Source: Massilia sp. Root133
GTDB lineage: Bacteria; Pseudomonadota; Gammaproteobacteria; Burkholderiales; Burkholderiaceae_D
Assembly (NCBI RefSeq): GCF_001426525.1
Contig: NZ_LMEW01000031.1
Span: 445,949-509,948 of the forward strand
Reading direction: 5' to 3'
DNA length: 64,000 bases
Shown: piece by piece, positions 1-64,000 of the stretch
Layout: each line of letters begins with the position of its first letter
Numbering within the stretch: position 1 is the first letter of the stretch
Notes under the pieces: model-generated
Databases searched by the model: none
What the model was told of the DNA's origin: nothing
The model's input: only the letters and a program-made list of their open reading frames with translations
Translations under genes and position numbers: made by a program

Positions 1-117
1 TACCGCCTGTTCCGCTGCCACTCGATCATGAATTGCACGGACGTGTGCCCGAAGGGTTTGAACCCGAACAAGGCCATCGGCAAGATCAAGGAATTGCTGG
101 TACGCCGCGCGATCTAA
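1..117 (+). CDS. sdhB: Succinate dehydrogenase iron-sulfur subunit, C-terminal end (partial)
   Basis: The reading frame is open from the left edge and stops with TAA at 115-117, giving the last 38 residues of SdhB. The segment carries the cysteine motif [12 protein letters not shown], typical of the C-terminal Fe-S cluster region of SdhB/FrdB, and ends in a basic KELLVRRAI tail. SdhB passes electrons from the flavoprotein SdhA to the membrane quinone site of complex II. The following sdhE and gltA fit the usual betaproteobacterial sdhCDAB-sdhE-gltA arrangement. The 5' part lies outside the window. Confidence 0.93.
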
Positions 118-154
118 ACCCGGCTCATCGAACCGAAACAGTAAAACTACCGTA

Positions 155-171
155 CTGCCGGCCTCCGGCAG
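155..171 (+). other. Short perfect hairpin between sdhB and sdhE
   Basis: Arms CTGCCGG and CCGGCAG enclose a 3-nt loop. No T-tract follows, so it is more likely an mRNA processing or stability hairpin inside the operon than a terminator. Only the fold is visible; the role is inferred. Confidence 0.4.
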
Positions 172-207
172 CCGGAGTATAGTGTTGACCCAACAACGGA
201 CTCTAGT

Positions 208-474
208 GTGAATACGCATCAATCCGACCCCGCCAACCGTGCCCGCCTGCGCTGGCGCGCCCGCCGCGGCCTGCTCGAGAACGACCTGATCCTCACGCGC
301 TTCCTGGATGCGCATGAAGAAACCATGACGGACGAGGAAGTCGATGCGCTGACCCGTCTGCTGGACCTGGCGGATAACCCGCTGATGGACCTGCTGCTGG
401 GGCGCGCCGAGCCCGAAGGCGAGGTCGACCTCCCGCACGTCCGCGCCCTGGTGGCGCGGCTGCGGCAAGCCTGA
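208..474 (+). CDS. sdhE: FAD assembly factor SdhE (succinate dehydrogenase assembly factor 2)
   Basis: An 88-residue protein of the SdhE/YgfY (Sdh5) family, which promotes covalent attachment of FAD to SdhA. The diagnostic RGxxE motif is present as RGLLEND at about residues 20-26, followed by the acidic helical bundle expected of this small family. Start is GTG at 208; no strong Shine-Dalgarno is visible. It sits about 90 bp after sdhB and 63 bp before gltA on the same strand, the standard placement for the maturation factor of complex II. Confidence 0.92.
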   Translation: MNTHQSDPANRARLRWRARRGLLENDLILTRFLDAHEETMTDEEVDALTRLLDLADNPLMDLLLGRAEPEGEVDLPHVRALVARLRQA

Positions 475-537
475 GCGAAACCGGAAGATTTCGTTTTATT
501 TTGTCTTGTAGACTCACCTCCCAAAGAAGGAAGTGCC

Positions 538-1839
538 ATGAACATCTCTGATACCAAAGCCACCCTGTCGTTTTCGGACGGCAGCCCATCGGTAGACATG
601 CCGATCTACAAAGGCACGATCGGCCCGGACGTCATCGACATCCGCAAGCTGTACGGCCAGACCGGCAAGTTCACCTATGACCCTGGCTTCATGTCGACCG
701 CCGCCTGCCAGTCGGCCATCACGTACATCGATGGCGACAAGGGCGAGCTGCTGTACCGCGGCTACCCGATCGAGCAGCTGGCCGTCAACTGCGACTTCCT
801 GGAGACCTGCTACCTGCTGCTGAACGGCGAACTGCCGAACGCCGCAGAAAAGGAAAAATTCGTCGCCACCGTGACCAAGCACACGATGGTCCACGAGCAG
901 ATGCAATTCTTCTTCCGCGGCTTCCGCCGCGACGCGCACCCGATGTCGGTGCTGGTGGGTACCGTCGGCGCCCTGGCGTCGTTCTACCACGACTCGCTGG
1001 ACATCAACGATGCCAAGCAGCGCGAGATCTCGGCCATCCGCCTGATCGCCAAGCTGCCGACCCTGGTCGCCATGGCCTACAAATACTCGATCGGCCAGCC
1101 GTTCGTGTACCCGCGCAACGACCTGTCGTACAGCGCGAACTTCATGCGCATGATGTTCGGCAACCCGTGCGAAGAGTACAAGGTCAACGACGTCCTCGTC
1201 CGCGCCCTGGACCGCATCCTGATCCTGCACGCCGACCACGAGCAGAACGCTTCGACCTCGACCGTCCGTCTGGCCGGTTCGTCGGGCGCCAACCCGTTCG
1301 CCTGTATCGCAGCCGGTATCGCCTGCCTGTGGGGCCCGGCACACGGCGGCGCGAACGAAGCCGCACTGAACATGCTGAAGGAAATCGGCTCGGTCGAGAA
1401 CATCCCGGCCTTCATCGAGAAGGTCAAGGACAAGAACTCGGGCGTGAAGCTGATGGGCTTCGGTCACCGCGTGTACAAGAACTTCGACCCGCGCGCCAAG
1501 CTGATGCGCGAAACCTGCCACGAAGTGCTGAACGAACTGGGCCTGCAGGACGACCCGCTGTTCAAGCTGGCGATGGAACTGGAAAAGATCGCCCTGAACG
1601 ACGACTACTTCGTGTCGCGCAAGCTGTACCCGAACGTCGACTTCTACTCGGGCATCGTGCAGTCGGCCCTGGGCATCCCGGTCTCGCTGTTCACCGGTAT
1701 CTTCGCGATGGCCCGTACCATCGGCTGGATCGCCCAGTGGAACGAGATGATCGCCGACCCGGAACAGAAGATCGGCCGTCCGCGCCAGCTGTTCGTCGGT
1801 TCGACCGTTCGCGACGTGCCGACCATCGACAAGCGCTGA
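538..1839 (+). CDS. gltA: Citrate synthase (type II, hexameric)
   Basis: The 433-residue protein matches GltA in length and motifs. It condenses oxaloacetate with acetyl-CoA, the entry step of the TCA cycle. The catalytic residues are visible: His269 in GPAHGGANE, His310 in [15 protein letters not shown] and Asp368 in YPNVDFYSG. The N-terminal extension of about 50 residues with a beta-rich NADH-sensing-like domain suits type II enzymes. An AAAGAAGG ribosome-binding site lies just upstream of the ATG. A strong intrinsic terminator follows the gene, closing the sdh-gltA transcription unit. Confidence 0.97.
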
Positions 1840-1860
1840 TCCGCTTCGTCGTCGTCAAGA

Positions 1861-1887
1861 AAGCGAGCCTGCGGGCTCGCTTTTTTT
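1861..1887 (+). terminator. Rho-independent terminator after gltA
   Basis: Perfect stem AAGCGAGCC / GGCTCGCTT with the tetraloop TGCG, running into seven T residues. It lies 22 bp after the gltA stop codon and in the same orientation. Confidence 0.92.
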
Positions 1888-1903
1888 GCGTCTTCGTATA
1901 AAA

Positions 1904-1916
1904 TATACAGTGTATA
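1904..1916. promoter_or_regulatory. Palindromic operator, probably for the adjacent TetR-family regulator
   Basis: TATACA-G-TGTATA is a perfect 13-bp palindrome in an AT-rich stretch immediately upstream of the reductase/TetR pair, 15 bp before the first ATG. It follows a TATAAAAT-like segment (1897-1904) that could be the -10 box, so a bound repressor would occlude initiation. TetR-family regulators commonly bind such palindromes near their own operon; binding here is inferred. Confidence 0.6.
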
Positions 1917-1930
1917 AATAAGGAGACTCC

Positions 1931-2464
1931 ATGAGCGGACACGTATTCATCGCCACCAGCCTGGACGGCTACATCGCGCGCCCCGACGGCGACATCGGCT
2001 GGCTGCTCGCCCGCGACGACCCGAACGAAGACCACGGCTACGACGCCTTCATCGCCGACAAGGATGCGATCGTGATGGGCCGCGGCAGCTACGAGAAGGT
2101 GGCGACGTTCGACCTCTGGCCGTACGACCGGCCGGTGCTCGTGCTGTCGCGCCGACTGGCCGGCACGCCGGTGCCCGACCGGCTGCGCGGGAAGGTGCGT
2201 TTCGCGGACCTGGCACCGCCCGAGGCCATGCGCGTCCTGGAGCAGGAGGGCGCACGCCGGGTCTACGTGGATGGCGGCCAGGTCGTGCAGGCATTCCTGC
2301 GCGCGGGGCTGGTCGAGGACATGGTCATCACGACGGTGCCGGTGCTGATCGGCTCCGGTCGCTCGCTGTTCGGGGCACTCCCGGCCGACCGCGACCTGGC
2401 CCTCGTCGCCAGCCGCAGCTTCCCCTCGGGCCTCGTGCAATCCACGTACCGCGTGCAGCCATGA
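1931..2464 (+). CDS. Dihydrofolate reductase family protein (RibD C-terminal-like)
   Basis: A 177-residue protein beginning with HVFIATSLDGYIARPDGD, the opening of the RibD_C/DHFR-like fold seen in the YwjB/YyaP group. These are NADPH-dependent reductases with mostly unassigned substrates; true folate reductase activity should not be assumed. The fold elements GRGSYEKV (nucleotide-binding loop) and GGQVVQAFLRAGLVEDM are present. An AGGAG ribosome-binding site precedes the ATG. It overlaps the TetR gene by four bases, so the regulator and the enzyme are translated together and probably autoregulated through the palindrome upstream. Confidence 0.85.
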   Translation: MSGHVFIATSLDGYIARPDGDIGWLLARDDPNEDHGYDAFIADKDAIVMGRGSYEKVATFDLWPYDRPVLVLSRRLAGTPVPDRLRGKVRFADLAPPEAMRVLEQEGARRVYVDGGQVVQAFLRAGLVEDMVITTVPVLIGSGRSLFGALPADRDLALVASRSFPSGLVQSTYRVQP

Positions 2465-3021
2465 CGCGCCCGCGCGGCCGGCCCGCGCGCGGGCAGGGCG
2501 TCACGCGCGACGCCATCCTGGATGCCGCGCTGGCCCTGCTCGACGAGGATGGCGACGCCGGCCTGACGATGCGCGCGCTGGCGGCCCGGCTGGGCGTGAC
2601 GCCGATGAGCCTGTACCACCACGTGACCGACCGCGCCGGCCTGCTGCGGGCATTGTCGGACCGGTTGTATGGCGATGTGCTGCAGGATGCCGACGCGGCC
2701 GCCGGTCCCATCGACGGGGTCCGGATGCTGCTGACGCGCTATCACGACGCCGTCGTCGCGCACCCGCAGCTGACGCTCGCGATCTTTGCCGAGCCGGCGG
2801 CCTTCGCGGGGGCGAGCCGCGAGATCACGGACCGCCTGACCGCGCTGCTCGCGGCCGTCACGCCGGCGCACCTGCTGTGGCGCGACATCCTCGTCGACCA
2901 CGCGCATGGCAGCGGGCTTGCGCTCATCGCCGCCCGCGCCGACGCGGGGCGCGTGGACGCGTTGCGGGAGGCGTACCGGCAGGCGCTGGACTGCCTGCTG
3001 GCGCCATTCAGTCGAGGTTGA
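2461..3021 (+). CDS. TetR/AcrR family transcriptional regulator
   Basis: A 186-residue protein with a basic N-terminal arm and a TetR-type helix-turn-helix at about residues 15-62, including LTMRALAARLGVTPMSLYHHV. The rest is a helical ligand-binding domain without close sequence clues to its inducer. The ATGA overlap with the upstream reductase gene shows translational coupling. The likely target is the 13-bp palindrome just before that gene. Its last 14 bp overlap the end of the convergent glycosyltransferase gene. Confidence 0.9.
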   Translation: MTRPRGRPARGQGVTRDAILDAALALLDEDGDAGLTMRALAARLGVTPMSLYHHVTDRAGLLRALSDRLYGDVLQDADAAAGPIDGVRMLLTRYHDAVVAHPQLTLAIFAEPAAFAGASREITDRLTALLAAVTPAHLLWRDILVDHAHGSGLALIAARADAGRVDALREAYRQALDCLLAPFSRG

Positions 3022-4129
3022 CCAGGGACCCGACCGCATCGATGAAGCGCTGTCGGATCAGCGCGGGGCTGAACTGCTGGACGAATCGCCACGCGTCCAG
3101 GGCGTGCTCGCCATAGCCTCCTGCGCCCGCCGACCGCCATGCGGGGGCGCGGACTTGCGCGATATCCGCGGCAAGTGCACGGGCAAGGGCATCGACATCG
3201 CCGGTCGGCACCAGGCTGGCATGGCCGCCGGTCACGGCCGGCGTGTTCGAATTGTCGCAGGCGATGACCTTGCAGCCCGCGGCCAACGCTTCCACGATCG
3301 GGACGCAAAAGCCTTCGTGACGGGTCGGCAGGACGAACACGTCGGCATCGCGCAGGATCCGCTCCTTGGCGTCTTCCGGTGCGTCGCCGTGCAGGCGCAC
3401 GACGATGCGGCCGCCGGCAACGCGGGGCAGGTCGGCGGCCGCCGCGCGCATCATGTCGAGCAGTGCAGGATCCGAAAACGCGATGTTGGCGACGACGTCC
3501 AGCGCCAGGCGGACGTCGGGTCCGGTTTGCGCGAGTACCTGGTGGAGCGCCGCCAGCAGGTCCTGCGGGCCTTTCGACCCGACCAGCCGTCCGACGAAGG
3601 CGAGACGGACGATGCCGTCGCGCGCGCTGGGCTTGTCCGGCACCGGCGCCGGCGGACTGGCGACAGCGAGCGGCAGCACGGTGGCGGCCGTCCCGATGCG
3701 CGCGGCGCGCAGCACGCCGAGGTTGATCCGGCTGTCGCACAACACGTGGTCGGCGAACGCGATGTTGGCCATCTGCCGGAACGAGCGGTCGATCGTCTCG
3801 TGCTGCGCCGGAGCCACCAGGTGTTTCGGCGTGATGTTGTGGAAAGCGACCACGCGCCGCGCGCCGCGTGGCACGACGGGCAGCAGGTCGAACAGCGCGT
3901 AGTAGATGCCGAAATGGAAAAGGACCAGGTCGCTTTGCTGGAAATGCGCGTCGAACGCCACGTCGGACAGCGCGCCCACCGCATGACACGCCACCCCGGG
4001 CTGGTCGCAGACGTGGGCATACAGGCGCACGTCGTGCCCCGCGGCGCGCAGCCAGTGGTACTGGTCGGCGATGGCGTTCGAAATCGCGTCGTGGCGGACG
4101 CAGACGCCGTGGATCAATGACACCTTCAT
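3008..4129 (-). CDS. Glycosyltransferase family 4 (GT-B) protein
   Basis: Starting at the ATG at 4129 (MKVSLIHG), the gene encodes 373 residues. A GT-B acceptor domain is followed by the donor domain: FVGRLVGSKGPQDLL at about residue 175 and PTRHEGFCVPIVEALAAG at about residue 263, the latter containing the E-x7-E element of GT4 retaining enzymes. It probably transfers a nucleotide-activated sugar during surface glycan assembly; the sugar cannot be read from sequence. The start overlaps the stop of the GT2-GT4 fusion gene (ATGA), so it is the last gene of that operon. A longer in-frame ORF upstream lies inside the neighbour and is not used. Confidence 0.86.
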   Translation of the reverse strand: MKVSLIHGVCVRHDAISNAIADQYHWLRAAGHDVRLYAHVCDQPGVACHAVGALSDVAFDAHFQQSDLVLFHFGIYYALFDLLPVVPRGARRVVAFHNITPKHLVAPAQHETIDRSFRQMANIAFADHVLCDSRINLGVLRAARIGTAATVLPLAVASPPAPVPDKPSARDGIVRLAFVGRLVGSKGPQDLLAALHQVLAQTGPDVRLALDVVANIAFSDPALLDMMRAAAADLPRVAGGRIVVRLHGDAPEDAKERILRDADVFVLPTRHEGFCVPIVEALAAGCKVIACDNSNTPAVTGGHASLVPTGDVDALARALAADIAQVRAPAWRSAGAGGYGEHALDAWRFVQQFSPALIRQRFIDAVGSLVNLD

Positions 4130-6339
4130 GCCGCTTGCGGCGCGAAGCGTCCGCGGGCCAGGTCGTACAGCGGCATGCTGGACTGCGCCATGCGCGCCGC
4201 GGTGAAATGCTGGACGAACCGCGCGCGGCCGGCCGCGCCCAGCGCCGCGCGCCGCGGCGCGGAAGCCGCGAGTTCCAGGATCGCGTCGGCCAGCGCCGCG
4301 CTGTCGCCGGGCGGCACGAGGATGCCGTTGAGGCCGTCGTCGACGACTTCCGGCATGCCGCCGGCGCGGCAGCCGATCACCGGTTTGCCTTCCCGCATGG
4401 CTTCGAGGAATACCAGGCCGAAGGACTCGAAGCGGCTCGGCGCCACGAACACGTCGCAATCGCGGTAGGCGGCCCGCAGCGTCGCGTCGTCGACGCGGCC
4501 TTCGAACACGACCCGGTCCGCCCAGCGCCGCGGATGGCCTTGCGCGCGCCAGGCGTCCAGGTAGCTGGTGCGCTCTCCGGGCCGGGGAATCGTGTTGTCG
4601 CCCAGGATGCGGAAGCGGATGGACGGATGCGCGGCCAGCACCCGCGGTATCGCGGCGAGCAGCACGTCGATGCCCTTGCGCGCTTCGAGCCTGCCGACGA
4701 ACAGCACGTCGATGCGTCCGCCCCGGGGTGCGGGCGGCGGCGCGGCGGGCGCATCCGGCATCCCGAGCGGGACCGTCATCACGGCGGCGGGATCGAACCG
4801 GAATCCGTACGCCTGTTCGATGTCGCGGCGGATGGCCTCACTGATCGCACGCACCGCATGCGAGCCGCGCATCAGCTCTTGTTCCAGCGCCAGCATCGGC
4901 GTACCGAAATCCGCCATCCAGCGCGCGTCATTGCGCAGGTCGGGATGTTCCTGCAGCCAGAAATGCAGGGTGGTCTGCAGGCTCGTGACCAGTGGCCAGC
5001 CGCCATCGAGCAACAGCGCGGCACCCTCCGTGTCCCAGATGGGCGCCTCGACCACGTCGACGGGACGCAGGCCGGCGATGCGGCGCGTCTCCGCCAGCGC
5101 CGTCGCGCACCAGTCCCAGACGGGTTGCGGAATCGCGCGCGCGACTGCGGCCGGCGTGCGCGTGCGGCGCTGCACGGCCATGCGATGCATCCAGACCCCG
5201 TTCTCCAGGCTCACCTCGTTGGCGCCTTCCGTGATGACGTGCACCTGGTGCCCCGCCTGCGCCAGCGCTTCGGCCAGGTCGCGGTAGAAGACGGCGATGC
5301 CGCCGCGATGCCCGGGCGGATAGTCCCGCGACATCAGCACCACCGTGCGCGTGTCCCGATGCGCGCGCGTCGCGAACGGCAGGAAGTCGCCCGGCAGTGG
5401 CGACCATGTCGTCGGCGCGCTGCCCGGGCGGGGGCTTTCCAGGCCGCGGCGCAGGCCTGTTTCGCCGGCGCGGACCGCCGCGGCATCGAAGTCGTCGAGC
5501 GCCGCCGGCGGCAGGCGGCCGGCGGCGACGAGGTGGACGACGTCGGCGCGCCGGGCGGCGACCCGCTCCGCATGCAGGCGCTCGATGTGCGCGAGCGGGA
5601 CATACGGCAGGCCGTGCTTGAGCGAAAAATACAGCGAATTCTTCAGGATCGGATACGACGCCACGGTGAGCTGCGCCGCGTCGCGTACCGCGTTCGGCGC
5701 GGCCTCGTGGTGCACATACGCATCCGGCAGCTGCCTGATCAGGAAGCCCGCATCGATCAGGCGACAGCAGAGGTCGGTCTCGTCCAGGTAGTATTCGATC
5801 TCCTCGTCGAACCCGCCCACCTCGAGCAGCGCGGTGCGGCGGAACGATGCGTTGGTGCCCTGCAGATAGGGAAAGCGGAACGAACCCGGGAAGCACAGCG
5901 ACGGGCTTGCGCCAGGTGCGCGCCAGTCGGTCTCGGCCAGCCTTGTCGCGGTCGCATACCGGTACTGGAACGTGTAGCCGCTGCGGTCGCATACGATGCC
6001 GCCGGCGCCGCCGACCTGCGGATCGGCATAGGCCGCCGCCAGGTGGGTCAGCCATTCCGGCTCGGGAATCGCGTCATCGTCGATGAACGCCACCACGTCG
6101 CCGCGCGCCATGCGGATACCGATGTTGCGCGACATCGACAGGTTGGCGACGGGGCAGGTTCCCGTGCGGATCCGCGATCCCCACTCAGCAAGCAGGTGCG
6201 CGGTGTCGTCGGTGCATGGCCCCTGGACGACGATGACTTCGAACTGTCCCGCGTAACGAAGGTGCGCCAGGCTCGCCAGCACGCGCCGCAGCAGGGACGC
6301 GCGGTTCAGCGTATTGATGACGATGGAAAAGGACGTCAT
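4126..6339 (-). CDS. Bifunctional glycosyltransferase: GT2 domain fused to GT4 domain
   Basis: A 737-residue protein with two catalytic modules. Residues 1 to about 245 form a GT-A (family 2) domain with FSIVINTLNRASLL at the start and the metal-binding DDD at 87-89. From about residue 330 a GT-B (family 4) domain begins with VVLMSRDYPPGHRGGIAVF; it contains VGRLEARKGIDVLL near 546 and SRFESFGLVFLEAMREG near 633. The fusion suggests two successive sugar additions. It overlaps by four bases both the small gene upstream and the second GT4 gene downstream, forming a tight three-gene operon. Linkage and acceptor are unknown. Confidence 0.87.
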   Translation of the reverse strand: MTSFSIVINTLNRASLLRRVLASLAHLRYAGQFEVIVVQGPCTDDTAHLLAEWGSRIRTGTCPVANLSMSRNIGIRMARGDVVAFIDDDAIPEPEWLTHLAAAYADPQVGGAGGIVCDRSGYTFQYRYATATRLAETDWRAPGASPSLCFPGSFRFPYLQGTNASFRRTALLEVGGFDEEIEYYLDETDLCCRLIDAGFLIRQLPDAYVHHEAAPNAVRDAAQLTVASYPILKNSLYFSLKHGLPYVPLAHIERLHAERVAARRADVVHLVAAGRLPPAALDDFDAAAVRAGETGLRRGLESPRPGSAPTTWSPLPGDFLPFATRAHRDTRTVVLMSRDYPPGHRGGIAVFYRDLAEALAQAGHQVHVITEGANEVSLENGVWMHRMAVQRRTRTPAAVARAIPQPVWDWCATALAETRRIAGLRPVDVVEAPIWDTEGAALLLDGGWPLVTSLQTTLHFWLQEHPDLRNDARWMADFGTPMLALEQELMRGSHAVRAISEAIRRDIEQAYGFRFDPAAVMTVPLGMPDAPAAPPPAPRGGRIDVLFVGRLEARKGIDVLLAAIPRVLAAHPSIRFRILGDNTIPRPGERTSYLDAWRAQGHPRRWADRVVFEGRVDDATLRAAYRDCDVFVAPSRFESFGLVFLEAMREGKPVIGCRAGGMPEVVDDGLNGILVPPGDSAALADAILELAASAPRRAALGAAGRARFVQHFTAARMAQSSMPLYDLARGRFAPQAA

Positions 6340-6641
6340 TGCCCGAGCTGCCGCTCCAGGCGTTCCAGCCGCGTCCGCAACTCGGCCAGTTCCCGCGTCA
6401 GCCCGCGCAGCGTCACCGGAAGCGACTGGGCGAGGTTCTCGGGATCCTGCAGGACGGCCAGCGTGCGGGCGTTCAGGTCGGACATCGTGTGCAGCAGTGC
6501 CGGCAGTTGTTCGGTCGCGAAACGATGCTGCCGATCATTGTGTTCCGGCAAGCGGATCAACGCCACCAGTATGCGGACGAGGCGGCCCACGACGGGCCAG
6601 CCCGCCAGGGTGCGTACGATGCGTCGCAGTAATGCTTCCAT
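6336..6641 (-). CDS. Small coiled-coil protein heading the glycosyltransferase operon (hypothetical)
   Basis: A 101-residue protein of no recognised family. The first 30 residues are basic and hydrophobic (RTLAGWPVVGRLVRILVALI), perhaps an amphipathic membrane-binding helix. The last 25 residues (RELAELRTRLERLERQLG) form a heptad-like coiled coil. Its stop overlaps the start of the GT2-GT4 gene, so it is co-translated with it. It could tether or organise the transferases at the membrane, or be the remnant of a larger glycan-modifying protein; both are guesses. Confidence 0.65.
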   Translation of the reverse strand: MEALLRRIVRTLAGWPVVGRLVRILVALIRLPEHNDRQHRFATEQLPALLHTMSDLNARTLAVLQDPENLAQSLPVTLRGLTRELAELRTRLERLERQLGQ

Positions 6642-6744
6642 GAAGTGACGTCATAGGAAATTGTTAACTGCGCAATATTAACGTAATCAATCGTCCATCA
6701 TGCAGCGCTGGATCACGGTTCCTGACTGCGCGAACACAGCCACG

Positions 6745-6774
6745 AAAAAAGGCCGCCGGATCGCTCCGGCGGCC
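6745..6774 (-). terminator. Rho-independent terminator for the DUF3297 gene
   Basis: Perfect 10-bp stem GGCCGCCGGA / TCCGGCGGCC with a 4-nt loop. On the minus strand it is followed by six T residues (A-run at 6745-6750 on the plus strand), and it lies 29 bp downstream of the minus-strand gene ending at 6803. Confidence 0.9.
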
Positions 6775-6802
6775 TTCGCATGTCCACGTTATCGATGAAT
6801 GA

Positions 6803-7054
6803 TCAGACGGCGTAATACGCCTCGACCGTACCTTTCAGCTTGATCAGCATCGGGCGGCCCTTGCGGTCCAGGGTCTTGCCGGCGGCGACCCTGATCCAGC
6901 CTTCGCTCAGGCAGTATTCCTCGACGTCCGTGCGTTCCTTGCCGTTGAAACGGATGCCGACCGGGTGCTTGAAGACTTCCGCGTTGTGGTGCGGGCTCTT
7001 CGGGTCGATGGACAGGCGGTCGGGCAGGGGTGGGAGTTGGGTAGTATCGTTCAT
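6803..7054 (-). CDS. DUF3297 family protein
   Basis: The ATG at 7054 gives an 83-residue protein, beginning MNDTTQLPPLPDRLS, that matches the short DUF3297 family in length and character. It contains the conserved-looking segments SPHHNAEVFKHPVGIRFNGK and GKTLDRKGRPMLIKLKG. Function is unknown; the family is cytosolic and soluble. An in-frame ORF extends further upstream but encodes low-complexity sequence without a plausible ribosome-binding site. A strong terminator follows. Confidence 0.82.
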   Translation of the reverse strand: MNDTTQLPPLPDRLSIDPKSPHHNAEVFKHPVGIRFNGKERTDVEEYCLSEGWIRVAAGKTLDRKGRPMLIKLKGTVEAYYAV

Positions 7055-7184
7055 GGCGGGAATTATCCACGATTCCGTGCGCATGCGCGAGCGCCGCGTG
7101 ATCCGTCCCGGTGGACGCAGTTGCAACATTTCGCTATGCTCGGCCGAAGTTCGTTCGATCTGGCCACATGAGGAGATCAAGACC

Positions 7185-7667
7185 ATGAAATCGCTCATCC
7201 TCGCCTGCTGCCTGTTCGTGGCCGGCCTCGCGCACGCCGCCGGCATCGACCCGGCCCTCGCGCAGCAGGTCGATGCGTTCGTCGACGGCTGGCACGACGA
7301 TGCCGCGCACGCGCGCATGCGCTACTTCGACAAGATGGCGCCGGACGGCGTCTACATCGGCACGGACCGCACCGAACTATGGCAGCGCGACGCTTTCCGC
7401 GAGTGGGGCCGCAAATACTTCGAGGGCAAGCAGGCCGCATGGGTCTTTCATCCCACGCAGCGCAATGTCTACGCGACGGCGGATGGATCGATGATCTGGT
7501 TCGACGAATTGCTCGACACGGAAAACATGGGCCATTGCATGGCCAGTGGCGTCATCCGCAGGACGCCGGCCGGATTCGAGATCGTGCATTACCAGCTGTC
7601 GCTGGCGGTGCCGAACGAGGCGGCGAAGAAGGTGATCGAGGTCGTCAAGGCGGCCGAATCAAAATAG
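7185..7667 (+). CDS. Secreted NTF2/SnoaL-like domain protein
   Basis: A 160-residue protein with a Sec signal peptide (MKSLILACCLFVAGLAHAAG, predicted cleavage near residue 19). The mature part is an NTF2-like cone fold: a helix with VDAFVDGWHDDAAHARMRYF, then DGVYIGTDRTELW and a beta-rich C-terminal half ending in SGVIRRTPAGFEIVHYQLS. Proteins of this kind are periplasmic and often unassigned. AGGAG at 7171-7175 is the ribosome-binding site. It converges on the SRAP gene and overlaps it by nine bases at the stop codons. Confidence 0.8.
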   Translation: MKSLILACCLFVAGLAHAAGIDPALAQQVDAFVDGWHDDAAHARMRYFDKMAPDGVYIGTDRTELWQRDAFREWGRKYFEGKQAAWVFHPTQRNVYATADGSMIWFDELLDTENMGHCMASGVIRRTPAGFEIVHYQLSLAVPNEAAKKVIEVVKAAESK

Positions 7668-8354
7668 TTCGAGGTTCTGCGGCGCCGACGGCGGCGGCGT
7701 CTTTTTCACGGGCGACTTCGGGGCAGCCCAAGCCTTCATCTCTTCGGCCGGATAGGGGCGCAGGAAGCTGCGCGCCAGCTCCGGATCGCGGCAGTGCAGC
7801 CACGCGTCGACGTCGTCCGGCGGCAGCACGACGAGCGCGCGCTTTTCGTCGTCGGGCTTGTGGAAGCGCCGCATCAGCGGGTGGTCGTCCGCGTTGATCG
7901 TGATCTGCGTGAACGACGCCGCGATCGTCCCGTCGGCCTCGGACCATTCGCGCCACAGGCCCGCCACGAAGAACATGCCGTCGTCCCGCATGCCGATGCC
8001 GAAGCGTTCGGCGCGGCCGCTTTCGTAGTTGGGCTCATAAAAACAGGTCATCGGCACGGCGCACAACTGGGTGCGGCGCCAGGCCGGGGCGAACGAGCGC
8101 TTTTCGCCCAGCGATTCGGCGCGCGCGTTCATCGTGTCGAACGGTTTGACACCGGCCGGGATGTGACGGCGCGGGACCATGCCGTAGCTCGCGAGCTGCA
8201 GCACGCGTTCGCCGTCCGGCCCCGCGCGCACGATCGGGGCCGTGTAATCCTTCCACGTTTCGCTGGGCCAGTCCCAGTCGCGGTACAGGTCGACGAGGGT
8301 GCCGAGCACCATGTCGAGTTGTTCGGGCAGCGGGGGGCGGTAGTTGACGCACAT
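7659..8354 (-). CDS. SOS response-associated peptidase family protein (SRAP/YedK/HMCES)
   Basis: A 231-residue protein starting MCVNYRPP. Cys2 becomes N-terminal after methionine removal and in YedK/HMCES forms a thiazolidine crosslink to abasic sites in single-stranded DNA, protecting them. Other family features are visible: ARAESLGEKRSFAPAW (Asn/Glu/Arg pocket), CAVPMTCFYEP and the late His in DHPLMRRF. The C-terminal tail is basic and proline-rich (SPVKKTPPPSAP). It is a single gene with no visible SOS box assigned here. Confidence 0.9.
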   Translation of the reverse strand: MCVNYRPPLPEQLDMVLGTLVDLYRDWDWPSETWKDYTAPIVRAGPDGERVLQLASYGMVPRRHIPAGVKPFDTMNARAESLGEKRSFAPAWRRTQLCAVPMTCFYEPNYESGRAERFGIGMRDDGMFFVAGLWREWSEADGTIAASFTQITINADDHPLMRRFHKPDDEKRALVVLPPDDVDAWLHCRDPELARSFLRPYPAEEMKAWAAPKSPVKKTPPPSAPQNLELF

Positions 8355-8381
8355 GGCGCTAGTTTGACATAAAAACGCCTC

Positions 8382-10490
8382 TTAAAAGCGGTAACGCGCG
8401 CTGACCAGCACCGTGCGCGGCTCGCCCGGCAGGTTGTAGTCGTTGGCGCCGCTGTGCGCGGACACGAAGTACGTGCGGTTGAGCAGGTTCCGCACCGTGA
8501 CCGTGACGTCGACCTTGCCGCTGTCGTAGCCCGCGCCGAGCTGCAGCACGCCGTAGCCCGGCAAGGTCGTCAGGTCGTCCGGCGACGCATAGCGGCCCGA
8601 TTCCGCGCGGCCGCCGGCGGCGACCCAGAAGTGGCCGTCGAGGCGGTGCTTGATCCATGCGTTGAACGTGTGGCGCGGCGTGAGCGCGGCCGTGTTGCCC
8701 TCGAACGGCTTGCCGGCCGACGTCAGTTCCGTCGAGTCCTCGATGGTGCCGCGCATGTTCGCATAGCCGGCGATCGCATCCCAGCCCGGCGCGATCTCGC
8801 CCATGAAGCTCAGTTCCAGGCCGCGCGTGCGCTGGCGGCCGATGGGCAGCGAGAAGTTCGTGTTGCCTGGATCGGCGACCTGGATGTTCGATTGAGTCAT
8901 GTCGAACAGCGCGGCCGTCAGGCTCGAACGGGCCGTCAGGTCGAGCTTCACGCCCGCTTCCTTGTTGACCGTCTGCGTGGGCTTCAGGGTGTCGCTGTTG
9001 GCGCGGAACGTGAACGAATCCGCGATGGGCTGGAAGGAGCGGTTCCACGATGCGTAGACGGCCACGCGGCTCGTGGGCTGGTACACGGCGCCCAGCCGCG
9101 GCGACCACGTGTCGTCCGTGCGCTGCAGGTCGATGTTCTTCGCCGTGCGGTCGTCGCGGTCCTGCTTCAGGTGGTCGTAGCGCACGCCGGCCAGGACTTT
9201 CCATTCCGGCGTCAGCGCCACGAGGTCTTGCAGGTACAGGCCCGCGATGTCGACGCGGTTCCGGTTGTCCGCGCTGGTCGCGACGCTGTCCGGCAGCACC
9301 GGCAGGTCGACGAGGACCGGATGGAACAGGTCGTACGTCGCCACGTTGTTGCGCGAGCGGAGCACCTCGCTCTTGTTCTGGCGGCCGAGTTCCACGCCGT
9401 ACAGCAGCTTGTGGTTCGTCGTGCCCCAGTCGACGGTCTGGGACAGCTCGTTCTGCAGGTAGCGGCCGTCCTCGTCGCGCAGACGGTGGCTCTGGCCGAT
9501 GGCGACGGTCGGGTTGGCGCCATCCTTGATGGTGCCGATCGACGTGTAGTTGCGGTCGAGCGCGTAGTCGTACGCGCGCAGCACGGTGTGCAGTTTCAGG
9601 TCCGGCGTGAACGCGTGGTCGAGCGTCGCGGTGGCGCTTTTCACGTCGCTCTGCACGAATGCGCGCGCGGTGGCGTTGGCGGCGCCGAAATAGGTCTCGA
9701 CCGGCACGTCGACGGGACGGCCGTGGTAGCTGGGCACGCCCTGGTCGGCCAGGCGCTTGTCGTGCAGGTAGTCCGCTTGCAGGGTCAGCGTCGTGGCGGG
9801 CGACAACTTGAACGTGGCCGACGGCGCGAGCGCCTGGCGGCGCAGGAAGTAGCGGTCGCGGAAACCGGTCGAGTCCTCGACGGCGCCCGTCACGCGGAAC
9901 AGCGCGTCCTTGTCGTCGTTGGCCGCGCCGGCGTCGAACTCGCCGCGGCGCTGGCCGTGCGAGCCGAGCGTGACGCCCGCCTCCAGCAGCGGATCCGCGA
10001 GCGGCTTCTTCGTCACGCGGTTGACGAGGCCACCGGCCGAGCCGCGGCCGTACAGCACGGACGCCGGCCCCTTGAGCACCTCGACGCGTTCGATGTTGGA
10101 GAGGTCGCGGAAGTACAGCGCGTCGTCGCGCACGCCGTCCACGAACTGGTCGCTGATCGCCGAAAAGCCGCGGATCGTCACCTGGTCGCGCTGGCCGTCG
10201 CCGACCGAGAACGACAGGCCCGGCACGTTCTGCAGCGCGTCCTGCAGCGACAGCGCGTTCTGGTCGTGCAGCACGACGGCCGGCACCACGTTGACGGTCT
10301 GCGGAATGTCGCGCAGCGGCACGTTGATCTTGGTGGCCGTGTTGGTCTCCGTGACTTCGTACGAGCCGGCGTCGATCTTCCGGTCGCGAATGACGACTTC
10401 CGGCATCGCGGGTTCTTCGGCGCGGACCGGTGTCCACACGCTGCAGGCAAGGGCGACGAGGCAGGGGAGGGGGCGCAGTACTTGTTTCAT
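8382..10490 (-). CDS. TonB-dependent siderophore receptor
   Basis: The ATG at 10490 gives 702 residues: a signal peptide (ending about PVRAEE), a plug domain (about 40-165) with LRDIPQTVNVVP, LQDALQNVPGLSFSVGDGQR and RVEVLKGPASVLYGRGSAGG, then a 22-strand barrel ending in aromatic RYRF. There is no N-terminal STN signalling domain, so it should not control an anti-sigma factor. It lies directly downstream of an MFS exporter (ATGA overlap) and an IucA/IucC synthetase, so its ligand is probably the ferric form of the siderophore made by this locus. Confidence 0.92.
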   Translation of the reverse strand: MKQVLRPLPCLVALACSVWTPVRAEEPAMPEVVIRDRKIDAGSYEVTETNTATKINVPLRDIPQTVNVVPAVVLHDQNALSLQDALQNVPGLSFSVGDGQRDQVTIRGFSAISDQFVDGVRDDALYFRDLSNIERVEVLKGPASVLYGRGSAGGLVNRVTKKPLADPLLEAGVTLGSHGQRRGEFDAGAANDDKDALFRVTGAVEDSTGFRDRYFLRRQALAPSATFKLSPATTLTLQADYLHDKRLADQGVPSYHGRPVDVPVETYFGAANATARAFVQSDVKSATATLDHAFTPDLKLHTVLRAYDYALDRNYTSIGTIKDGANPTVAIGQSHRLRDEDGRYLQNELSQTVDWGTTNHKLLYGVELGRQNKSEVLRSRNNVATYDLFHPVLVDLPVLPDSVATSADNRNRVDIAGLYLQDLVALTPEWKVLAGVRYDHLKQDRDDRTAKNIDLQRTDDTWSPRLGAVYQPTSRVAVYASWNRSFQPIADSFTFRANSDTLKPTQTVNKEAGVKLDLTARSSLTAALFDMTQSNIQVADPGNTNFSLPIGRQRTRGLELSFMGEIAPGWDAIAGYANMRGTIEDSTELTSAGKPFEGNTAALTPRHTFNAWIKHRLDGHFWVAAGGRAESGRYASPDDLTTLPGYGVLQLGAGYDSGKVDVTVTVRNLLNRTYFVSAHSGANDYNLPGEPRTVLVSARYRF

Positions 10491-11683
10491 GATGTTCCTG
10501 TTGTTGTTTGAAGGTGTTGGAAATCGGACGAGCGGGTCCGGATCGCGCGCATGCCGACGGCGGCGACGGCGTACAGCAAGGCGACGGTCCAGAACATGGC
10601 GGCCAGCGGCACCCACGCGAGCGCGAGGCCGCCCGCGCCGGCGCCGACGAGCGCGCCGGCCTTGGCGGCGCCGTTGCCGGCGCCGAGCACGCGGCCCTGT
10701 TCGTCGTCCGCCGCTGCGCGCGAGAGCAGGCCATAAAAGACGGGCAGCAGCGCCGCGAGGCACACGCCCCACAGCACGCGCGTCAGCACGAACAGGGCGA
10801 TGTTCGTGACCAGGGCCTGCACCGCGACGATGGCGGCGCACGCCCAGAGAATCCATTCGACCTGCGCGAGCACGCGTGCATGCGCCAGGTGCGCGAAGCG
10901 CCGGGCCCAGTACGGCGCGGCCACGCACAGGCCCAGGGCAGTGCCCGCATAGCACAGGCCCGTCACGCGGTTCGATACGTGCAGGACTTCGTCGGCATAC
11001 AGGCCGAAGAACGTCTGCGGCATCATCTTCCCGGCTTGCACCAGCACGATGCCGAGCAGCAGGCCATACAGCCCGGCCGGGAGCGCCGCCTTCCGCTCAC
11101 GCACGCCGGGGGAGCGCGTGGCCGGCGGCGCGACGGCCGGCAGGACGAGGAAGGCCAGCGCCGCGCACAGCAGGCACGCGGCGCCCGCCCACACGTTCAC
11201 GCTGGCGAAACCCTGGGCATCGAACAGCCAGCCACCGAGCACCGGGCCTGTTACGGAGCCGATGGCCGTCGCGGCCTGCAGCTGCGCCATCAGCGCGCCG
11301 CGCGCCTCACGCGTCACGAGCCGCGCGCCGTAGGCCTGGGCGGCCGCGATGTAGCCGGCCAGGGCGCCCTGCAGCAGGCGCACGGACAGGATGACGGCGA
11401 CGTTGTCCGTCGCCGCGATCCACCATTGCGTGGCCGCCAGCGCGAGCAGCGCGCGCAGCAGCATCGGCTTGTGGCCGACCTTGTCGCCCAGGCGGCCCCA
11501 CCACGGCGTCGTGCACATCGCCATGGCCAGCGGGCCCGCATAGGCGATGGCGCTGACCCACGCCAGCGCATGCGGCGTCAGGTCGCCCACGCGGCGCAGG
11601 TGCAGGGGCCAGAACGGGCCGCTCATCTCCATGGCGCCCATTGCCACGAGCTGCAGCGCGAACAGCCAGCGCGTGGTGGTCAT
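10487..11683 (-). CDS. MFS transporter, probable siderophore exporter
   Basis: A 398-residue, 12-helix major facilitator with the loop 2-3 signature GRLGDKVGHKP. Its stop overlaps the receptor start and its ATG (11683) overlaps the stop of the IucA/IucC synthetase gene, so synthesis, transport and uptake genes form one translationally coupled operon. In comparable NIS siderophore loci (for example Legionella lbtAB) the MFS protein exports the finished siderophore; import across the inner membrane is the alternative, since no ABC permease is present here. Confidence 0.86.
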   Translation of the reverse strand: MTTTRWLFALQLVAMGAMEMSGPFWPLHLRRVGDLTPHALAWVSAIAYAGPLAMAMCTTPWWGRLGDKVGHKPMLLRALLALAATQWWIAATDNVAVILSVRLLQGALAGYIAAAQAYGARLVTREARGALMAQLQAATAIGSVTGPVLGGWLFDAQGFASVNVWAGAACLLCAALAFLVLPAVAPPATRSPGVRERKAALPAGLYGLLLGIVLVQAGKMMPQTFFGLYADEVLHVSNRVTGLCYAGTALGLCVAAPYWARRFAHLAHARVLAQVEWILWACAAIVAVQALVTNIALFVLTRVLWGVCLAALLPVFYGLLSRAAADDEQGRVLGAGNGAAKAGALVGAGAGGLALAWVPLAAMFWTVALLYAVAAVGMRAIRTRSSDFQHLQTTTGTS

Positions 11684-13530
11684 GCGAGCGGATTGGGCAT
11701 GGTGCCGTGCACGTCGTCCTGCGTGTCGGACAGGCGCATGCGCAGGAACGCTTTCGCCGGCCAGTCGTGCTCCAGCAGCGCCGCGCGTTCGGCGTGCCAG
11801 CGGGCCGCGTCGACGCGGCCGCGCAAGGCCGTGAAGACGGCGTCGATCTCGCGCCTCAGGACGTCCCAGAACGGCTGCTCGGGATGGCCGTACGCGCGCG
11901 CCAGCAGCAGCGCCAGTTCGGACAAATGGCACAGCAGCACGGCGTGCAGCAGCTTGTCGCGCACGGGTTCGTCATCTTCGTACACGGTGGCGCCGGCGCG
12001 GTAGGCGTCGATCGCGCGGCCCGCGCCGCGCAGGGTGGGACCGTGGATGCGCAGATCGCCGAAGTCGCGCGCGAGCAGCTGCACGGGCGCGTGGTCCGCG
12101 TCGAGCATGATGAAGCTGTTCTGCTGGTGCGCCTCGAACGCGATGCCGTACACGAGGTAGGCGGACAGCAGCGCCGTCAGCACGGTCCGCGCGTGGCGCT
12201 CGAAGTACGCGACGGCGCCCGCGGCGTGGTCGCCGTACGCGAGCGCGACGGCCTCCGTGACGAGCGGCCGGCCGCTGAACGGCGATTCCGCGAACAGTGC
12301 GCCGACGGGGACCGGGAAGCGCGCGCCGTCCGCCTTCGCCATCGGATTGGTGCGGTACAGGATCGCCAGGTGGCGCGCGCGGTCGTCGTTACCGTCCGGG
12401 TCGAGGTAGTGGAGGCCCACATCCTCGCGCACGATGTCGAGCGTGCCGCCGAAACCCGCTTCGGCGTCGAGGATCGTCGCGAGCAGGCGCGTGATGCGCG
12501 GTCCCATCACGGCGGACTTCGGCGACACGGTCCGCTGCACGCTGGTCAGGCGCAGCGACACCGGCAGCTTCAGGTGCGGCAGGGTCGGCGAGCCGGCCGG
12601 GACGACGGTGCGGAACGACATGGTCGGGGTCGCGTCGAGCGCCACGTCGTCCGGCAGCAGCAGGTCGCCGCGCGCGATCTCGGCCGCGAATTTTTCCGGG
12701 ATCACCCGGCCGGCCTGGAAGGGATGCAGGGGCAGCGGGAGCCAGTCGGACGGCGACCTGCCCAGCGCCGCCAGGGCGACCTTCCAGCGCAGCAGCGGCT
12801 GCGGGAAGTGCCGGCCGAACCACGCGAGGTAATCGCCGTCGCCGGTCGAGAAGGTCACGTGCGCCTTGTCCGCGCGGATCGCGGCCAGCGGCACGGCCAG
12901 CGTCGGCTGGAATTCCGGCGACAGGGCCGTGACCTCGTCCGCGGACAATCCCAGCTTCGTCTTGAACGTGGGATGCCACGGGTGGCCCAGCGTGCCCCAT
13001 TGCTCCAGCAGCAGGGCGGGATTCGCATGGCCGGACTTGCGCAGCGCGGCGATGAAATGGATGTCGGCCGCGCCCAGCCCGGCGCGCAGCGCCCGCGCCC
13101 AGCCGCGCCGGTAGCTGAGGCACAGCACGTCGTTGGCGAGGCTGTTGTCGAGTTCGTGGATGAGCCTTTGCAGGTCCGCGCCGTCGCCCGGCAGGGAGGG
13201 CGCCACGCAGGCCAGCAGCGCCGCCGCGTGCGCGACCGGCTGCGGCCGTTCCCCGGTCGCGTAGTACGACACGCCGCCGGCCAGCCGGCAATCGCCGATG
13301 CGGCCGAGGCTCAGGCCTTCGAAGCGCAGCATGCCTTGTTGCGCCCACAGCGGCAGCCACGATACCGCGCCCTCCGTGATCAACTGGTCCCCGTTCAGGA
13401 GGCGTTCGCGGAGCAGGGCCTGCAATGTGCGCTGCAGGCTGCGCCGGCGGGCGTCGGACGATGCCAGCTCGGCGGCAACGGCGTCCAGGGAGTGATCGAC
13501 GGGGTCGAGCAGTTTCGGTATCGCGTTCAT
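11680..13530 (-). CDS. IucA/IucC family NRPS-independent siderophore synthetase
   Basis: A 616-residue protein of usual IucA/IucC length. It shows the nucleotide-binding motif HPWHPTFKTKLGL near residue 180, LPLHPFQAG near 265, and the C-terminal FhuF-like half with FEAHQQNSFIMLD and RDFGDLRIHG. These enzymes adenylate citrate-type carboxylates and condense them with amines or alcohols. It is the only synthetase in the operon, and no hydroxylase, acyltransferase or decarboxylase is present, so the siderophore must be built from general metabolites (a citrate/diamine product such as rhizoferrin is a reasonable guess). The first gene after the Fur-like site. Confidence 0.92.
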   Translation of the reverse strand: MNAIPKLLDPVDHSLDAVAAELASSDARRRSLQRTLQALLRERLLNGDQLITEGAVSWLPLWAQQGMLRFEGLSLGRIGDCRLAGGVSYYATGERPQPVAHAAALLACVAPSLPGDGADLQRLIHELDNSLANDVLCLSYRRGWARALRAGLGAADIHFIAALRKSGHANPALLLEQWGTLGHPWHPTFKTKLGLSADEVTALSPEFQPTLAVPLAAIRADKAHVTFSTGDGDYLAWFGRHFPQPLLRWKVALAALGRSPSDWLPLPLHPFQAGRVIPEKFAAEIARGDLLLPDDVALDATPTMSFRTVVPAGSPTLPHLKLPVSLRLTSVQRTVSPKSAVMGPRITRLLATILDAEAGFGGTLDIVREDVGLHYLDPDGNDDRARHLAILYRTNPMAKADGARFPVPVGALFAESPFSGRPLVTEAVALAYGDHAAGAVAYFERHARTVLTALLSAYLVYGIAFEAHQQNSFIMLDADHAPVQLLARDFGDLRIHGPTLRGAGRAIDAYRAGATVYEDDEPVRDKLLHAVLLCHLSELALLLARAYGHPEQPFWDVLRREIDAVFTALRGRVDAARWHAERAALLEHDWPAKAFLRMRLSDTQDDVHGTMPNPLA

Positions 13531-13581
13531 CGGCTTGCCTTCTCAATAACGACGGGAACGCAGCATAACGTAAACGCGAAT

Positions 13582-13603
13582 CATTCTCAATACGATTCTC
13601 AAT
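13582..13603 (-). promoter_or_regulatory. Fur-box-like site upstream of the siderophore operon
   Basis: On the minus strand two direct copies of ATTGAGAAT, 12 bp apart (13594-13603 and 13582-13591), form the array ATTGAGAAT-CGT-ATTGAGAATGATTC, resembling overlapping Fur half-sites. The site is about 55-75 bp upstream of the synthetase start and lies in the 120-bp divergent gap with gluQ. A third ATTGAGAA at 13540-13547 coincides with the ribosome-binding region. Iron repression is inferred. Confidence 0.65.
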
Positions 13604-13650
13604 ATTGCCCGATCTGGATCAAGGCAGGGGCGTATGTTAAGGTTGCGCCG

Positions 13651-14544
13651 ATGAACACCCGATCCAACGGCGGCTACGTCGGCCGCTTCGCTCCATCGCC
13701 CACGGGCCCGCTGCACGCGGGGTCGCTGGTCGCCGCGCTGGCCAGTTATCTGGATGCGCGCGCCCACCACGGCACCTGGCTGGTCCGCATCGAAGACATC
13801 GACGAGGGCCGCAGCGCGCCTGGCGCCGCCGGGGAGATCCTCGACCTGCTGCACCGGCTGGGCATGGAGTCCGACCGCGAGGTCGTGTGGCAGAGCCGCC
13901 GCAAGCATTTGTACGAGGCGGCGTACGACCGCCTCGCCGGCCACGTCTACCCGTGCGGCTGCAACCGCCGCGAGATCGCCGATTCGCGCCTGGGCTTCGC
14001 GCCCGACGGCGCCGCCATCTACCCGGGCACATGCCGCCATGGCCTCGCGCCGGGCCGCAGCCCGCGCAGCCTGCGCCTGCGCGTGCCGGAGGCGGGCGCG
14101 GACGTCATCACATTCCAGGACCGCGTGGCCGGCGCCGTCACGCAGCGGCTGGCCAGCGAGTCGGGCGACTTCGTATTGAAGCGCGCGGACGGCTACTGGG
14201 CGTACCAGCTGGCCGTCGTCGTGGACGATGCGGAGCAGGGCGTGACGGACGTCGTGCGCGGCGCCGACCTGCTCGATTCCACGCCGCGCCAGATCTTCCT
14301 GCAGCGGCTGTTGAACGTGCCGACGCCGCGCTACCTGCACGTGCCGGTGGTGCGCAATGCGAATGGCGAAAAACTGTCGAAGCAGACGGGGGCGCTGGCC
14401 GTGCGGCCGGGGGACGAGGAAGCTGCAGTGGCCGCGTTGCGGCAATCGGCGGGTTTTCTCGGGCTGGAAGTGGGCGAGCCAAGGTCGCTGGAAGCATTCT
14501 GGCGGGTCGCGGTGCCCGCGTGGGCTGCGTTGCATGTAAGTTGA
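13651..14544 (+). CDS. gluQ: Glutamyl-Q tRNA(Asp) synthetase
   Basis: A 297-residue GluRS paralogue lacking the anticodon-binding domain, as expected for GluQRS, which attaches glutamate to the queuosine of tRNA(Asp). It begins GGYVGRFAPSPTGPLHAGSL, containing the HIGH-type motif (HAGS), and carries the KMSKS-type EKLSKQTG late in the protein. Zinc ligands are visible in YPCGCNRREI and YPGTCRHG. The ATG at 13651 is the first start fitting the family. It diverges from the siderophore operon. Confidence 0.94.
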   Translation: MNTRSNGGYVGRFAPSPTGPLHAGSLVAALASYLDARAHHGTWLVRIEDIDEGRSAPGAAGEILDLLHRLGMESDREVVWQSRRKHLYEAAYDRLAGHVYPCGCNRREIADSRLGFAPDGAAIYPGTCRHGLAPGRSPRSLRLRVPEAGADVITFQDRVAGAVTQRLASESGDFVLKRADGYWAYQLAVVVDDAEQGVTDVVRGADLLDSTPRQIFLQRLLNVPTPRYLHVPVVRNANGEKLSKQTGALAVRPGDEEAAVAALRQSAGFLGLEVGEPRSLEAFWRVAVPAWAALHVS

Positions 14545-14569
14545 TGCCTCCCCGCATCAACCATCGATC

Positions 14570-15166
14570 TCACACCATCGGCCGCCTCCGGCTCATCCAC
14601 ATCAACCCGGCGAGACCCACGGCCAGCATCGACCACTCGGCCGTCTCCGGCACGGGCGGTGCGGCCACCAGCCAGCCGCGGATTTCCCCGTTCGGATAGA
14701 GACTCGTGTGGATGTTGACGTAGGCCTCGTTGGCATTGATGGCGTCGATGAGGGCCGTTTCGGCACTCGACGCCGTGCCGCCGTGCGTGCTCACGAAGGC
14801 GGGATCGTAGGACATCGCGTCATCCAGCGCGACGGCGTTGGTGTAGGTGCCCGCGCGGACGCCTAGCGGGAAGTCCTGGAACGGTATCGCCACCGGCGCC
14901 GTGCCCGTGAAGGCCGAGCTCGTGCAGCAATGGATGTGGGCGTCGGTGGTGGTGCCGTCCAGGTCGCGGAACGGCATGTCGACGAACATTTCCTTCCCGC
15001 CCAGGTCGATCGTCACGAGGCTGGTGCCGGGCGACGGGTTGGGCGGGCTTTCCAGCGCCCCGCTGGCGACGGCCCGGTAGCTCGGGTCGGCCGGGGCGGC
15101 AGCGGCGGGCACGGCGATGGCGGTCGACGCCGCCGCCAGTGCAAGGACTGACAGAACACGTTTCAT
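14570..15166 (-). CDS. CHRD domain protein with PEP-CTERM sorting signal
   Basis: A 198-residue exported protein. A Sec signal peptide (MKRVLSVLALAAASTAIAVP) precedes a CHRD domain (about 30-165) containing FVDMPFRDLDGTTTDAHIHC and VNIHTSLYPNGEIRGWL. The C terminus is a PEP-CTERM tripartite signal: VPE, a hydrophobic helix (WSMLAVGLAGLMWM) and the basic end SRRRPMV. In EpsH/exosortase bacteria such tails direct processing at the membrane and often release into the extracellular matrix. A very strong AAAGGAGGT ribosome-binding site (15172-15180) precedes the ATG. The exosortase itself is not in this window. Confidence 0.87.
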   Translation of the reverse strand: MKRVLSVLALAAASTAIAVPAAAAPADPSYRAVASGALESPPNPSPGTSLVTIDLGGKEMFVDMPFRDLDGTTTDAHIHCCTSSAFTGTAPVAIPFQDFPLGVRAGTYTNAVALDDAMSYDPAFVSTHGGTASSAETALIDAINANEAYVNIHTSLYPNGEIRGWLVAAPPVPETAEWSMLAVGLAGLMWMSRRRPMV

Positions 15167-15339
15167 GAGTACCTCCTTTGAACAAAAGTCCTGCGCGCAC
15201 CCCGTCCTGGGGTGCTGACTAAAAACTTAGCACCGAAGACATGGGCGGCCTCACACCATACGGCTGAGATAGTGCCTATGGGCGACTTTGATTCGGAAAG
15301 CTTGGCATAATCGCCAACTGATCCTAATTGACTCCATTC

Positions 15340-16302
15340 ATGCGCTATCTTTACAGTATCTTTACGCTTTTCACTATTTCCTCTGTCGTCCAGGCGCAGG
15401 ATGCGTCCCTGCTGGCCGGTGCGATGCGCGCCGACACGGATGCCGGCAATACCTCGTTCGCAGTCAACGTCGGCTATACGCAGCACCTCCACAACTACTT
15501 CTCGGTGAGCGCCGATTACCTGAACGAGGGCCATCCGAAGCTCCACCACCGCGACGGTCTCGGCGCCCAGCTGTGGGCACATACGGCGGTCCCGCAACGG
15601 GGCTGGTCGTTCGGCGCCGGCTTCGGTCCCTACTATTACTTCGACACGACGACAGGCAATGGCTCCGAGGGCGACTACCGCAACGAACACGGCTGGGGCC
15701 AGCTGATGAGCGTGAACGCGATCTACCACCTGCATTCGCGCGCCTACGTCGAGGCGCGCCTGTCGCACACGCACGGCATCACGTCGCACGACAGCTCGAT
15801 GCTGATGGTCGGCATGGGCTACGAACTGGGCAGCGTGCCGCGCTCGATCCGGCTGGAAAATGCCGACCGCGGCGACAACCTCGTCATGCTGCTCGCGGGG
15901 CGCTCGATCGTGAACAGTTTCAAGTCGGAGACGTCGACGTCGACGGGCCTGGAGTATCGGCGCACGTTCACGCCGAACGTCGAGGGCAGCGTCATCCTGA
16001 TGAATGAAGGGAAGGTGGACGCGGCCGAGCGCAAGGGCGTCTCGGCCCAGGTGTGGCTGCTGCGCCCGTTCACCGAGCGCACCGTGCTGGAGATGGGGTT
16101 CGGCGCCTACGCCATGCTCGACCAGCTCGACCGCACCGATCCCCACGCGGCGCGCGAGAACCACGTGGCGCCGCTCGCGTCGATCGGCATGCGCTACCGC
16201 ATCGACGACCACTGGCGCGGCCAGCTCACCTGGAGCCGCGTCATCACGAATTACGCGCGCGATTCCGACGTGTTCCTGCTCGGCGCCGGCTACGCGTTCT
16301 GA
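15340..16302 (+). CDS. Outer-membrane beta-barrel protein (hypothetical)
   Basis: A 320-residue protein beginning with the signal peptide MRYLYSIFTLFTISSVVQAQ. The mature part consists of alternating amphipathic strands with aromatic girdles, such as FGPYYYFDT, YVEARLSHTHGI and QLTWSRVITNYARDSDVF, ending with GAGYAF, whose terminal Phe fits BAM recognition. About 10-14 strands are plausible. No family with known substrate was recognised. ATG at 15340 is preferred; an in-frame TTG lies 12 bp upstream. Confidence 0.78.
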   Translation: MRYLYSIFTLFTISSVVQAQDASLLAGAMRADTDAGNTSFAVNVGYTQHLHNYFSVSADYLNEGHPKLHHRDGLGAQLWAHTAVPQRGWSFGAGFGPYYYFDTTTGNGSEGDYRNEHGWGQLMSVNAIYHLHSRAYVEARLSHTHGITSHDSSMLMVGMGYELGSVPRSIRLENADRGDNLVMLLAGRSIVNSFKSETSTSTGLEYRRTFTPNVEGSVILMNEGKVDAAERKGVSAQVWLLRPFTERTVLEMGFGAYAMLDQLDRTDPHAARENHVAPLASIGMRYRIDDHWRGQLTWSRVITNYARDSDVFLLGAGYAF

Positions 16303-16308
16303 GCGCCT

Positions 16309-16794
16309 TCAGGTGCGCACCGGATCCGTCGCCAGCGGCCGCTTCATGATCGTGATGCTGCCGTCGGCCTCGAGGAAGGCGCACTGCATCTCGTGCTGCG
16401 CGCAATCGGCCTGGCGCAGGGCCTGCCGGACGTCCGACTCGCCCACGCGGTTGCGGCGCAAGACCTTGTCGAAGAACACGCCGTCGCGGCCGATGAGCAG
16501 CGAGTCGCCGTCCAGCAGGGATTCCATGCGATGGCTGTTGGCCGCGAGCATCCCGAAGCCCGCGTTCAGCACGATCAGCGTGGCCGCGATGATCAGGCCG
16601 CCGCTGACGGAATCGTCGCCGCCCGACAAGCCGTTCGACACGGCTTCCGACAACAGCATCACGACGAGCAGGTCGAACGGCGTCAGCTGGCTGATCGTGC
16701 GCCGTCCGGACAATCGCACCATGGCGAGCAGGGCGACGTAGACCAGCGCGCCCCGCGCAACAAATTCCCACCAGGGAAGATCCATATCGAACAT
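16309..16794 (-). CDS. DUF421 (YetF/YcaP-type) membrane protein
   Basis: A 161-residue protein with three N-terminal transmembrane helices (about 10-28, 37-55, 60-80) and a soluble C-terminal DUF421 domain. The family signatures RLSGRRTISQLTPFDLLVVMLLSE, GDSLLIGRDGVFFDKVLRRNR and SDVRQALRQ are evident (quoted in parts). The start MFDMDLPWW at 16794 has a GAGG ribosome-binding site; the longer in-frame start ten codons upstream is less likely. Function is not established. It converges on the outer-membrane gene with six bases between. Confidence 0.85.
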   Translation of the reverse strand: MFDMDLPWWEFVARGALVYVALLAMVRLSGRRTISQLTPFDLLVVMLLSEAVSNGLSGGDDSVSGGLIIAATLIVLNAGFGMLAANSHRMESLLDGDSLLIGRDGVFFDKVLRRNRVGESDVRQALRQADCAQHEMQCAFLEADGSITIMKRPLATDPVRT

Positions 16795-16878
16795 AGCGGC
16801 CTCGCTGGAATGCGGCGGATGCATCCATCGTAATGACGGGGCCGGCGGTTGACTGTTCGCTGGGGAACGTTGCGGGCT

Positions 16879-17586
16879 CTACAGCTTGCCGATCTGCCGG
16901 TCGATGGCCTTGCGCGCCCGTTCGCTGCGTTCGCTGTAGCGGTCGGTCAGGTAATCCGTGCGGCCGCGCAGCAGCAGCGTGAATTTGACGAGTTCTTCCA
17001 TCACGTCGACGACGCGGTCGTAGTAGGCGGACGGGCGCATGCGGCCGGCGTCGTCGAATTCCTTGTACGCCATCGGCACCGACGATTGGTTCGGGATCGT
17101 GAACATGCGCATCCAGCGTCCCAGCAGGCGCAGCGTGTTGACCACGTTGAACGATTGCGAACCGCCGCAGACCTGCATCACGGCGAGCGTGCGTCCCTGG
17201 CTGGGCCGTACCGCGCCCTGTTCGAGCGGAATCCAGTCGATCTGGTTCTTCATGACGGCCGTGACGGCGCCGTGGCGTTCGGGACTGCACCACACCTGGC
17301 CCTCGGACCACAGGCACAGTTCGCGCAGTTCCACGACCTTCGGATGCGTCTCCGGCACGCTGCCGACCATCGGCAATTCCATCGGGTCGAAGATTTTCAC
17401 CTCCGCGCCGAAGTGTTCGAGGATGCGCGCCGCCTCGTACGTGAGGAAGCGGCTGAACGAGCGCTCGCGCAGCGAGCCGTACAGCATCAGGATGCGCGGC
17501 GGATGATCGAGGTCCCCGACGGGTTCCAGCTTGGCGGGCGTCGGCAGGTCGAGGCGTTCGAAGTCGATGTTGGGGAGTTTGTCCAT
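16879..17586 (-). CDS. arsH: Arsenical resistance NADPH-dependent FMN reductase ArsH
   Basis: A 235-residue flavodoxin-fold protein with the FMN phosphate loop [11 protein letters not shown] at about residues 36-46 and the ArsH segments [20 protein letters not shown] and [20 protein letters not shown]. ArsH oxidises trivalent methylated and aromatic arsenicals to less toxic pentavalent forms using NADPH and oxygen. It is the distal gene of the arsR-arsC-arsB-arsH operon, seven bases after arsB, so it should be induced by arsenite through ArsR. Confidence 0.95.
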
Positions 17587-17593
17587 GGTGGTG

Positions 17594-18874
17594 TCAGGAA
17601 AGCCGCAGCGCCAGCGCGGCCAGCGTCACGAGCAGGATCGGCAGGGTCAGCACGACGCCGGTGCGGAAGTACTGGCCCCAGGAAATACGGATGCCCTTGT
17701 CCGCCAGCACGTGCAGCCACAACAGCGTGGCCAGGCTGCCGATGGGCGTGATCTTCGGACCGAGGTCGCAGCCGATCACGTTGGCATAGATCATCGCCTC
17801 GCGCACGGCGCCGGTGGCGGGAACGGCGTCGATCGCCAGCGCGCCGACCAGCACGGTGGGCATGTTGTTCATCACCGACGACAGCAGGGCGGTCGCGAAG
17901 CCGGTGCCGAGCGCGGCGCCCCAGGTGCTGTGCGCCGCGCTGCGCGCCAGCAGCGCCGTCAGGCCGTCCGTGAGGCCGGCGTTGCGCAAGCCGTAGACCA
18001 CCAGGTACATCCCGAGCGAGAACACGACGACCTGCCATGGGGCGCCGCGCAGCACGGCGCGCACGGAAATGACGTGGCCGCGCGCGGCGACGGCCAGCAG
18101 CACGAGCGCACCCGTCGCGGCCACGGCGCTGATCGGCACGCCCGCGCGTTCCAGCCAGAAGAAACCGGCCAGCAGCAGCGCCAGCACGTACCAGCCGGCG
18201 ATGAAGGTCGCGCGGTCGCGGATGGCATCCGTCGGGCGCTTGAGCTGGGCGAGGTCGTAGCGGGCGGGCAGGTCGCGGCCGAAGTACGCGACGAGCGCGG
18301 CGAGCGTCGCCAGCACCGCGACGATATCGACCGGCACCATGACGGCCGCGTAGCGCGCGAAGCCGATGCCGAAATAATCCGCCGACACGATGTTGACGAG
18401 GTTCGACACGACCAGCGGCAGGCTCGACGTGTCGGCGATGAAGCCGGCCGCCATCACGCACGCGAGCGTGGCGCGCGGCGGGAAGCGCAGCGCGGCCAGC
18501 ATCGCGATCACGATCGGCGTGAGGATCAGCGCCGCGCCATCGTTCGCGAACAGCGCCGCGACGGCCGCGCCGAGCAGCACCAGCAGCACGAACAGGCGCC
18601 GGCCGTGGCCGCCGCCCCAGCGCGCCACGTGCAGCGCGGCCCATTCGAAGAACCCGGCGCGGTCGAGCAGCAGGCTGATGACGATGATGGCCACGAAGGC
18701 GCCGGTGGCGTTCCAGACGATGTGCCAGACGACCGGGATGTCGTCCACGCGGATCACGCCCGCGAGCAGCGCGACGCCGGCGCCGGCGGCGGCGCTCCAG
18801 CCGATGCCGAGTCCGCGCGGCTGCCAGATGACGAGGGCCAGCGTGGCGAGGAAGATGAGCAGCGCCGGCAGCAT
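17594..18874 (-). CDS. arsB: Arsenite efflux permease ArsB (ArsB/NhaD superfamily)
   Basis: A 426-residue, roughly 12-helix inner-membrane protein, the length expected for ArsB rather than the Acr3 type. It contains the family segments [18 protein letters not shown] and [18 protein letters not shown], and [20 protein letters not shown], typical of ArsB. It extrudes As(III) and Sb(III) using the proton motive force; no arsA ATPase gene is present. The ATG at 18874 shares a base with the arsC stop (TGATG), so the two are translationally coupled. Confidence 0.94.
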
Positions 18875-19362
18875 CACGGCATCGATCCGTCCAGCTTGCC
18901 GATATGGTCGAGCGCAGCCTTGAAGGCCGCGCGGTCGCCGGCTAGGCGCTCGGGCGGCAGCGCCAGGAATGCCTCGATGCGGGCGCGCAGGATCGCGTAC
19001 GCCCGCTCGAACGCGGCATCGATCGCGGCCTCCGTGCCGGTCACGTGGCTCGGATCCTCCACGCCCCAGTGCGTGCGCAGTACCGGGCCGAGGTAGGCCG
19101 GGCAGGTTTCGCCGGCGGCGCTGTCGCACACGGTGACGACGACGTCCGGCGTGACGGGCAGGCCGTCCCACGATTTGCTGTAGTAGCCGTCGGTCGGGAT
19201 GCCCTTGGCGGCCAGCAGGGCGAGCGCGCGGGCGTTCAGCCGGCCGGTCGGGTGGCTGCCGGCGCTGAGGGCATTCCAGCCGGCGGGGGCCAGGTGGTTG
19301 AAGACGGCTTCGCTGATCAGCGAGCGGCAGGAGTTGCCGGTGCAGAGAAAGAGTATGTTCAT
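18874..19362 (-). CDS. arsC: Arsenate reductase, low-molecular-weight phosphatase type
   Basis: A 162-residue protein with the phosphatase-type active loop [10 protein letters not shown] (CX5R, Cys7 to Arg13) and the resolving-type cysteines Cys79 (VTVCDSA) and Cys87 (ETCPAYLG). This is the thioredoxin- or mycothiol/glutathione-independent class resembling S. aureus ArsC, not the glutaredoxin-linked E. coli class. It reduces arsenate to arsenite for export by the coupled ArsB. It follows arsR by 11 bp. Confidence 0.94.
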
Positions 19363-19373
19363 GGAGATAAGAG

Positions 19374-19688
19374 TCAGCAGCAGGAGGTGTCGCGCGAGCA
19401 GGGCGTGCCGCCGCAGCAGTTTTCGGTGAGGAAGCCGACAAGGGCGTTCATCGCATCGAAGCGGGCGGCATAGATGACGAAGCGGCCCTCCTGGCGCGGG
19501 ACGACGAGGCCGGCGTGGGTCAGCTCCTTCAGGTGGAACGACAGCGACGAGGGCGGGACGCCCAGCGCTTCCGCGATCCTGCTGGCGGCAAGTCCGTCCG
19601 GCCCGGCCTGCACCAGGAGCCGGAAGGTCGCCAGCCGCGATTCCTGCGCGAGGGCGGCGAGGGCCGCCACCGCTTCCTTGTTGTCCAT
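19374..19688 (-). CDS. arsR: ArsR-family arsenic-responsive repressor
   Basis: A 104-residue winged-helix repressor; DNA-recognition part [25 protein letters not shown]. The arsenic-binding cysteines lie at the C terminus: Cys91, Cys92, Cys97, Cys103 and Cys104 in [15 protein letters not shown], a placement unlike E. coli ArsR (CxC in the DNA-binding helix) but known in ArsR proteins with C-terminal sensor sites. The start [19 protein letters not shown] at 19688 is preferred to an in-frame start 18 codons upstream that would run into the operator. First gene of the arsRCBH operon. Confidence 0.93.
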
Positions 19689-19714
19689 GGTCGCTCCGCT
19701 TTTCAATTCGATAA

Positions 19715-19730
19715 TTCGATTATAGTCGAA
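19715..19730 (-). promoter_or_regulatory. arsR promoter with ArsR operator-like inverted repeat
   Basis: On the minus strand a perfect -10 box TATAAT occupies 19719-19724, about 30 bp before the arsR ATG. It is embedded in an inverted repeat TTCGA-(6 nt)-TCGAA (19715-19719 and 19726-19730). The same TTCG-N-CGAA geometry recurs in the divergent operator at 19764-19789, suggesting one repressor controls both directions. Confidence 0.65.
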
Positions 19731-19735
19731 ATGAC

Positions 19736-19789
19736 TTGACACGGTCGAATATGGGAATCTATTCTTTATTCGTCGAATAACGAATAAAG
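19736..19789 (+). promoter_or_regulatory. Forward ars promoter and ArsR operator
   Basis: A consensus -35 TTGACA (19736-19741) is followed after 18 bp by TATTCT (19760-19765). Immediately downstream is a perfect inverted repeat with 10-bp arms CTTTATTCGT (19764-19773) and ACGAATAAAG (19780-19789) separated by CGAATA. Its right arm runs into the GGAG ribosome-binding site of the flavoprotein gene. A bound repressor would block initiation, consistent with arsenite-inducible expression. Confidence 0.7.
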
Positions 19790-19801
19790 GAGAGAACGAC
19801 G

Positions 19802-21208
19802 ATGGACACGAACGAACGACAATTTACGGTCGCGGTGCTGGGCGCCGGTCCGGTGGGCCTCGCGGCCGCGGCGCACCTGGTCGCGCGCGGCCTGGCGCCC
19901 CTGGTGTTCGAGGCGGGCGCGGCGCCGGGCGCGAACCTCGCGACCTATCGGCACGTGCGCCTGTTCTCGCCATGGCAGTACGACGTGGACAAGGCCGCGC
20001 GCCAGCTGCTGGAGCGCCGCGGGTGGACGGCGCCGGCGCCCGACGCCCTGCCGACCGCCGGCGAACTGCTCGACGACTATCTGGCGCCGCTGGCCGCCAC
20101 GCCCGAGATCGCGCCGCACCTGTTGTTCGGCCACCGCGTCAGCGCGCTCACGCGCGCCGGCTTCGACAAGGTGAAAACGCAGGGCCGCGAGCGTGCGCCG
20201 TTCGTCATCCGCGCCGACACGGCCGCCGGGCCGCGCGCGTACCTGGCCGATGCGGTGATCGATGCGACCGGCACGTGGTCGCACCCGAACCCGTTGGGGG
20301 CGGACGGCATTCCCGCGCTCGGCGAAGCGGCGCTGGCCGCACGCATCGATTACGGCATGCCCGACGTGCTGGGGGCCGCCCGCGCGCGGTTCGCGGGGAA
20401 GACGATCCTCGTCGTGGGCGCCGGGCATTCCGCGGCCGGCACGCTGCTCGCGCTGGCCCGGCTGGCGCAGGACGACCCGGCGACGCGCATCGTGTGGGCG
20501 ACCCGCGGCCGCCGCCTCGACCGGGTGTTCGGCGGCGGCGCCGCGGACGGATTGCCGGCGCGCGGCGAGCTGGGGCTGCGCCTCAAGGCCCTGCGCGACG
20601 CGGGCGGCCTGGTATTGCGCCAGGACTTCCGCATCCAGGCCCTGGACGAGATCGATGGGCAGCTGCGGGTGACGGGTGCGCCGGTGGAGGGTACGGTGCC
20701 GGTGATCGACGGCATCGACCGGATCGTCTGCGCGGCGGGCGCCCGGCCCGACCTGGGCCTGGGCCGGGAACTGCGCGTACGCCACGATCCGTGGCTCGAG
20801 AGCACGGACGCGCTGGCGCCGCTGATCGACCCCAACGAACACAGTTGCGGCACCGTCCGGCCGCACGGACACCGCGAGCTGGCGCACCCGGAGCCCGGCT
20901 ATTACGTCGTCGGCGCCAAGAGTTACGGCCGCGCGCCGAACTTCCTGCTGGCGACCGGGTACGAGCAGGTGCGTTCCGTCGTCGCCGCGCTGGCGGGCGA
21001 CCTGGCGGCCGCCGACGACGTCCAGCTCGACCTGCCGGAAACGGGCGTCTGCAACACGCGGCTGGCCTTCGACGACGCCGCGCCAGGGCCGGCGGACGGG
21101 TGCTGCGGCGTGGCCCCGGCGGCAGCGGCCGCCTGCTGCGTGCCGGCAGCGGCCGCGGGCGGTGCGTGCGGTTGCCGTCATCCCGCCCCGACGGGCTGCT
21201 GCGCCTGA
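19802..21208 (+). CDS. Arsenic-island FAD/NAD(P)-dependent flavoprotein with Cys-rich C-terminal tail (ArsO-like)
   Basis: A 468-residue flavoprotein of the FAD-dependent pyridine-nucleotide oxidoreductase/flavin monooxygenase type. FAD-binding GAGPVGLAAAAHL lies at residues 15-27 and an NAD(P)-binding VVGAGHSAAGTLL near residue 203; ATGTWSHPN resembles the FMO linker. Flavoproteins of this type (ArsO) recur in ars operons, reaction unproven. Most striking is a tail of about 37 residues with paired cysteines: CC at 434-435 and 445-446, CGC at 456-458, CC at 466-467. Such a tail could bind As(III). It is divergent from arsR and followed by an MFS gene. Confidence 0.82.
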   Translation: MDTNERQFTVAVLGAGPVGLAAAAHLVARGLAPLVFEAGAAPGANLATYRHVRLFSPWQYDVDKAARQLLERRGWTAPAPDALPTAGELLDDYLAPLAATPEIAPHLLFGHRVSALTRAGFDKVKTQGRERAPFVIRADTAAGPRAYLADAVIDATGTWSHPNPLGADGIPALGEAALAARIDYGMPDVLGAARARFAGKTILVVGAGHSAAGTLLALARLAQDDPATRIVWATRGRRLDRVFGGGAADGLPARGELGLRLKALRDAGGLVLRQDFRIQALDEIDGQLRVTGAPVEGTVPVIDGIDRIVCAAGARPDLGLGRELRVRHDPWLESTDALAPLIDPNEHSCGTVRPHGHRELAHPEPGYYVVGAKSYGRAPNFLLATGYEQVRSVVAALAGDLAAADDVQLDLPETGVCNTRLAFDDAAPGPADGCCGVAPAAAAACCVPAAAAGGACGCRHPAPTGCCA

Positions 21209-21219
21209 GCGGAGTCCGC

Positions 21220-22407
21220 ATGCGCCGCCCATCGACGACCGTCGGCATCCTCGCCGTGACCCAGATCGTGTCCTGGGGTTCGCTGTACTACGCCTTCACC
21301 ATCCTGGCGCCCGGCATCCGGCGCGACCTCGGCCTCGCGCCGGAGGTGGTGTTCGGCGCGTTCTCGTGGGCGCTGCTCGTCGCCGGGCTGGCCGCCGCGC
21401 CGGTCGGCATCCTGCTGGACCGTCACGGCGGCCGCGCCATCATGGCCGGCGGCTCGTTCCTGTGTTTCCTGGGGCTGGCCTGGCTCGGCCTCTGCACGGG
21501 CGTGGTGTCGTACTACGCCGCCTGGACGCTGGTCGGCCTGGCGATGGCGTTGACGCTGTACGAAGCCGCGTTCGCGACGATCCAGCGGCAACTCGATAGC
21601 GGGGCAAGGCAGGCGATGTCGACGCTGACGCTGTTCGGCGGCTTCGCCAGCACGCTGTTCTGGCCGTTGACGGCGTGGCTGCAGGCGTCGCATGGATGGC
21701 GCGACACGTACCTGTTGTACGGGATCGTGCAACTCGCCGTGTGCATGCCGCTGCACCTGGGCCTTGGCGCCGGCGCGCCCGCGGTGGCACGCGTGGGTCC
21801 GGCGCGCGGACACACGTTCGCGGAAGCCGTGCGGCATCCCGCGTTCTGGACGCTGGCGCTGGCATTCGCGGCGAATACCTGTGTCTTCTCGGCGCTGGCG
21901 GTCCACCTGATTCCGCTGTTCGAACGTCTTGGCCAGGCGAGGGAGACTGCAGTGCTGCTGGCCGCGCTGATCGGTCCGATGCAGGTGGCGGGACGCGTGG
22001 GCGAGATGGCGTTCGCGCGGCACACGGCACCGCAAACGGTCGGCAAGGTGACGTTCGCGCTGCTGCCGGCGGCCCTGGCCGTCATCGCGCTGGGCGGTGC
22101 GCAGGCCTGGGCGGTGGCCGCGTTCTGCGTGCTGTATGGCTTGAGCAACGGCATCCTCACGATCCTGCGCGGATCGTTGCCGCGGGCGCTGTTCGGCCGC
22201 GACCATTACGGCGCCATCGCGGGGGCCATGGCCGGGCCGGCATTGTTGTCGAAGGCGGCGGGACCGTTGATCGCGGCCGCGCTGCTGGGCCGCGCCGACG
22301 GTCCCGCCCTGCTGCTGGCCGCGCTGCTGGCCATGTCGCTCGCGTCCCTCGCGTTCTACCTGCGCGCAGTCGCGCCGGACAAAACTTTTGACAAGCGTCC
22401 CGCCTGA
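21220..22407 (+). CDS. MFS transporter of the arsenic island
   Basis: A 395-residue 12-helix major facilitator beginning TVGILAVTQIVSWGSLYYAF, with the loop 2-3 motif GILLDRHGGRAIM. It begins 12 bp after the flavoprotein with GGAG at 21211-21214 as ribosome-binding site, and is followed 35 bp later by a second arsR-type gene. The context suggests efflux of an arsenical, possibly organic (as for ArsK/ArsP-like roles), perhaps a product of the flavoprotein. Substrate cannot be read from sequence. A monocarboxylate-type MFS is the alternative. Confidence 0.85.
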   Translation: MRRPSTTVGILAVTQIVSWGSLYYAFTILAPGIRRDLGLAPEVVFGAFSWALLVAGLAAAPVGILLDRHGGRAIMAGGSFLCFLGLAWLGLCTGVVSYYAAWTLVGLAMALTLYEAAFATIQRQLDSGARQAMSTLTLFGGFASTLFWPLTAWLQASHGWRDTYLLYGIVQLAVCMPLHLGLGAGAPAVARVGPARGHTFAEAVRHPAFWTLALAFAANTCVFSALAVHLIPLFERLGQARETAVLLAALIGPMQVAGRVGEMAFARHTAPQTVGKVTFALLPAALAVIALGGAQAWAVAAFCVLYGLSNGILTILRGSLPRALFGRDHYGAIAGAMAGPALLSKAAGPLIAAALLGRADGPALLLAALLAMSLASLAFYLRAVAPDKTFDKRPA

Positions 22408-22442
22408 CGTCTATCCTGCGTTCGCCCAACCACGAACGCACC

Positions 22443-22760
22443 ATGTCCAAGTCCTGCTGCCCCCCGGCGCCCGAGCGCGCCCGTACGACGGAATTCGATG
22501 CCGACGACCTCGCGCGCATGTGCAAGGCGCTGTCGCATCCCGCGCGCGTCCAGCTGCTGCGCCACCTGATCGATCACGGCGAGTGCTATTTCGGGAACCT
22601 GGCCGACGTGTTGCCGCTGGCGCCGTCGACGATCTCGCAGCACGTCACGATCCTGAAGGAGGCCGGCCTGATCGAAGGCTCGGCGGACGTGCAACGGGTC
22701 TGCTATTGCGTCAACCGGGACCGGCTGGCGCAGCTCAAGCAGGCGATCGGGGCACTTTAA
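22443..22760 (+). CDS. Second ArsR-family regulator with N-terminal Cys pair
   Basis: A 105-residue winged-helix protein of the ArsR/SmtB family: LCKALSHPARVQLLRHLI-like segment (MCKALSHPARVQLLRHL) and the recognition helix LPLAPSTISQHVTILKEAGLI. Metal-thiol candidates are the N-terminal SKSCCPP (Cys5, Cys6), Cys in ICC-like positions (GECYFGN) and VCYCVNRD near the C terminus. This cysteine set differs from the upstream ArsR, so the two may sense different arsenicals. It is third in the forward operon and its stop overlaps the convergent acetyltransferase gene by four bases. Confidence 0.9.
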   Translation: MSKSCCPPAPERARTTEFDADDLARMCKALSHPARVQLLRHLIDHGECYFGNLADVLPLAPSTISQHVTILKEAGLIEGSADVQRVCYCVNRDRLAQLKQAIGAL

Positions 22761-23272
22761 CCCTGTCCGTCCCTGGCCAGGTTCAGTTCCCAATAGCCCA
22801 CGTCGACCCAGCGGCCGAATTTCATGCCGACTTCCGAGAAGTGGGCCACCTTGCGAAAGCCCAGCGCTTCGTGCAGGCCGACGCTGCCGGCGTTCGGCTG
22901 GGCGATGCCGCCGATCACCAGGCGCAGTTCGCACTTGCGCAACTCGTCCAGCAGCGCGCCGTACAGGACCCGCCCCAGCCCCCGGCCGGTGCAATCCTTG
23001 TCCAGGTAGACGGTGCTCTCGACGGAATGGCGATAGGCCGGCCGCACGCGCCACTTCGTCGCATACGCATAGCCGGCGAGCGTGCCGTCGACCTCCAGCA
23101 CGAGCCACGGCAGGCCGGCGGCGCCGACGTCGGCGATGCGCTGGGCCATCTCGGCTTCGCCGACCGCGTCTTCCTCGAAACTGACCGTCGTGGTCGTGAC
23201 GTAGTGGTTGTAGATGGCGCAGATGCGGGCGGCATCAAGCGGTGTGGCGGGGCGGATGCGGGTGGCGGTCAC
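22757..23272 (-). CDS. arsN1: ArsN1-like GNAT N-acetyltransferase (arsinothricin/phosphinothricin type)
   Basis: A 171-residue GNAT enzyme of the phosphinothricin acetyltransferase group: IRPATPLDAARICAIYNHYV at the start, ESTVYLDKDCTGRGLGRVLY with the acetyl-CoA loop RGLGRVLY at 97-104, and LHEALGFRKVAHFSEVGMKF near the end. ArsN1 members acetylate the antibiotic arsinothricin or related amino acids; location in an ars island supports this. Start is GTG at 23272, overlapping the stop of the upstream small gene (GTGA). The symbol is based on family and context, not on a tested substrate. Confidence 0.82.
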   Translation of the reverse strand: MTATRIRPATPLDAARICAIYNHYVTTTTVSFEEDAVGEAEMAQRIADVGAAGLPWLVLEVDGTLAGYAYATKWRVRPAYRHSVESTVYLDKDCTGRGLGRVLYGALLDELRKCELRLVIGGIAQPNAGSVGLHEALGFRKVAHFSEVGMKFGRWVDVGYWELNLARDGQG

Positions 23273-23460
23273 GGTTGCTCTCCGGCGGCTTCCGGATGCC
23301 GCGCCTCCCACGCCGCCAGCGCTTCCTTGTAATTGGCAAGCAGCATCTGGTAGACGTCGAAGATGCAGTTCGGGCAGCCGGAGCCGCAGCAATCTTCCAG
23401 CGCAGGTTCGATGGGCGGCAGCGGCCGCGGGTCGGGCAGGGGTGTGACGGGATCGGACAT
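23269..23460 (-). CDS. Oxidoreductase-like domain protein, small Cys-rich
   Basis: A 63-residue protein with the Oxidored-like domain motif EPALEDCCGSGCPNCIFDVY, four cysteines in CCxSGCxxC form, followed by a helix (LLANYKEALAAWEARH). This short motif is found in eukaryotic and bacterial oxidoreductase N termini and as stand-alone proteins; its biochemical role is unclear, but a metal or Fe-S ligand set is plausible. The start at 23460 (MSDPVTPLP) is chosen; an in-frame start four codons upstream is possible. Overlaps the acetyltransferase start. Confidence 0.78.
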   Translation of the reverse strand: MSDPVTPLPDPRPLPPIEPALEDCCGSGCPNCIFDVYQMLLANYKEALAAWEARHPEAAGEQP

Positions 23461-23503
23461 GCGGGGCAGCATACCGCAAACGCGCCCTGCGCGTCGAGTA
23501 GGC

Positions 23504-23947
23504 CTACCCGTTCAGCTCATAGCTGCGCAGCACGAATACCGTCTTGCCGTTCCGTTGCGCGCAGACGCCTTTCATGACTTCGCCGCCGCCCAGGTCCCAT
23601 GTGAGGGCGCTGCCGGCCGGTTTGCCGGCGCAGGCCGCGTGCGCCTCGGCCGGGACCTGCGGCAGCTTCGGTGGCGGTGGCGGTGCGGGGACGGCCGGGA
23701 CGCCGGGCACGGCCGGGATGGGCGGCAGCGCGGGCGGCACGCCGGCTTCGCCCACGTCCGGGACGGGCGGTGCGGGCGGGGCCGGTGGTGCGGGCGGCGT
23801 TGGCGGGACAGGGGGCACGGGCGGGGCCTTGCACTTGCCGGTGGCGGTCTTGCAGTGGATGCTCACGTGGACGTGCTCGTCCGTCGTCTGCGCCAGCGCG
23901 GGCAGCATGACGGCGCCCAGCAGGATGCCGAGGATGGTGGGTTTCAT
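23504..23947 (-). CDS. Secreted proline-rich protein
   Basis: A 147-residue exported protein: signal peptide MKPTILGILLGAVMLPALAQ, a short segment HVHVSIHCKTATGKC with two cysteines, a proline tract of about 60 residues (repeats of PPVPP, PPAPPAPPAPP, PPALPPIP), and a folded C-terminal part AGSALTWDLGGGEVMKGVC with two more cysteines. No known domain was recognised. It lies 88 bp downstream of a response-regulator gene on the same strand, and its proline tract resembles one in the periplasmic domain of the partner sensor kinase. Confidence 0.72.
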   Translation of the reverse strand: MKPTILGILLGAVMLPALAQTTDEHVHVSIHCKTATGKCKAPPVPPVPPTPPAPPAPPAPPVPDVGEAGVPPALPPIPAVPGVPAVPAPPPPPKLPQVPAEAHAACAGKPAGSALTWDLGGGEVMKGVCAQRNGKTVFVLRSYELNG

Positions 23948-24035
23948 GGTCTTCTCCTTGTCGTGGCCCGCACGACGCGGCGGGCCATGTCGGTATCGTG
24001 CATGCCGATTGTGGAGAAAAAATGAAGACCGCCTG

Positions 24036-24713
24036 TCAAAGATCGAAGCGGTAGCCGAGCCCGTAGATCGAACGGATGGCGTCCACGCCCGGCAGCGCGG
24101 CGTCGAGCTTGCGCCTGAGGTTCTTGACGTGGGTGTCGATGGCGCGGTCCGTCACGTCGAGGCTCGCGTTGCCCTCGCGCGCGAGGTCGAGCAGCTGGGC
24201 GCGCGAAAAGACCTGGCCGGGGCGGCGCGCCAGCGCGGCCAGGATGCCGTATTCGGTCGGCGTCAGGTCGAGCGCCTTGCCGTGGATGGCGATGCGGCGG
24301 GCGAGCGTATCGACGGCGACGACCGGCGCGGGACGCCCCGCGCGGCGCAGGATCGCCTTGATGCGCGCGACGAGTTCGCGCGGGCTGAACGGCTTGCACA
24401 GGTAATCGTCGGCGCCCGCCTCGAGGCCCAGCAGGCGGTCGATTTCTTCCACGCGCGCCGTCACCATCACGACGGGCAGGCCGGCCAGCAGCGGGTTCGC
24501 ATCGGCCCGCAGCGCGCGGCACAGGGACAGCCCGTCGAGCCCCGGCAGCATCAGGTCCAGTACGACCAGCGCGGGCTGATCGCGCCGCAGCGCCTCCAGC
24601 GCGGCGGCGCCGTCGCCGCACACGTCGGCCGTGTAGCCGGCCGCGCGCGCGTAGTCGGCCACCAGCGCAGCCAGTTCCGGCTCGTCCTCGACGATGACGA
24701 TGCGGTCGCTCAT
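24036..24713 (-). CDS. OmpR/BaeR-type response regulator
   Basis: A 225-residue two-domain regulator. The receiver (1-118) has the acidic pair at Glu9/Asp10, phospho-acceptor Asp53 in VLDLMLPGLDG, Thr in VVMVTARV and Lys in DDYLCKPFSPREL. The C-terminal winged helix contains LTPTEYGILAALARRPGQVF and VTDRAIDTHVKNLRRKL and ends with IRSIYGLGYRFDL, the OmpR-type signature. The order of genes and sequence are closest to the BaeSR envelope-stress group. Its start overlaps the sensor kinase stop (ATGA). Confidence 0.93.
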   Translation of the reverse strand: MSDRIVIVEDEPELAALVADYARAAGYTADVCGDGAAALEALRRDQPALVVLDLMLPGLDGLSLCRALRADANPLLAGLPVVMVTARVEEIDRLLGLEAGADDYLCKPFSPRELVARIKAILRRAGRPAPVVAVDTLARRIAIHGKALDLTPTEYGILAALARRPGQVFSRAQLLDLAREGNASLDVTDRAIDTHVKNLRRKLDAALPGVDAIRSIYGLGYRFDL

Positions 24714-26230
24714 GCCGGGTCTCCCGCGCGCGCCAGCGTGATGGTCGCGCGCAGGCCGCCGGTCGGCGCGTGCGCGAAGGCGAGCGTGCCGCCCTGGGCT
24801 TCCACGAGGCGCCGGCACAGCGCGAGCCCGAGGCCGGCGCCGCCGTGGGCGCGGCTGCGCGACGCGTCCACGCGATAGAAACGGTCGCCGAGGTGCGCCA
24901 GCGCGCCGTCCGGGACGCCGGGCGCGCTGTCGTCCAGGTGCAGCCGGATGCCGCGGCCGTCCGCCTGCGCATGCAGGTGGATGCGGCCGCCGGCAGCCGT
25001 GTAGCGCAGGCTGTTCTCGAACAGGTTGGCGAGCACCTGGCGCATGCGGTCGGGGTCCGCCATGACTTGTGCCGCTACCGGGCCGGGGCCGAAATCGAGC
25101 GCGAGGCCAGCTTGTTTGAACCGTTCTTCGAAACCGCGCGCCTCGGCGCATGCGAGCGTCCACAGGTCGAGCGCGACCGGCTTGCATTCGAGCGCGCCGA
25201 CGTCGGCGCGCGCCAGCGCGTACAGCTCGTCGATCAGTTTATTCAGCGCGAGCACCTGGCGCAGCATGGCGTCGAGCGTGTCCGGCGTGGCGCTGCGCAC
25301 GCCGTCCTGCAGCGCTTCCAGCTGGGCGCGCAGCACGGCCAGCGGCGTGCGCAATTCGTGCGACGTGTCCGCGACCCATTGGCGGCGTGCCTGCTCCGCG
25401 CCGGCCAGCCGGGCCGCGAGGGCGTTGAAGTGGCGCGCGAGGTCGCCCAGTTCGTCGCTGCGCTGCGCGGGGAGGCGCAGGTCGAAGTGGCCCTCGGACA
25501 GTGCCCGGCTGCCCGCCGCCAGTTGCCGGATCGGACTGCGGAAGTGGCGCGCCAGCAGCACGGCGGCGAGGGCGCTGAGGCCCACCGCGAGCGCGACGAT
25601 CTGCCACAGGCTGTCGGTGAGCTGCTGCAGGAACGCATAAGCCAGCGCGTCGCCGGGACGGGCATCGCGGACGACGGCCAGGTAGCCGACCGTGCGGCCG
25701 TTCACCTCCAGCGCGCGCCGGACCGTGGCGGCGTCGGGGCCCGGACGGCGGCCGGCGAGCCAGGCCCCGTTCGCATCGAGCAGCGTGACGCGGCGCGCCA
25801 GCGGTAATGGGCCGGGGTCGGGCAGGTCGGGCACGATGGGAACGTGCGCCACGCGGGGACCGGGCAGCGGCGGCAGCGGCGGGGCCGGCGGCGCGGGTGG
25901 CGCAGGCGGGACGGGCGCGGCCGGTGCGACCGGCATGACCGGCGTGGCGGAAGGTACCCCATCGTCGCGCAGCCGCTGCAGGCGCGCGAGCTCCGTCGCG
26001 ATCCAGTCCTGGCGGTCGGTGGCGGGAATGAAACCCCAGCCGTTGCCGGTGCGGTAACGGCGCGTGAGCGTGGTCGACAGCTCGTCCAGGCGGTCCAGTT
26101 CGATGCCGGCGGCGTAGTCGCCGAAGCTGGCCACCACATTCTGGCGCAGCAGGAATACGGCACAGGCGGCCACGGCGAGGATCGCCAGCAGGACCGAGGC
26201 AAACAAGCGATGACCGATCGAGAACTTCAA
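24710..26230 (-). CDS. BaeS-like sensor histidine kinase with proline-rich periplasmic domain
   Basis: A 506-residue kinase: transmembrane helix at about 10-30, a periplasmic domain to about 190, second membrane helix about 195-215, HAMP, HisKA with phospho-acceptor His291 in DTSHELRTPLAVL, and HATPase_c with NLFENSLRYTAAGG and GGAGLGLALCRRLVEAQGG. Inside the periplasmic domain (about 95-145) is a run of PxxP repeats: APVPPAPPAPPAPPLPPLPG. A similar tract occurs in the secreted protein encoded two genes downstream. Its stimulus is unknown; envelope stress is likely by family. Confidence 0.92.
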   Translation of the reverse strand: MKFSIGHRLFASVLLAILAVAACAVFLLRQNVVASFGDYAAGIELDRLDELSTTLTRRYRTGNGWGFIPATDRQDWIATELARLQRLRDDGVPSATPVMPVAPAAPVPPAPPAPPAPPLPPLPGPRVAHVPIVPDLPDPGPLPLARRVTLLDANGAWLAGRRPGPDAATVRRALEVNGRTVGYLAVVRDARPGDALAYAFLQQLTDSLWQIVALAVGLSALAAVLLARHFRSPIRQLAAGSRALSEGHFDLRLPAQRSDELGDLARHFNALAARLAGAEQARRQWVADTSHELRTPLAVLRAQLEALQDGVRSATPDTLDAMLRQVLALNKLIDELYALARADVGALECKPVALDLWTLACAEARGFEERFKQAGLALDFGPGPVAAQVMADPDRMRQVLANLFENSLRYTAAGGRIHLHAQADGRGIRLHLDDSAPGVPDGALAHLGDRFYRVDASRSRAHGGAGLGLALCRRLVEAQGGTLAFAHAPTGGLRATITLARAGDPA

Positions 26231-26434
26231 GGCGGAATGTGCAGGAATTGACGAAGAGGCATTTTAGGGCAAATTAGTGTGGTAAATACGACGTGATAGC
26301 GCGCGTCTACCCGATTAGGCTGGACAGTATGTTGATTTTGCGCGAATGATGACATGTATCCAGAATGCAGCTATATTTTCCTCAAATAAAATCGGCCAGC
26401 GAGTCAATAGAGCCGACCACCCGGGAGACAAGTT

Positions 26435-27874
26435 ATGTTGAATTGGTTGAAAACGACGCTCATACCGTCCGCGTCGGCGTTCGCGCCGACCGGACGGTCC
26501 GGCATGACGGCCCGCGTCCGCAGCCTGGTGCTGAATGCGCGCGACGGCAGCATCCGCACGGCGATCAACGCGGCGCGCCTGCGCAAGGAAGTCGACCAGT
26601 CGCTCGACAAGGCGCGCCAGCAGTACACGGCGTCGCGCGAGCTGGCGGCGTCGGCGCGCGAGGTGACGGCGCTGTCGGCCAGCGTGAAGGCCGGCACGGA
26701 CGACATCGCGGGGACGGCGGGCCGTAACCTGGCCGTGGCGCGCGCGTCGATGGACGAGTTGTCGCACCTGGAAGCGCGCATGCGCGCGATCGAGGAAAAG
26801 GTGGATGGCTTCGCGCGCACCGTCGGGCAGCTGGACCACCATGCCCGCTCGATCAGCGAGTTCGGCGGCATCATCCAGCGCATCGCCAACCAGACCAACC
26901 TCCTGGCCATCAACGCCGCGATCGAAGCGGCGCGCGCGGGCGAAGCCGGCCGCGGTTTCGCCGTCGTCGCGGCCGAGGTGCGGCGCCTGTCGCAGCTGGT
27001 CAACGAAGAGACGACCAAGATCGCGGGCGTCAACAGCGAGATGCGCACGCTCGTCGAGTCGACCACCGGCGCCACCCAGGAGATCCTGGAAGGCGTGAAC
27101 GTGTCGGCCCGCGAGGTCGGCCTCGCCGCCGGCCACTTCAAGACCTTCGTCGCCGATTTCGAGCGCATGACGGGCACCGTCAACGAGATGGCAGTGGCGA
27201 TGCAGTCGCTGGACAGCATCAGCCAGTCGATCGGCCGCCAGGTCACGGACATGGCGACGAATGCGTCGGAGACGGGTAAATCGATGGCCGACGCGTCGCG
27301 CCGCGTCGACGAAGTGCGCGCGACCACCGAGGAAATGCAGGGCGTACTGGCCGAGTTCCGCACGGGCGGCACGACGTTCGACGGCCTGGTGGAAGCGACG
27401 ACCCAGCTGCGCGACGCCGTCGGCCGCTGCCTCGCCGGCCACCTGGCGCGCGGCGCGGACATCTTCGACCAGGACTACCGCCCGATCGAAGGTTCGGATC
27501 CGCCGCGCTTCACGACGGGCTACGACCGCGCCGTCGAGCGCGACCTGCAGGCGCTGTACGACCGCGTCCTGTCCGACCTGCCCGGGTGCACTTACGCGCT
27601 GTCCGTGGACACGCGCGGCTACGCGCCCACGCACAACAGCAAGTTCTCGCAGACGCCGACGGGCCAGCGCGAGCACGATCTCGTCTACTGCCGCAATAAA
27701 CGCATCTTCGACGACCCGGTGGGCGCGAAGCTGGCCGCCAACCGCAAGCCGTTCCTGTTCCAGACCTATCTGCGCGATACGGGGGAGGTGATCAACGACC
27801 TGTCGATGCCGCTCGAGATCGGCGGCCGGCATTGGGGGGCGGTGCGGGTCGGGTTCGATTCGTCGAAACTCTAG
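26435..27874 (+). CDS. Soluble methyl-accepting chemotaxis protein with C-terminal Cache-like sensor region
   Basis: A 479-residue protein without a transmembrane helix. The N-terminal half is a long coiled coil carrying the MCP signalling hairpin: [20 protein letters not shown] and [17 protein letters not shown] at about 145-185. The C-terminal 130 residues hold a separate sensory-type region with [53 protein letters not shown] and [11 protein letters not shown], a module found at the end of many cytoplasmic transducers. Domain order (signal first, sensor last) is the reverse of classical receptors. The last codons are duplicated downstream (see repeat). Confidence 0.9.
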
Positions 27875-28054
27875 AATCCCGTCGTTCGCGGGCAGGCGGG
27901 AACCCAATTTGCACGCGCCATCGCTGCGCATGCAGAACCTGGATCCCCGCCTGCGCGGGGATGACGTTCGGGGTGTGGGGTGCGGTGCGGTGCGGGTCGG
28001 GTTCGATTCGTCGAAACTCTAGAATCCCGTCGTTCCCGCGCAGGCGGGAACCCA
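27839..28054 (+). repeat. Tandem duplication of the receptor gene's 3' end
   Basis: The 68 bp at 27839-27906, covering the last codons and stop of the chemotaxis receptor gene plus part of an intergenic repeat, recur at 27987-28054 with only a few changes. The offset is 148 bp, so a unit of about 148 bp has been duplicated in tandem, the second unit being incomplete. The second copy has no start and is a non-coding gene fragment. Confidence 0.85.
27880..27966. repeat. Dispersed palindromic intergenic repeat, copy 1a
   Basis: Two short palindromes of the form TCCCGC-N-GCGGGA in opposite orientation: CGTCGTTCGCGGGCAGGCGG at the left and CCCCGCCTGCGCGGGGATGA at the right, flanking a short spacer. 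The ends (CGTCGT... and ...ATGACG) are inverted copies of each other. Same family as the copies at 28028, 44795, 57551 and 61984. Confidence 0.7.
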
Positions 28055-28108
28055 TAATGAAGCACCGAAGTCACTCAGCATGGATTCCCGCGTGCGCGGG
28101 AATGACGG
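28028..28108. repeat. Dispersed palindromic intergenic repeat, copy 1b
   Basis: Left palindrome CGTCGTTCCCGCGCAGGCGG, spacer, right palindrome TTCCCGCGTGCGCGGGAATG ending in ACGG. It lies at the end of the convergent chemotaxis receptor and FadL-type genes, where it could also act as a bidirectional transcription stop. Confidence 0.75.
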
Positions 28109-28112
28109 GTGG

Positions 28113-29525
28113 TCAGAACTTGTAGTTGTACGCCAGGCCAAGCAACTGCATGCGCGTCTTCCACGTGCCGCGCGTCGTCTCGCCGTTGCCGGTGCAGCCC
28201 GTCATCACGGGATTGCAGTTGTTCGTGTAGTTGCCGCTCGCGTCGTTGAAGTGCAGCCAGCTGTAGGCCAGGTCCAGCGACGACGCCGGAGTCAGCTTCC
28301 AGTTCGCGCCGAACGACAGTTGCAGGCGGTCGGCGTCCGGCAGCGCCGCGTGGCGCAGCGTGTCGCCGCGGACCGGGGCGTCGTCGTGGGCGATGCCGCC
28401 GCGCAGGGTCACGGCGTCGTTCAGCGCATAGTTCGCGCCCAGCGCCACGCGCACGGTGTTCTTCCACTGCTGGCGGATCACGAGGTCGCCCTCGTTGGTG
28501 CCGACGAACTGGATGTTGATGTCCTGCATGCGCGAGTTGCGCGTCCACGTCACGTCGGCCATGCCGGCCCATTTCGCATCGAACTGGTGGAAGGCGTTCA
28601 GCGACAGCGTCTCCGGCGTGCTGACGTCCACGCGCGCGGCGGAATTCACGTGGTGCGAGGCGCCCTGTAGCACCTTGTTGACCACGGCGTCGCTCGTCAC
28701 CGTCGAGAAGTCCCACACCGCGCCGCCTTTCAGTTCATGCTTGATCGACGAGCGGTAGGCGATGCCGAAGCGGGTATCCGGCGTCGGCGAGTACATGTAG
28801 CCCACGTTGAAGCCATAACCCCAGTCCTTGCCCTCCACGCCCGCGTGCGCGTCGCCCGCGGTCGCGAGTGCGGCCGGGTTGCCGCCCAGGGAAGCGATCT
28901 GGCGCACCAGCGCGGCGCCGCTGCCCGCGGCCTGCGCGGCGGCGATCGAGCCCGGCACGTCCACGCCCTGGCGCAGGCTCGCCTTCATGTGTTCGACGGA
29001 GATGCCGAAACCGAAGCTGTGCTGCTCGGAGAGCCTGAAGGCCACCGACGGGTTGATGTTGATGGACTCCAGCTTGATGTTGGTGAGCGAGTAGCGGCCC
29101 GACCAGTTGTCGTCGTAATCCAGCTTGGTGCCGTACGGGACGAACACGCCGACGCCGGCGGTCCACTGGCTGTCAATTTTCTGGCTGTAGTACAGCGTCG
29201 GCGCGGCCACGACGCCCGGCGCGTAGTCGTCCTGCGATTTCACGCCGCCGGTCGAGGTCTTCGTGAAGCGGGTCGAGCCGGCATCCTGGAACGTCGAATG
29301 CGGGACGACGGCGGTGATGCCGCCGACGATCTGGCGGCCTTCCAGGCGCGACAGGCCGGCCGGGTTGGCGAAGATGGTGGATGCATCGGCGGCTTCGGCG
29401 CCGTTGGCTTCCGCCGTGCCCTGGGCGGACACGCTCTGGGAGCCGAAGCGGTAGCCGGAAGCGGTCGCGTCGAGCGACGCGCCCAGGGCCAGGGCGACGA
29501 GCAGGGTCAGGTGTTTCTGGTTCAT
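28113..29525 (-). CDS. OmpP1/FadL family outer-membrane transporter
   Basis: A 470-residue protein with signal peptide MNQKHLTLLVALALGASLDA and the FadL N-terminal hatch features, including NGAEAADASTIFANPAGLSRL, matching the NPA signature of the family. The rest is a 14-strand barrel with many aromatic strands, ending in GLAYNYKF. FadL proteins take up long-chain fatty acids or other hydrophobic compounds by lateral diffusion. Start at 29525 gives the signal peptide; the longer ORF upstream lacks it. Monocistronic, convergent with the receptor gene upstream in coordinates. Confidence 0.9.
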   Translation of the reverse strand: MNQKHLTLLVALALGASLDATASGYRFGSQSVSAQGTAEANGAEAADASTIFANPAGLSRLEGRQIVGGITAVVPHSTFQDAGSTRFTKTSTGGVKSQDDYAPGVVAAPTLYYSQKIDSQWTAGVGVFVPYGTKLDYDDNWSGRYSLTNIKLESININPSVAFRLSEQHSFGFGISVEHMKASLRQGVDVPGSIAAAQAAGSGAALVRQIASLGGNPAALATAGDAHAGVEGKDWGYGFNVGYMYSPTPDTRFGIAYRSSIKHELKGGAVWDFSTVTSDAVVNKVLQGASHHVNSAARVDVSTPETLSLNAFHQFDAKWAGMADVTWTRNSRMQDINIQFVGTNEGDLVIRQQWKNTVRVALGANYALNDAVTLRGGIAHDDAPVRGDTLRHAALPDADRLQLSFGANWKLTPASSLDLAYSWLHFNDASGNYTNNCNPVMTGCTGNGETTRGTWKTRMQLLGLAYNYKF

Positions 29526-29648
29526 CGGTCTCACTCCAAGTATCGATTCGTAGCCCGCCCCCCGGACCGGAAGGGCCGGGGGCGGCGGGAGCCGAAGCAT
29601 ACACCATTTCGTACGACCGTTCTATTTCTGTTGTGTGGAGAACACGGG

Positions 29649-30845
29649 TCAGGGATGGAGCAGGCGCAGGTCGACCTGCTGCGCCATCACGCGGTAGCCG
29701 GCGTCGTTCGGATGCAGGTGGTCGCCGCTGTCGTAGGCGGGATTCAGGCGGGAGGGTTGTTCCGGGTCGCGCAGGGCGGCGTCGAAATCGACGACGGCAT
29801 CGAACACGCCGGCCGTGCGGATCCACGCGTTCAGCGCCAGGCGGTCGCGCTCCGCGTCTGCCGACCAGAAGTCCTTCGTGCCGGCGAACGGAAGCAGGGT
29901 GCCGGCCCAGATTTTCACGCCGCGCGCGCGGGCCCGCCCGGCCAGCTTGCGCATGCCGGCCTCGATCTGCCCGACCGTGACCCGGTCGGCCGGCGCAGCC
30001 AGCAGGCGCGCGGCCGTGATGTCGTTGACGCCTTCGTGCAGCAGCACCCAACGCACGCCGGGCTTGTCGAGGGTGTCGCGGTCGAAGCGGGCCAGCACGC
30101 TGGGGCCGACGTACGGTGTCGACGCATCGTTCAGGATGCGGTTGCCGGCGATGCCCTCGTTCGCGATGCCGATGGTAGCCAGCGCCGGCTCGGCCTGCAG
30201 GCGGGCGGCCAGCGCGTCCGGCCAGCCCGCCTCCTCGGCGCCGACGCCGTCCGCGATCGAGTCGCCGATGACGGCCAGCGTGCGGCCAGTGTCCGGTCCG
30301 AGGACCTCCACGTCGCTGAGCAAATAGAGGTTGTCGTCCGTGGCGGCCGAGGGGAAGTCGGCGGCACCGGTGACGTCGCCGGCCGCCTTCAGGTACGTCG
30401 GCCGCAGCACGAAGCCGTGGACCGTCGATACGGGCACCGGCGCCGGCAGGTACAGGCTGACCGCGAGCGGCTGCAGCGCGGCCACGGCGAGGTCGACGGG
30501 ATCCGACAGCGCGCTCGAACCCGCCGCGATCGTGACCGCCGGCCGGCCGCCGAACAGCAGCGGGCGATCGCTGCCCGCCGCCACGCGCGCGCCGCCCGCG
30601 GACAGTCCCACGTGCGCCGCGCCCACGTGCAGCGGCTGCGTGCCGAACAGGTTCGACAGGCGGATGCGCATGCGGGTGCCTTTCGTGGTCGTGCGCACGA
30701 CCTGGCGCAGGGTCTGCGCGGGCAGCGCCGGTCCCGCGGAGTCGGGCGCGGACGACCAGCCGGTGCGCCAGCCTTCGTCCGCTGCGGTGGCGGTGGTGGC
30801 AAGCAGGGCGGAAAAGAGCAGGGCGGCGAGCGCGCGTCCGGTCAT
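29649..30845 (-). CDS. Secreted SGNH/GDSL-type esterase
   Basis: A 398-residue exported hydrolase. After the signal peptide (MTGRALAALLFSALLATTAT) comes a beta-rich N-terminal domain of about 150 residues, then the SGNH core with catalytic Ser196 in AVIGDSIADGVG, Gly/Asn blocks IANEGIAGNRIL and LLHEGVNDI, and the Asp-x-x-His pair in GDHLHPNDAGY. Such enzymes deacylate lipids or deacetylate polysaccharides; the substrate here is not evident. The start at 30845 is preferred to one 13 codons upstream because it opens the signal peptide. Confidence 0.88.
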   Translation of the reverse strand: MTGRALAALLFSALLATTATAADEGWRTGWSSAPDSAGPALPAQTLRQVVRTTTKGTRMRIRLSNLFGTQPLHVGAAHVGLSAGGARVAAGSDRPLLFGGRPAVTIAAGSSALSDPVDLAVAALQPLAVSLYLPAPVPVSTVHGFVLRPTYLKAAGDVTGAADFPSAATDDNLYLLSDVEVLGPDTGRTLAVIGDSIADGVGAEEAGWPDALAARLQAEPALATIGIANEGIAGNRILNDASTPYVGPSVLARFDRDTLDKPGVRWVLLHEGVNDITAARLLAAPADRVTVGQIEAGMRKLAGRARARGVKIWAGTLLPFAGTKDFWSADAERDRLALNAWIRTAGVFDAVVDFDAALRDPEQPSRLNPAYDSGDHLHPNDAGYRVMAQQVDLRLLHP

Positions 30846-30915
30846 GGTGACTCCAGCGAGAGGGTGGGACAGCGATGCTGGCATCGGCCTCCCGCTGGCG
30901 CAACTGACACTTGTG

Positions 30916-32151
30916 TTAGCAATACGTCGTCAGGTCGACGATGCGGTAGCTGGCCCGTTCGCCGCCATCGTCCGTCATGATGAACGCGCCGGCACCGAGG
31001 CGGTACAACTGCCCGCCGCCGGCCGGGATCATCACGTGCACGCGCGCGGCCACGCACGCCACGCGGCGCTCGCCCGCGCGCACGACCAGCACCTGGCCGT
31101 CCTCCGCCGGCACGTGGTTCGGACGGCGCAGGTCGATGACGGCAATGGTCTGGTCGCCCCAGCGCATCGTCGCGCCGGGCGTGTCGACCAGCGGCAGCAC
31201 GCGTTCCAGCGCATCGAGCGGCGTGGCGGCGAGGCCGTCCGCGTCGAACACGACGTACGCGGCGTCGTTCGGCTTGCCGGCACGCGCCTGCGCCGGGGCG
31301 GCGGCGTGCGCGGACCGCGACAGATCCGCCTCGGGACGGCGTGCGAACAGCGCCGCCACGTCGACCAGCCGGACCTCGGCGCCATCGTCGTCGTAGACCG
31401 TCGCGGCCGGAACGAAATCCGCCAGGCGCAGGGTCGCGCGCACGGGCACGCCGAGCGCGAGGCCGTCGTGTTCCAGCACGGCGAGCAGGCCCGCGCCGAC
31501 GTCCCCGAGGGCGGGGTCGACCGCGGCCGGCGGCACGATGGCCAGGTGCCGGCCGCGCCACGTGCACCACGCGCCGTCGCCGATCGCCGCGCGTGACGGC
31601 ATCGCGATCACTTCGGCGAGCGCGCCGGCCGGCACGCCCAGGCGCAGCGTGCCCGCATCGAGCACGGCATACGTGCGCCTGTCGTGCGCGGCCGGTGGCG
31701 GAGGCGACCCGGACGCCATTGCCGCGCCGCCGTGCCACGCGCAGGCCAGCGCGGCGAGCCGGCCGACGTCCAGCACGTTCAGGACACGTCCCGTCTCCGG
31801 CGAGCGCGCCACGCTGTGGAACACCTCGTCCGCATCGTCGTCGTGATGCAGCCGTGTCACCGCATCGGATGCCACGTCGACCAGCCCGCCGACGGCCGAC
31901 ACGCGCAGCCCCAGCAGGCGTCCGCCGTCGCGCAGGATCAGGATGCGTCCGTCCTGCCGTTCGCCCGTCTCGACCCAGCGCGCGAGGTCGACGACGGGCA
32001 CCAGCACGCCGCCGTGGTCCACGACGCCGGCCAGCGCGCCCGCGCGGCGGGGCGGGGCGGCCAATGCGTCCGGCTGCGGCAATGCCTGCACGACGGCGTC
32101 CGCCGCGATGCCCACGTCCACGGCGTCGATGCGCACTTCTGCCAGGCGCAT
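30916..32151 (-). CDS. Chemotaxis coupling protein with three tandem CheW domains
   Basis: A 411-residue cytoplasmic protein that can be read as three CheW-like beta-barrel units: about 1-140 (GVVDHGGVLVPVVDLARWV), about 160-285 (DGAWCTWRGRHLAIVP) and about 300-411 (MRWGDQTIAVIDLRRP). Each has the CheW pattern of short barrel strands around a V-P/I-D-L motif. CheW couples receptors to CheA; multi-CheW proteins may link several receptors. It starts one base after the stop of the PAS-MCP gene, so the two are co-translated and the coupling protein is probably dedicated to that receptor. Confidence 0.82.
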   Translation of the reverse strand: MRLAEVRIDAVDVGIAADAVVQALPQPDALAAPPRRAGALAGVVDHGGVLVPVVDLARWVETGERQDGRILILRDGGRLLGLRVSAVGGLVDVASDAVTRLHHDDDADEVFHSVARSPETGRVLNVLDVGRLAALACAWHGGAAMASGSPPPPAAHDRRTYAVLDAGTLRLGVPAGALAEVIAMPSRAAIGDGAWCTWRGRHLAIVPPAAVDPALGDVGAGLLAVLEHDGLALGVPVRATLRLADFVPAATVYDDDGAEVRLVDVAALFARRPEADLSRSAHAAAPAQARAGKPNDAAYVVFDADGLAATPLDALERVLPLVDTPGATMRWGDQTIAVIDLRRPNHVPAEDGQVLVVRAGERRVACVAARVHVMIPAGGGQLYRLGAGAFIMTDDGGERASYRIVDLTTYC

Positions 32152-32152
32152 G

Positions 32153-33898
32153 TCAGTGCTCCGTGGCCACGCGTTCCAGCTCGGCCAGCAGCGCGGACGC
32201 GTCGCGCGTCGCGTTGGCCTGCGCGCTCGTCGACGCGTGGATGCGGGCGATCGATTCGCTCGTCGCCGCGACCGAGCGCACGATGCGGCCAAACGCGTCT
32301 TCCACGTCGCCGGCGAGGCGGGTGCCTTCGCCCACGCGGGCGGCCGTCTCGTTGATCAGCTTCGCGATCTCGCGCGCCGCCAGCGCGGATTTCTCGGCCA
32401 GCTTGCGCACCTCGTTGGCGACGACGGAAAAGCCCGTGCCGTGTTCGCCCGCGCGCGCCGCCTCGATCGCCGCGTTGAACGCGAGGAGGTGCGTCTGGCT
32501 GGCGATGTCGCTGATCGTGTCGATGATCTCGTGCACGTCGTCGGAGGATTTCTGGATCGCGAGGATCGCATCCTTCGAGCGCGCCAGCAGCGTGCTGCCT
32601 TCGGCCGCCTGGTCGCGCGTCTGCACCGCCAGGCCGGCCGACTGCTGCGAACCCTGGGCGATGGAGGCGATCGATTGCGACAGGTCGGCCAGCACGGCGG
32701 ACATCGCCTTGATCTTGGCGCCGAGCTGCTCTTCGCGGTGCACCTGCTCCGTCACGTCCATCGCGAACTTGATGACTTTATAGGGCTTGCCGTCGGCGTC
32801 GAGGATCGGGTTGTACGTGGCCTGGATCCAGATGTCGGCGCCGTGCTTGCCGCGGCGGCGGAAGCGGCCGGACTGGAACTGGCCGCGCGCCAAGTCGGAC
32901 CAGAAGTTGCGGTACGCGGCGCTCTGGATGAGCGCCTCGTCGCAGAACATGCTGTGATGGCGGCCGACCACTTCGTCCGCGAGATAACCCATCGTGCGCA
33001 GGAAGTTGTCGTTCGCGGCCAGCACTTTGCCGTGCAGGTCGAACTCGATCACGGCCTGCGAGCGGCCGATGGCGTCCAGCTTGCCGCGGCTCTCGGCGGC
33101 GAGCGCCTTGCGCGCCGTGATGTCGGTGGCGAACTTGACGATCTTGACCGGCTTGCCGTCCGCGTCGAGGATCGGGTTGTACGCGGCGAGGATCCACACG
33201 GTGCGGCCGTCCTTCGTCACGCGCCGGTACTCGCCGCTGTCGGCCTGCCCGCGCCCGAGCCGCTCCCAGAACGCGAGGTACCCGGCCGAGCGCGCGTGCT
33301 CCGGCAGGCAGAACATGCGGTGGTGGCGGCCGCGCACCTCGTCGAGCGTATAGCCCGTCACGGCGAGGAAGTTGGCGTTCGCGTGCAGCACATTGCCCTG
33401 CAAATCGAATTCGATGACGGCCTGGGTGCGGTCGATCGCGGCCATCTTGCCCTCGAAGTCGATGTTGCGCAGCTTGGCCGCCGTGATGTCGGTGGCGAAC
33501 TTGACGACCTTCGCGGGCTTGCCGTCCGCATCGAAGATCGGGTTGTACGTGGCGTGGATCCACACCGGGCTGCCGTCGCGGGCCACGCGTTTGAACTCGC
33601 CCGCGTGGTATTCGCCCGCGGCCAGGTGCTTCCAGAAATCGCGGTACGCCTGCGAGCGCACGTACTCCGGTTCGCAGAACATCGCATGCGGCTGCCCGAC
33701 GACGTCGTGCAGCTCATAGCCGAGCGCGTCGAGGAAGTTCTGGTTGGCGTGCAGGATGCGGCCGTCGAGACCGAATTCGATCACGGCCTGGGCGCGGTTG
33801 ATGGCATCCAGCGCGGCGTGGGCAAGGTCATCCCGGGAGGTGACCGGGGCAGGGGCGATCATATGCATGGCTTCTCGTGGTGGCGTCATGATGTTCAT
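32153..33898 (-). CDS. Soluble PAS-domain methyl-accepting chemotaxis protein (three PAS repeats)
   Basis: Starting at 33898 the protein has 581 residues. Three near-identical PAS/PAC units follow each other, each with AVIEFxLxGxxLxANxNFL, a HxMFC block and WIxAxYNPIxDADGKP, each about 122 residues. A C-terminal MCP signalling domain follows, with [20 protein letters not shown] and [19 protein letters not shown]. No membrane helix is present, as in Aer-like or energy-taxis transducers; the conserved His/Cys in HxMFC could reflect cofactor binding, which is speculative. An alternative start lies at 33937. Confidence 0.88.
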
Positions 33899-34082
33899 AA
33901 TATTTCCGTGCGGAAATCTATTTGGCGATTTAATCATTTTTCTCGTGAGAATGCGAGATAATTTTGATGATTTCGATTATTTGTTGCTGAGTACTTACGG
34001 CACAAGGCGAGGTTTCCATTGACGGGTTGCCATACGGTCATTAGCATCGGAATGCATTCCATACCCACAACAAGGAGACACC

Positions 34083-35513
34083 ATGCCACGTCCGACCCTG
34101 CCATCCCTGCTCGTGTTAGCGCTAACTACCATCGCCTCCGCCGCGTATGCCGCCAGCGGTCCCGTCGTGACCACGGACACCGGCAAGGTCCAGGGCGCCG
34201 TCGACAAGGGCGTGGCCAGCTGGAAGGGCATCCCGTTTGCCGCGCCGCCGGTCGGTGAGCTGCGCTGGCGCGCGCCGCAGCCGGCGGCTGCCTGGTCCGG
34301 CGTGCGCGCGGCGACGGCATACGGCCATGACTGCATGCAGCTGCCTTTCCCCAGCGACGCCGCGCCGCTCGGCACGCCGCCGGCCGAGGATTGCCTGTAC
34401 GTGAACGTGTGGCGTCCCGCGAAGGCGAAAGCGTCTGCGCAGCTGCCCGTGGTCGTGTGGATCTATGGCGGCGGCTTCGTCAACGGCGGGTCGTCGCCGC
34501 CGACCTATTCCGGCGCCGCGCTGGCGAAGCAGGGCGTCGTGCTGGTCAGTTTCAATTACCGGCTGGGGCGCTTCGGCTTTTTCGCGCATCCGCAGCTGAC
34601 GCAGCATGCAAAGGACGAACCGCTTGGGAATTACGGGTACATGGACCAGCTGGCCGCGCTGCAGTGGGTCAAGCGTAACGTGGCGGCGTTCGGCGGCGAT
34701 GCGTCCAACGTGACGATCATCGGCGAATCGGCCGGCGGCATGTCCGTCAACGCGTTGCTGACGTCACCGCAGGCGCAGGGCCTGTTCGCGAAGGCGGTCG
34801 TGCTGTCCGGCGGCGACGGCAAGTCGGCCGATCCGGGGCTGGCAAGCGTGGAGCAGATCGGCGTGAATTTCGCGACGGCCAAGGGCATCGCGGCGGACGA
34901 TCCGCAGGCACTCGATAAACTGCGCGCGCTGCCGGCCGAGCAGGTCGTCGACGGCATGAACCTGGCCAACCGCGCGCCGCAGAATCCGGCGACGTACGCG
35001 GGGCCGTTCGCGGACGGCAAGGTGGCCGTCGAGACGGGCGCCGCGTTCGCGTCCGGCCGCTTTGCCAAAGTCCCCGTGATGATCGGCGCGACGAGTGCCG
35101 ACATCGGCGGCAAGACGGGCTTCATGGTCGCGGGCGCGCGCAGCCTCGCCGGCCGCCTCGCCGCGCAGGGCGTGCCCGTGTACGCATACCGCTTCTCGTA
35201 CGTGGCCGACAGCATCGGCAGGACGGGCGCACAGCACGCGAGCGACATCCCGTATTTCTTCGACACGGTCGACGTCAAGTACGGCGATGCCGTCACGAAG
35301 AAGGACGTGGCGATGGGCCGCGCGATGAGCGCCTACTTCGTGAACTTCGCGAAGAAGGGCGATCCGAACGGCCGCAAGCTGCCCGCGTGGCCGCGCTATG
35401 CGGGCGACAGGGACATGATCATGGATTTCGCCGAGGACGGCAAGCCGGTCGCGCTGCGCGATCCGTGGGGATCGGAGATCGACGCCACGACCGTCGCGGC
35501 CGGCGGTCAATAA
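34083..35513 (+). CDS. Carboxylesterase/lipase family protein (type B)
   Basis: A 476-residue exported alpha/beta hydrolase. A signal peptide of about 24 residues precedes the type-B carboxylesterase domain with EDCLYVNVWRP, the oxyanion-hole segment VVWIYGGGFVNGG and the nucleophile Ser216 in TIIGESAGGMS. The catalytic His is probably in the AQHASDIPYFF block, usual for the family. It hydrolyses carboxylic esters of unknown identity. AAGGAG precedes the ATG. The gene converges on and overlaps the flavoreductase gene by seven bases. Confidence 0.92.
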   Translation: MPRPTLPSLLVLALTTIASAAYAASGPVVTTDTGKVQGAVDKGVASWKGIPFAAPPVGELRWRAPQPAAAWSGVRAATAYGHDCMQLPFPSDAAPLGTPPAEDCLYVNVWRPAKAKASAQLPVVVWIYGGGFVNGGSSPPTYSGAALAKQGVVLVSFNYRLGRFGFFAHPQLTQHAKDEPLGNYGYMDQLAALQWVKRNVAAFGGDASNVTIIGESAGGMSVNALLTSPQAQGLFAKAVVLSGGDGKSADPGLASVEQIGVNFATAKGIAADDPQALDKLRALPAEQVVDGMNLANRAPQNPATYAGPFADGKVAVETGAAFASGRFAKVPVMIGATSADIGGKTGFMVAGARSLAGRLAAQGVPVYAYRFSYVADSIGRTGAQHASDIPYFFDTVDVKYGDAVTKKDVAMGRAMSAYFVNFAKKGDPNGRKLPAWPRYAGDRDMIMDFAEDGKPVALRDPWGSEIDATTVAAGGQ

Positions 35514-36844
35514 ACGTCCCTGCGGTAGCGGCCCTCGGCCGCAAGCTGTTCCAATCGCGGCGCGCCGAGGATGGCTTGCAAGGCCTCGTGCACGCCGCCG
35601 GCCATGCCCTGCAGGCTGCCGCAGACATAGATCGCGGCGCCGCGCTCCACCCAATCGCGCAGCCGGTCGGCCCGGTCGCGCAGCACGTCCTGCACGTAGC
35701 GGCGCTCGGCCTGGTCGCGCGAGAATGCGAGGTCGAGGTGCGCCAGTCGGCCGCCGTCTCTCCATGCCTGCAGCTCGTCGCGCAGCAGGAAATCGTGGAT
35801 CTGGTTGCGCTCGCCGAACAGCAGCCAGTTATCCATCCGGCCCGCGGCAATGCGCGCCTTGAGCAGGCCGCGCAGGCCGGCCAGGCCGCTGCCGTTGCCG
35901 ATGGCGACCAGGGGCCGCTGCGCATTCGCGCCGAGGCGGAAGCGCTCGTGCGCGCGCAGGCGCAGGCGTACGAGGTCGGCCGCGGCGGCTTGAGCGCACA
36001 GCCACCCGGACGCAGCGCCGGCACTTCCATCTTCGCGCCGCTGCAGGCGCACGAGCAGTTCGAGCCGGCCTTCCATCGGCAGCGAGGCGATCGAGTATTC
36101 GCGCGGGTGCCCGGGATCCGCCGGCGGGCTGACCTGAGCGAGGTCGCCCGCTTCCCACTCCGGCAGCGCGCCGCCGACGGGTTCGAGCGCGACGCGGTAC
36201 AACGGCGCGCCCGCGCTGCCGGGATTTTCCAGCGTGCGCGCGACGATGCGCCAGTTGCCGTAGGCCGGCGCGTCCCAGTCCGGTGCGTCGTCCGTGCCCG
36301 CCAGGCGGCCCACGTGATGCTGCCATTCCGCCAGCGCCTTGGCATCGCCGCGGTCGACGTCGATGCGGTCGAACAGGCGCGTCGCGCCCTGCTGCGCGAG
36401 CCAGGCGTCCAGCGCGCGGCCGAAGCCGCAGTAATTCGCGTAGTTCCGGTCGCCCAGCGCGAGCACGGCGTAGTGCAGGTGGGACAGGTCGAGACCGGCC
36501 GCCATCAACCGGCCCGCGAACTGCGCCGCCGTGTCGGGCGCATCGCCTTCGCCGTACGTGCTGGCGATGAACAGCACGCGCGTGGCGGATGCGAGCCGGT
36601 CGCGGTCGAGCGCGGAGATGCACACGGCGCGCGCCGCCAGGCCGCCCGTCGCCAGCAGCTCCGCGCTGCGTTTCGCGAGCCCTTCCGCGCTGCCCGTCTG
36701 GCTGGCGTGGACGACGAGCCAGTCCGCGCCCTTGACGTCCAGGGCGGTACTGTTGCGGTGGGTGCGCCACATGGTGAACGACAGCCCGAGCCAGCCCAGG
36801 GACAGGGCCAGCGCACCCGCGAGGCGCAGCGGTTCCGTCGTCAT
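35507..36844 (-). CDS. Membrane-anchored diflavin reductase (sulfite reductase flavoprotein type)
   Basis: A 445-residue protein: one N-terminal membrane helix (LAGALALSLGWLGLSFTMW), a flavodoxin domain (about 40-180) with VVHASQTGSAEGLAKR and FIASTYGEGDAPDTAAQF, then an FAD/NADPH reductase module with REYSIAS, VAIGNGSGLAGLRGLL and IYVCGSLQGM. It resembles CysJ and cytochrome P450 reductases but is anchored, so it should oxidise cytosolic NADPH and pass electrons to the membrane. It is the last gene of the PepSY/DUF2271/DUF4198/ApbE operon (ATGA overlap with apbE), suggesting it feeds electrons to a periplasmic flavoprotein. Confidence 0.87.
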   Translation of the reverse strand: MTTEPLRLAGALALSLGWLGLSFTMWRTHRNSTALDVKGADWLVVHASQTGSAEGLAKRSAELLATGGLAARAVCISALDRDRLASATRVLFIASTYGEGDAPDTAAQFAGRLMAAGLDLSHLHYAVLALGDRNYANYCGFGRALDAWLAQQGATRLFDRIDVDRGDAKALAEWQHHVGRLAGTDDAPDWDAPAYGNWRIVARTLENPGSAGAPLYRVALEPVGGALPEWEAGDLAQVSPPADPGHPREYSIASLPMEGRLELLVRLQRREDGSAGAASGWLCAQAAAADLVRLRLRAHERFRLGANAQRPLVAIGNGSGLAGLRGLLKARIAAGRMDNWLLFGERNQIHDFLLRDELQAWRDGGRLAHLDLAFSRDQAERRYVQDVLRDRADRLRDWVERGAAIYVCGSLQGMAGGVHEALQAILGAPRLEQLAAEGRYRRDVY

Positions 36845-37848
36845 TGCAGCAGCGCCTTCCACGCCGGCGTCACGATCTCGTCCAGCGTGCCCGCGCGCCG
36901 CACGAGGACCCGTGCGGCCAGCGCGCGCGCCTCCGCGAACGCGGCGCCGTCGTCCGGACCGAGCACGGCGAGGACGGTCGACAGCGCGTCGGCTTCCATG
37001 CACGTGGGCGCCAGCACGGTTACGGAAGCGGCGTCGTTGGCGACGGGCCGGCCCGTGCGCGGGTCCAGCGTGTGCGACACGCGGCGCGCATCGTGTTCGA
37101 AATACTGGCGGTAGTCGCCGGACGTCGCGATGGACAAGCCGTGCAGCGCGACGACGGCCTGCGGCGTGGCGCTATCGGGCACGCCTTCGATCTCCACCCA
37201 CCACGGATGTCCGTCCGGCTTGACGCCCGCGCCGCGCAATTCGCCGCCCACCTCGACGAGGTAGTGGCGGAGTCCCCGCCGTTCCAGGCATTGCGCGAGG
37301 CGGTCGACGGCGTAGCCCTTCGCGATGGAGGACAGGTCGAGCCGCAGGCCGCCCGGCTGCAGCAGCCGGCGCCCGTCGCGGTCGAACGACAGGCGCGCGG
37401 CGGCGCGTTGCTCCATGACGCGCTCGATGGCGGCGTCGGTCGGTGCGTAGAACCCCGTGTGGTCGTAGCGCCGCGCGGCGCCGAAGCCCCACAGGTCCAC
37501 GAGGGCGCCCGCGGCCGGATCGTACGTGCCGCCGCTGGCCATGTGCGCCCACAGCGCGTAGTCGACCACCTCGAAGAATTGCGCGGGCAGGTCGACCCAC
37601 GTGCCGGCCGGCGCGCGGTTGTAGCGCGACAGCAGCGAGTCGGGTTCCCAGTGGCTCATCTGGGCGACGATCGCATCCAGTTCGGCCTGCAGCGCCGGGC
37701 GCGGATCGTCGATGCGGCCGGCGGCGACGCTGACCGCCCACGTCGTCCCCATGCTCGCGCCTTCGAACGTGTGGATCCGGCTGCCCGGCGGCGGCACGGC
37801 CGGGTCGAGGTCGAGGGGAATGAGGACGGCGCGTTCGGTCAAGGTCAC
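36841..37848 (-). CDS. apbE: FAD:protein FMN transferase (ApbE family)
   Basis: A 335-residue ApbE enzyme that covalently attaches FMN from FAD to Thr/Ser of target proteins. Motifs: FEGASMGTTWAVSV, SRYNRAPAGTWVDL, LDLSSIAKGYAVDRL and SHTLDPRTGRPV, including the metal-binding acidic and Thr residues of the late helix (MEADALSTVLAVLG). Start is GTG at 37848, overlapping the DUF4198 stop. No signal peptide or lipobox is visible, unlike typical periplasmic ApbE. The neighbouring DUF2271 protein carries a matching flavinylation motif. Confidence 0.92.
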   Translation of the reverse strand: MTLTERAVLIPLDLDPAVPPPGSRIHTFEGASMGTTWAVSVAAGRIDDPRPALQAELDAIVAQMSHWEPDSLLSRYNRAPAGTWVDLPAQFFEVVDYALWAHMASGGTYDPAAGALVDLWGFGAARRYDHTGFYAPTDAAIERVMEQRAAARLSFDRDGRRLLQPGGLRLDLSSIAKGYAVDRLAQCLERRGLRHYLVEVGGELRGAGVKPDGHPWWVEIEGVPDSATPQAVVALHGLSIATSGDYRQYFEHDARRVSHTLDPRTGRPVANDAASVTVLAPTCMEADALSTVLAVLGPDDGAAFAEARALAARVLVRRAGTLDEIVTPAWKALLQ

Positions 37849-38657
37849 TCCGGCAGGATCTCGAACGTGGCCGAGTAGCTGTAGCGCTTCGCCGGGCCGT
37901 CCATGCCGCGCGGCGCGTTGGCCGGATACGCGGCGCTCAGCCAGTACATGTTCGGCGCGGGCAGGGTGAAGCTGGCGTCGCCGTTCGCGTCCGTGGTGAG
38001 GCGCACTTCGTTCAGCGTGCCGCGGTATTTCACGCCGCCCGGGATCAGGCTGAACGGGAAATTCGCGAGCGGCTTGCCGTCCAGCTGGAAGCGGAACTTC
38101 GCTTTCTCGCCGGCGCGCAGTTCGGTCGGATTCGTCAGCGCGACCAGTTCCAGGCCCGAGCCGGTGGGCTTCAGCGCGCCCGCCGTCGGCTTGTTCAGGG
38201 TGACGAACGTGTCCTGGCGCTGCACCATCGTCATGCTCCGCACTTCCGTGGCGCCGGCCGGGACTTCGTCCTTCACGGTCTGCTCGGTGGCGCGGAAGCG
38301 CTTCGTCTCGCCGTTCAGTTTATAGGCGCCCATCACGTTCACGGCGGCCAGGGTGACACGGTAGGTGCCGTCCTTCGGCAGGCGGATGTCGACGGTGGAG
38401 CGGTGCTTGCCCAGCGTCGCGGCCGGCGCCGGGGCCGTGTTGCCGTCCGGGTCGGTGACCGTGAGCCCGTCCAGCTTCTGCGGCATGAAGTCCGTCTCGA
38501 ACAGGCCTTCCGAGATGGCGGCGTCGATGGTCGCCCACGCTTCGCCGCGGTCGGATTCGATGAGGCTCGTGTTCGGGATCATCCACGGACGGTGCGCCTG
38601 CGCGACGCAGGCGATGCCGGCCAGGGCGAGTGCGATGGCGATCTGCTTGATGTGCAT
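37845..38657 (-). CDS. DUF4198 domain periplasmic protein
   Basis: A 270-residue exported protein with signal peptide MHIKQIAIALALAGIACVAQ and a mature start at AHRPWMIPNTSLI; an N-terminal AH-R motif after cleavage is typical of DUF4198 (NikK-like) proteins and may bind metal. The body is two immunoglobulin/carboxypeptidase-regulatory-like beta-domains, with DGTYRVTLAAVNVMGAYKLN and ELVALTNPTELRAGEKAKFR. Ends by overlapping the apbE start. Operon position suggests a part in the periplasmic flavin electron chain or metal capture. Confidence 0.84.
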   Translation of the reverse strand: MHIKQIAIALALAGIACVAQAHRPWMIPNTSLIESDRGEAWATIDAAISEGLFETDFMPQKLDGLTVTDPDGNTAPAPAATLGKHRSTVDIRLPKDGTYRVTLAAVNVMGAYKLNGETKRFRATEQTVKDEVPAGATEVRSMTMVQRQDTFVTLNKPTAGALKPTGSGLELVALTNPTELRAGEKAKFRFQLDGKPLANFPFSLIPGGVKYRGTLNEVRLTTDANGDASFTLPAPNMYWLSAAYPANAPRGMDGPAKRYSYSATFEILPE

Positions 38658-38667
38658 GCTGGTCTCC

Positions 38668-39180
38668 TTACTTGATGCTGAGCGACACGGCGCCCAGTTC
38701 TTCCTTGCCGGCGAAGGCGGCGGCCACGTTCGATTTCGGCTCCCAGTGGAACGGCACGCGCACGAGTTCGCGGCCGCCCGCTTCGCGCGCGGCTTCGATC
38801 ACGAGCTTGTAGTCGCCCGCCGGCAGCTTGTCCAGGCCGGCGCGGGCGGCCGGGAAGGTCAAGGTCTGCACGCCCGCCGTGCGCGTCGCGCCGCTCACGC
38901 CGTCCATCGGCAGGGTGACGTCGCGGCCCGCTTTTCTCCACCACGTGCGCAGGTCCTTGACCCACTTGGTGCCCGCGTTGTCGCGCTTCTTGACGTCGTA
39001 CAGCACGGCCAGCGTATTGGCGACGCTCTGGTCCGCGCGCTCGATCCAGATCGCGACGTAGGGCTTGTGATACTCCGCCACGTTCAGCTGCGGCAGTTCG
39101 AACTTGACGGTGAGGTCGGCGGCCATCGCCCAGCTCGAGGCGAGCGGCAGGGTCAGGGCGAGCGAATGGGACAGTTTCAT
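38668..39180 (-). CDS. DUF2271 periplasmic protein, probable ApbE flavinylation target
   Basis: A 170-residue exported protein: signal peptide MKLSHSLALTLPLASSWAMA, then a DUF2271 beta-sandwich with KPYVAIWIERADQSVANTLA and WVKDLRTWWRK. Residues LPMDGVSGATRTAG match the pattern D-x-x-S/T-G-A-T/S in which ApbE attaches FMN (as in NqrC and RnfG). With apbE two genes away, this strongly suggests a covalently FMN-bearing electron carrier in the periplasm. It lies between the PepSY membrane protein and DUF4198 genes. Confidence 0.86.
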   Translation of the reverse strand: MKLSHSLALTLPLASSWAMAADLTVKFELPQLNVAEYHKPYVAIWIERADQSVANTLAVLYDVKKRDNAGTKWVKDLRTWWRKAGRDVTLPMDGVSGATRTAGVQTLTFPAARAGLDKLPAGDYKLVIEAAREAGGRELVRVPFHWEPKSNVAAAFAGKEELGAVSLSIK

Positions 39181-39200
39181 GTCGGCTTTCGATGGATGGA

Positions 39201-39860
39201 TTAATGAACGAACAGCAGGGCCAGCACGATCGGCAGCACGATGCCGAGGCCGATCACGGGCCATGTCGACGGCCGGTTGGCCGCGTGGTATTTCAGGATC
39301 AGGAAACCGGTGACGCAGAACACGACGCAGGCGATGGCGAAGATGTCGATGAACCAGCCCCACACGGGACCGGCGTTGCGGCCCTTGTGCATGTCGTTCA
39401 GCCACGAGATCCAGCCGCGGTCCGTCGTTTCGTATTCGGCATTGCCGTCCACGCCGATGCGCAGCCAGGCGTCGCCGCCGGGGCGGGGCAGGGCCACGTA
39501 GGCATCTTCCTCGCTCCATTCGGCGCGCACGCCGCGCACCTGCACGGGGAACGTCTGCTCGGCCCAGTCGGCCAGCGGGGCGGGCAGGGGGACGTTGGCG
39601 TCGGCATGGCCGGCGGCGAATTCCTCGATCCGGGTGCGCAGCGCCGGGGGCAGGACGGCCTTCTGGCGCGTGACGGCCGGCTTCGCTTCGATCTGGGACG
39701 CGTGGTTCAAGGTAAAACCCGTGATGGCGAATAACAGCATGGCCATCAGGCACAGGGCGGAACTGATCCAGTGCCATTGATGCAACTGGCGGAGGAATGT
39801 GGCACGGCGCGCGGCGGGCGGCGCGGTGGAGGTGGGGGATGTGGAGCCGGTCGGGAGCAT
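39201..39860 (-). CDS. PepSY-associated transmembrane protein
   Basis: A 219-residue inner-membrane protein with three helices: about 37-57 (ISSALCLMAMLLFAITGFTL), about 165-187 and about 196-217, and a periplasmic PepSY-like segment between the first two. Histidines near membrane ends (LHQWHW, LNHAS, NDMHKGR) could be heme ligands, as proposed for related ferric reductase-type PepSY proteins. ATG at 39860 is the start; TTG two codons earlier is possible. First gene of the operon, directly below a near-perfect Fur box. Confidence 0.85.
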   Translation of the reverse strand: MLPTGSTSPTSTAPPAARRATFLRQLHQWHWISSALCLMAMLLFAITGFTLNHASQIEAKPAVTRQKAVLPPALRTRIEEFAAGHADANVPLPAPLADWAEQTFPVQVRGVRAEWSEEDAYVALPRPGGDAWLRIGVDGNAEYETTDRGWISWLNDMHKGRNAGPVWGWFIDIFAIACVVFCVTGFLILKYHAANRPSTWPVIGLGIVLPIVLALLFVH

Positions 39861-39864
39861 ACGC

Positions 39865-39885
39865 AAATGATAACGATTATCATTT
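39865..39885 (-). promoter_or_regulatory. Fur box
   Basis: A perfect inverted repeat, arms AAATGATAA and TTATCATTT around the centre CGA, matching the core of the Fur consensus (GATAATGATAATCATTATC). It starts five bases upstream of the PepSY-TM ATG, so bound Fur would block the operon's start region. It implies expression under iron limitation. Confidence 0.9.
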
Positions 39886-40159
39886 AGGCGGTCAACCGCT
39901 GGTTCATGATTGAGTTGACAATGTGGAAAAAAGTAATATCGGAATGAATAAAATGTCGGTGCGGGGTCAGCGGCGGCCGAATCCTTGCGTTACAATGTCG
40001 TGCGCCAATGGGCAGGTCGGCTGCATTGATTTGCCTTTAGAGTCCTTCCCCCACAACTTGATATGAAGTAAGTGCGATCCGCTAACCGGTCAGGCCGTGT
40101 CGCGGAAGGTTAGATTAACCCGCCCTAAAATCGCGAAACGCGAAGAAAGGTGAGCAAGA
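39886..40159. other. Intergenic region upstream of sucA
   Basis: About 270 bp with no ORF of merit. It must hold the sucA promoter and the minus-strand promoter of the Fur-controlled operon. The left part is AT-rich (GTTGACAATGTGGAAAAAAG at 39913-39932 gives a good TTGACA on the plus strand). An AAAGG ribosome-binding site at 40146-40150 precedes the sucA ATG. No other structure was recognised. Confidence 0.5.
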
Positions 40160-43015
40160 ATGATGCAACAATATAACGCCAACTCGTACCTGTTCGGCGG
40201 TAATGCGCCGTACGTGGAAGAGTTGTACGAAGCGTACCTGAACAATCCGGGCTCCGTCCCCGACAACTGGCGCGCCTATTTCGACGCGATGCAGCACATG
40301 CCCGCCGTCGACGGTACCGCCAAGCCGGACGTGGATCACTCGTCCGTGATCGCTTCGTTCGCCGAACGCGCCAAGCAGGGCCCGATCCGCACCGTGACCG
40401 CATCGCCGGACGCTGAACTCGGCCGCAAGCGCGTCGCCGTGACCCAGTTGATCGCCGCTTACCGCTACCTCGGCTCGCGCTGGGCCAACCTGGACCCGCT
40501 GCAGCGCCAGGAACGTCCGCCGATCCCGGAACTGGATCCGGCCTTCTACGGCTTCACCGAAGCCGACCTGGACACCAAGTTCAACATCAGCAACACCTAT
40601 TTCGGCCAGGAAGACGCCTCGCTGCGCGACCTGCTGAACATGTTGCGCGACACCTACTGCCGTTCCATCGGCGCAGAATTCATGTACGTCAGCGATCCGA
40701 CCGAGAAGCGCTGGCTGCAGGAGAAGCTCGAGTCGATCCGTTCGACCCCGACCTTCACCGCTGAAAAGAAAAAACACATCCTCGAGCGCCTGACCGCGGC
40801 CGAAGGCCTGGAGCGCTACCTCCACACCAAGTACGTCGGCGCCAAGCGCTTCTCGCTGGAAGGCGGCGAATCGTTCATCGCCTCGATGGACGAAGTGATC
40901 CGCCGCGCCGGCGAGCACGGCGTGCAGGAAATCGTCATCGGCATGGCCCACCGCGGCCGCCTGAACGTGCTGGTCAACACGCTGGGCAAGGCCCCGTCCG
41001 ACCTGTTCGAGGAATTCGAAGGCAAGCACGCCGACGACCTGCCGGCCGGCGACGTCAAATACCACCAGGGCTTCTCGAGCGACATCTCGACCCCGGGCGG
41101 CCCGGTCCACCTGTCGCTGGCGTTCAACCCGTCGCACCTGGAAATCGTCAACCCGGTCGTGGAAGGTTCCGTCAAGGCGCGCATGGAGCGCCGCGGCGAC
41201 CGCCTCGGCAAGGAAGTCCTGCCGATCCTCGTGCACGGCGACGCCGCGTTCGCAGGCCAGGGCGTCGTGATGGAAACGCTGAACCTGGCGCAGACCCGCG
41301 GCTACGGCACGGGCGGCACGGTCCACATCGTCATCAACAACCAGATCGGCTTCACCACGTCCGACCCGCGCGACGCGCGCTCGACGCTGTACTGCACCGA
41401 CGTCGTCAAGATGATCGAGGCGCCGGTGCTGCACGTGAACGCGGACGATCCGGAAGCCGTCGTGCTGGCCTCGCAGCTGGCGATGGACTACCGCACCGAG
41501 TTCCATAAAGACATCGTCGTCGACGTGATCTGCTACCGCAAGCTGGGCCACAACGAGCAGGACACCCCGGCCCTGACCCAGCCGCTGATGTACAAGAAGA
41601 TCGCCAAGCACCCGGGCACCCGCAAGCTGTACGCGGACAAGCTGGCCGCGCAGGGCACCATCGCCGCCGACGGCGGCGACCAGCTCGTGGCCGCGTACCG
41701 CGCCGCGATGGACGCCGGCAAGCACACCGTCGACCCGGTCCTGACCGACTTCAAGAACAAGTACGCCGTCGACTGGGCGCCGTTCCTGAACAAGAAGTGG
41801 ACGGACGCCGCCGACACCGCCGTGCCGCTGACCGAGCTGAAACGCCTGGCCCAGCGCATCACGACCGTGCCGGAGAACTTCAAGCTGCACTCGCTCGTCG
41901 AGAAAGTGCTGGCCGACCGCGCCAAGATGGGCCAGGGCGAGCAGAACCTCGACTGGGGCATGGGCGAACACCTGGCCTACGCGTCGCTGCTGGCCTCGGG
42001 CTACGCCGTCCGCCTGTCGGGCCAGGACGCCGGCCGCGGCACGTTCGTGCACCGTCACGCCGTGCTGCACGACCAGAACCGCGAGCGCTGGGACCAGGGT
42101 ATCTACCTGCCGCTGGCGAACGTGTCGGACAACCAGGCCAACTTCACCGTCATCGACTCCGTGCTGTCGGAAGAAGCGGTGCTGGGCTTCGAATACGGCT
42201 ATTCGACCGCCGAGCCGAACACGCTGACGATCTGGGAAGGCCAGTTCGGCGACTTCGTGAACGGTGCGCAGGTCGTGATCGACCAGTTCATCGCGTCGGG
42301 CGAAGTGAAGTGGGGCCGCGCGTCGGGTCTCGTCATGATGCTGCCGCACGGCTACGAAGGCCAGGGTCCGGAGCACTCGTCGGCCCGTATCGAGCGCTTC
42401 CTGCAGCTGTCCGCCGACCACAACATGCAAGTCGTTCAGCCGACCACGGCCGCGCAGATCTTCCACCTGCTGCGCCGCCAGATGGTGCGCCAGTTCCGCA
42501 AGCCGCTCGTCATCTTCACGCCGAAGTCGCTGCTGCGTAACAAGGACGCCGGCTCGCCGCTGACCGACCTGGCCAAGGGCGGCTTCCAGACCGTCATCGG
42601 CGAACTGGACGACAAGATCGACGCCAACAAGGTCAAGCGCGTGATCGTCTGCTCGGGCAAGGTGTACTACGACCTGGTCAACGCACGCAAGACCCGCGGC
42701 ACGACGGACACGGCCATCCTCCGCATCGAGCAGCTGTACCCGTTCCCGCACAAGGCGTTCCAGGCCGAACTGAAGAAGTTCCCGAACGCCACCGAAGTGG
42801 TGTGGACGCAGGACGAGCCGCAGAACCAGGGCCCCTGGTTCCAGATCCAGCACAACGTGTTCGAAAGCATGGAAGCAGGCCAGCGCCTGGCATACGCCGG
42901 CCGTCCGGCTTCCGCGTCGCCTGCCGTCGGCTACACCGACAAGCACGTGGCGCAGCAGAAGGAACTGCTGGACACCGCGTTCTCGAAGCTGAAGGGTTTT
43001 GTCCTGACCAAATAA
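40160..43015 (+). CDS. sucA: 2-oxoglutarate dehydrogenase E1 component
   Basis: A 951-residue thiamine-diphosphate enzyme, the expected length for homodimeric OGDH E1. Opening NSYLFGGNAPYVEELYEAYL is the E2-binding helix. Family motifs: EIVIGMAHRGRLNVLVNTLGK, HLSLAFNPSHLEIVNPVVEG (in parts) and the ThDP segment GDAAFAGQGVVMETLNLAQ, and the later GYEGQGPEHSSARIERFLQL. It decarboxylates 2-oxoglutarate and transfers the succinyl group to the lipoyl arm of OdhB. A terminator-like hairpin separates it from odhB. Confidence 0.97.
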   Translation: MMQQYNANSYLFGGNAPYVEELYEAYLNNPGSVPDNWRAYFDAMQHMPAVDGTAKPDVDHSSVIASFAERAKQGPIRTVTASPDAELGRKRVAVTQLIAAYRYLGSRWANLDPLQRQERPPIPELDPAFYGFTEADLDTKFNISNTYFGQEDASLRDLLNMLRDTYCRSIGAEFMYVSDPTEKRWLQEKLESIRSTPTFTAEKKKHILERLTAAEGLERYLHTKYVGAKRFSLEGGESFIASMDEVIRRAGEHGVQEIVIGMAHRGRLNVLVNTLGKAPSDLFEEFEGKHADDLPAGDVKYHQGFSSDISTPGGPVHLSLAFNPSHLEIVNPVVEGSVKARMERRGDRLGKEVLPILVHGDAAFAGQGVVMETLNLAQTRGYGTGGTVHIVINNQIGFTTSDPRDARSTLYCTDVVKMIEAPVLHVNADDPEAVVLASQLAMDYRTEFHKDIVVDVICYRKLGHNEQDTPALTQPLMYKKIAKHPGTRKLYADKLAAQGTIAADGGDQLVAAYRAAMDAGKHTVDPVLTDFKNKYAVDWAPFLNKKWTDAADTAVPLTELKRLAQRITTVPENFKLHSLVEKVLADRAKMGQGEQNLDWGMGEHLAYASLLASGYAVRLSGQDAGRGTFVHRHAVLHDQNRERWDQGIYLPLANVSDNQANFTVIDSVLSEEAVLGFEYGYSTAEPNTLTIWEGQFGDFVNGAQVVIDQFIASGEVKWGRASGLVMMLPHGYEGQGPEHSSARIERFLQLSADHNMQVVQPTTAAQIFHLLRRQMVRQFRKPLVIFTPKSLLRNKDAGSPLTDLAKGGFQTVIGELDDKIDANKVKRVIVCSGKVYYDLVNARKTRGTTDTAILRIEQLYPFPHKAFQAELKKFPNATEVVWTQDEPQNQGPWFQIQHNVFESMEAGQRLAYAGRPASASPAVGYTDKHVAQQKELLDTAFSKLKGFVLTK

Positions 43016-43029
43016 GCAGCGCTCATTGA

Positions 43030-43056
43030 CCCCGCGCCCGTGGTGCGGGGTTTTTT
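43030..43056 (+). terminator. Terminator/attenuator hairpin between sucA and odhB
   Basis: Stem CCCCGC / GCGGGG (with further pairing inside the loop) followed by six T residues, 14 bp after the sucA stop. Since odhB starts 30 bp later and belongs to the same complex, it probably reduces rather than abolishes read-through. Confidence 0.75.
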
Positions 43057-43085
43057 GCACAGAATACAAAAACGGAGTTTTCTAA

Positions 43086-44345
43086 ATGGCACAAATCGAA
43101 GTCAAGGTCCCCCAATTGTCGGAATCGGTCGCCGAAGCGACCCTGCTGTCGTGGCACAAGAAAGTCGGCGAAGCCGTCTCGCGCGACGAGAACCTGATCG
43201 ACATCGAGACCGACAAGGTGGTCCTGGAACTGCCGGCACCGGCTGCCGGCGTGATCGTGCAAATCATCAAGAACGACGGCGGTACCGTCGTCTCGGGTGA
43301 AGTCATCGCCATCATCGACACCGAAGCCTCGGCCGGCGTGAGCCCGCTGCAGGTGACCGCCGCCCCGGCCGCCGCCGCCGAAGCCGCTGCTGCACCGGCC
43401 GCTGCCGCTGCCGCCACCGGTTCGAAAGGCGACGTCGCGATGCCGGCCGCCGCCAAGATCCTGGCCGACAACAACATGACGGCCGCCGACGCGACCGGCA
43501 CCGGCCGTGACGGCCGCGTGACCAAGGGCGACGCCCTGGCCGCCGTCGCCAACAAACCGGCTGTTGCCGCTCCGGCTCCGCTGCAGCAGGCCGCACCGAA
43601 GGCAGCCCTGCCGCAAGTGGCCGCGCCGGCCGTCAACCTGGGCGACCGTCCGGAAGAGCGCGTGCCGATGAGCCGCCTGCGCGCCCGTATCGCCGAGCGC
43701 CTGCTGCAATCGCAGTCGACCAACGCCATCCTGACGACGTTCAACGAAGTCAACATGGCACCGGTCATGGAAATGCGCGCCAAGTACAAGGACAAGTTCG
43801 AGAAAGAGCACGGCGTCAAGCTGGGCTTCATGTCCTTCTTCGTCAAGGCCGCCGTCGCCGCGCTGAAGAAGTACCCGATCCTGAACGCGTCGGTCGACGG
43901 TAACGACATCATCTACCACGGCTACTTCGACATCGGTATCGCCGTCGGTTCGCCGCGCGGCCTGGTCGTCCCGATCCTGCGCAACGCCGACCAGATGTCG
44001 ATCGCCGAGATCGAGAAGAAGATCGGCGAATTCGGCCAGAAAGCCAAGGACGGCAAGCTGACGCTGGAAGACCTGACCGGCGGTACGTTCTCGATCTCGA
44101 ACGGCGGGACCTTCGGTTCGATGCTGTCGACCCCGATCATCAACCCGCCGCAGTCGGCGATCCTGGGCGTGCACGCGACCAAGGACCGCGCCGTCGTCGA
44201 GAACGGCCAGATCGTCATCCGCCCGATGAACTACCTGGCGATGTCGTACGACCACCGCATCATCGACGGCCGCGAAGCCGTCCTGGGCCTGGTCGCGATG
44301 AAGGACGCGCTGGAAGATCCGGCCCGCCTGCTGCTCGACCTGTAA
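43086..44345 (+). CDS. odhB: Dihydrolipoyllysine-residue succinyltransferase (E2 of OGDH)
   Basis: A 419-residue E2 enzyme. N-terminal lipoyl domain (1-78) with the lipoylated Lys44 in ETDKVVLEL; an Ala-rich linker (about 90-118); peripheral subunit-binding domain (about 119-155) with [20 protein letters not shown]; and the C-terminal acyltransferase core, with the catalytic His390 and Asp394 in [14 protein letters not shown]. Transfers succinyl from the lipoyl arm to CoA. A typical AAACGGAG-type ribosome-binding region precedes the ATG. Confidence 0.97.
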
Positions 44346-44409
44346 TTCACGAACGGGGGGCGCGCCCGCCTGGTGCGCCCGTGCGTGTGTCTGATGGAAG
44401 GGAATGATC

Positions 44410-44748
44410 ATGATCTCCGATGAAATCAAGCGTTTGCACGAACTGCACCAGGCCGGCGCTTTGACCGACGCCGAATTCGAACAGGCGAAGGCGAAGGTAT
44501 TGTCCGGCGCCTCGTCGACCGTGAACCTGAACAAGAGCGCGAGTGCCGACGGTACGTTCGCGTCCGAGCTGAACACCTTGCGCCGCTCGCGCACCGACCG
44601 CTGGCTGGGCGGTGTCTGCGGCGGCCTGGCGAAAGTGTCGGGCGTGGATGCGTGGGTATGGCGGCTCGTGTTCGCGCTGTTCACCATCACGTTCGGATTC
44701 GGGATCGTGATTTACCTGTTGTTGTGGATTTTCGTGCCGGAAGAGTGA
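44410..44748 (+). CDS. SHOCT-PspC domain membrane protein
   Basis: A 112-residue protein with an N-terminal SHOCT motif (IKRLHELHQAGALTDAEFEQ) and a C-terminal PspC domain (about 58-112): DRWLGGVCGGLAKVSGVDAW followed by a membrane helix (VFALFTITFGFGIVIYLLL). PspC domains take part in phage-shock or envelope-stress signalling; stand-alone short versions are of unknown function. ATG at 44410 has GGAAGGG seven bases upstream; an ATG six bases earlier is too close to it. It lies between odhB and lpdA. Confidence 0.83.
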   Translation: MISDEIKRLHELHQAGALTDAEFEQAKAKVLSGASSTVNLNKSASADGTFASELNTLRRSRTDRWLGGVCGGLAKVSGVDAWVWRLVFALFTITFGFGIVIYLLLWIFVPEE

Positions 44749-44794
44749 GTCTTCGGGCGAAGAACGAATACGAAACTCCCACGTCACCTTTGCA

Positions 44795-44898
44795 CGTCGT
44801 CCCCGCGAAAGCGGGGACCCATGCTGAGTGCAGCGAAGTCGCCATGTGTGCGACTCCGGTATGGCCTGCATGGATTCCCGCTTGCGCGGGAATGACGG
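44795..44898. repeat. Dispersed palindromic intergenic repeat, copy 2
   Basis: Left palindrome CGTCGTCCCCGCGAAAGCGG, then GGACCCATGCTGAG, a spacer of about 40 bp, and an inverted right palindrome GATTCCCGCTTGCGCGGGAA ending in TGACGG. Both outer ends are inverted copies (CGTCGT / ATGACG). It sits in the odhB-lpdA gap within the operon. Confidence 0.8.
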
Positions 44899-44936
44899 TA
44901 TTCATGCGGCCGTGGGAACAAAAAGGAAAACGTTAG

Positions 44937-46370
44937 ATGAGCACTGAAAAACAATTCGACGTCGTCGTGATCGGCGGCGGTCCTGGCGGCTACGTGGCCG
45001 CGATCCGCGCAGCGCAGCTGGGCTTCAAGACCGCCTGCATCGACGAATGGCAGAACGCCAAGGGCGGCCCGGCACTGGGCGGCACCTGCACCAACGTCGG
45101 CTGCATCCCGTCGAAGGCGCTGCTGCAATCGTCGGAACACTTCGAGCACGCCGGCCACGCGTTCGCCGAGCACGGCATCGACGTCGCCGGTCTGTCGCTG
45201 AACCTGGGCCAGATGCTCAAGCGCAAAGAGGGCGTCGTCAAGGCCAACAACGACGGCATCGTCTACCTGTTCAAGAAGAACAAGGTCACCTTCTTCCACG
45301 GCCGCGGCACGTTCGCCGGCAAGGCCGAAGGCGGCTTCACCGTCAACGTGTCGGGCCCGACCACCGATTCGATCAGCGCGAAGAACGTGATCATCGCGAC
45401 CGGTTCGAACGCCCGCGAACTGCCGGGCGCGGCGTTCGACGAGAAAGTCATCCTGTCGAACACCGGCGCGCTGACCGTCGACGCCGTCCCGGCCAAGCTG
45501 GGCGTCATCGGCGCCGGCGTGATCGGCCTGGAGATGGGTTCCGTGTGGCGCCGCCTGGGTGCCAAGGTCACCGTGCTGGAAGGCCTGCCGACGTTCCTGG
45601 GCGCGGTCGACGAACAGATCGCCAAGGAAGCGCACAAGCTGTTCACCAAGCAAGGCCTGGACATCCAGCTGGGCGTGAAGATCAACAGCGTCACCAAGGG
45701 CGACAACAACGTCACCGTGGACTACGCCGACGCAGCGGGCGCCGCCAAGAGCGAAACGTTCGACCGCCTGATCATCTCGATCGGCCGCGTGCCGAACACC
45801 AACGGCCTCGGCATCGAGACCGTCGGCGTGCAGCTGGACGAGCGCGGCTTCGTGGCCGTCGACGACGAATGCCGCACCAACGTCCCGGGCATCTGGGCCG
45901 TGGGCGACGTCGTGCGCGGCCCGATGCTGGCGCACAAGGCGGAAGAAGAGGGTGTCGCCGTTGCCGAGCGCATCGCAGGCCAGCACGGTCACGTCAACTT
46001 CAACACGATCCCGTGGGTCATCTACACCTCGCCGGAAATCGCGTGGGTCGGCAAGACCGAGCAGCAGCTCAAGAAGGAAGGCGTCGCGTACAAAGCCGGC
46101 ACGTTCCCGTTCATGGCCAACGGCCGTGCGCGCGCGCTGGGCGACACGTCGGGCATGGTGAAATTCCTGGCCGACGCGACGACCGACGAAATCCTGGGCG
46201 TCCACATCGTGGGCCCGGTCGCGTCGGAGCTGATCTCGGAAGCCGTCGTCGCGATGGAATTCCGCGCGTCGTCGGAAGACATCGCCCGCATCTGCCACGC
46301 CCACCCGTCGCTGTCCGAAGCGACCAAGGAAGCCGCGCTCGCCGTCGACAAGCGTTCGCTGAACTTCTAA
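44937..46370 (+). CDS. lpdA: Dihydrolipoyl dehydrogenase (E3)
   Basis: A 477-residue flavoprotein that reoxidises dihydrolipoamide with NAD+. FAD-binding [20 protein letters not shown] at the start, redox disulfide Cys51-Cys56 in [19 protein letters not shown]-binding [16 protein letters not shown] and the active-site His/Glu in [15 protein letters not shown] at the dimer interface. It completes the OGDH set after sucA and odhB, and may also serve other lipoyl complexes. Confidence 0.96.
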
Positions 46371-46400
46371 TACCTGTATGACCCGGGCTTCGGCCCGACT

Positions 46401-46433
46401 GGGGGTGGATGGCGTCGCTGTCCACCCCCATCT
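46401..46433 (+). terminator. Terminator-like hairpin after lpdA
   Basis: Perfect 9-bp stem GGGGGTGGA / TCCACCCCC around an 11-nt loop, followed by ATCTTTAT, 30 bp after the lpdA stop. A second small hairpin (CGGGC-TTCG-GCCCG) lies just before it at 46384-46397. The T-run is weak. Confidence 0.65.
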
Positions 46434-46449
46434 TTATGCGGCTCTTTTC

Positions 46450-47547
46450 ATGAACGTCCAAGAGTACTACCAGCACGCGCTGACCGAGCGCGGATTCAAG
46501 TCCGATCCCGCGCAGCAGCGCGCCGTCGACCGCCTGCAGGCCGCCTACGACGACTGGGTCGGGTACAAGTCGCAGCGCTCGTCCGCGTTCAAGCGCCTGA
46601 TCAACCGTCCCGACGTCCCGCAGGGCGTCTACATGTGGGGCGGCGTGGGGCGCGGCAAGTCCTTCCTCATGGACAGCTTCTACTCGGTGGTGCCGGTCGT
46701 GCGCAAGACGCGCCTGCACTTCCACGAATTCATGCGCGCGGTACACCGCCAGCTCGACGAGCTGAAAGGTGTCGAAGACCCGCTGATCGAGGTCGCCAGG
46801 CGCATCTCGAAGAAATACCGCCTGATCTGCTTCGACGAATTCCACGTGAGCGACGTGGCCGACGCGATGATCATGTACAACCTGCTGTCCGCGCTGTTCG
46901 CCAACGGCGTGTCGTTCGTGATGACGTCGAACTACGATCCGGACAAGCTATACCCGGACGGCCTGCACCGCGACCGCATGCTGCCCACGATCGCGCTGAT
47001 CAAGGACAAGCTGGACGTTATGAACGTCGACGCCGGCATCGATTACCGCCACCGCGCGCTGGAACAGGTGCAGGCCTATTACACGCCGCTGGGCGCGGCC
47101 TCCGACCATGCCTTGCGCGAGGCGTATGCGAAAGTCGCCGACACGGCCGACGAGGATCCGCGCGTCCACATCGAACAACGCGAGCTGCGTGCGCTGCGGC
47201 GTGCGGGCGGCGTGATCTGGTTCGATTTCGCCACCTTGTGCGGCGGCCCGCGCTCGCAGAACGACTACCTGGAACTCGCGAGCCAGTTCCACACCGTGAT
47301 CCTGTCGGGCGTGCCGCGCATGTCGGCCGCGATGTCGTCGGAGGCGCGCCGCTTCACGTGGCTGATCGACGTGTTCTACGATCACAAGGTCAAGCTGATC
47401 ATGTCGGCCGAGGTCGAGCCGGAGCTGTTGTACACAGAGGGCGCGATGTCGAACGAGTTCCATCGCACGGTGTCGCGTATCATTGAGATGCAGTCGCGTG
47501 AATACATGCTCGCCGAGCGCCGCGGCGCGGCCGACTCGCTGGCCTGA
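46450..47547 (+). CDS. zapE: Cell division protein ZapE (AFG1-family ATPase)
   Basis: A 365-residue AAA-type ATPase. Walker A is GGVGRGKS at 64-71, Walker B is RLICFDEFHVSD, with the ZapE/AFG1 blocks SAFKRLINRPDVPQGVYMWG, FMRAVHRQLDEL and FVMTSNYDPDKLYPDGLHRD. In E. coli ZapE destabilises FtsZ polymers at division under stress. Starts at ATG 46450 (MNVQEYYQ); the in-frame ORF beginning at 46378 would include the terminator hairpin. Confidence 0.93.
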   Translation: MNVQEYYQHALTERGFKSDPAQQRAVDRLQAAYDDWVGYKSQRSSAFKRLINRPDVPQGVYMWGGVGRGKSFLMDSFYSVVPVVRKTRLHFHEFMRAVHRQLDELKGVEDPLIEVARRISKKYRLICFDEFHVSDVADAMIMYNLLSALFANGVSFVMTSNYDPDKLYPDGLHRDRMLPTIALIKDKLDVMNVDAGIDYRHRALEQVQAYYTPLGAASDHALREAYAKVADTADEDPRVHIEQRELRALRRAGGVIWFDFATLCGGPRSQNDYLELASQFHTVILSGVPRMSAAMSSEARRFTWLIDVFYDHKVKLIMSAEVEPELLYTEGAMSNEFHRTVSRIIEMQSREYMLAERRGAADSLA

Positions 47548-47564
47548 ACGATCAAAGGAACCGA

Positions 47565-48236
47565 ATGAAAGCAGACTTCGTCACAGACTCTCGTACCCGT
47601 TTGCGCGCGCTCGCCGTGGCGCTGTCCGCCACGCTGCTGGCCGCGTGCGCAAGCCAGGACGTGGTGCCGCGCGAGGTGCCGCCGCCGCCCGTGACGTCCG
47701 TCGCGCAGGCCGACCAGCAACTGGCCGCCGTCGCGCGCGAGCGCGCCGCGATCGAGGCCCGCTTCGCGGAACGGGAACGCGTCTGCTACGACAAGTTTTT
47801 CGTGAATAACTGCCTCGACGAGGCGAAGGAACGCCGCCGCAGCGCGCTCGCCGCCCAGCGCGCGATCGAGGTGCAGGCCGAACACTTCAAGCGCCGGGCG
47901 GTCGTCGAGGAGCGCGACCGCAACCTGGCCGAAGCGGAACGCCGCTTCAAGGAACAGGAGGCGCGTATGGCGGCCGAACCGCCGAAGCCCGCAGCGGAGC
48001 CGACGCCGGTGCCGGCGCAGCGCAAGGCGATCGCGCCCGAGCGCATGGCCGAGCGCGACGCCCGCCTGCGCGCGCAGAAGCAGCAGGAAGCGGCGAGCGC
48101 CGGCAAGCGCGCGCAGAACGTGCGCGACTACGAGGCACGCAAGGCCCAGTCGGAAGAACGCCAGCGCAAGGTTGCGCAGCGCAAGGCGGAGAAGGCGGCG
48201 AAGGCCGCGAAAGAGGCCGAGGACGCCAAGAAGTAG
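47565..48236 (+). CDS. Putative lipoprotein with long charged coiled coil
   Basis: A 223-residue protein beginning with a signal peptide and lipobox LLAACA (Cys28), so it is probably lipidated. From about residue 50 to the end it is Ala/Glu/Arg/Lys-rich and strongly helical, with a cysteine pair in RVCYDKFFVNNCLDEAKERR, and a basic tail (RKVAQRKAEKAAKAAKEAED). This cysteine-containing CYxxFxVxxC segment recurs in betaproteobacterial lipoproteins of unknown function. It follows zapE by 17 bp. Confidence 0.75.
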   Translation: MKADFVTDSRTRLRALAVALSATLLAACASQDVVPREVPPPPVTSVAQADQQLAAVARERAAIEARFAERERVCYDKFFVNNCLDEAKERRRSALAAQRAIEVQAEHFKRRAVVEERDRNLAEAERRFKEQEARMAAEPPKPAAEPTPVPAQRKAIAPERMAERDARLRAQKQQEAASAGKRAQNVRDYEARKAQSEERQRKVAQRKAEKAAKAAKEAEDAKK

Positions 48237-48265
48237 CGTTACGGGAGGGCGGAGGGCCGCCGGCC

Positions 48266-49033
48266 CTACACAACCTGGGCCGGCTTGACCAGCTTCACGA
48301 TGGCCATGCTGCAGTTCCCGCCCTTGCCCTGCGAGCGCTCGCCGGCCTTGTTGATCAGCATCTCGGACGCCTGACGGGGACTCGCCTTCGCGGTCACAGT
48401 GCCCAGTTCGGCATCCGTGAAGAAATGCCACAGGCCGTCCGAGCACAGCAGGAACACATCGTTCGCCGCGAGATCGAGGCGCTGGCCGAACGCAATGAAG
48501 GGCTCCTTGCGGCTATTGCCCATCACATTCAGCAACAGCTTGGACTTGCGGTGGTTCTTCGCGGCGTCCGGCGGCAGGCGGTCGCTCGACACGAGGTGCT
48601 CGACATAGGCCGCGTCGCTCGTGCGCGCCAGGCACTTGCCGTCGTGAAAGTAATACAGGCGCGAATCGCCCACGTGGGCCCAGACGGCCTCGCCATGCGG
48701 CGTCAGGACGAGGCCGACGAAGCTGGCGTGCGCATGGGCCTGTGTCGTGACGGCGTTCATGTTGATGACCAGATGGGTTTCCTGCACGATGTCGCGCAAC
48801 AATTGCTGCAGGCGCTCCACGGACGGGTGGTCGCCCGGCTTGAATTCGTCGAACACCTGCTTGGCGGTGTGCAGGACCTGTTCCGCGCCGGCCGCGCCGG
48901 CAATGCCGTCGGACAGCACGGCCAGGACGTAGCCGGGCGCGCGGGCGCCCGTCATGAGCGCGACCCGGTCGTTCTGCTGGGGGCGGTTACCGATATGCTG
49001 GGCGGTTCCCGCTTCTAACTTGTATGAGGTCAT
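48266..49033 (-). CDS. PP2C-family serine/threonine phosphatase with altered metal motif
   Basis: A 255-residue PP2C-type protein. Motif 1 QQNDRVALM, motif 2 VLAVLSDGIAGAAGAEQVL, the motif AHVGDSRLYYF and the SDG block VFLLCSDGLWHFFTDAEL are present. The last motif, normally GDN, reads GKGGNCSMAIV, so the usual metal-binding Asp is Gly; motif 2 lacks the second Gly of DGMGG. Activity may therefore be reduced or use different ligands. Such phosphatases oppose Ser/Thr kinases, for example in type VI secretion or stress signalling; no kinase gene is adjacent. Confidence 0.85.
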   Translation of the reverse strand: MTSYKLEAGTAQHIGNRPQQNDRVALMTGARAPGYVLAVLSDGIAGAAGAEQVLHTAKQVFDEFKPGDHPSVERLQQLLRDIVQETHLVINMNAVTTQAHAHASFVGLVLTPHGEAVWAHVGDSRLYYFHDGKCLARTSDAAYVEHLVSSDRLPPDAAKNHRKSKLLLNVMGNSRKEPFIAFGQRLDLAANDVFLLCSDGLWHFFTDAELGTVTAKASPRQASEMLINKAGERSQGKGGNCSMAIVKLVKPAQVV

Positions 49034-49087
49034 AAACGTGGCTTTCCGATGCCGCCATGCCGGACTTTGTTGGCGGCAACGACGGTG

Positions 49088-49099
49088 TAGTTTAAACTA
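49088..49099. promoter_or_regulatory. Perfect palindrome in the divergent PP2C/YdcH promoter region
   Basis: TAGTTTAAACTA is a perfect 12-bp palindrome about 55 bp upstream of the PP2C start and 114 bp upstream of the YdcH-like start. It is AT-rich within GC-rich DNA. It may be an operator or part of a promoter; no regulator is assigned. Confidence 0.4.
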
Positions 49100-49212
49100 T
49101 GCACCGGTTTGCACTGGAGTTGCAAGCCGTAACAATGAATAGCGCGCCGCCCCGAGCCAGCGGGCATGCGTCTTCCCACCCCTTTACGCTTAACTGTTCG
49201 GAAATGCCTAAC

Positions 49213-49413
49213 ATGATCGACGTCCAGGAGATCCACCGCCGTATTATCGAACTCGACGTGGAACATCGCGACCTCGACGCTGTCATCGACATGCTGACCC
49301 GCGACGGTCACGCCGACCAGTTGCAGTTGCGACGTCTGAAGAAACGCAAGCTGCAGTTGAAGGACCACATCACACTGCTGAAAATGCAGTTGGTGCCGGA
49401 CGTTCCGGCATAA
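49213..49413 (+). CDS. YdcH-family (DUF465) protein
   Basis: A 66-residue helical protein matching the small YdcH family in length and pattern: VQEIHRRIIELDVEHRDLDA, a short turn, then LQLRRLKKRKLQLKDHITLL, forming a helical hairpin. Function is unknown. ATG 49213 is chosen; an ATG three codons upstream and a long in-frame extension exist but lack conserved-looking sequence. It precedes the helicase by 26 bp and may be co-transcribed. Confidence 0.8.
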   Translation: MIDVQEIHRRIIELDVEHRDLDAVIDMLTRDGHADQLQLRRLKKRKLQLKDHITLLKMQLVPDVPA

Positions 49414-49439
49414 GCCCACGTTTTTTAAGCAGTCTCATT

Positions 49440-51509
49440 TTGACCGATCACCTCCCCTTGTCCGAGTCCGACCTCGACGCCGACCTCGACGCCGCGCCCG
49501 CGCCTTCCGAACCTGCCGGCAAGTACGATGCCGAAGTGGACCGCATCTTCGGTGCCGGCGGCCCGCTCGCGCCCGCCGTCGGCACGTTCAAGCCGCGCCA
49601 GTCGCAGACCGAGATGGCGAAGGCGATCGCGCATGCAATCAGCGAGCAGGGCACGCTGATCGCCGAGGCCGGCACGGGCACGGGCAAGACCTTCGCCTAC
49701 CTCGTTCCCGCGCTGCTGTGGGGGGGCAAGACGATCATCTCGACCGGCACCAAGAACCTGCAGGACCAGCTTTTTTCGCGCGACATCCCGACCGTGCGCG
49801 CCGCGTTGCGCGCCCCGGTCTCGGTGGCGCTGCTGAAAGGCCGTTCGAACTACCTCTGCCACTACCACCTGGAACGCACGCTGTCGAACGGCCGCCTGAC
49901 GTCGCGCGACGACGTGGGCCATCTGCGCGAAATCTCTCGTTTCATCAAGATGAGCCAGTCGGGCGACAAGGCCGAGTTGACGAAGGTCCCGGAAACGGCG
50001 TCCGTGTGGAATCTCGTGACGTCCACCCGCGAAAACTGCGTGGGCCAGGAGTGCCAGTACTACCAGGACTGTTTCGTGATGAAGGCGCGCCGCGAGGCGC
50101 AGCAGGCCGACGTCGTCGTCGTCAACCACCACCTGTTCTTCGCCGACGTGGCGCTGAAGGAAGGCGGCATGGCCGAACTGCTGCCGTCCGCCAACACGAT
50201 CATCTTCGACGAGGCGCACCAGTTGCCGGAAGTGGCCACGCTCTTCTTCGGCACGACGGTGTCGACGGGCCAGGTGCTGGAACTGTGCCGTGACGTGCTG
50301 GCCGAAGGCCTCGCGCATGCGCGCGGCGGCGTGGACTGGGCGAAGGTCGTGACCGTCGTCGAGAAGGCCGCGCGCGACCTGCGCCTGACGTTCCCGGAAG
50401 GCAGCACGCGCTTGTCGCTGCCGCAGATCCCGCCCAGCTCGGAATTCTTCCCGGCGCTGGACAAGCTGAAGGAAGAGCTGGAAGGCCTGATCGACGTGCT
50501 GGAAGCCCAGGCCGAGCGCGCCGAGACGATCGAGCAGTGCCGCGTGCGCGCCGTCGAGCTGCTGGAGCAGTACAAGGCGTGGAAGTCCGAGCCGAAGAAG
50601 GGCAAGGAAGTCGAGGGGGACGATGCCGTGCTGTGGGTCGAGGCGTTTTCCTCGTCGCTGCAGCTGCACAAGACCCCGCTGTCGATCGCGCCGATCTTCG
50701 CCGGCCAGCGCGCCGGCACGCCGCGCAGCTGGATTTTTACTTCCGCGACCCTGGCGGTCAAAAACGACTTCAAGCATTTCAGCGCACAGCTGGGCATGAC
50801 GGGCGAGCCGGCCCAGAGCTGGCCGAGCCCGTTCAACTACCAGGAGCAGGGCATCCTGTACGTGCCGACCGGCCTGCCGGAACCGAACACGTTCGGCTAC
50901 ACGGACGCGGTCGTCGACATGGCGCTGCCCGTGATCGAGGCCGCGGGCGGCCGCTGCTTCTTCCTGTGCACGACGATCCGCGCCGTCAACCGCGTCGCCG
51001 AACGCCTGCGCGAGGAATTCGCCGCGCGCGGCCTCGACTTCCCCCTGTTCGTGCAGGGCGAACGGGGCCGCACGGAATTGCTGGATTCGTTCCGCAACGC
51101 GGGCAACGCCGTGCTGGTCGGCAGCCAGAGTTTCTGGGAAGGCGTCGACGTGCGCGGCGAGGCGCTGTCGCTCGTCATCATCGATAAGCTGCCGTTCGCG
51201 CCGCCCGACGACCCCGTGCTGGCCGCGCGCATCGAAGTGATGGAAAAGAAGGGCATGAACGGCTTCGTTCACCACACCTTGCCGGAAGCCATCATCAACC
51301 TGAAGCAGGGCGCCGGGCGCCTGATCCGTGACGTCGAGGATCGGGGCGTGCTGATGCTGTGCGATCCGCGGGTGATCAGCAAGCCTTATGGGCGGCGCAT
51401 TTGGCAGAGTTTGCCGCCGTTTCGGCGGACGCGGGTGCAGGCGGAGGTGATCGAGTTCTTTGCGACTTCGAATCCGCCGCGGGGTAAGGATTCGGGGTCA
51501 GAGCCCTAA
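49440..51509 (+). CDS. ATP-dependent DNA helicase, DinG/YoaA (XPD-like) family
   Basis: A 689-residue superfamily 2 helicase. Walker A is AEAGTGTGKTFAYLVPALL near residues 75-90; DEAH box in IIFDEAHQLPE. Four Fe-S ligand cysteines fit the family: Cys in SNYLCHYHL, and three in ENCVGQECQYYQDCFVMKAR. The C-terminal motifs VLVGSQSFWEGVDVRG and LKQGAGRLIRD complete the core. Unwinds damaged or R-loop DNA. Start is uncertain: TTG at 49440 gives the longest form with no clear ribosome-binding site. The last six codons and stop derive from a hairpin repeat. Confidence 0.93.
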   Translation: MTDHLPLSESDLDADLDAAPAPSEPAGKYDAEVDRIFGAGGPLAPAVGTFKPRQSQTEMAKAIAHAISEQGTLIAEAGTGTGKTFAYLVPALLWGGKTIISTGTKNLQDQLFSRDIPTVRAALRAPVSVALLKGRSNYLCHYHLERTLSNGRLTSRDDVGHLREISRFIKMSQSGDKAELTKVPETASVWNLVTSTRENCVGQECQYYQDCFVMKARREAQQADVVVVNHHLFFADVALKEGGMAELLPSANTIIFDEAHQLPEVATLFFGTTVSTGQVLELCRDVLAEGLAHARGGVDWAKVVTVVEKAARDLRLTFPEGSTRLSLPQIPPSSEFFPALDKLKEELEGLIDVLEAQAERAETIEQCRVRAVELLEQYKAWKSEPKKGKEVEGDDAVLWVEAFSSSLQLHKTPLSIAPIFAGQRAGTPRSWIFTSATLAVKNDFKHFSAQLGMTGEPAQSWPSPFNYQEQGILYVPTGLPEPNTFGYTDAVVDMALPVIEAAGGRCFFLCTTIRAVNRVAERLREEFAARGLDFPLFVQGERGRTELLDSFRNAGNAVLVGSQSFWEGVDVRGEALSLVIIDKLPFAPPDDPVLAARIEVMEKKGMNGFVHHTLPEAIINLKQGAGRLIRDVEDRGVLMLCDPRVISKPYGRRIWQSLPPFRRTRVQAEVIEFFATSNPPRGKDSGSEP

Positions 51510-51534
51510 CAAAGCAAATTCGGGCTCTGACCCC
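51494..51534. repeat. Hairpin repeat 1 (GGGGTCAGAGCCC family)
   Basis: Perfect inverted repeat of 13 bp, GGGGTCAGAGCCC (51494-51506) and GGGCTCTGACCCC (51522-51534), with a 15-nt loop. Its left arm encodes the final GSEP residues of the helicase and the stop codon TAA lies at 51507-51509 in the loop. It may also stop transcription. Confidence 0.85.
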
Positions 51535-51560
51535 CGGCTTCGGGCCGCGGGCTGAGAACC

Positions 51561-51602
51561 GGGGTCAGAGCCCTTTTAAAAGCAACACCGGGCTCTGACC
51601 CC
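51561..51602. repeat. Hairpin repeat 2 (same family)
   Basis: Same 13-bp arms GGGGTCAGAGCCC (51561-51573) and GGGCTCTGACCCC (51590-51602) with a 16-nt loop containing TTTTAAAA. Two identical hairpins 67 bp apart form a tandem pair between the helicase and the TIR gene. Confidence 0.85.
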
Positions 51603-51749
51603 TCCGCTCCGTTATACGCTACCTTTCCGCCCGTCTGCCGATACTCGGCGCAGCGGCTCCGCTTTCGCTTGTGCTCCCACAACATGCAGGATGGGTGACT
51701 TGTTTAGAGTCACACAGGCCCGGCCGGTGGCAGACTTCAAGGGGGAGCA

Positions 51750-52358
51750 ATGGCGATACGTTATGGCTGCTTTTTCAGCTATGCCCATGGGCGGCATGAG
51801 CTGATGCAGCGCTTCAAGGCCACGCTGGCCGATGCACTGCGCTGTTACCTCGAACCGTATTTCGACAACGAAGACGAACTGTTCATCGACACCGAGCAAC
51901 TCGGCGGCGGTGACGACCTCGACCGCAAGATCGCCCGCGCGCTGTGCGAAAGCGCGTGCATGGTGCTGATCTACACGCCCAAATACGAAGCCCATCCCTA
52001 CACCCGGCGCGAGTACGCCGCGATGCGCCTGATCGAAGCCGAGCGCAGCACGTGGTACACGCTGCCCAGCCAGCTGATCATCCCCGTGATCATGACGCAG
52101 CACCCCGTCAGCCTGCCGCCGCAGATCAGCGAATCCACGTTCTACGTCGACTTCTCGCGCTTCACGATGGCCACGGCCGACCTGAAGTCCAACCCTGATT
52201 TCTTGCCGGACATCGACAAGATGGTCCGGCGTATCGTCACGCATTACCAATACCAGAAAAAAACCATGCCGCCGGCGCATGACTGCAACCAATTCGTCCT
52301 TCCCGCTGTCCCACCCGCATGGCGTGAGTTACCGGATCCAACCTTCCCAAAAAAATGA
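51750..52358 (+). CDS. TIR-domain protein
   Basis: A 202-residue cytoplasmic protein with a TIR fold: RYGCFFSYAHGRHELMQRF (strand A), ELFIDTEQLGGGDDLDRKIA (BB-loop region) and ACMVLIYTPKYEAHPYTRRE, where Glu88 occupies the catalytic position of NAD-cleaving TIR enzymes. Many bacterial TIR proteins degrade NAD+ or make cyclic ADP-ribose signals in antiphage defence; others are scaffolds. It has a strong GGGGGAG ribosome-binding site and its stop overlaps ATG of the next ORF, so it works with the ParA-like partner. FxsC-like assignment is an alternative. Confidence 0.86.
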   Translation: MAIRYGCFFSYAHGRHELMQRFKATLADALRCYLEPYFDNEDELFIDTEQLGGGDDLDRKIARALCESACMVLIYTPKYEAHPYTRREYAAMRLIEAERSTWYTLPSQLIIPVIMTQHPVSLPPQISESTFYVDFSRFTMATADLKSNPDFLPDIDKMVRRIVTHYQYQKKTMPPAHDCNQFVLPAVPPAWRELPDPTFPKK

Positions 52359-52366
52359 GGAGCCTT

Positions 52367-53878
52367 ATGGAAACCAACCGCATCACCGCAGTACCGGCCG
52401 GTCAGGCCGGCGAGGTGACGACGTTCTACTCCTACGACAGCGCACCCGTGCGCAGCCTTGCGCTGGCCCATGCCGCCTGGCTGCTTGCCGGGCGCGCGCA
52501 TGCGAAGACACCGGTGCTGATGATCGACTGGGACCTGGAAGCCCCCGGTCTGCATCACTATTTTCCCCGCACGGACGATGGGCGGCACGCCAGCGGCCTG
52601 CTCGAACTGTTCGAGAGCTGCCGCGAACAATTGCACGGCAATACGTCGAACGACGACGCCGAGGCGCTGGCCGGGCGCGTGCTCGACACGCTGGACTGGG
52701 ACGACTACATCGTCCGCGTCGACGACAGCCGTCCGCTGTACCTGATGCGCGCCGGCCGCTTCGACGACAGCTATGGCGAGCGCGTCGACCGGCTCGACTG
52801 GGACGCGCTGTTCTGCGCGTGCCCCGCGCTGTTCCGCACATTCGCGGCGCAGGTGGCACGGCGCTTCGCCCACGTGCTGATCGATTGCCGCAGCGGCCGC
52901 TCGGCGGCGGCCAGCGTCTGCACGGCGCTGTTGCCGGACAAGATCGTCGGCGTGTTTACGCCCGACGCGCGCAGCCTGGACGGCCTGCAGGGCGTCGTCG
53001 CGCGCGCGCTCGATTACCGCTGCAGCCATGAGGACGAACAGCGGCCGCTGCTCGTCTATCCGCTGCCTTGTCCGGTCGACGGCACGGGCGAAGGGCCGTT
53101 GCGCTGGCGCTTCGGCGACGCGCCGCGGAGTCCGTCCGGCTACCAGGCCCGGCTGGAACGCATGCTGGCCGAGTGCTATGGCCTGTCCAGCGTCGTGCTC
53201 GACAGCTACCTCGACGAAGTGCAGCTGCCCCAGGCGGCCGTCAGCGGCATGGCACCGGCCGGCGGCCGGGCCCAGGCGGGCGAGCACGACCGGCTGGGGC
53301 CGCAGCGCGCCGTCGAAGCGCTGCTCGAATGGCTAGCACCCGGCCATTTTCCATGGCGCCCGTTGCCCGAGGTGCGGCTCGTGCAGGCCGTCGAATCGCT
53401 GCGCGAACGGGCCGCCGATCCGCAGGCCCCGAGCCTCGTGCGCGAACTGGCCCGGCTGGCGCAATTGTATTTAGGGCAACAAAGCGAACTGGAAGCCGCA
53501 CGCCGCATCGAGCAGCACGTGATCGCGCTGGAGCAGGGCCTGCACGCGATGGAGGAGGGCAAGCGCGGCCACGGCGCGCCGCGCCGCGCCGGCGAACCGT
53601 CGCCGGATGCGCTGGACGACAAGCTGTCGCGCCTGCAGGAACTGATCGACAGCCGCAGTCCGCGCGAGGCGCGGGCACTGGCGGACAGCCTGCGCTCGAC
53701 GATCCTGCGGCCGAGTGTGGCGCATCCGCTACGACGGCGCGGCGCTGCGATGATCAAGCAGGTCTACCTGCAGGAAGGCGACAAGGACGCGCTGCTGGCC
53801 TTCACCCTGGACGAGGTCTCGTCCCTCGAAGGCGCCCTGATCCAGGCGGCGGAAGGGCGTCCGCTGGTGGCGGGCTGA
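52367..53878 (+). CDS. ParA/MinD-like (KGGVGR-type) ATPase with degenerate P-loop, TIR partner
   Basis: A 503-residue protein whose N-terminal third matches the SIMIBI ATPase fold found beside TIR proteins: TFYSY-(P-loop)-RSLALAHAAWLLA and VLMIDWDLEAPGLHHYF, the latter the second nucleotide motif. In active relatives the loop reads KGGVGRS; here residues 24-30 are DSAPVRS, so the lysine and all glycines are gone. FAHVLIDCRSGRS matches Walker B. The C-terminal half is helical (ELARLAQLYLGQQSELEAAR). It is likely a pseudo-ATPase that binds or senses without turnover. GAGGAG at 52357-52362 selects the ATG at 52367. Confidence 0.82.
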   Translation: METNRITAVPAGQAGEVTTFYSYDSAPVRSLALAHAAWLLAGRAHAKTPVLMIDWDLEAPGLHHYFPRTDDGRHASGLLELFESCREQLHGNTSNDDAEALAGRVLDTLDWDDYIVRVDDSRPLYLMRAGRFDDSYGERVDRLDWDALFCACPALFRTFAAQVARRFAHVLIDCRSGRSAAASVCTALLPDKIVGVFTPDARSLDGLQGVVARALDYRCSHEDEQRPLLVYPLPCPVDGTGEGPLRWRFGDAPRSPSGYQARLERMLAECYGLSSVVLDSYLDEVQLPQAAVSGMAPAGGRAQAGEHDRLGPQRAVEALLEWLAPGHFPWRPLPEVRLVQAVESLRERAADPQAPSLVRELARLAQLYLGQQSELEAARRIEQHVIALEQGLHAMEEGKRGHGAPRRAGEPSPDALDDKLSRLQELIDSRSPREARALADSLRSTILRPSVAHPLRRRGAAMIKQVYLQEGDKDALLAFTLDEVSSLEGALIQAAEGRPLVAG

Positions 53879-53888
53879 CGCCGTGGCG

Positions 53889-53908
53889 GGACGTGCGGAG
53901 GCACGTCC
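53889..53908. other. Perfect hairpin after the TIR/ATPase pair
   Basis: Arms GGACGTGC and GCACGTCC around GGAG, ten bases after the ATPase gene stop. No T-tract follows, so it may be a weak terminator or a mobile repeat end; a similar longer palindrome lies at 61939-61969. Confidence 0.45.
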
Positions 53909-53971
53909 GGGGGGCAATAAATGTGGCGTCCGATTGGTCGATCTCGCCGTTGCTTCAGGTAAAATCGCAGG

Positions 53972-54709
53972 ATGCGTATCCTTATCAGTAACGACGACGG
54001 CTATCTCGCCCCCGGCATCAACGCCTTGGCCGATGCGCTCGCGACAGTCGCCGACATCGTGGTCGTCGCGCCCGACAGCAATCGCTCGGGCGCGTCGAAC
54101 TCGTTGTCGCTGGACCGTCCGCTGTCGGTGTCGAAGGCTGCCAATGGGTTTTATTTCGTCAACGGCACCCCCACCGACTGCGTGCACATCGCGTTGACGG
54201 GGATGCTCGACGTACGCCCGGACCTGGTCGTCTCCGGCATCAACAACGGCCAGAACATGGGCGATGACACGCTGTACTCCGGCACGGTGGCTGCGGCGAC
54301 GGAAGCCTATCTGTTCGGGATCCCGGCCATCGCTTTTTCCCAGGTGCATGGCGGCTGGGCGGAGGTGGAATCGGCCGCGCGGGTGGCGCGCGACATCGTG
54401 CTGCGCCGTTTCGAGATGCTGGACGCGCCGTTTTTGCTGAACGTAAATATTCCGAATTTGCCGTACGAGCAGATGGGACCGCTCGTGCCGACCCGCCTGG
54501 GCCGGCGTCACCAGTCCGAGCCCGTCATCCGCGGCCAGGATCCGCGCGGGCGCGAGATCTTCTGGATCGGGGCGCCGGGCGCCTGCCGCGACGCGGGCGA
54601 GGGTACCGATTTCCACGCGACGAGCCAGGGCTGTGTGTCGGTGACGCCGCTGCAGGTCGACCTCACGCACCGCGACCAGCTGGACCAGCTGCGGCGAGGG
54701 CTCGGATGA
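53972..54709 (+). CDS. surE: 5'/3'-nucleotidase SurE
   Basis: A 245-residue metal-dependent phosphatase acting on nucleoside monophosphates and short polyphosphates. Metal ligands Asp8 and Asp9 in [13 protein letters not shown], Ser in [13 protein letters not shown], and Asn92 in [19 protein letters not shown]. First gene of surE-pcm-nlpD-rpoS, the arrangement conserved in gamma- and betaproteobacteria. Its stop overlaps the pcm start by four bases. Confidence 0.96.
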
Positions 54710-55560
54710 GCGAGAAGCGCAGCCAGTTTCCTCTGCCGCTCTCGTCCGTGACGGGCGGCGGCACCCGAAAGCCCGCTGCGCCGGCGCCGGTCGCCACCCC
54801 GCAGACGGCGACCCAGAACGCGCGCGAGAATAGCCAGGCACAGCCGCGCGGCGGCGCGCCGGCCGGCGTGCCGGGCACGACCAAACCGGCCCAGCCGCAG
54901 CAGACCGTCGTGCGGTCCGACCTGGCGGCCACGGAAGCACCGCGCCGCGCGATGGCGGCCCGGGCCGCCCGCCAGGGCGTCAAGGACCCGCAGGTGCTGG
55001 CCGCGCTGGAAATCGTGCCGCGCCATATGTTCGTCGAGCCGGGCATGCTGGCCCAGGCGTATGTCGACATCTCGCTGCCGATCGGCCACAACCAGACGAT
55101 TTCGCAGCCGTACATCGTCGCGCGCATGATCGAGTTGCTCAAGGACAGTAAGCAGCCGCTGCGCCGCGTGCTCGAGATCGGCACGGGTTGCGGCTACCAG
55201 GCCGCGGTGCTGTCGTGCGTGGCGCAGGAGGTGTATTCCATCGAGCGCATCAAGCCGTTACATGAGCTGGCGAAGGCCAATCTGCGCCCGTTGCGTATCG
55301 CCAATCTGCGCTTGCAGTACGGAGATGGTATGCTAGGGCTCCCGCAGGTGGCCCCGTTCGACGGCATCATCCTGGCGGCGGCCGGTCTCGAGGTGCCGCG
55401 TGCATTGCTCGAGCAGATGGCCATTGGCGCCCGCCTGGTGGCGCCCGTCGGTGCTCAGGTCCAGCACCTGCAGCGCATTACCCGTACCGGCAAGGCGGAA
55501 TGGACCAGCGAAACGCTGGAAGCCTGTCATTTTGTCCCGCTGCGGCCAGGCATCGCTTGA
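54706..55560 (+). CDS. pcm: Protein-L-isoaspartate O-methyltransferase with N-terminal extension
   Basis: A 284-residue protein, about 75 residues longer than E. coli Pcm. The catalytic domain starts about residue 75 ([20 protein letters not shown]) and has [20 protein letters not shown] and SAM-binding [19 protein letters not shown]. It methylates isoaspartyl residues for repair of damaged proteins. The extension (1-75) is rich in Pro, Ala, Thr and Gln and is likely disordered. The ATG overlaps the surE stop (ATGA), which fixes the start and so the extension is real. Confidence 0.94.
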
Positions 55561-55592
55561 ATGCCAGTTGTTGTAAAAGAATTATAGAGAGA

Positions 55593-56498
55593 ATGAAACT
55601 TACGCCCCGCTTAGCCCTGTTGACCCTCAGTCTCGGCATCCTGTCCGCCTGCAGCACCGAGACCCGCGTAGCCCCCGTGATCGACCGTCCGGCCCCGACC
55701 GCATCCAGCTTCCGTCCCCGCCCGCAGCCGGCGCCGGCGCCGGCCGCCGAGGAGTCGAAGCCCGACGCGCGCGGTACCTATACCGTGCGGCGCGGCGACA
55801 CCCTGCTGCGCATCGCCCTCGACCACGGCCAGAACTACCGCGACCTCGTCGCCTGGAACAACCTGGCCGATCCGGACGACATCAAGGTCGGCCAGGTGCT
55901 GAAAGTGGCGCCGTCCGAACGTAACGGCAACGGCAACGGCGTCGTGACGTCGCCGATCGCGATGCCGGGTGCCGAGAAGGCGCCGGCCGTGCCGAAGAAG
56001 ACGGAACCGAACGGCGCCAAGAAGCCGTACAGCGAATCGAACCTGGCCGCGAAAGAAGACAATCCGAAGGCGGAGAAAGTGATCTCGGCGGGGGTGACCC
56101 CGGGCACCACCGTCACCGCGAACGACGACGAGAAACTGAGCTGGATGTGGCCGTCCGACGGCAAAATCATCGCCACCTTCGACGAAGGCAAGAACAAGGG
56201 CATCGACATCGCCGGCAAGATGGGCCAGCAGGTGATGGCCGCGGGTTCCGGGAAGGTGATGTATGCCGGCAGCGGCATCCGCGGATATGGTAATCTCGTG
56301 ATTGTTAAGCACAGCAACAGCCTGCTGTCGGCATATGCGCACAACCGCACCATCCTGGTGAAGGAAGGTCAGAACGTGACCAAGGGCCAGGCGATCGCGG
56401 AGATGGGCGATTCCGATGCCGACACCGTCAAACTGCATTTCGAGATACGCCAGCAGGGCAAGCCGGTCGACCCGGCCAAGTTCCTGCCCAGTCGCTAG
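55593..56498 (+). CDS. nlpD: NlpD-type lipoprotein: LysM and degenerate M23 (LytM) domain
   Basis: A 301-residue outer-membrane lipoprotein. Lipobox LSAC with Cys20; LysM domain at about 62-107 (GTYTVRRGDTLLRIALDHGQ) binding peptidoglycan; a proline/lysine-rich linker; and a C-terminal M23 fold (about 190-295). The first zinc ligand is missing: KNKGIDIAG lacks the canonical His, while YAHNRT and LHFEIRQQGKP remain. This matches E. coli NlpD, which activates amidase AmiC rather than cutting itself. Start ATG 55593 opens the signal peptide. Upstream of rpoS, its coding region usually holds the rpoS promoter. Confidence 0.93.
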   Translation: MKLTPRLALLTLSLGILSACSTETRVAPVIDRPAPTASSFRPRPQPAPAPAAEESKPDARGTYTVRRGDTLLRIALDHGQNYRDLVAWNNLADPDDIKVGQVLKVAPSERNGNGNGVVTSPIAMPGAEKAPAVPKKTEPNGAKKPYSESNLAAKEDNPKAEKVISAGVTPGTTVTANDDEKLSWMWPSDGKIIATFDEGKNKGIDIAGKMGQQVMAAGSGKVMYAGSGIRGYGNLVIVKHSNSLLSAYAHNRTILVKEGQNVTKGQAIAEMGDSDADTVKLHFEIRQQGKPVDPAKFLPSR

Positions 56499-56507
56499 AG
56501 AGAGCCG

Positions 56508-57521
56508 ATGACCTTGCCCCCCGACCCGTTGGACAACGACACGCCGGAAGAGAATCCGGATGAACCGCTGGACGACGGCGAGTTCGGGGCGGACGGCGTC
56601 GACCGCGCCGAGCTGCTGCCGGAAGGCGCGGCGACGGCCGTCGTCGACACCGTCGACGAGCTGAAAAGCGTGCTGCAGGCCGAGCTCTCGACGGACACCA
56701 CCCAGCACTACCTGAACCGCATCGGCGCCAAGCCCCTGCTCACGGCCGAACAGGAAGTGCATTACGCGACCCTCGCCAAGGCGGGCGACTTCAATGCGCG
56801 CCAAAAGATGATCGAGCATAACCTGCGGCTCGTCGTCTCCATCGCCAAGCACTACATCAACCGCGGCGTCGTGCTGCTCGACCTCATCGAGGAAGGCAAC
56901 ATCGGCCTGATGCGCGCGATCGACAAGTTCGAGCCGGAGCGCGGCTTCCGCTTTTCCACGTACGCGACGTGGTGGATCCGCCAGAGCATCGAGCGCGCGA
57001 TCATGAACCAGGCCCGCACCGTGCGCCTGCCCGTGCACATGGTGCGCGAGCTGAACCAGGTGCTGCGCGCGAAATACCACCTGGAGGCCCAGCACCACGA
57101 CGGCAAGGAAGCGAGCGCGGAAGACATCGCCAGCCTCGTCGGCCGGCCTGTGGAAGAAGTGCAGGACATCCTCGCGCTGTCCGAACACGCGACGTCGCTC
57201 GACGCCCCGCTCGACAACGATCCGCAGAGCAGCCTGATGGACATGCTGCCGGACGAGGGCGACGTCAGCCCGGACGCCCACGCGGAGCAGCACGAAATGA
57301 CGGTGCTCGTGCGCGACTGGCTGCAGAAGCTGCCGGACAAGCAGCGCCTCGTCGTGATGCGCCGCTTCGGCCTCGACAACGACGATCCGGCCACGCTGGA
57401 AACCCTGGCCGAGGAGATGGGCGTGACGCGCGAACGCGTGCGCCAGATCCAGCAGGAAGCCCTCGTCAAACTGAAACGGGCGATGGCCGCCCGTGGCGTC
57501 GTCCGCGATTCCTTGTTATGA
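56508..57521 (+). CDS. rpoS: RNA polymerase sigma factor RpoS
   Basis: A 337-residue sigma-70 family protein with an acidic N terminus and regions 1.2-4.2: [20 protein letters not shown] (1.2), [20 protein letters not shown] and [20 protein letters not shown] (2), [20 protein letters not shown] (2.4), and [20 protein letters not shown] (4.2). The position after nlpD and the shorter length than RpoD identify RpoS, the general stress and stationary-phase sigma factor. Begins nine bases after nlpD with GAGAGAG-type ribosome-binding sequence. Confidence 0.96.
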
Positions 57522-57550
57522 TGCCCGGCTGGCCGGCATCGGCCACAAGT

Positions 57551-57657
57551 CGTCATTCCCGCGCACGCGGGAATCCATGCTGAGCAACCGCAGTCGACCC
57601 GCAGGCACTCCGGCTCCGTGATCTTCAGCATGGGTCCCCGTTTTCACGGGGACGACG
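57551..57657. repeat. Dispersed palindromic intergenic repeat, copy 3
   Basis: Left palindrome CGTCATTCCCGCGCACGCGG followed by GAATCCATGCTGAG, spacer of about 50 bp, then the inverted right palindrome GGTCCCCGTTTTCACGGGGA ending CGACG. It lies between rpoS and rlmD, and it is part of a long in-frame extension of rlmD that is not real coding sequence. Confidence 0.8.
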
Positions 57658-57689
57658 TTGTTTGGTTGCGCGATCAGCTCTCTATTCCC

Positions 57690-59120
57690 ATGCAAGAAAC
57701 CTTCATCAACATCAAATCCCTCGACATGGACGCGCGCGGCGTCGGCCACCTGGAGAACGAGGACGGCACGCAAGGTAAAGTGATCTTCGTCGAAGGCGCG
57801 CTGCCGGGCGAGCGCGTCAGCTTCGAGACCCTGCGCAAGAAGAAGAACTGGGAATCGGGCCGCATGGTCACGCTGCAGAAGGCGTCGAGCATGCGCGTCG
57901 AACCGAAATGCCCGCACTTCTGGCATTGCGGCGGCTGCTCCATGCAGCACCTGGAGCCGTCGGCCCAGGTCGCGATGAAGCAGCGCGTCCTGGAAGACAA
58001 CCTGTGGCACATCGGGAAGACGAAGGCCGAGAACATCATGCGCCCGATGTATGGCCCCACGTGGGACTACCGCTACCGCGCGCGCCTGTCGGTGCGCTGG
58101 GTGGCCAAGAAGGGCAAGGTGCTGGTCGGCTTCCACGAGCGCCATTCGTCGTACGTGGCCGACATGACGAGCTGCGAGATCCTGCCGGACCACCTGTCCG
58201 CCATGCTCGTGCCGCTGCGCGAACTGGTGGGCGCGCTGTCGATCTACCAGCAGATGCCGCAGATCGAGATCGCCGTCGGCGAAGAGACGACCGTGCTCGT
58301 GCTGCGCATCATGGCACCGTTGAGCCCCGCGGACGAGACGCTGGTGAAAGCGTTCGCCGACCAATGGAACATCCAGTGGTGGCTGCAGCCGAAAGGCCCG
58401 GACACCGCCGCGCCGTACTATCCGCTCAAGGATGAGCCTAACTACAGGGAACTGTACTACACGCTGCCGGAATTCGGCATCAGGATGCCGTTCAAGCCGA
58501 CCGATTTCACGCAGGTCAACCACCAGATCAACCGCCTGCTCGTGCACAAGGCGTTGACCCTGCTGGACGTGCAGCCGGGCGACCGCGTGGCCGACCTGTT
58601 CTGCGGCCTCGGCAACTTCACGCTGCCGCTGGCGACGCAGGCGCGCGAAGTCGTCGGCATCGAAGGCAGCACGGCGCTGACGACGCGCGCGCTGGAAAAC
58701 GCCAGGGCCAACGGCCTGGCCGACAAGACGACGTTCTACACGCGCAACCTGTTCGAGGTGACGAAGGACGACCTGATCGCGCTGGGTAAATTCGACCGCA
58801 TGCTGGTCGACCCGCCGCGCGACGGCGCCGTCGCGCTGGCGATCGCGCTGGCCGAACTGCGCCTGACGAATCCGGACCTGCTGCCGCAGCGGATCGTGTA
58901 CGTGTCGTGCAGCCCGTCGACCCTGGCGCGCGATGCCGGCATCCTGACGCACCGCGCCGGTTACGTGCTCAAGAAGGCAGGCGTGGCGAACATGTTCCCG
59001 CACACGTCGCACGTGGAATCGATCGGTGTGTTCGAGCGGCTCGAGAACTTCCAGCCGCGCGAATTCGCGGCGCCGGACGTCGCCGACAACGCGTCAACGG
59101 GCGGCGACGCGGTCCAGTAA
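57690..59120 (+). CDS. rlmD: 23S rRNA (uracil(1939)-C(5))-methyltransferase RlmD
   Basis: A 476-residue RNA m5U methyltransferase. An N-terminal TRAM-like domain (about 1-62) is followed by an Fe-S cluster site (Cys74, Cys80, Cys83 in PKCPHFWHCGGCSMQHL, with a further Cys later), SAM motif VADLFCGLGNFTLPLA and the catalytic block VYVSCSPSTLARD. It modifies U1939 of 23S rRNA. ATG 57690 (MQETFINIKS) is preferred; the longer ORF from 57618 reads through repeat DNA. Its last 27 bases overlap the convergent hybrid kinase gene. Confidence 0.94.
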   Translation: MQETFINIKSLDMDARGVGHLENEDGTQGKVIFVEGALPGERVSFETLRKKKNWESGRMVTLQKASSMRVEPKCPHFWHCGGCSMQHLEPSAQVAMKQRVLEDNLWHIGKTKAENIMRPMYGPTWDYRYRARLSVRWVAKKGKVLVGFHERHSSYVADMTSCEILPDHLSAMLVPLRELVGALSIYQQMPQIEIAVGEETTVLVLRIMAPLSPADETLVKAFADQWNIQWWLQPKGPDTAAPYYPLKDEPNYRELYYTLPEFGIRMPFKPTDFTQVNHQINRLLVHKALTLLDVQPGDRVADLFCGLGNFTLPLATQAREVVGIEGSTALTTRALENARANGLADKTTFYTRNLFEVTKDDLIALGKFDRMLVDPPRDGAVALAIALAELRLTNPDLLPQRIVYVSCSPSTLARDAGILTHRAGYVLKKAGVANMFPHTSHVESIGVFERLENFQPREFAAPDVADNASTGGDAVQ

Positions 59121-61742
59121 CGCGAACAGGCCGGCCGGATCGACCGGCTTGACGAAATAACTGTCGAAGCCGGCATACGCCGCGCTGGCCTGGTCGGACT
59201 GCTGGCCATACCCCGTGATGGCGACGAGCGTCGCCTCGCTGCAGCCGGGCACCTTGCGCAGCCGGCGCGCCAGTTCGTAGCCGTTCATGCCGGGCAGGCC
59301 GATGTCGAGCAGGAACGCGTCGTAATGCGCTTGCGCGGCCCGTTCCAGCGCCTCGCCCGGGTGGTGCATCACCGCCACGTGGTGGCCGCCCGATTCCAGC
59401 AGCAGGCCCAGCGTCATGGCGGCGTCGACGTTGTCATCCACCAGCATCAGCGACAGCCCGCGCGCCGCGCCCGGTGCCGCGGGACCGGCCGCGGCCGTGC
59501 CGCCGGCGGGTGCGGTGGCGCTGTGCAGCCGCGGCAGGCGGATCGTGAATTCGCTGCCCAGGTTGCGGCCTTCGCTGGCCGCCGTCACCATCCCGCCGTG
59601 CAGTTCCACGAGACTCTTCACTAGCGCAAGGCCGAGTCCGAGGCCGCCCTGCGAGCGGTCCGGCGTGCGCTCGGCCTGCGAGAACAGGTCGAACACGGTC
59701 GGCAGCAGTTCGGCGGAGATGCCGATGCCGTTGTCCGACACGGTCACGAGCACCTGCTCGGGCGTGATGCCCATCCAGATCGACAGCCGGCCGCCTTCGT
59801 GCGTGTACTTCGCCGCGTTGTTCAGGAGGTTCGCGAGCACCTGCACGAGGCGCTTCGGATCGCCTTCGACGATGGCCGGTTCCGTCGACAAATGCAGCGC
59901 CAGCTGGTGGCGGCGCGCCTCGATCAGCGGGCGCACCTGCTCCACCGCGTCGCCGATCACGCGGCGCAGGTCGACCTCCTCGCGCGTCAGCACGACGAGC
60001 CCGCGCGTAACGCGCGAGACGTCGAGCAGGTCGTCGATCAGGCCCGTCATGTGCGCCACCTGGCGCGCGATGATGGCGCTCGTGCGCTCCACGCGGACAT
60101 TGTCCGGCGGGCCCAGGTTCAGGAGCTGCGCGGCGGCCGAGATCGGCGCCAGCGGGTTGCGCAGCTCGTGCGCCAGCATCGCGAGGAATTCGTCCTTGCG
60201 GCGGTCGGCGAGGCGCAGCGCGTCTTCCGCGCGCACGCGCTCGACGGCGCTCCACGCGCGCTCGGCGACGTCCTCGATCAGGCGCACGATGTCGGCGCTC
60301 CACACGCGCGGCAGGTTATCGTTGATGAACAGACAGCTCGTCAGCGCGCCATTGCGGTTCAAGGGCACGACGACGGCGGAGCGGATCTGCAGCGCCGCAT
60401 AGTTCGGCCACACGTCGGGGCCGCTCGTGCGCGGGTCGCGCTGCAGGTCGCTCGACACCCACGTGCCCAGGCTCAGCGTGCTGAAATTCGCCACGCCGAA
60501 CAGCGCGGCGGGGAAGGTGCCGTTCAGTTCGGCGACGATGCCGTCCGTGTAGTTCGAGTGGAAGGTGACGAGCTGCTTGTCGGCGTCGTAGTCGCCGTAC
60601 AGCACGCGGCTGGCCTGCAGGAAGCGGCCCAGCATGGCGCCGGTCTGGACGAAGATCTGCGCCGGGTCGTTCAGGCGGCGCAGCAGGTCCGACACTTCGA
60701 GCCGGAATTCGTTCATGTCGAGCAGCGTCGTCTGGCGCGCGACGGCGTCGCGCAAGGCCTGTTCCGCGCGCACGCGGTCCAGCGCTTCCCAGCTGCGCTC
60801 GGCGATGTCGGTGGCGAGGCGCTGCGCTTCCTCGTCCCAGTCGCGCGTCTGGGTGGAATAGCCGACGAGGGCCGCCACGAGCTGGCCGCGCCTGACCTTG
60901 GGCACGACGAGGATCGCGCGCGCGCCCGCGGCCGCGTAGCGCTCGCCGCGCGCGGGGAGCCTCGGGTCGGCCGTCGCGTCGCGCACGGCCAGCGGCGAAC
61001 CCGTGCGCAGCAGGGCCAGCGCCTGCGGGCCGAAGTCGTCCAGGCGGGCGCGCCGGCCGATGAGCGGCGCGCCCGCGTCGCGGGCCCAGTCGTGCATCAC
61101 TTCGAAGCTGCCGTCTTCCTCGTCCGTTTCGACATAGCAGGCGCGCTCGAGTTCCAGGTGCTTGCCGAGCAAGGTGCACGACCCTTCGATGATGTCGGAC
61201 GGGTGGTGCAGGCGGCGCAGGCTGTCGACCACCTGCAGCTGCACGGCGTGGCGCCGTTCCAGCTGCACGCGCTGGGTCGTCTCGCTCGTCACGCACAGCA
61301 TGCCGCGCACGGTGCCGGCATCGTCGCGCACCGGAGAATAGGCCAGCGTGAACCAGGCGTTGTACGGCTTGCCGTTGCGGTCGATCGGGCTCGGCACGTC
61401 CTCGCCGTACGTGGCGTGGCCCGCGAGGGCACGTTCGACCAGCGGCTTCAGGCCGGGCCAGCGGTCGGGCCAGACCTGCGCCAGCGGGCGGCCGAGCGAA
61501 GCGGGATGGGTGCCGTCGAGGAGGGGAATGAAGGCGGCGTTGTACAGCAGCGCCAGGTGCGGGCCCCAGGCGAGGTACATGGGGAATTCGGATTCGAGGA
61601 TCAGGCTGACCGCATTGCGCAATGCGGGACTCCAGCGGTCCGGCGGGCCGAGGGGGGACGCCGACCAGTCATGGACGTGGTAACCGGCGCGGACGGCGCC
61701 GGTGCTGCCGAGGAGATGAAAGTCGCGCGTTGCCGCTTCCAT
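59094..61742 (-). CDS. Hybrid histidine kinase: PAS-GAF-GAF-HisKA-HATPase-REC
   Basis: An 882-residue soluble kinase without a membrane helix. A PAS domain (about 40-165), two GAF-like domains (about 170-325 and 345-510), HisKA with phospho-acceptor His525 in DEFLAMLAHELRNPLAP, HATPase with NLLNNAAKYTHEGG and SQGGLGLGLALVKSLVELHG, and a C-terminal receiver with Asp813 in AFLLDIGLPGMNGYEL. The order suits a phosphorelay sensor of intracellular signals, perhaps light or redox through GAF; no chromophore cysteine is obvious. No response-regulator gene is adjacent. Confidence 0.92.
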   Translation of the reverse strand: MEAATRDFHLLGSTGAVRAGYHVHDWSASPLGPPDRWSPALRNAVSLILESEFPMYLAWGPHLALLYNAAFIPLLDGTHPASLGRPLAQVWPDRWPGLKPLVERALAGHATYGEDVPSPIDRNGKPYNAWFTLAYSPVRDDAGTVRGMLCVTSETTQRVQLERRHAVQLQVVDSLRRLHHPSDIIEGSCTLLGKHLELERACYVETDEEDGSFEVMHDWARDAGAPLIGRRARLDDFGPQALALLRTGSPLAVRDATADPRLPARGERYAAAGARAILVVPKVRRGQLVAALVGYSTQTRDWDEEAQRLATDIAERSWEALDRVRAEQALRDAVARQTTLLDMNEFRLEVSDLLRRLNDPAQIFVQTGAMLGRFLQASRVLYGDYDADKQLVTFHSNYTDGIVAELNGTFPAALFGVANFSTLSLGTWVSSDLQRDPRTSGPDVWPNYAALQIRSAVVVPLNRNGALTSCLFINDNLPRVWSADIVRLIEDVAERAWSAVERVRAEDALRLADRRKDEFLAMLAHELRNPLAPISAAAQLLNLGPPDNVRVERTSAIIARQVAHMTGLIDDLLDVSRVTRGLVVLTREEVDLRRVIGDAVEQVRPLIEARRHQLALHLSTEPAIVEGDPKRLVQVLANLLNNAAKYTHEGGRLSIWMGITPEQVLVTVSDNGIGISAELLPTVFDLFSQAERTPDRSQGGLGLGLALVKSLVELHGGMVTAASEGRNLGSEFTIRLPRLHSATAPAGGTAAAGPAAPGAARGLSLMLVDDNVDAAMTLGLLLESGGHHVAVMHHPGEALERAAQAHYDAFLLDIGLPGMNGYELARRLRKVPGCSEATLVAITGYGQQSDQASAAYAGFDSYFVKPVDPAGLFALLDRVAAR

Positions 61743-62072
61743 GCCGATCGCTTCCGAGTCCGAAAGCGGTCATTTTATGCGCAAATGCATAAGCTGGAAC
61801 GGCTATGCAAAAAAATACATTTTCCGCGCGAGAAACTCCGTTGATACCTGGAGAATAAAATGTCTCCGAAGGACCATTTGTGGCGGCAAACGTACTGCTG
61901 ATGCCGAGGGGATTGGGTTTGATGGCAAGACTATAACGGACGTCCCGAGCGCGTGGCGCACGGGACGTCAATACGGCACTAGCCGTCGTCCCCGCGGAAG
62001 CGGGAACCCATGCCGAGCTGAACGTGGACGCTCGGTATGGATTCCCGCGTGCGCGGGAATGACGGCGTCATG
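61743..62072. other. Intergenic region with palindrome and repeat copy 4
   Basis: 330 bp between the hybrid kinase start and the TonB receptor stop; no credible gene. It holds a palindrome with perfect 9-bp arms GACGTCCCG (61939-61947) and CGGGACGTC (61961-61969), a candidate stop for the receptor transcript. Repeat copy 4 (61984-62065) follows: CGTCGTCCCCGCGGAAGCGG at left, CCCGCGTGCGCGGGAATGAC at right, again with inverted ends. The AT-rich stretch 61770-61860 probably contains the kinase promoter. Confidence 0.7.
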
Positions 62073-64000
62073 TCAGAACTTTGCTCTTACGCCGAACACG
62101 ACATTCCGTCCCGGCAGCGGCGCAATGTCCTTCAGCAGCGACGTGGCCAGGCGGATGTCCTCGTTGAGCAGGTTCTTCGCCGTCACGAAGTACGTCAGGT
62201 CCAGGTGCTCGAGCCTCTGCGTGTACGAGACATTGGCATTGACCTGGTTGTACGACGGCGTCGTGGACGTCTCGAACGCCGCGAGGCGGTCCTGGCCGCG
62301 GGCGTGTGTCCAGTCGAGGCCGGCGCGCCAGTGCGGCTGGCGGTAGCCGATCGCGGCGCCCACGCGGTCGGCCGGCTGCAGCGGCAGGTTGCCGGCGTCG
62401 TCGAGGTAGCCGCGCGAGGTGTCCGCGAACACGCGGCCGTTCCAGCCCATGCCGATCTGGTTCCACGTCATCTCCGCTTCCGCGCCCTGGACGTGCGCCT
62501 TGGCCTGCTGGAACAGGCGCTGGCGGAACTCGCCGCCCGGGTTGCCGTCCTCGTCGAACGACGCGTCCATGATGTGGCCGTAGATGAAGTTGTTGACGTT
62601 GTTGCGGTACGCGTTCACGCGCCAGCGCAGCAGGCCACTCGTCTTTTGCAGCGACAGCTCGATGTTGCGCGAGACTTCCTTTTGCAGGTTCGGATCGCCC
62701 ACGTCGAACGTGAGCGTGGCGTCGTGCGGGCCGCCCGAATACAGTTCCTCCGTCGCGGGCGCGCGCTGCGCGTACGACACCGTCGCGCCGGCCGAATACC
62801 CCTTCGTGAACGGCCACAGCGCGCCGATCGAGCCGGAGCCCAGGTCGAAGGTACGCTCACGGTTGGAGACCGGCTTGCGGTCGACGTTTTCATAGCGCAG
62901 ACCCGCGTTCCAGCGCAGCGGGCCCTGGCTCCATTCCTCGACGAGGAAGGCGGCCTGCGTCGTCGAATGCGTCACGGGCACGGTGTCCGGCCCGCCTGCC
63001 GCGCTCAGCGCCGAGAAATGCGTGTTTTCCGTCTGCACGCCGAACGTGCCGTGCAGGCCCAGGCTCGTGATCGGCTTGTGCGTCAGCTCGACGCGCGATT
63101 CGAACGATTTATTGGAGAACAGCGTGGCCGGCACGCCGTCGTCCAGCTCGGCGTGGTGGTAGTCCGTATAGCCGGCCTTCACGCGCGCGCTTTCGAGGCC
63201 GGCGAGCGGGTTCTTGACGACGCTGTCGAAGTCGTAGCGGTTCTGGCGCTGGTCGATGTGCGATCCCTCGTCGGTCGGGATGCCATAGAAATTCGTCAAG
63301 TGCGAGGCCGACAGGCCCGCATAGCCCCAGTCGTCGATGTACGAACCGCCGATGCCGATGTTGCGCTCCTTCGTGTCGGAATTCGGCAGGCGGTTCATGC
63401 GCGACGTGGGGTCGTTCACCACGCGCAGGTCGGGGATCTGGTAGTCGTCCGTGTTGCGCGCGTTGCCGTCCAGGTGCAGGCCGATCTTGCCGATGGAGCC
63501 GTCCAGCGTGCCGGACATGTCCTTGCCGTTGTCGACGGTGCTGAGGCGGGTCTCGACCTGGCCCGTCAACTTCGGTTCCAGCGCCGTCGGGATGCGTTCG
63601 TTGACGACGTTGACGAGGCCGCCGATGGCGCCCGAGCCGTACAGCAGGGCGGCGGGGCCGCGCAGGATCTCGATCTGGCGCGCGATGGCGCCTTCGGACG
63701 CGACGGCGTGGTCGTTCGACAGGCCGGACACGTCCGACGTCGCCATGCCGTTTTCCAGCATTTTCACGCGCGAACCTTCCATGCCGCGGATGATGGGGCG
63801 CGACGCGCCCGCGCCGAACGCGGAGGCGGACACGCCCAGTTCGTTCTGCAGGGTTTCGCCCAGCGAGCTGCCGACCTTGTCGCGCAACTCGTCGCCGGCG
63901 AGCACTTTAGCCGGCGTGAGGATCTGGTCGCCTTCGCCGTTGCGCAGCGGGCTGGCGGTGACGACGACTTGCTGGATCTTGCCGTCGTTGATGATTTCCT
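62073..64000 (-). CDS. TonB-dependent receptor, ZnuD-like (5' end outside window)
   Basis: The frame is open from the right edge to the stop at 62073, about 642 residues without the signal peptide. The plug includes LGVSASAFGAGASRPIIRGM and GPAALLYGSGAIGGLVNVVN, with SGLSNDHAVASEGAIARQIE, closely resembling ZnuD zinc receptors of Neisseria. The N-terminal part reads QQVVVTASPLRNGEGDQILT, a TonB-box-like region. The barrel ends VFGVRAKF. Family and motif suggest zinc or heme-type uptake; substrate needs direct evidence. A zinc-uptake (Zur) site, if any, would be beyond the right edge. Confidence 0.88.
   Translation of the reverse strand, partial: EIINDGKIQQVVVTASPLRNGEGDQILTPAKVLAGDELRDKVGSSLGETLQNELGVSASAFGAGASRPIIRGMEGSRVKMLENGMATSDVSGLSNDHAVASEGAIARQIEILRGPAALLYGSGAIGGLVNVVNERIPTALEPKLTGQVETRLSTVDNGKDMSGTLDGSIGKIGLHLDGNARNTDDYQIPDLRVVNDPTSRMNRLPNSDTKERNIGIGGSYIDDWGYAGLSASHLTNFYGIPTDEGSHIDQRQNRYDFDSVVKNPLAGLESARVKAGYTDYHHAELDDGVPATLFSNKSFESRVELTHKPITSLGLHGTFGVQTENTHFSALSAAGGPDTVPVTHSTTQAAFLVEEWSQGPLRWNAGLRYENVDRKPVSNRERTFDLGSGSIGALWPFTKGYSAGATVSYAQRAPATEELYSGGPHDATLTFDVGDPNLQKEVSRNIELSLQKTSGLLRWRVNAYRNNVNNFIYGHIMDASFDEDGNPGGEFRQRLFQQAKAHVQGAEAEMTWNQIGMGWNGRVFADTSRGYLDDAGNLPLQPADRVGAAIGYRQPHWRAGLDWTHARGQDRLAAFETSTTPSYNQVNANVSYTQRLEHLDLTYFVTAKNLLNEDIRLATSLLKDIAPLPGRNVVFGVRAKF

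Follow-up and report, generated by a model that had tools for sequence, protein, structure and literature searches.

A TIR-domain protein and a MinD/ParA-fold partner with degenerate nucleotide-site motifs at the helicase–surE site of Massilia and related genera

The stretch of DNA considered here (referred to throughout as the window) comprises 64,000 nucleotides of a contig from Massilia sp. Root133, and those of its features that are of concern are collected in Table 1. An earlier note, made from the letters of the window, had picked out an ORF for a TIR protein followed by one for a ParA-like partner, lying between a helicase gene and the conserved surE-rpoS block and next to two hairpin repeats, and all of these elements were found again. 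In profile searches the best identification of the upstream helicase is YoaA, a member of the DinG family, at 877 bits (cut-off 680); downstream, 93 bases beyond the partner gene and on the same strand, begins the surE block, in which SurE, Pcm and RpoS each score above their own profile cut-offs, while NlpD, in which LysM and M23 domains are present, stays below its own at 223 bits (cut-off 311). The overlap of stop and start codons that the note had described between the two genes of the pair is only loosely right: it holds for an ATG at 52355, which overlaps the TIR stop codon, but not for the ATG at 52367, which stands behind an AGGAG and leaves a gap of 8 bases. The G+C content of the TIR gene (0.593, with a GC3 of 0.788) is lower than that of the window (0.680, the neighbouring genes having a GC3 of 0.85–0.90), while that of the partner gene (0.705) is not low. 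The hairpin arms, GGGGTCAGAGCCC, are identical over 13 bases and occur four times in the window without a mismatch, where 0.05 occurrences would be expected even with up to one mismatch allowed; they perhaps represent a dispersed repeat. Near the helicase gene there is also a gene on the minus strand (48266-49033) for a PP2C-type phosphatase-like protein (Pfam PP2C_2, 26.7 bits, cut-off 24), which is seen at the same place in many of those relatives whose locus extends that far.

Table 1 Positions in the window of the TIR/partner pair, its sequence motifs and the neighbouring hairpins.
Feature	Position	Strand	Remarks
Two adjacent hairpins, GGGGTCAGAGCCC arms, helicase-TIR gap	51494..51534 and 51561..51602	.	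Link to TIR/partner pair only putative
TIR-domain protein, 202 aa	51750..52358	+	Pfam TIR_2 over cut-off; AF2 model; TIR fold
Glu88 codon, NADase-type glutamate	52011..52013	+	Context YTRREYAAM; conserved
MinD/ParA-fold pseudo-ATPase partner (predicted), 503 aa from ATG 52367	52367..53878	+	Ortholog of KGGTGR ATPases; basis: AAA_KGGVGR score under cut-off, AF2 model, fold match, tree
Degenerate deviant-Walker-A loop DSAPVRS, residues 24-30	52436..52456	+	E/D at 24 in 70/70 loop-bearing clade rows; R29 invariant
Retained IDWD motif, residues 53-56	52523..52534	+	D54 and D56 unchanged within clade
Degenerate Walker B/switch II VLIDCRSGRSAAAS, residues 170-183	52874..52915	+	Usual intact form VLVDSRTGRTDSAG; S174, D180, G183 lost
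C-terminal antiparallel helices, apparent TPR remnant (inferred)	53363..53848	+	Helices in model; TPRs in longer orthologues

The first protein of the pair matches the Pfam family TIR_2 (PF13676) with an E-value of 5e-11 and 43.6 bits, above the gathering cut-off of 28, and its AF2 model (for which, as for the partner, alignments of relatives were used and a single chain was modelled) has a pLDDT of 87 and a fold that matches the SPARTA TIR (Z 14.7), AbTir (Z 13.5) and SARM1 (Z 12.0). Members of the TIR family often cleave NAD+, and a profile search aligns Glu88 of the window protein with a Glu of the plant Roq1 TIR that is presumably the catalytic glutamate. Glutamate occupies this position in all 103 aligned rows (some species being present twice) and in 166 of 169 TIR hits; the remaining three, which are truncated copies or fragments, have a gap there. 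The note had named a TIR without conservation of Glu88 across orthologues as an outcome that would refute its reading; the residue is conserved, and by this glutamate the protein is predicted to be of the NADase type. A second match to TIR_2 above the cut-off occurs elsewhere in the same genome (L204 1501-1779; C33:417054-417332), where, by eye, it lies downstream of an ORF resembling an XRE/ImmA-type regulator and has transposase-like sequence nearby.

The second protein has a MinD/ParA (SIMIBI) fold, its model (pLDDT 82, pTM 0.79) matching McdA with a Z of 21.7 (rmsd 3.2, 256 aligned) and E. coli MinD-ATP with a Z of 20.8. Its relationship to the KGGVGR-type ATPases (NCBIfam AAA_KGGVGR, NF047398) is one of an orthologous domain that shares the IDWDLEAPG motif, and for which the Duganella orthologue scores 133 bits, whereas the window copy scores 85.9 bits (4e-24), just below the cut-off of 90, and has no KGG signature. 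As the note had reported, the framing motifs are in place, with TFYSY before the loop and IDWDLEAPG after it, and DSAPVRS stands where KGGVGRS would be expected. At switch II, where SRTGxTD would be looked for, the partner has CRSGRSAA, having lost three residues (S174, D180 and G183) that are conserved in intact and distant forms. The further claim that the P-loop has lost its lysine and glycines needs some qualification: the signature lysine and the glycines are indeed gone, but we take the canonical P-loop lysine position to be already an Arg in KGGVGR-type proteins, and this corresponds to R29 of the partner, which is kept. By its motifs, then, the nucleotide site is predicted to be dead in the Massilia-type lineage, and the view of the partner as a pseudo-ATPase has been borne out to the extent that purifying selection has maintained fold and frame while the site motifs are lost, in the orthologues as well as in the window copy. 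No close active paralogue was seen when the genome was searched with the profile, since no protein in it passes the KGGVGR cut-off, the best being the window copy at 88.3 bits and the next reaching 42.6.

Wherever the flanks could be read, the order of genes at this site is yoaA-type helicase, TIR, partner and surE-pcm-nlpD-rpoS (as far as rpoS where the locus reaches it), and the site was seen in records of five genera, namely Massilia, Telluria, Duganella, Rugamonas and Janthinobacterium; some copies have up to several kilobases of other genes in the gap between helicase and TIR or in that between partner and surE. Of 392 genomes of the family, 163 have the TIR gene (one copy per row listed). 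All of them belong to 5 of the 44 genera sampled, no TIR gene having been found in the other 39, and they include 51 of the 56 genomes of the window's own genus. The note had spoken of the pair as inserted; taken to mean a recent, island-like element, this description is not supported by the single helicase–surE site or the high occupancy within the genus, which do not show the patchy, island-borne distribution of a mobile defence system. Its suggestion that the two genes are coupled fares better, as they do not occur randomly apart: 161 of the 163 TIR carriers also have the partner. Where the TIR gene is missing from genomes of the genus, the helicase adjoins surE in three cases, an oxidoreductase gene alone lies between them in one, and an oxidoreductase gene together with a remnant of the partner in one. 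Because both genes are missing at the site in G098, G126, G214 and G245, with the partner remnant alone in G364, TIR and partner tend to vanish together.

Two further genomes show unusual arrangements. In G244, from a sister genus, the TIR frame is intact (L194 1295-1975, minus strand) and there is no partner between helicase and surE; in G372 (L190 1352-2515, minus strand) the N-terminus of the TIR protein is fused in frame to a TPR remnant, with an internal deletion across both genes. The first of these argues, as a single instance, against the partner being a strict antitoxin for the TIR protein. A third operon component in the gap between helicase and TIR was also considered and rejected, since in at least 9 of 12 loci the gap gene is on the opposite strand and of the quinone-oxidoreductase/zinc-dehydrogenase type (the L055 copy scoring 265 bits for the PIG3 family, cut-off 297). 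In four of the eight non-carrier genera examined (g3, g13, g16 and g17) a gene of this type separates helicase from surE although the pair is lacking, and for this reason it is regarded as old context; in g5 the helicase adjoins surE, and the surroundings of surE in g2, g9 and g15 showed no helicase.

Of the 23 loci outside the family, 19 have a TIR gene directly before the KGGTGR gene at E <= 1e-4 (three being weak) and 16 at 1e-6; among the nine homologues scanned, such ATPases carry modules of the NB-ARC, TIR, WD40, SH3, HD or TPR kinds. Phage carriage was rejected, as neither 50,697 phage records nor viral contigs contain a match to the TIR protein; nine plasmid records match the partner, at less than 36% identity and with at most 53% covered. 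Instead of an anti-phage system, the pair might be a module for housekeeping or stress regulation that belongs with the surE-pcm-nlpD-rpoS block. Such a role would be consistent with the fixed position directly upstream of surE wherever it is seen, mostly across a short gap on the same strand, with the agreement of the SurE, TIR and partner trees on their main split (described below), and with the absence of TIR matches from phage records and viral contigs. We nevertheless think it very unlikely: the TIR gene is confined to five of the genera sampled, the pair is missing in some Massilia that keep surE, and the NB-ARC, TIR, WD40, HD or TPR modules found in some of the nine homologues are typical of conflict systems.

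The loop of the partner was read in 90 genomes, out of 166 in which the partner has a match (44 of the 51 g1 carriers, 20 of 22 in g4 and g12, and 26 in g6 and g40), five of the 166 being weak matches in other genera. At the position of the signature lysine all 64 copies from the Massilia-like genera g1, g4 and g12 are acidic (Glu in 46, Asp in 18), against Lys in 24 of 26 copies and Gln in 2 of 26 from the sister genera g6 and g40; the Duganella, Rugamonas and Janthinobacterium relatives mostly have KGGTGR[T/S], and outside the family the loop reads KGG[T/V/A]GR[S/T] in all 23 loci. The note had asked whether the degenerate loop is conserved or belongs to a lone outlier, and these counts answer for conservation. 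Sequencing error is very unlikely, because 13 near relatives have an identical or nearly identical loop with synonymous codon differences, and it was rejected together with a lone mutation.

A tree of 141 distinct partner rows, calculated with the motif columns omitted, places the 70 Glu/Asp rows and one row without a loop (L041) in one clade with an SH-aLRT of 99 (L106, a partial copy with its loop intact, L102, which has no domain, L001, the genome's own copy, and identical rows were left out). The two Gln rows form a separate group, suggesting a second, separate loss in those two copies. The same division between Lys and Glu/Asp forms appears as a single branch in the TIR tree (SH-aLRT 99) and in the SurE tree (SH-aLRT 85), and since the three trees agree on the split, they point to one main and one small loss, the pair apparently being vertically inherited.

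Columns conserved in 39 intact family rows (a set that leaves out seven derived Lys rows, L125, L135 and L163-L167) together with 22 distant rows were compared with the 70-row clade. Those lost in most of the clade are K24, G25, G28, M31 and N35 in the loop and the next helix, S174, D180 and G183 in switch II, R236, E297 and five more; those kept include R29, D54, D56, P60, G177, Y217, R218, R226 and P232. The losses are concentrated in the two nucleotide motifs, with 8 of 19 columns there against 7 of 54 elsewhere (p 0.011), the set of sites having been chosen after the motifs were seen. Switch II has decayed along with the loop, and the fold, IDWD, Arg29 and most reading frames are kept. Over the clade, whose tree length is 14.5 substitutions per site, residue 24 has undergone one amino-acid change and eight codon changes, R29 none and three, S30 one and nine, and residue 27 thirteen and 25 (each from 65 of 70 rows). 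On these counts the body of the loop drifts while the acid at 24 and Arg29 are held, although residue 24 is conserved rather than exceptional, because 83 of 316 columns (about a quarter) change as little.

It could be supposed from this pattern that the site has been re-specialised, such that R29, S30, D54 and D56 bind some nucleotide-like ligand (for instance the product of the TIR protein) in a non-canonical geometry. R29, D54 and D56 are indeed unchanged in the clade, S30 has its single change and residue 24 is constrained, but most copies have lost G25, G28, Asp180 of switch II, Arg236 and Glu297, all of which the intact forms conserve, and folding may be the sole reason why D54, D56 and R29 are retained; we consider the proposal improbable.

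Estimates of selection bear on whether the partner is being retained or is wearing away. For its domain the median dN/dS is 0.37 over 433 pairs from the lost clade and 0.19 over 149 pairs from the intact clade, the corresponding values being 0.48 and 0.38 for the C-terminal region and 0.13 and 0.08 for the TIR protein; the pairs (synonymous distance 0.1-0.6) are non-independent and biased by GC-rich codons. On these figures the partner is still under purifying selection in the lost clade, less tightly than in the intact clade. The C-terminal region of the orthologues has strong TPR_10/TPR_12 matches and is kinesin-light-chain-like, whereas that of the window's relatives is shortened, and in the window partner no TPR family scores over the Pfam cut-off. 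The domain frame is uninterrupted in 66 of the 70 clade rows, the broken or truncated copies being L160, L081, L149 and L077 (the contig of L081 also has fragmented neighbour genes). Ten Massilia-type partners (L129, L142, L143, L147, L153, L120, L139, L072, L103 and L104) carry an insert of some 20-65 residues near domain position 71, with the frame intact.

The main rival explanation is one of slow decay, in which the partner gave up using a nucleotide, came under looser constraint and left the function to the TIR protein alone, and it must be treated as serious because of the doubled dN/dS, the erosion of the TPRs and the deletions. Besides the higher dN/dS after the loss and the shortened C-terminus, it can call on the four broken copies, the five genomes of the genus that lack the pair, the TIR-only G244 and the fusion remnant of G372. 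It accords less well with a frame kept in nearly all rows over so long a tree, with dN/dS well below 1, with the near-frozen state of residue 24, R29, S30 and D54/D56, and with the tendency of both genes to go together, and on balance we regard it as rather unlikely.

The explanation preferred here, and held with moderate confidence, is that the pair is a two-gene TIR effector module whose partner would be a retained, nucleotide-independent pseudo-ATPase scaffold or sensor, drawn from a known conflict-system family. In its favour are the order of TIR before ATPase, the co-occurrence of the genes, the loss in one clade, the enrichment of losses at the motifs, the kept fold and frame, the frozen residues 24 and 29, the second loss and the lack of any close active paralogue in the profile search of the genome. 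Against it must be set the doubling of the domain dN/dS and the shortened C-terminal region, the absence of the pair from some genomes of the genus together with the TIR-only G244 and the broken copies, and the lack of any sign of special co-evolution in the tree distances, since the Spearman coefficient between TIR and partner (0.54) is no better than those of each with SurE (0.80 for TIR, 0.64 for the partner).

As to how such a module might have arisen and might work, the observed gene order, folds and TPRs suggest an ancestor in which the TIR gene stood together with that of a KGGTGR protein of MinD/ParA fold bearing C-terminal TPRs, a layout that may have served as a sensor or switch like those of other TIR- and STAND-type conflict systems. 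The loss of the nucleotide-site motifs falls in the ancestor of the Massilia-like genera, after which the partner was kept under purifying selection that, on the observed ratios, is weaker than before. It may now do without an ATP cycle and serve to hold or assemble the TIR protein, whether as a scaffold or as a sensor gated by a ligand; the TIR protein, if it behaves as its family suggests, would cleave or cyclise NAD+ once released or assembled, under stress or phage attack. A more specific and distinctly unlikely variant would have the loop rebuilt so that a salt bridge between acid 24 and Arg29 across a dimer replaces ATP; the partner would then form a ParA-type dimer constitutively, with no nucleotide bound, and would clamp the TIR enzyme or act as its template.

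The idea of an inactive ParA-like partner has a precedent in Kaur et al. 2020 (PMC7159879), who describe for VMAP conflict systems MinD/ParA-like domains "predicted to be inactive", and for peptide-processing systems an inactive domain of this kind with TIR/AP-ATPase-type proteins. In this light the note's remark that a pseudo-ATPase would be an unusual partner was too strong. Since related domains are called inactive in that paper, the ancestral protein may also never have worked as an ATPase, a point that weighs against the preferred explanation. The actinobacterial FxSxx-COOH/VMAP systems, for which the same paper reports the inactive-predicted domain, resemble the present pair also in that the window TIR is similar to FxsC (42.5 bits, cut-off 130) and the TPRs of the Duganella orthologue to FxSxx_TPR (125 bits, cut-off 300). 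However, these scores are far below the curated cut-offs, the window pair lies at a fixed proteobacterial locus, and its partner is without recognisable TPRs (FxSxx_TPR giving no row for it at E <= 1); with radical SAM FxsB also absent over its cut-off in the genome (39.2 against 370 bits), all three components fall short and the pair is not assigned to the Fxs systems. Nor was it assigned to Thoeris, where type III ThcB4 gives 21.4 bits against a curated cut-off of 220. As a pointer to anti-phage function there is only a match to a PADLOC candidate, PDC-M28B, at 2e-7 over residues 17-66 of the window partner and at 2e-16 for the Duganella orthologue. A more distant analogy, and only an analogy, is the N-terminal domain of BcsE, which is described in PMC7439463 as ATPase-like with a diverged Walker A and kept for oligomerisation in a multi-protein complex; unlike the partner it is RecA-like and belongs to cellulose secretion, with no TIR system.

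The literature searched (which included few subscription papers) gave no title on a TIR/pseudo-ATPase pair and nothing relevant on KGGVGR or FxsC with TIR. Within that literature, what appears to be new is a loss that can be traced against sister orthologues still intact at this locus, the acid/Arg pattern of the loop, and the core chromosomal position. The locus amounts to a natural experiment, with one TIR operon at one site whose motifs are intact in the Duganella/Janthinobacterium-type relatives and degenerate in the Massilia-type ones, and it is therefore testable whether ParA-like TIR partners need an ATP cycle or act as scaffolds, the relatives with intact motifs offering a ready comparison for the role of the ATP site. 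Among the short partners of g40 (L163-L167; ORFs of 350-511 aa), KGG[V/A]GRT is kept, switch II is weakened (ARSGRAD/ARSGRGD) and the C-terminal region is nearly gone, a form that is possibly an intermediate state.
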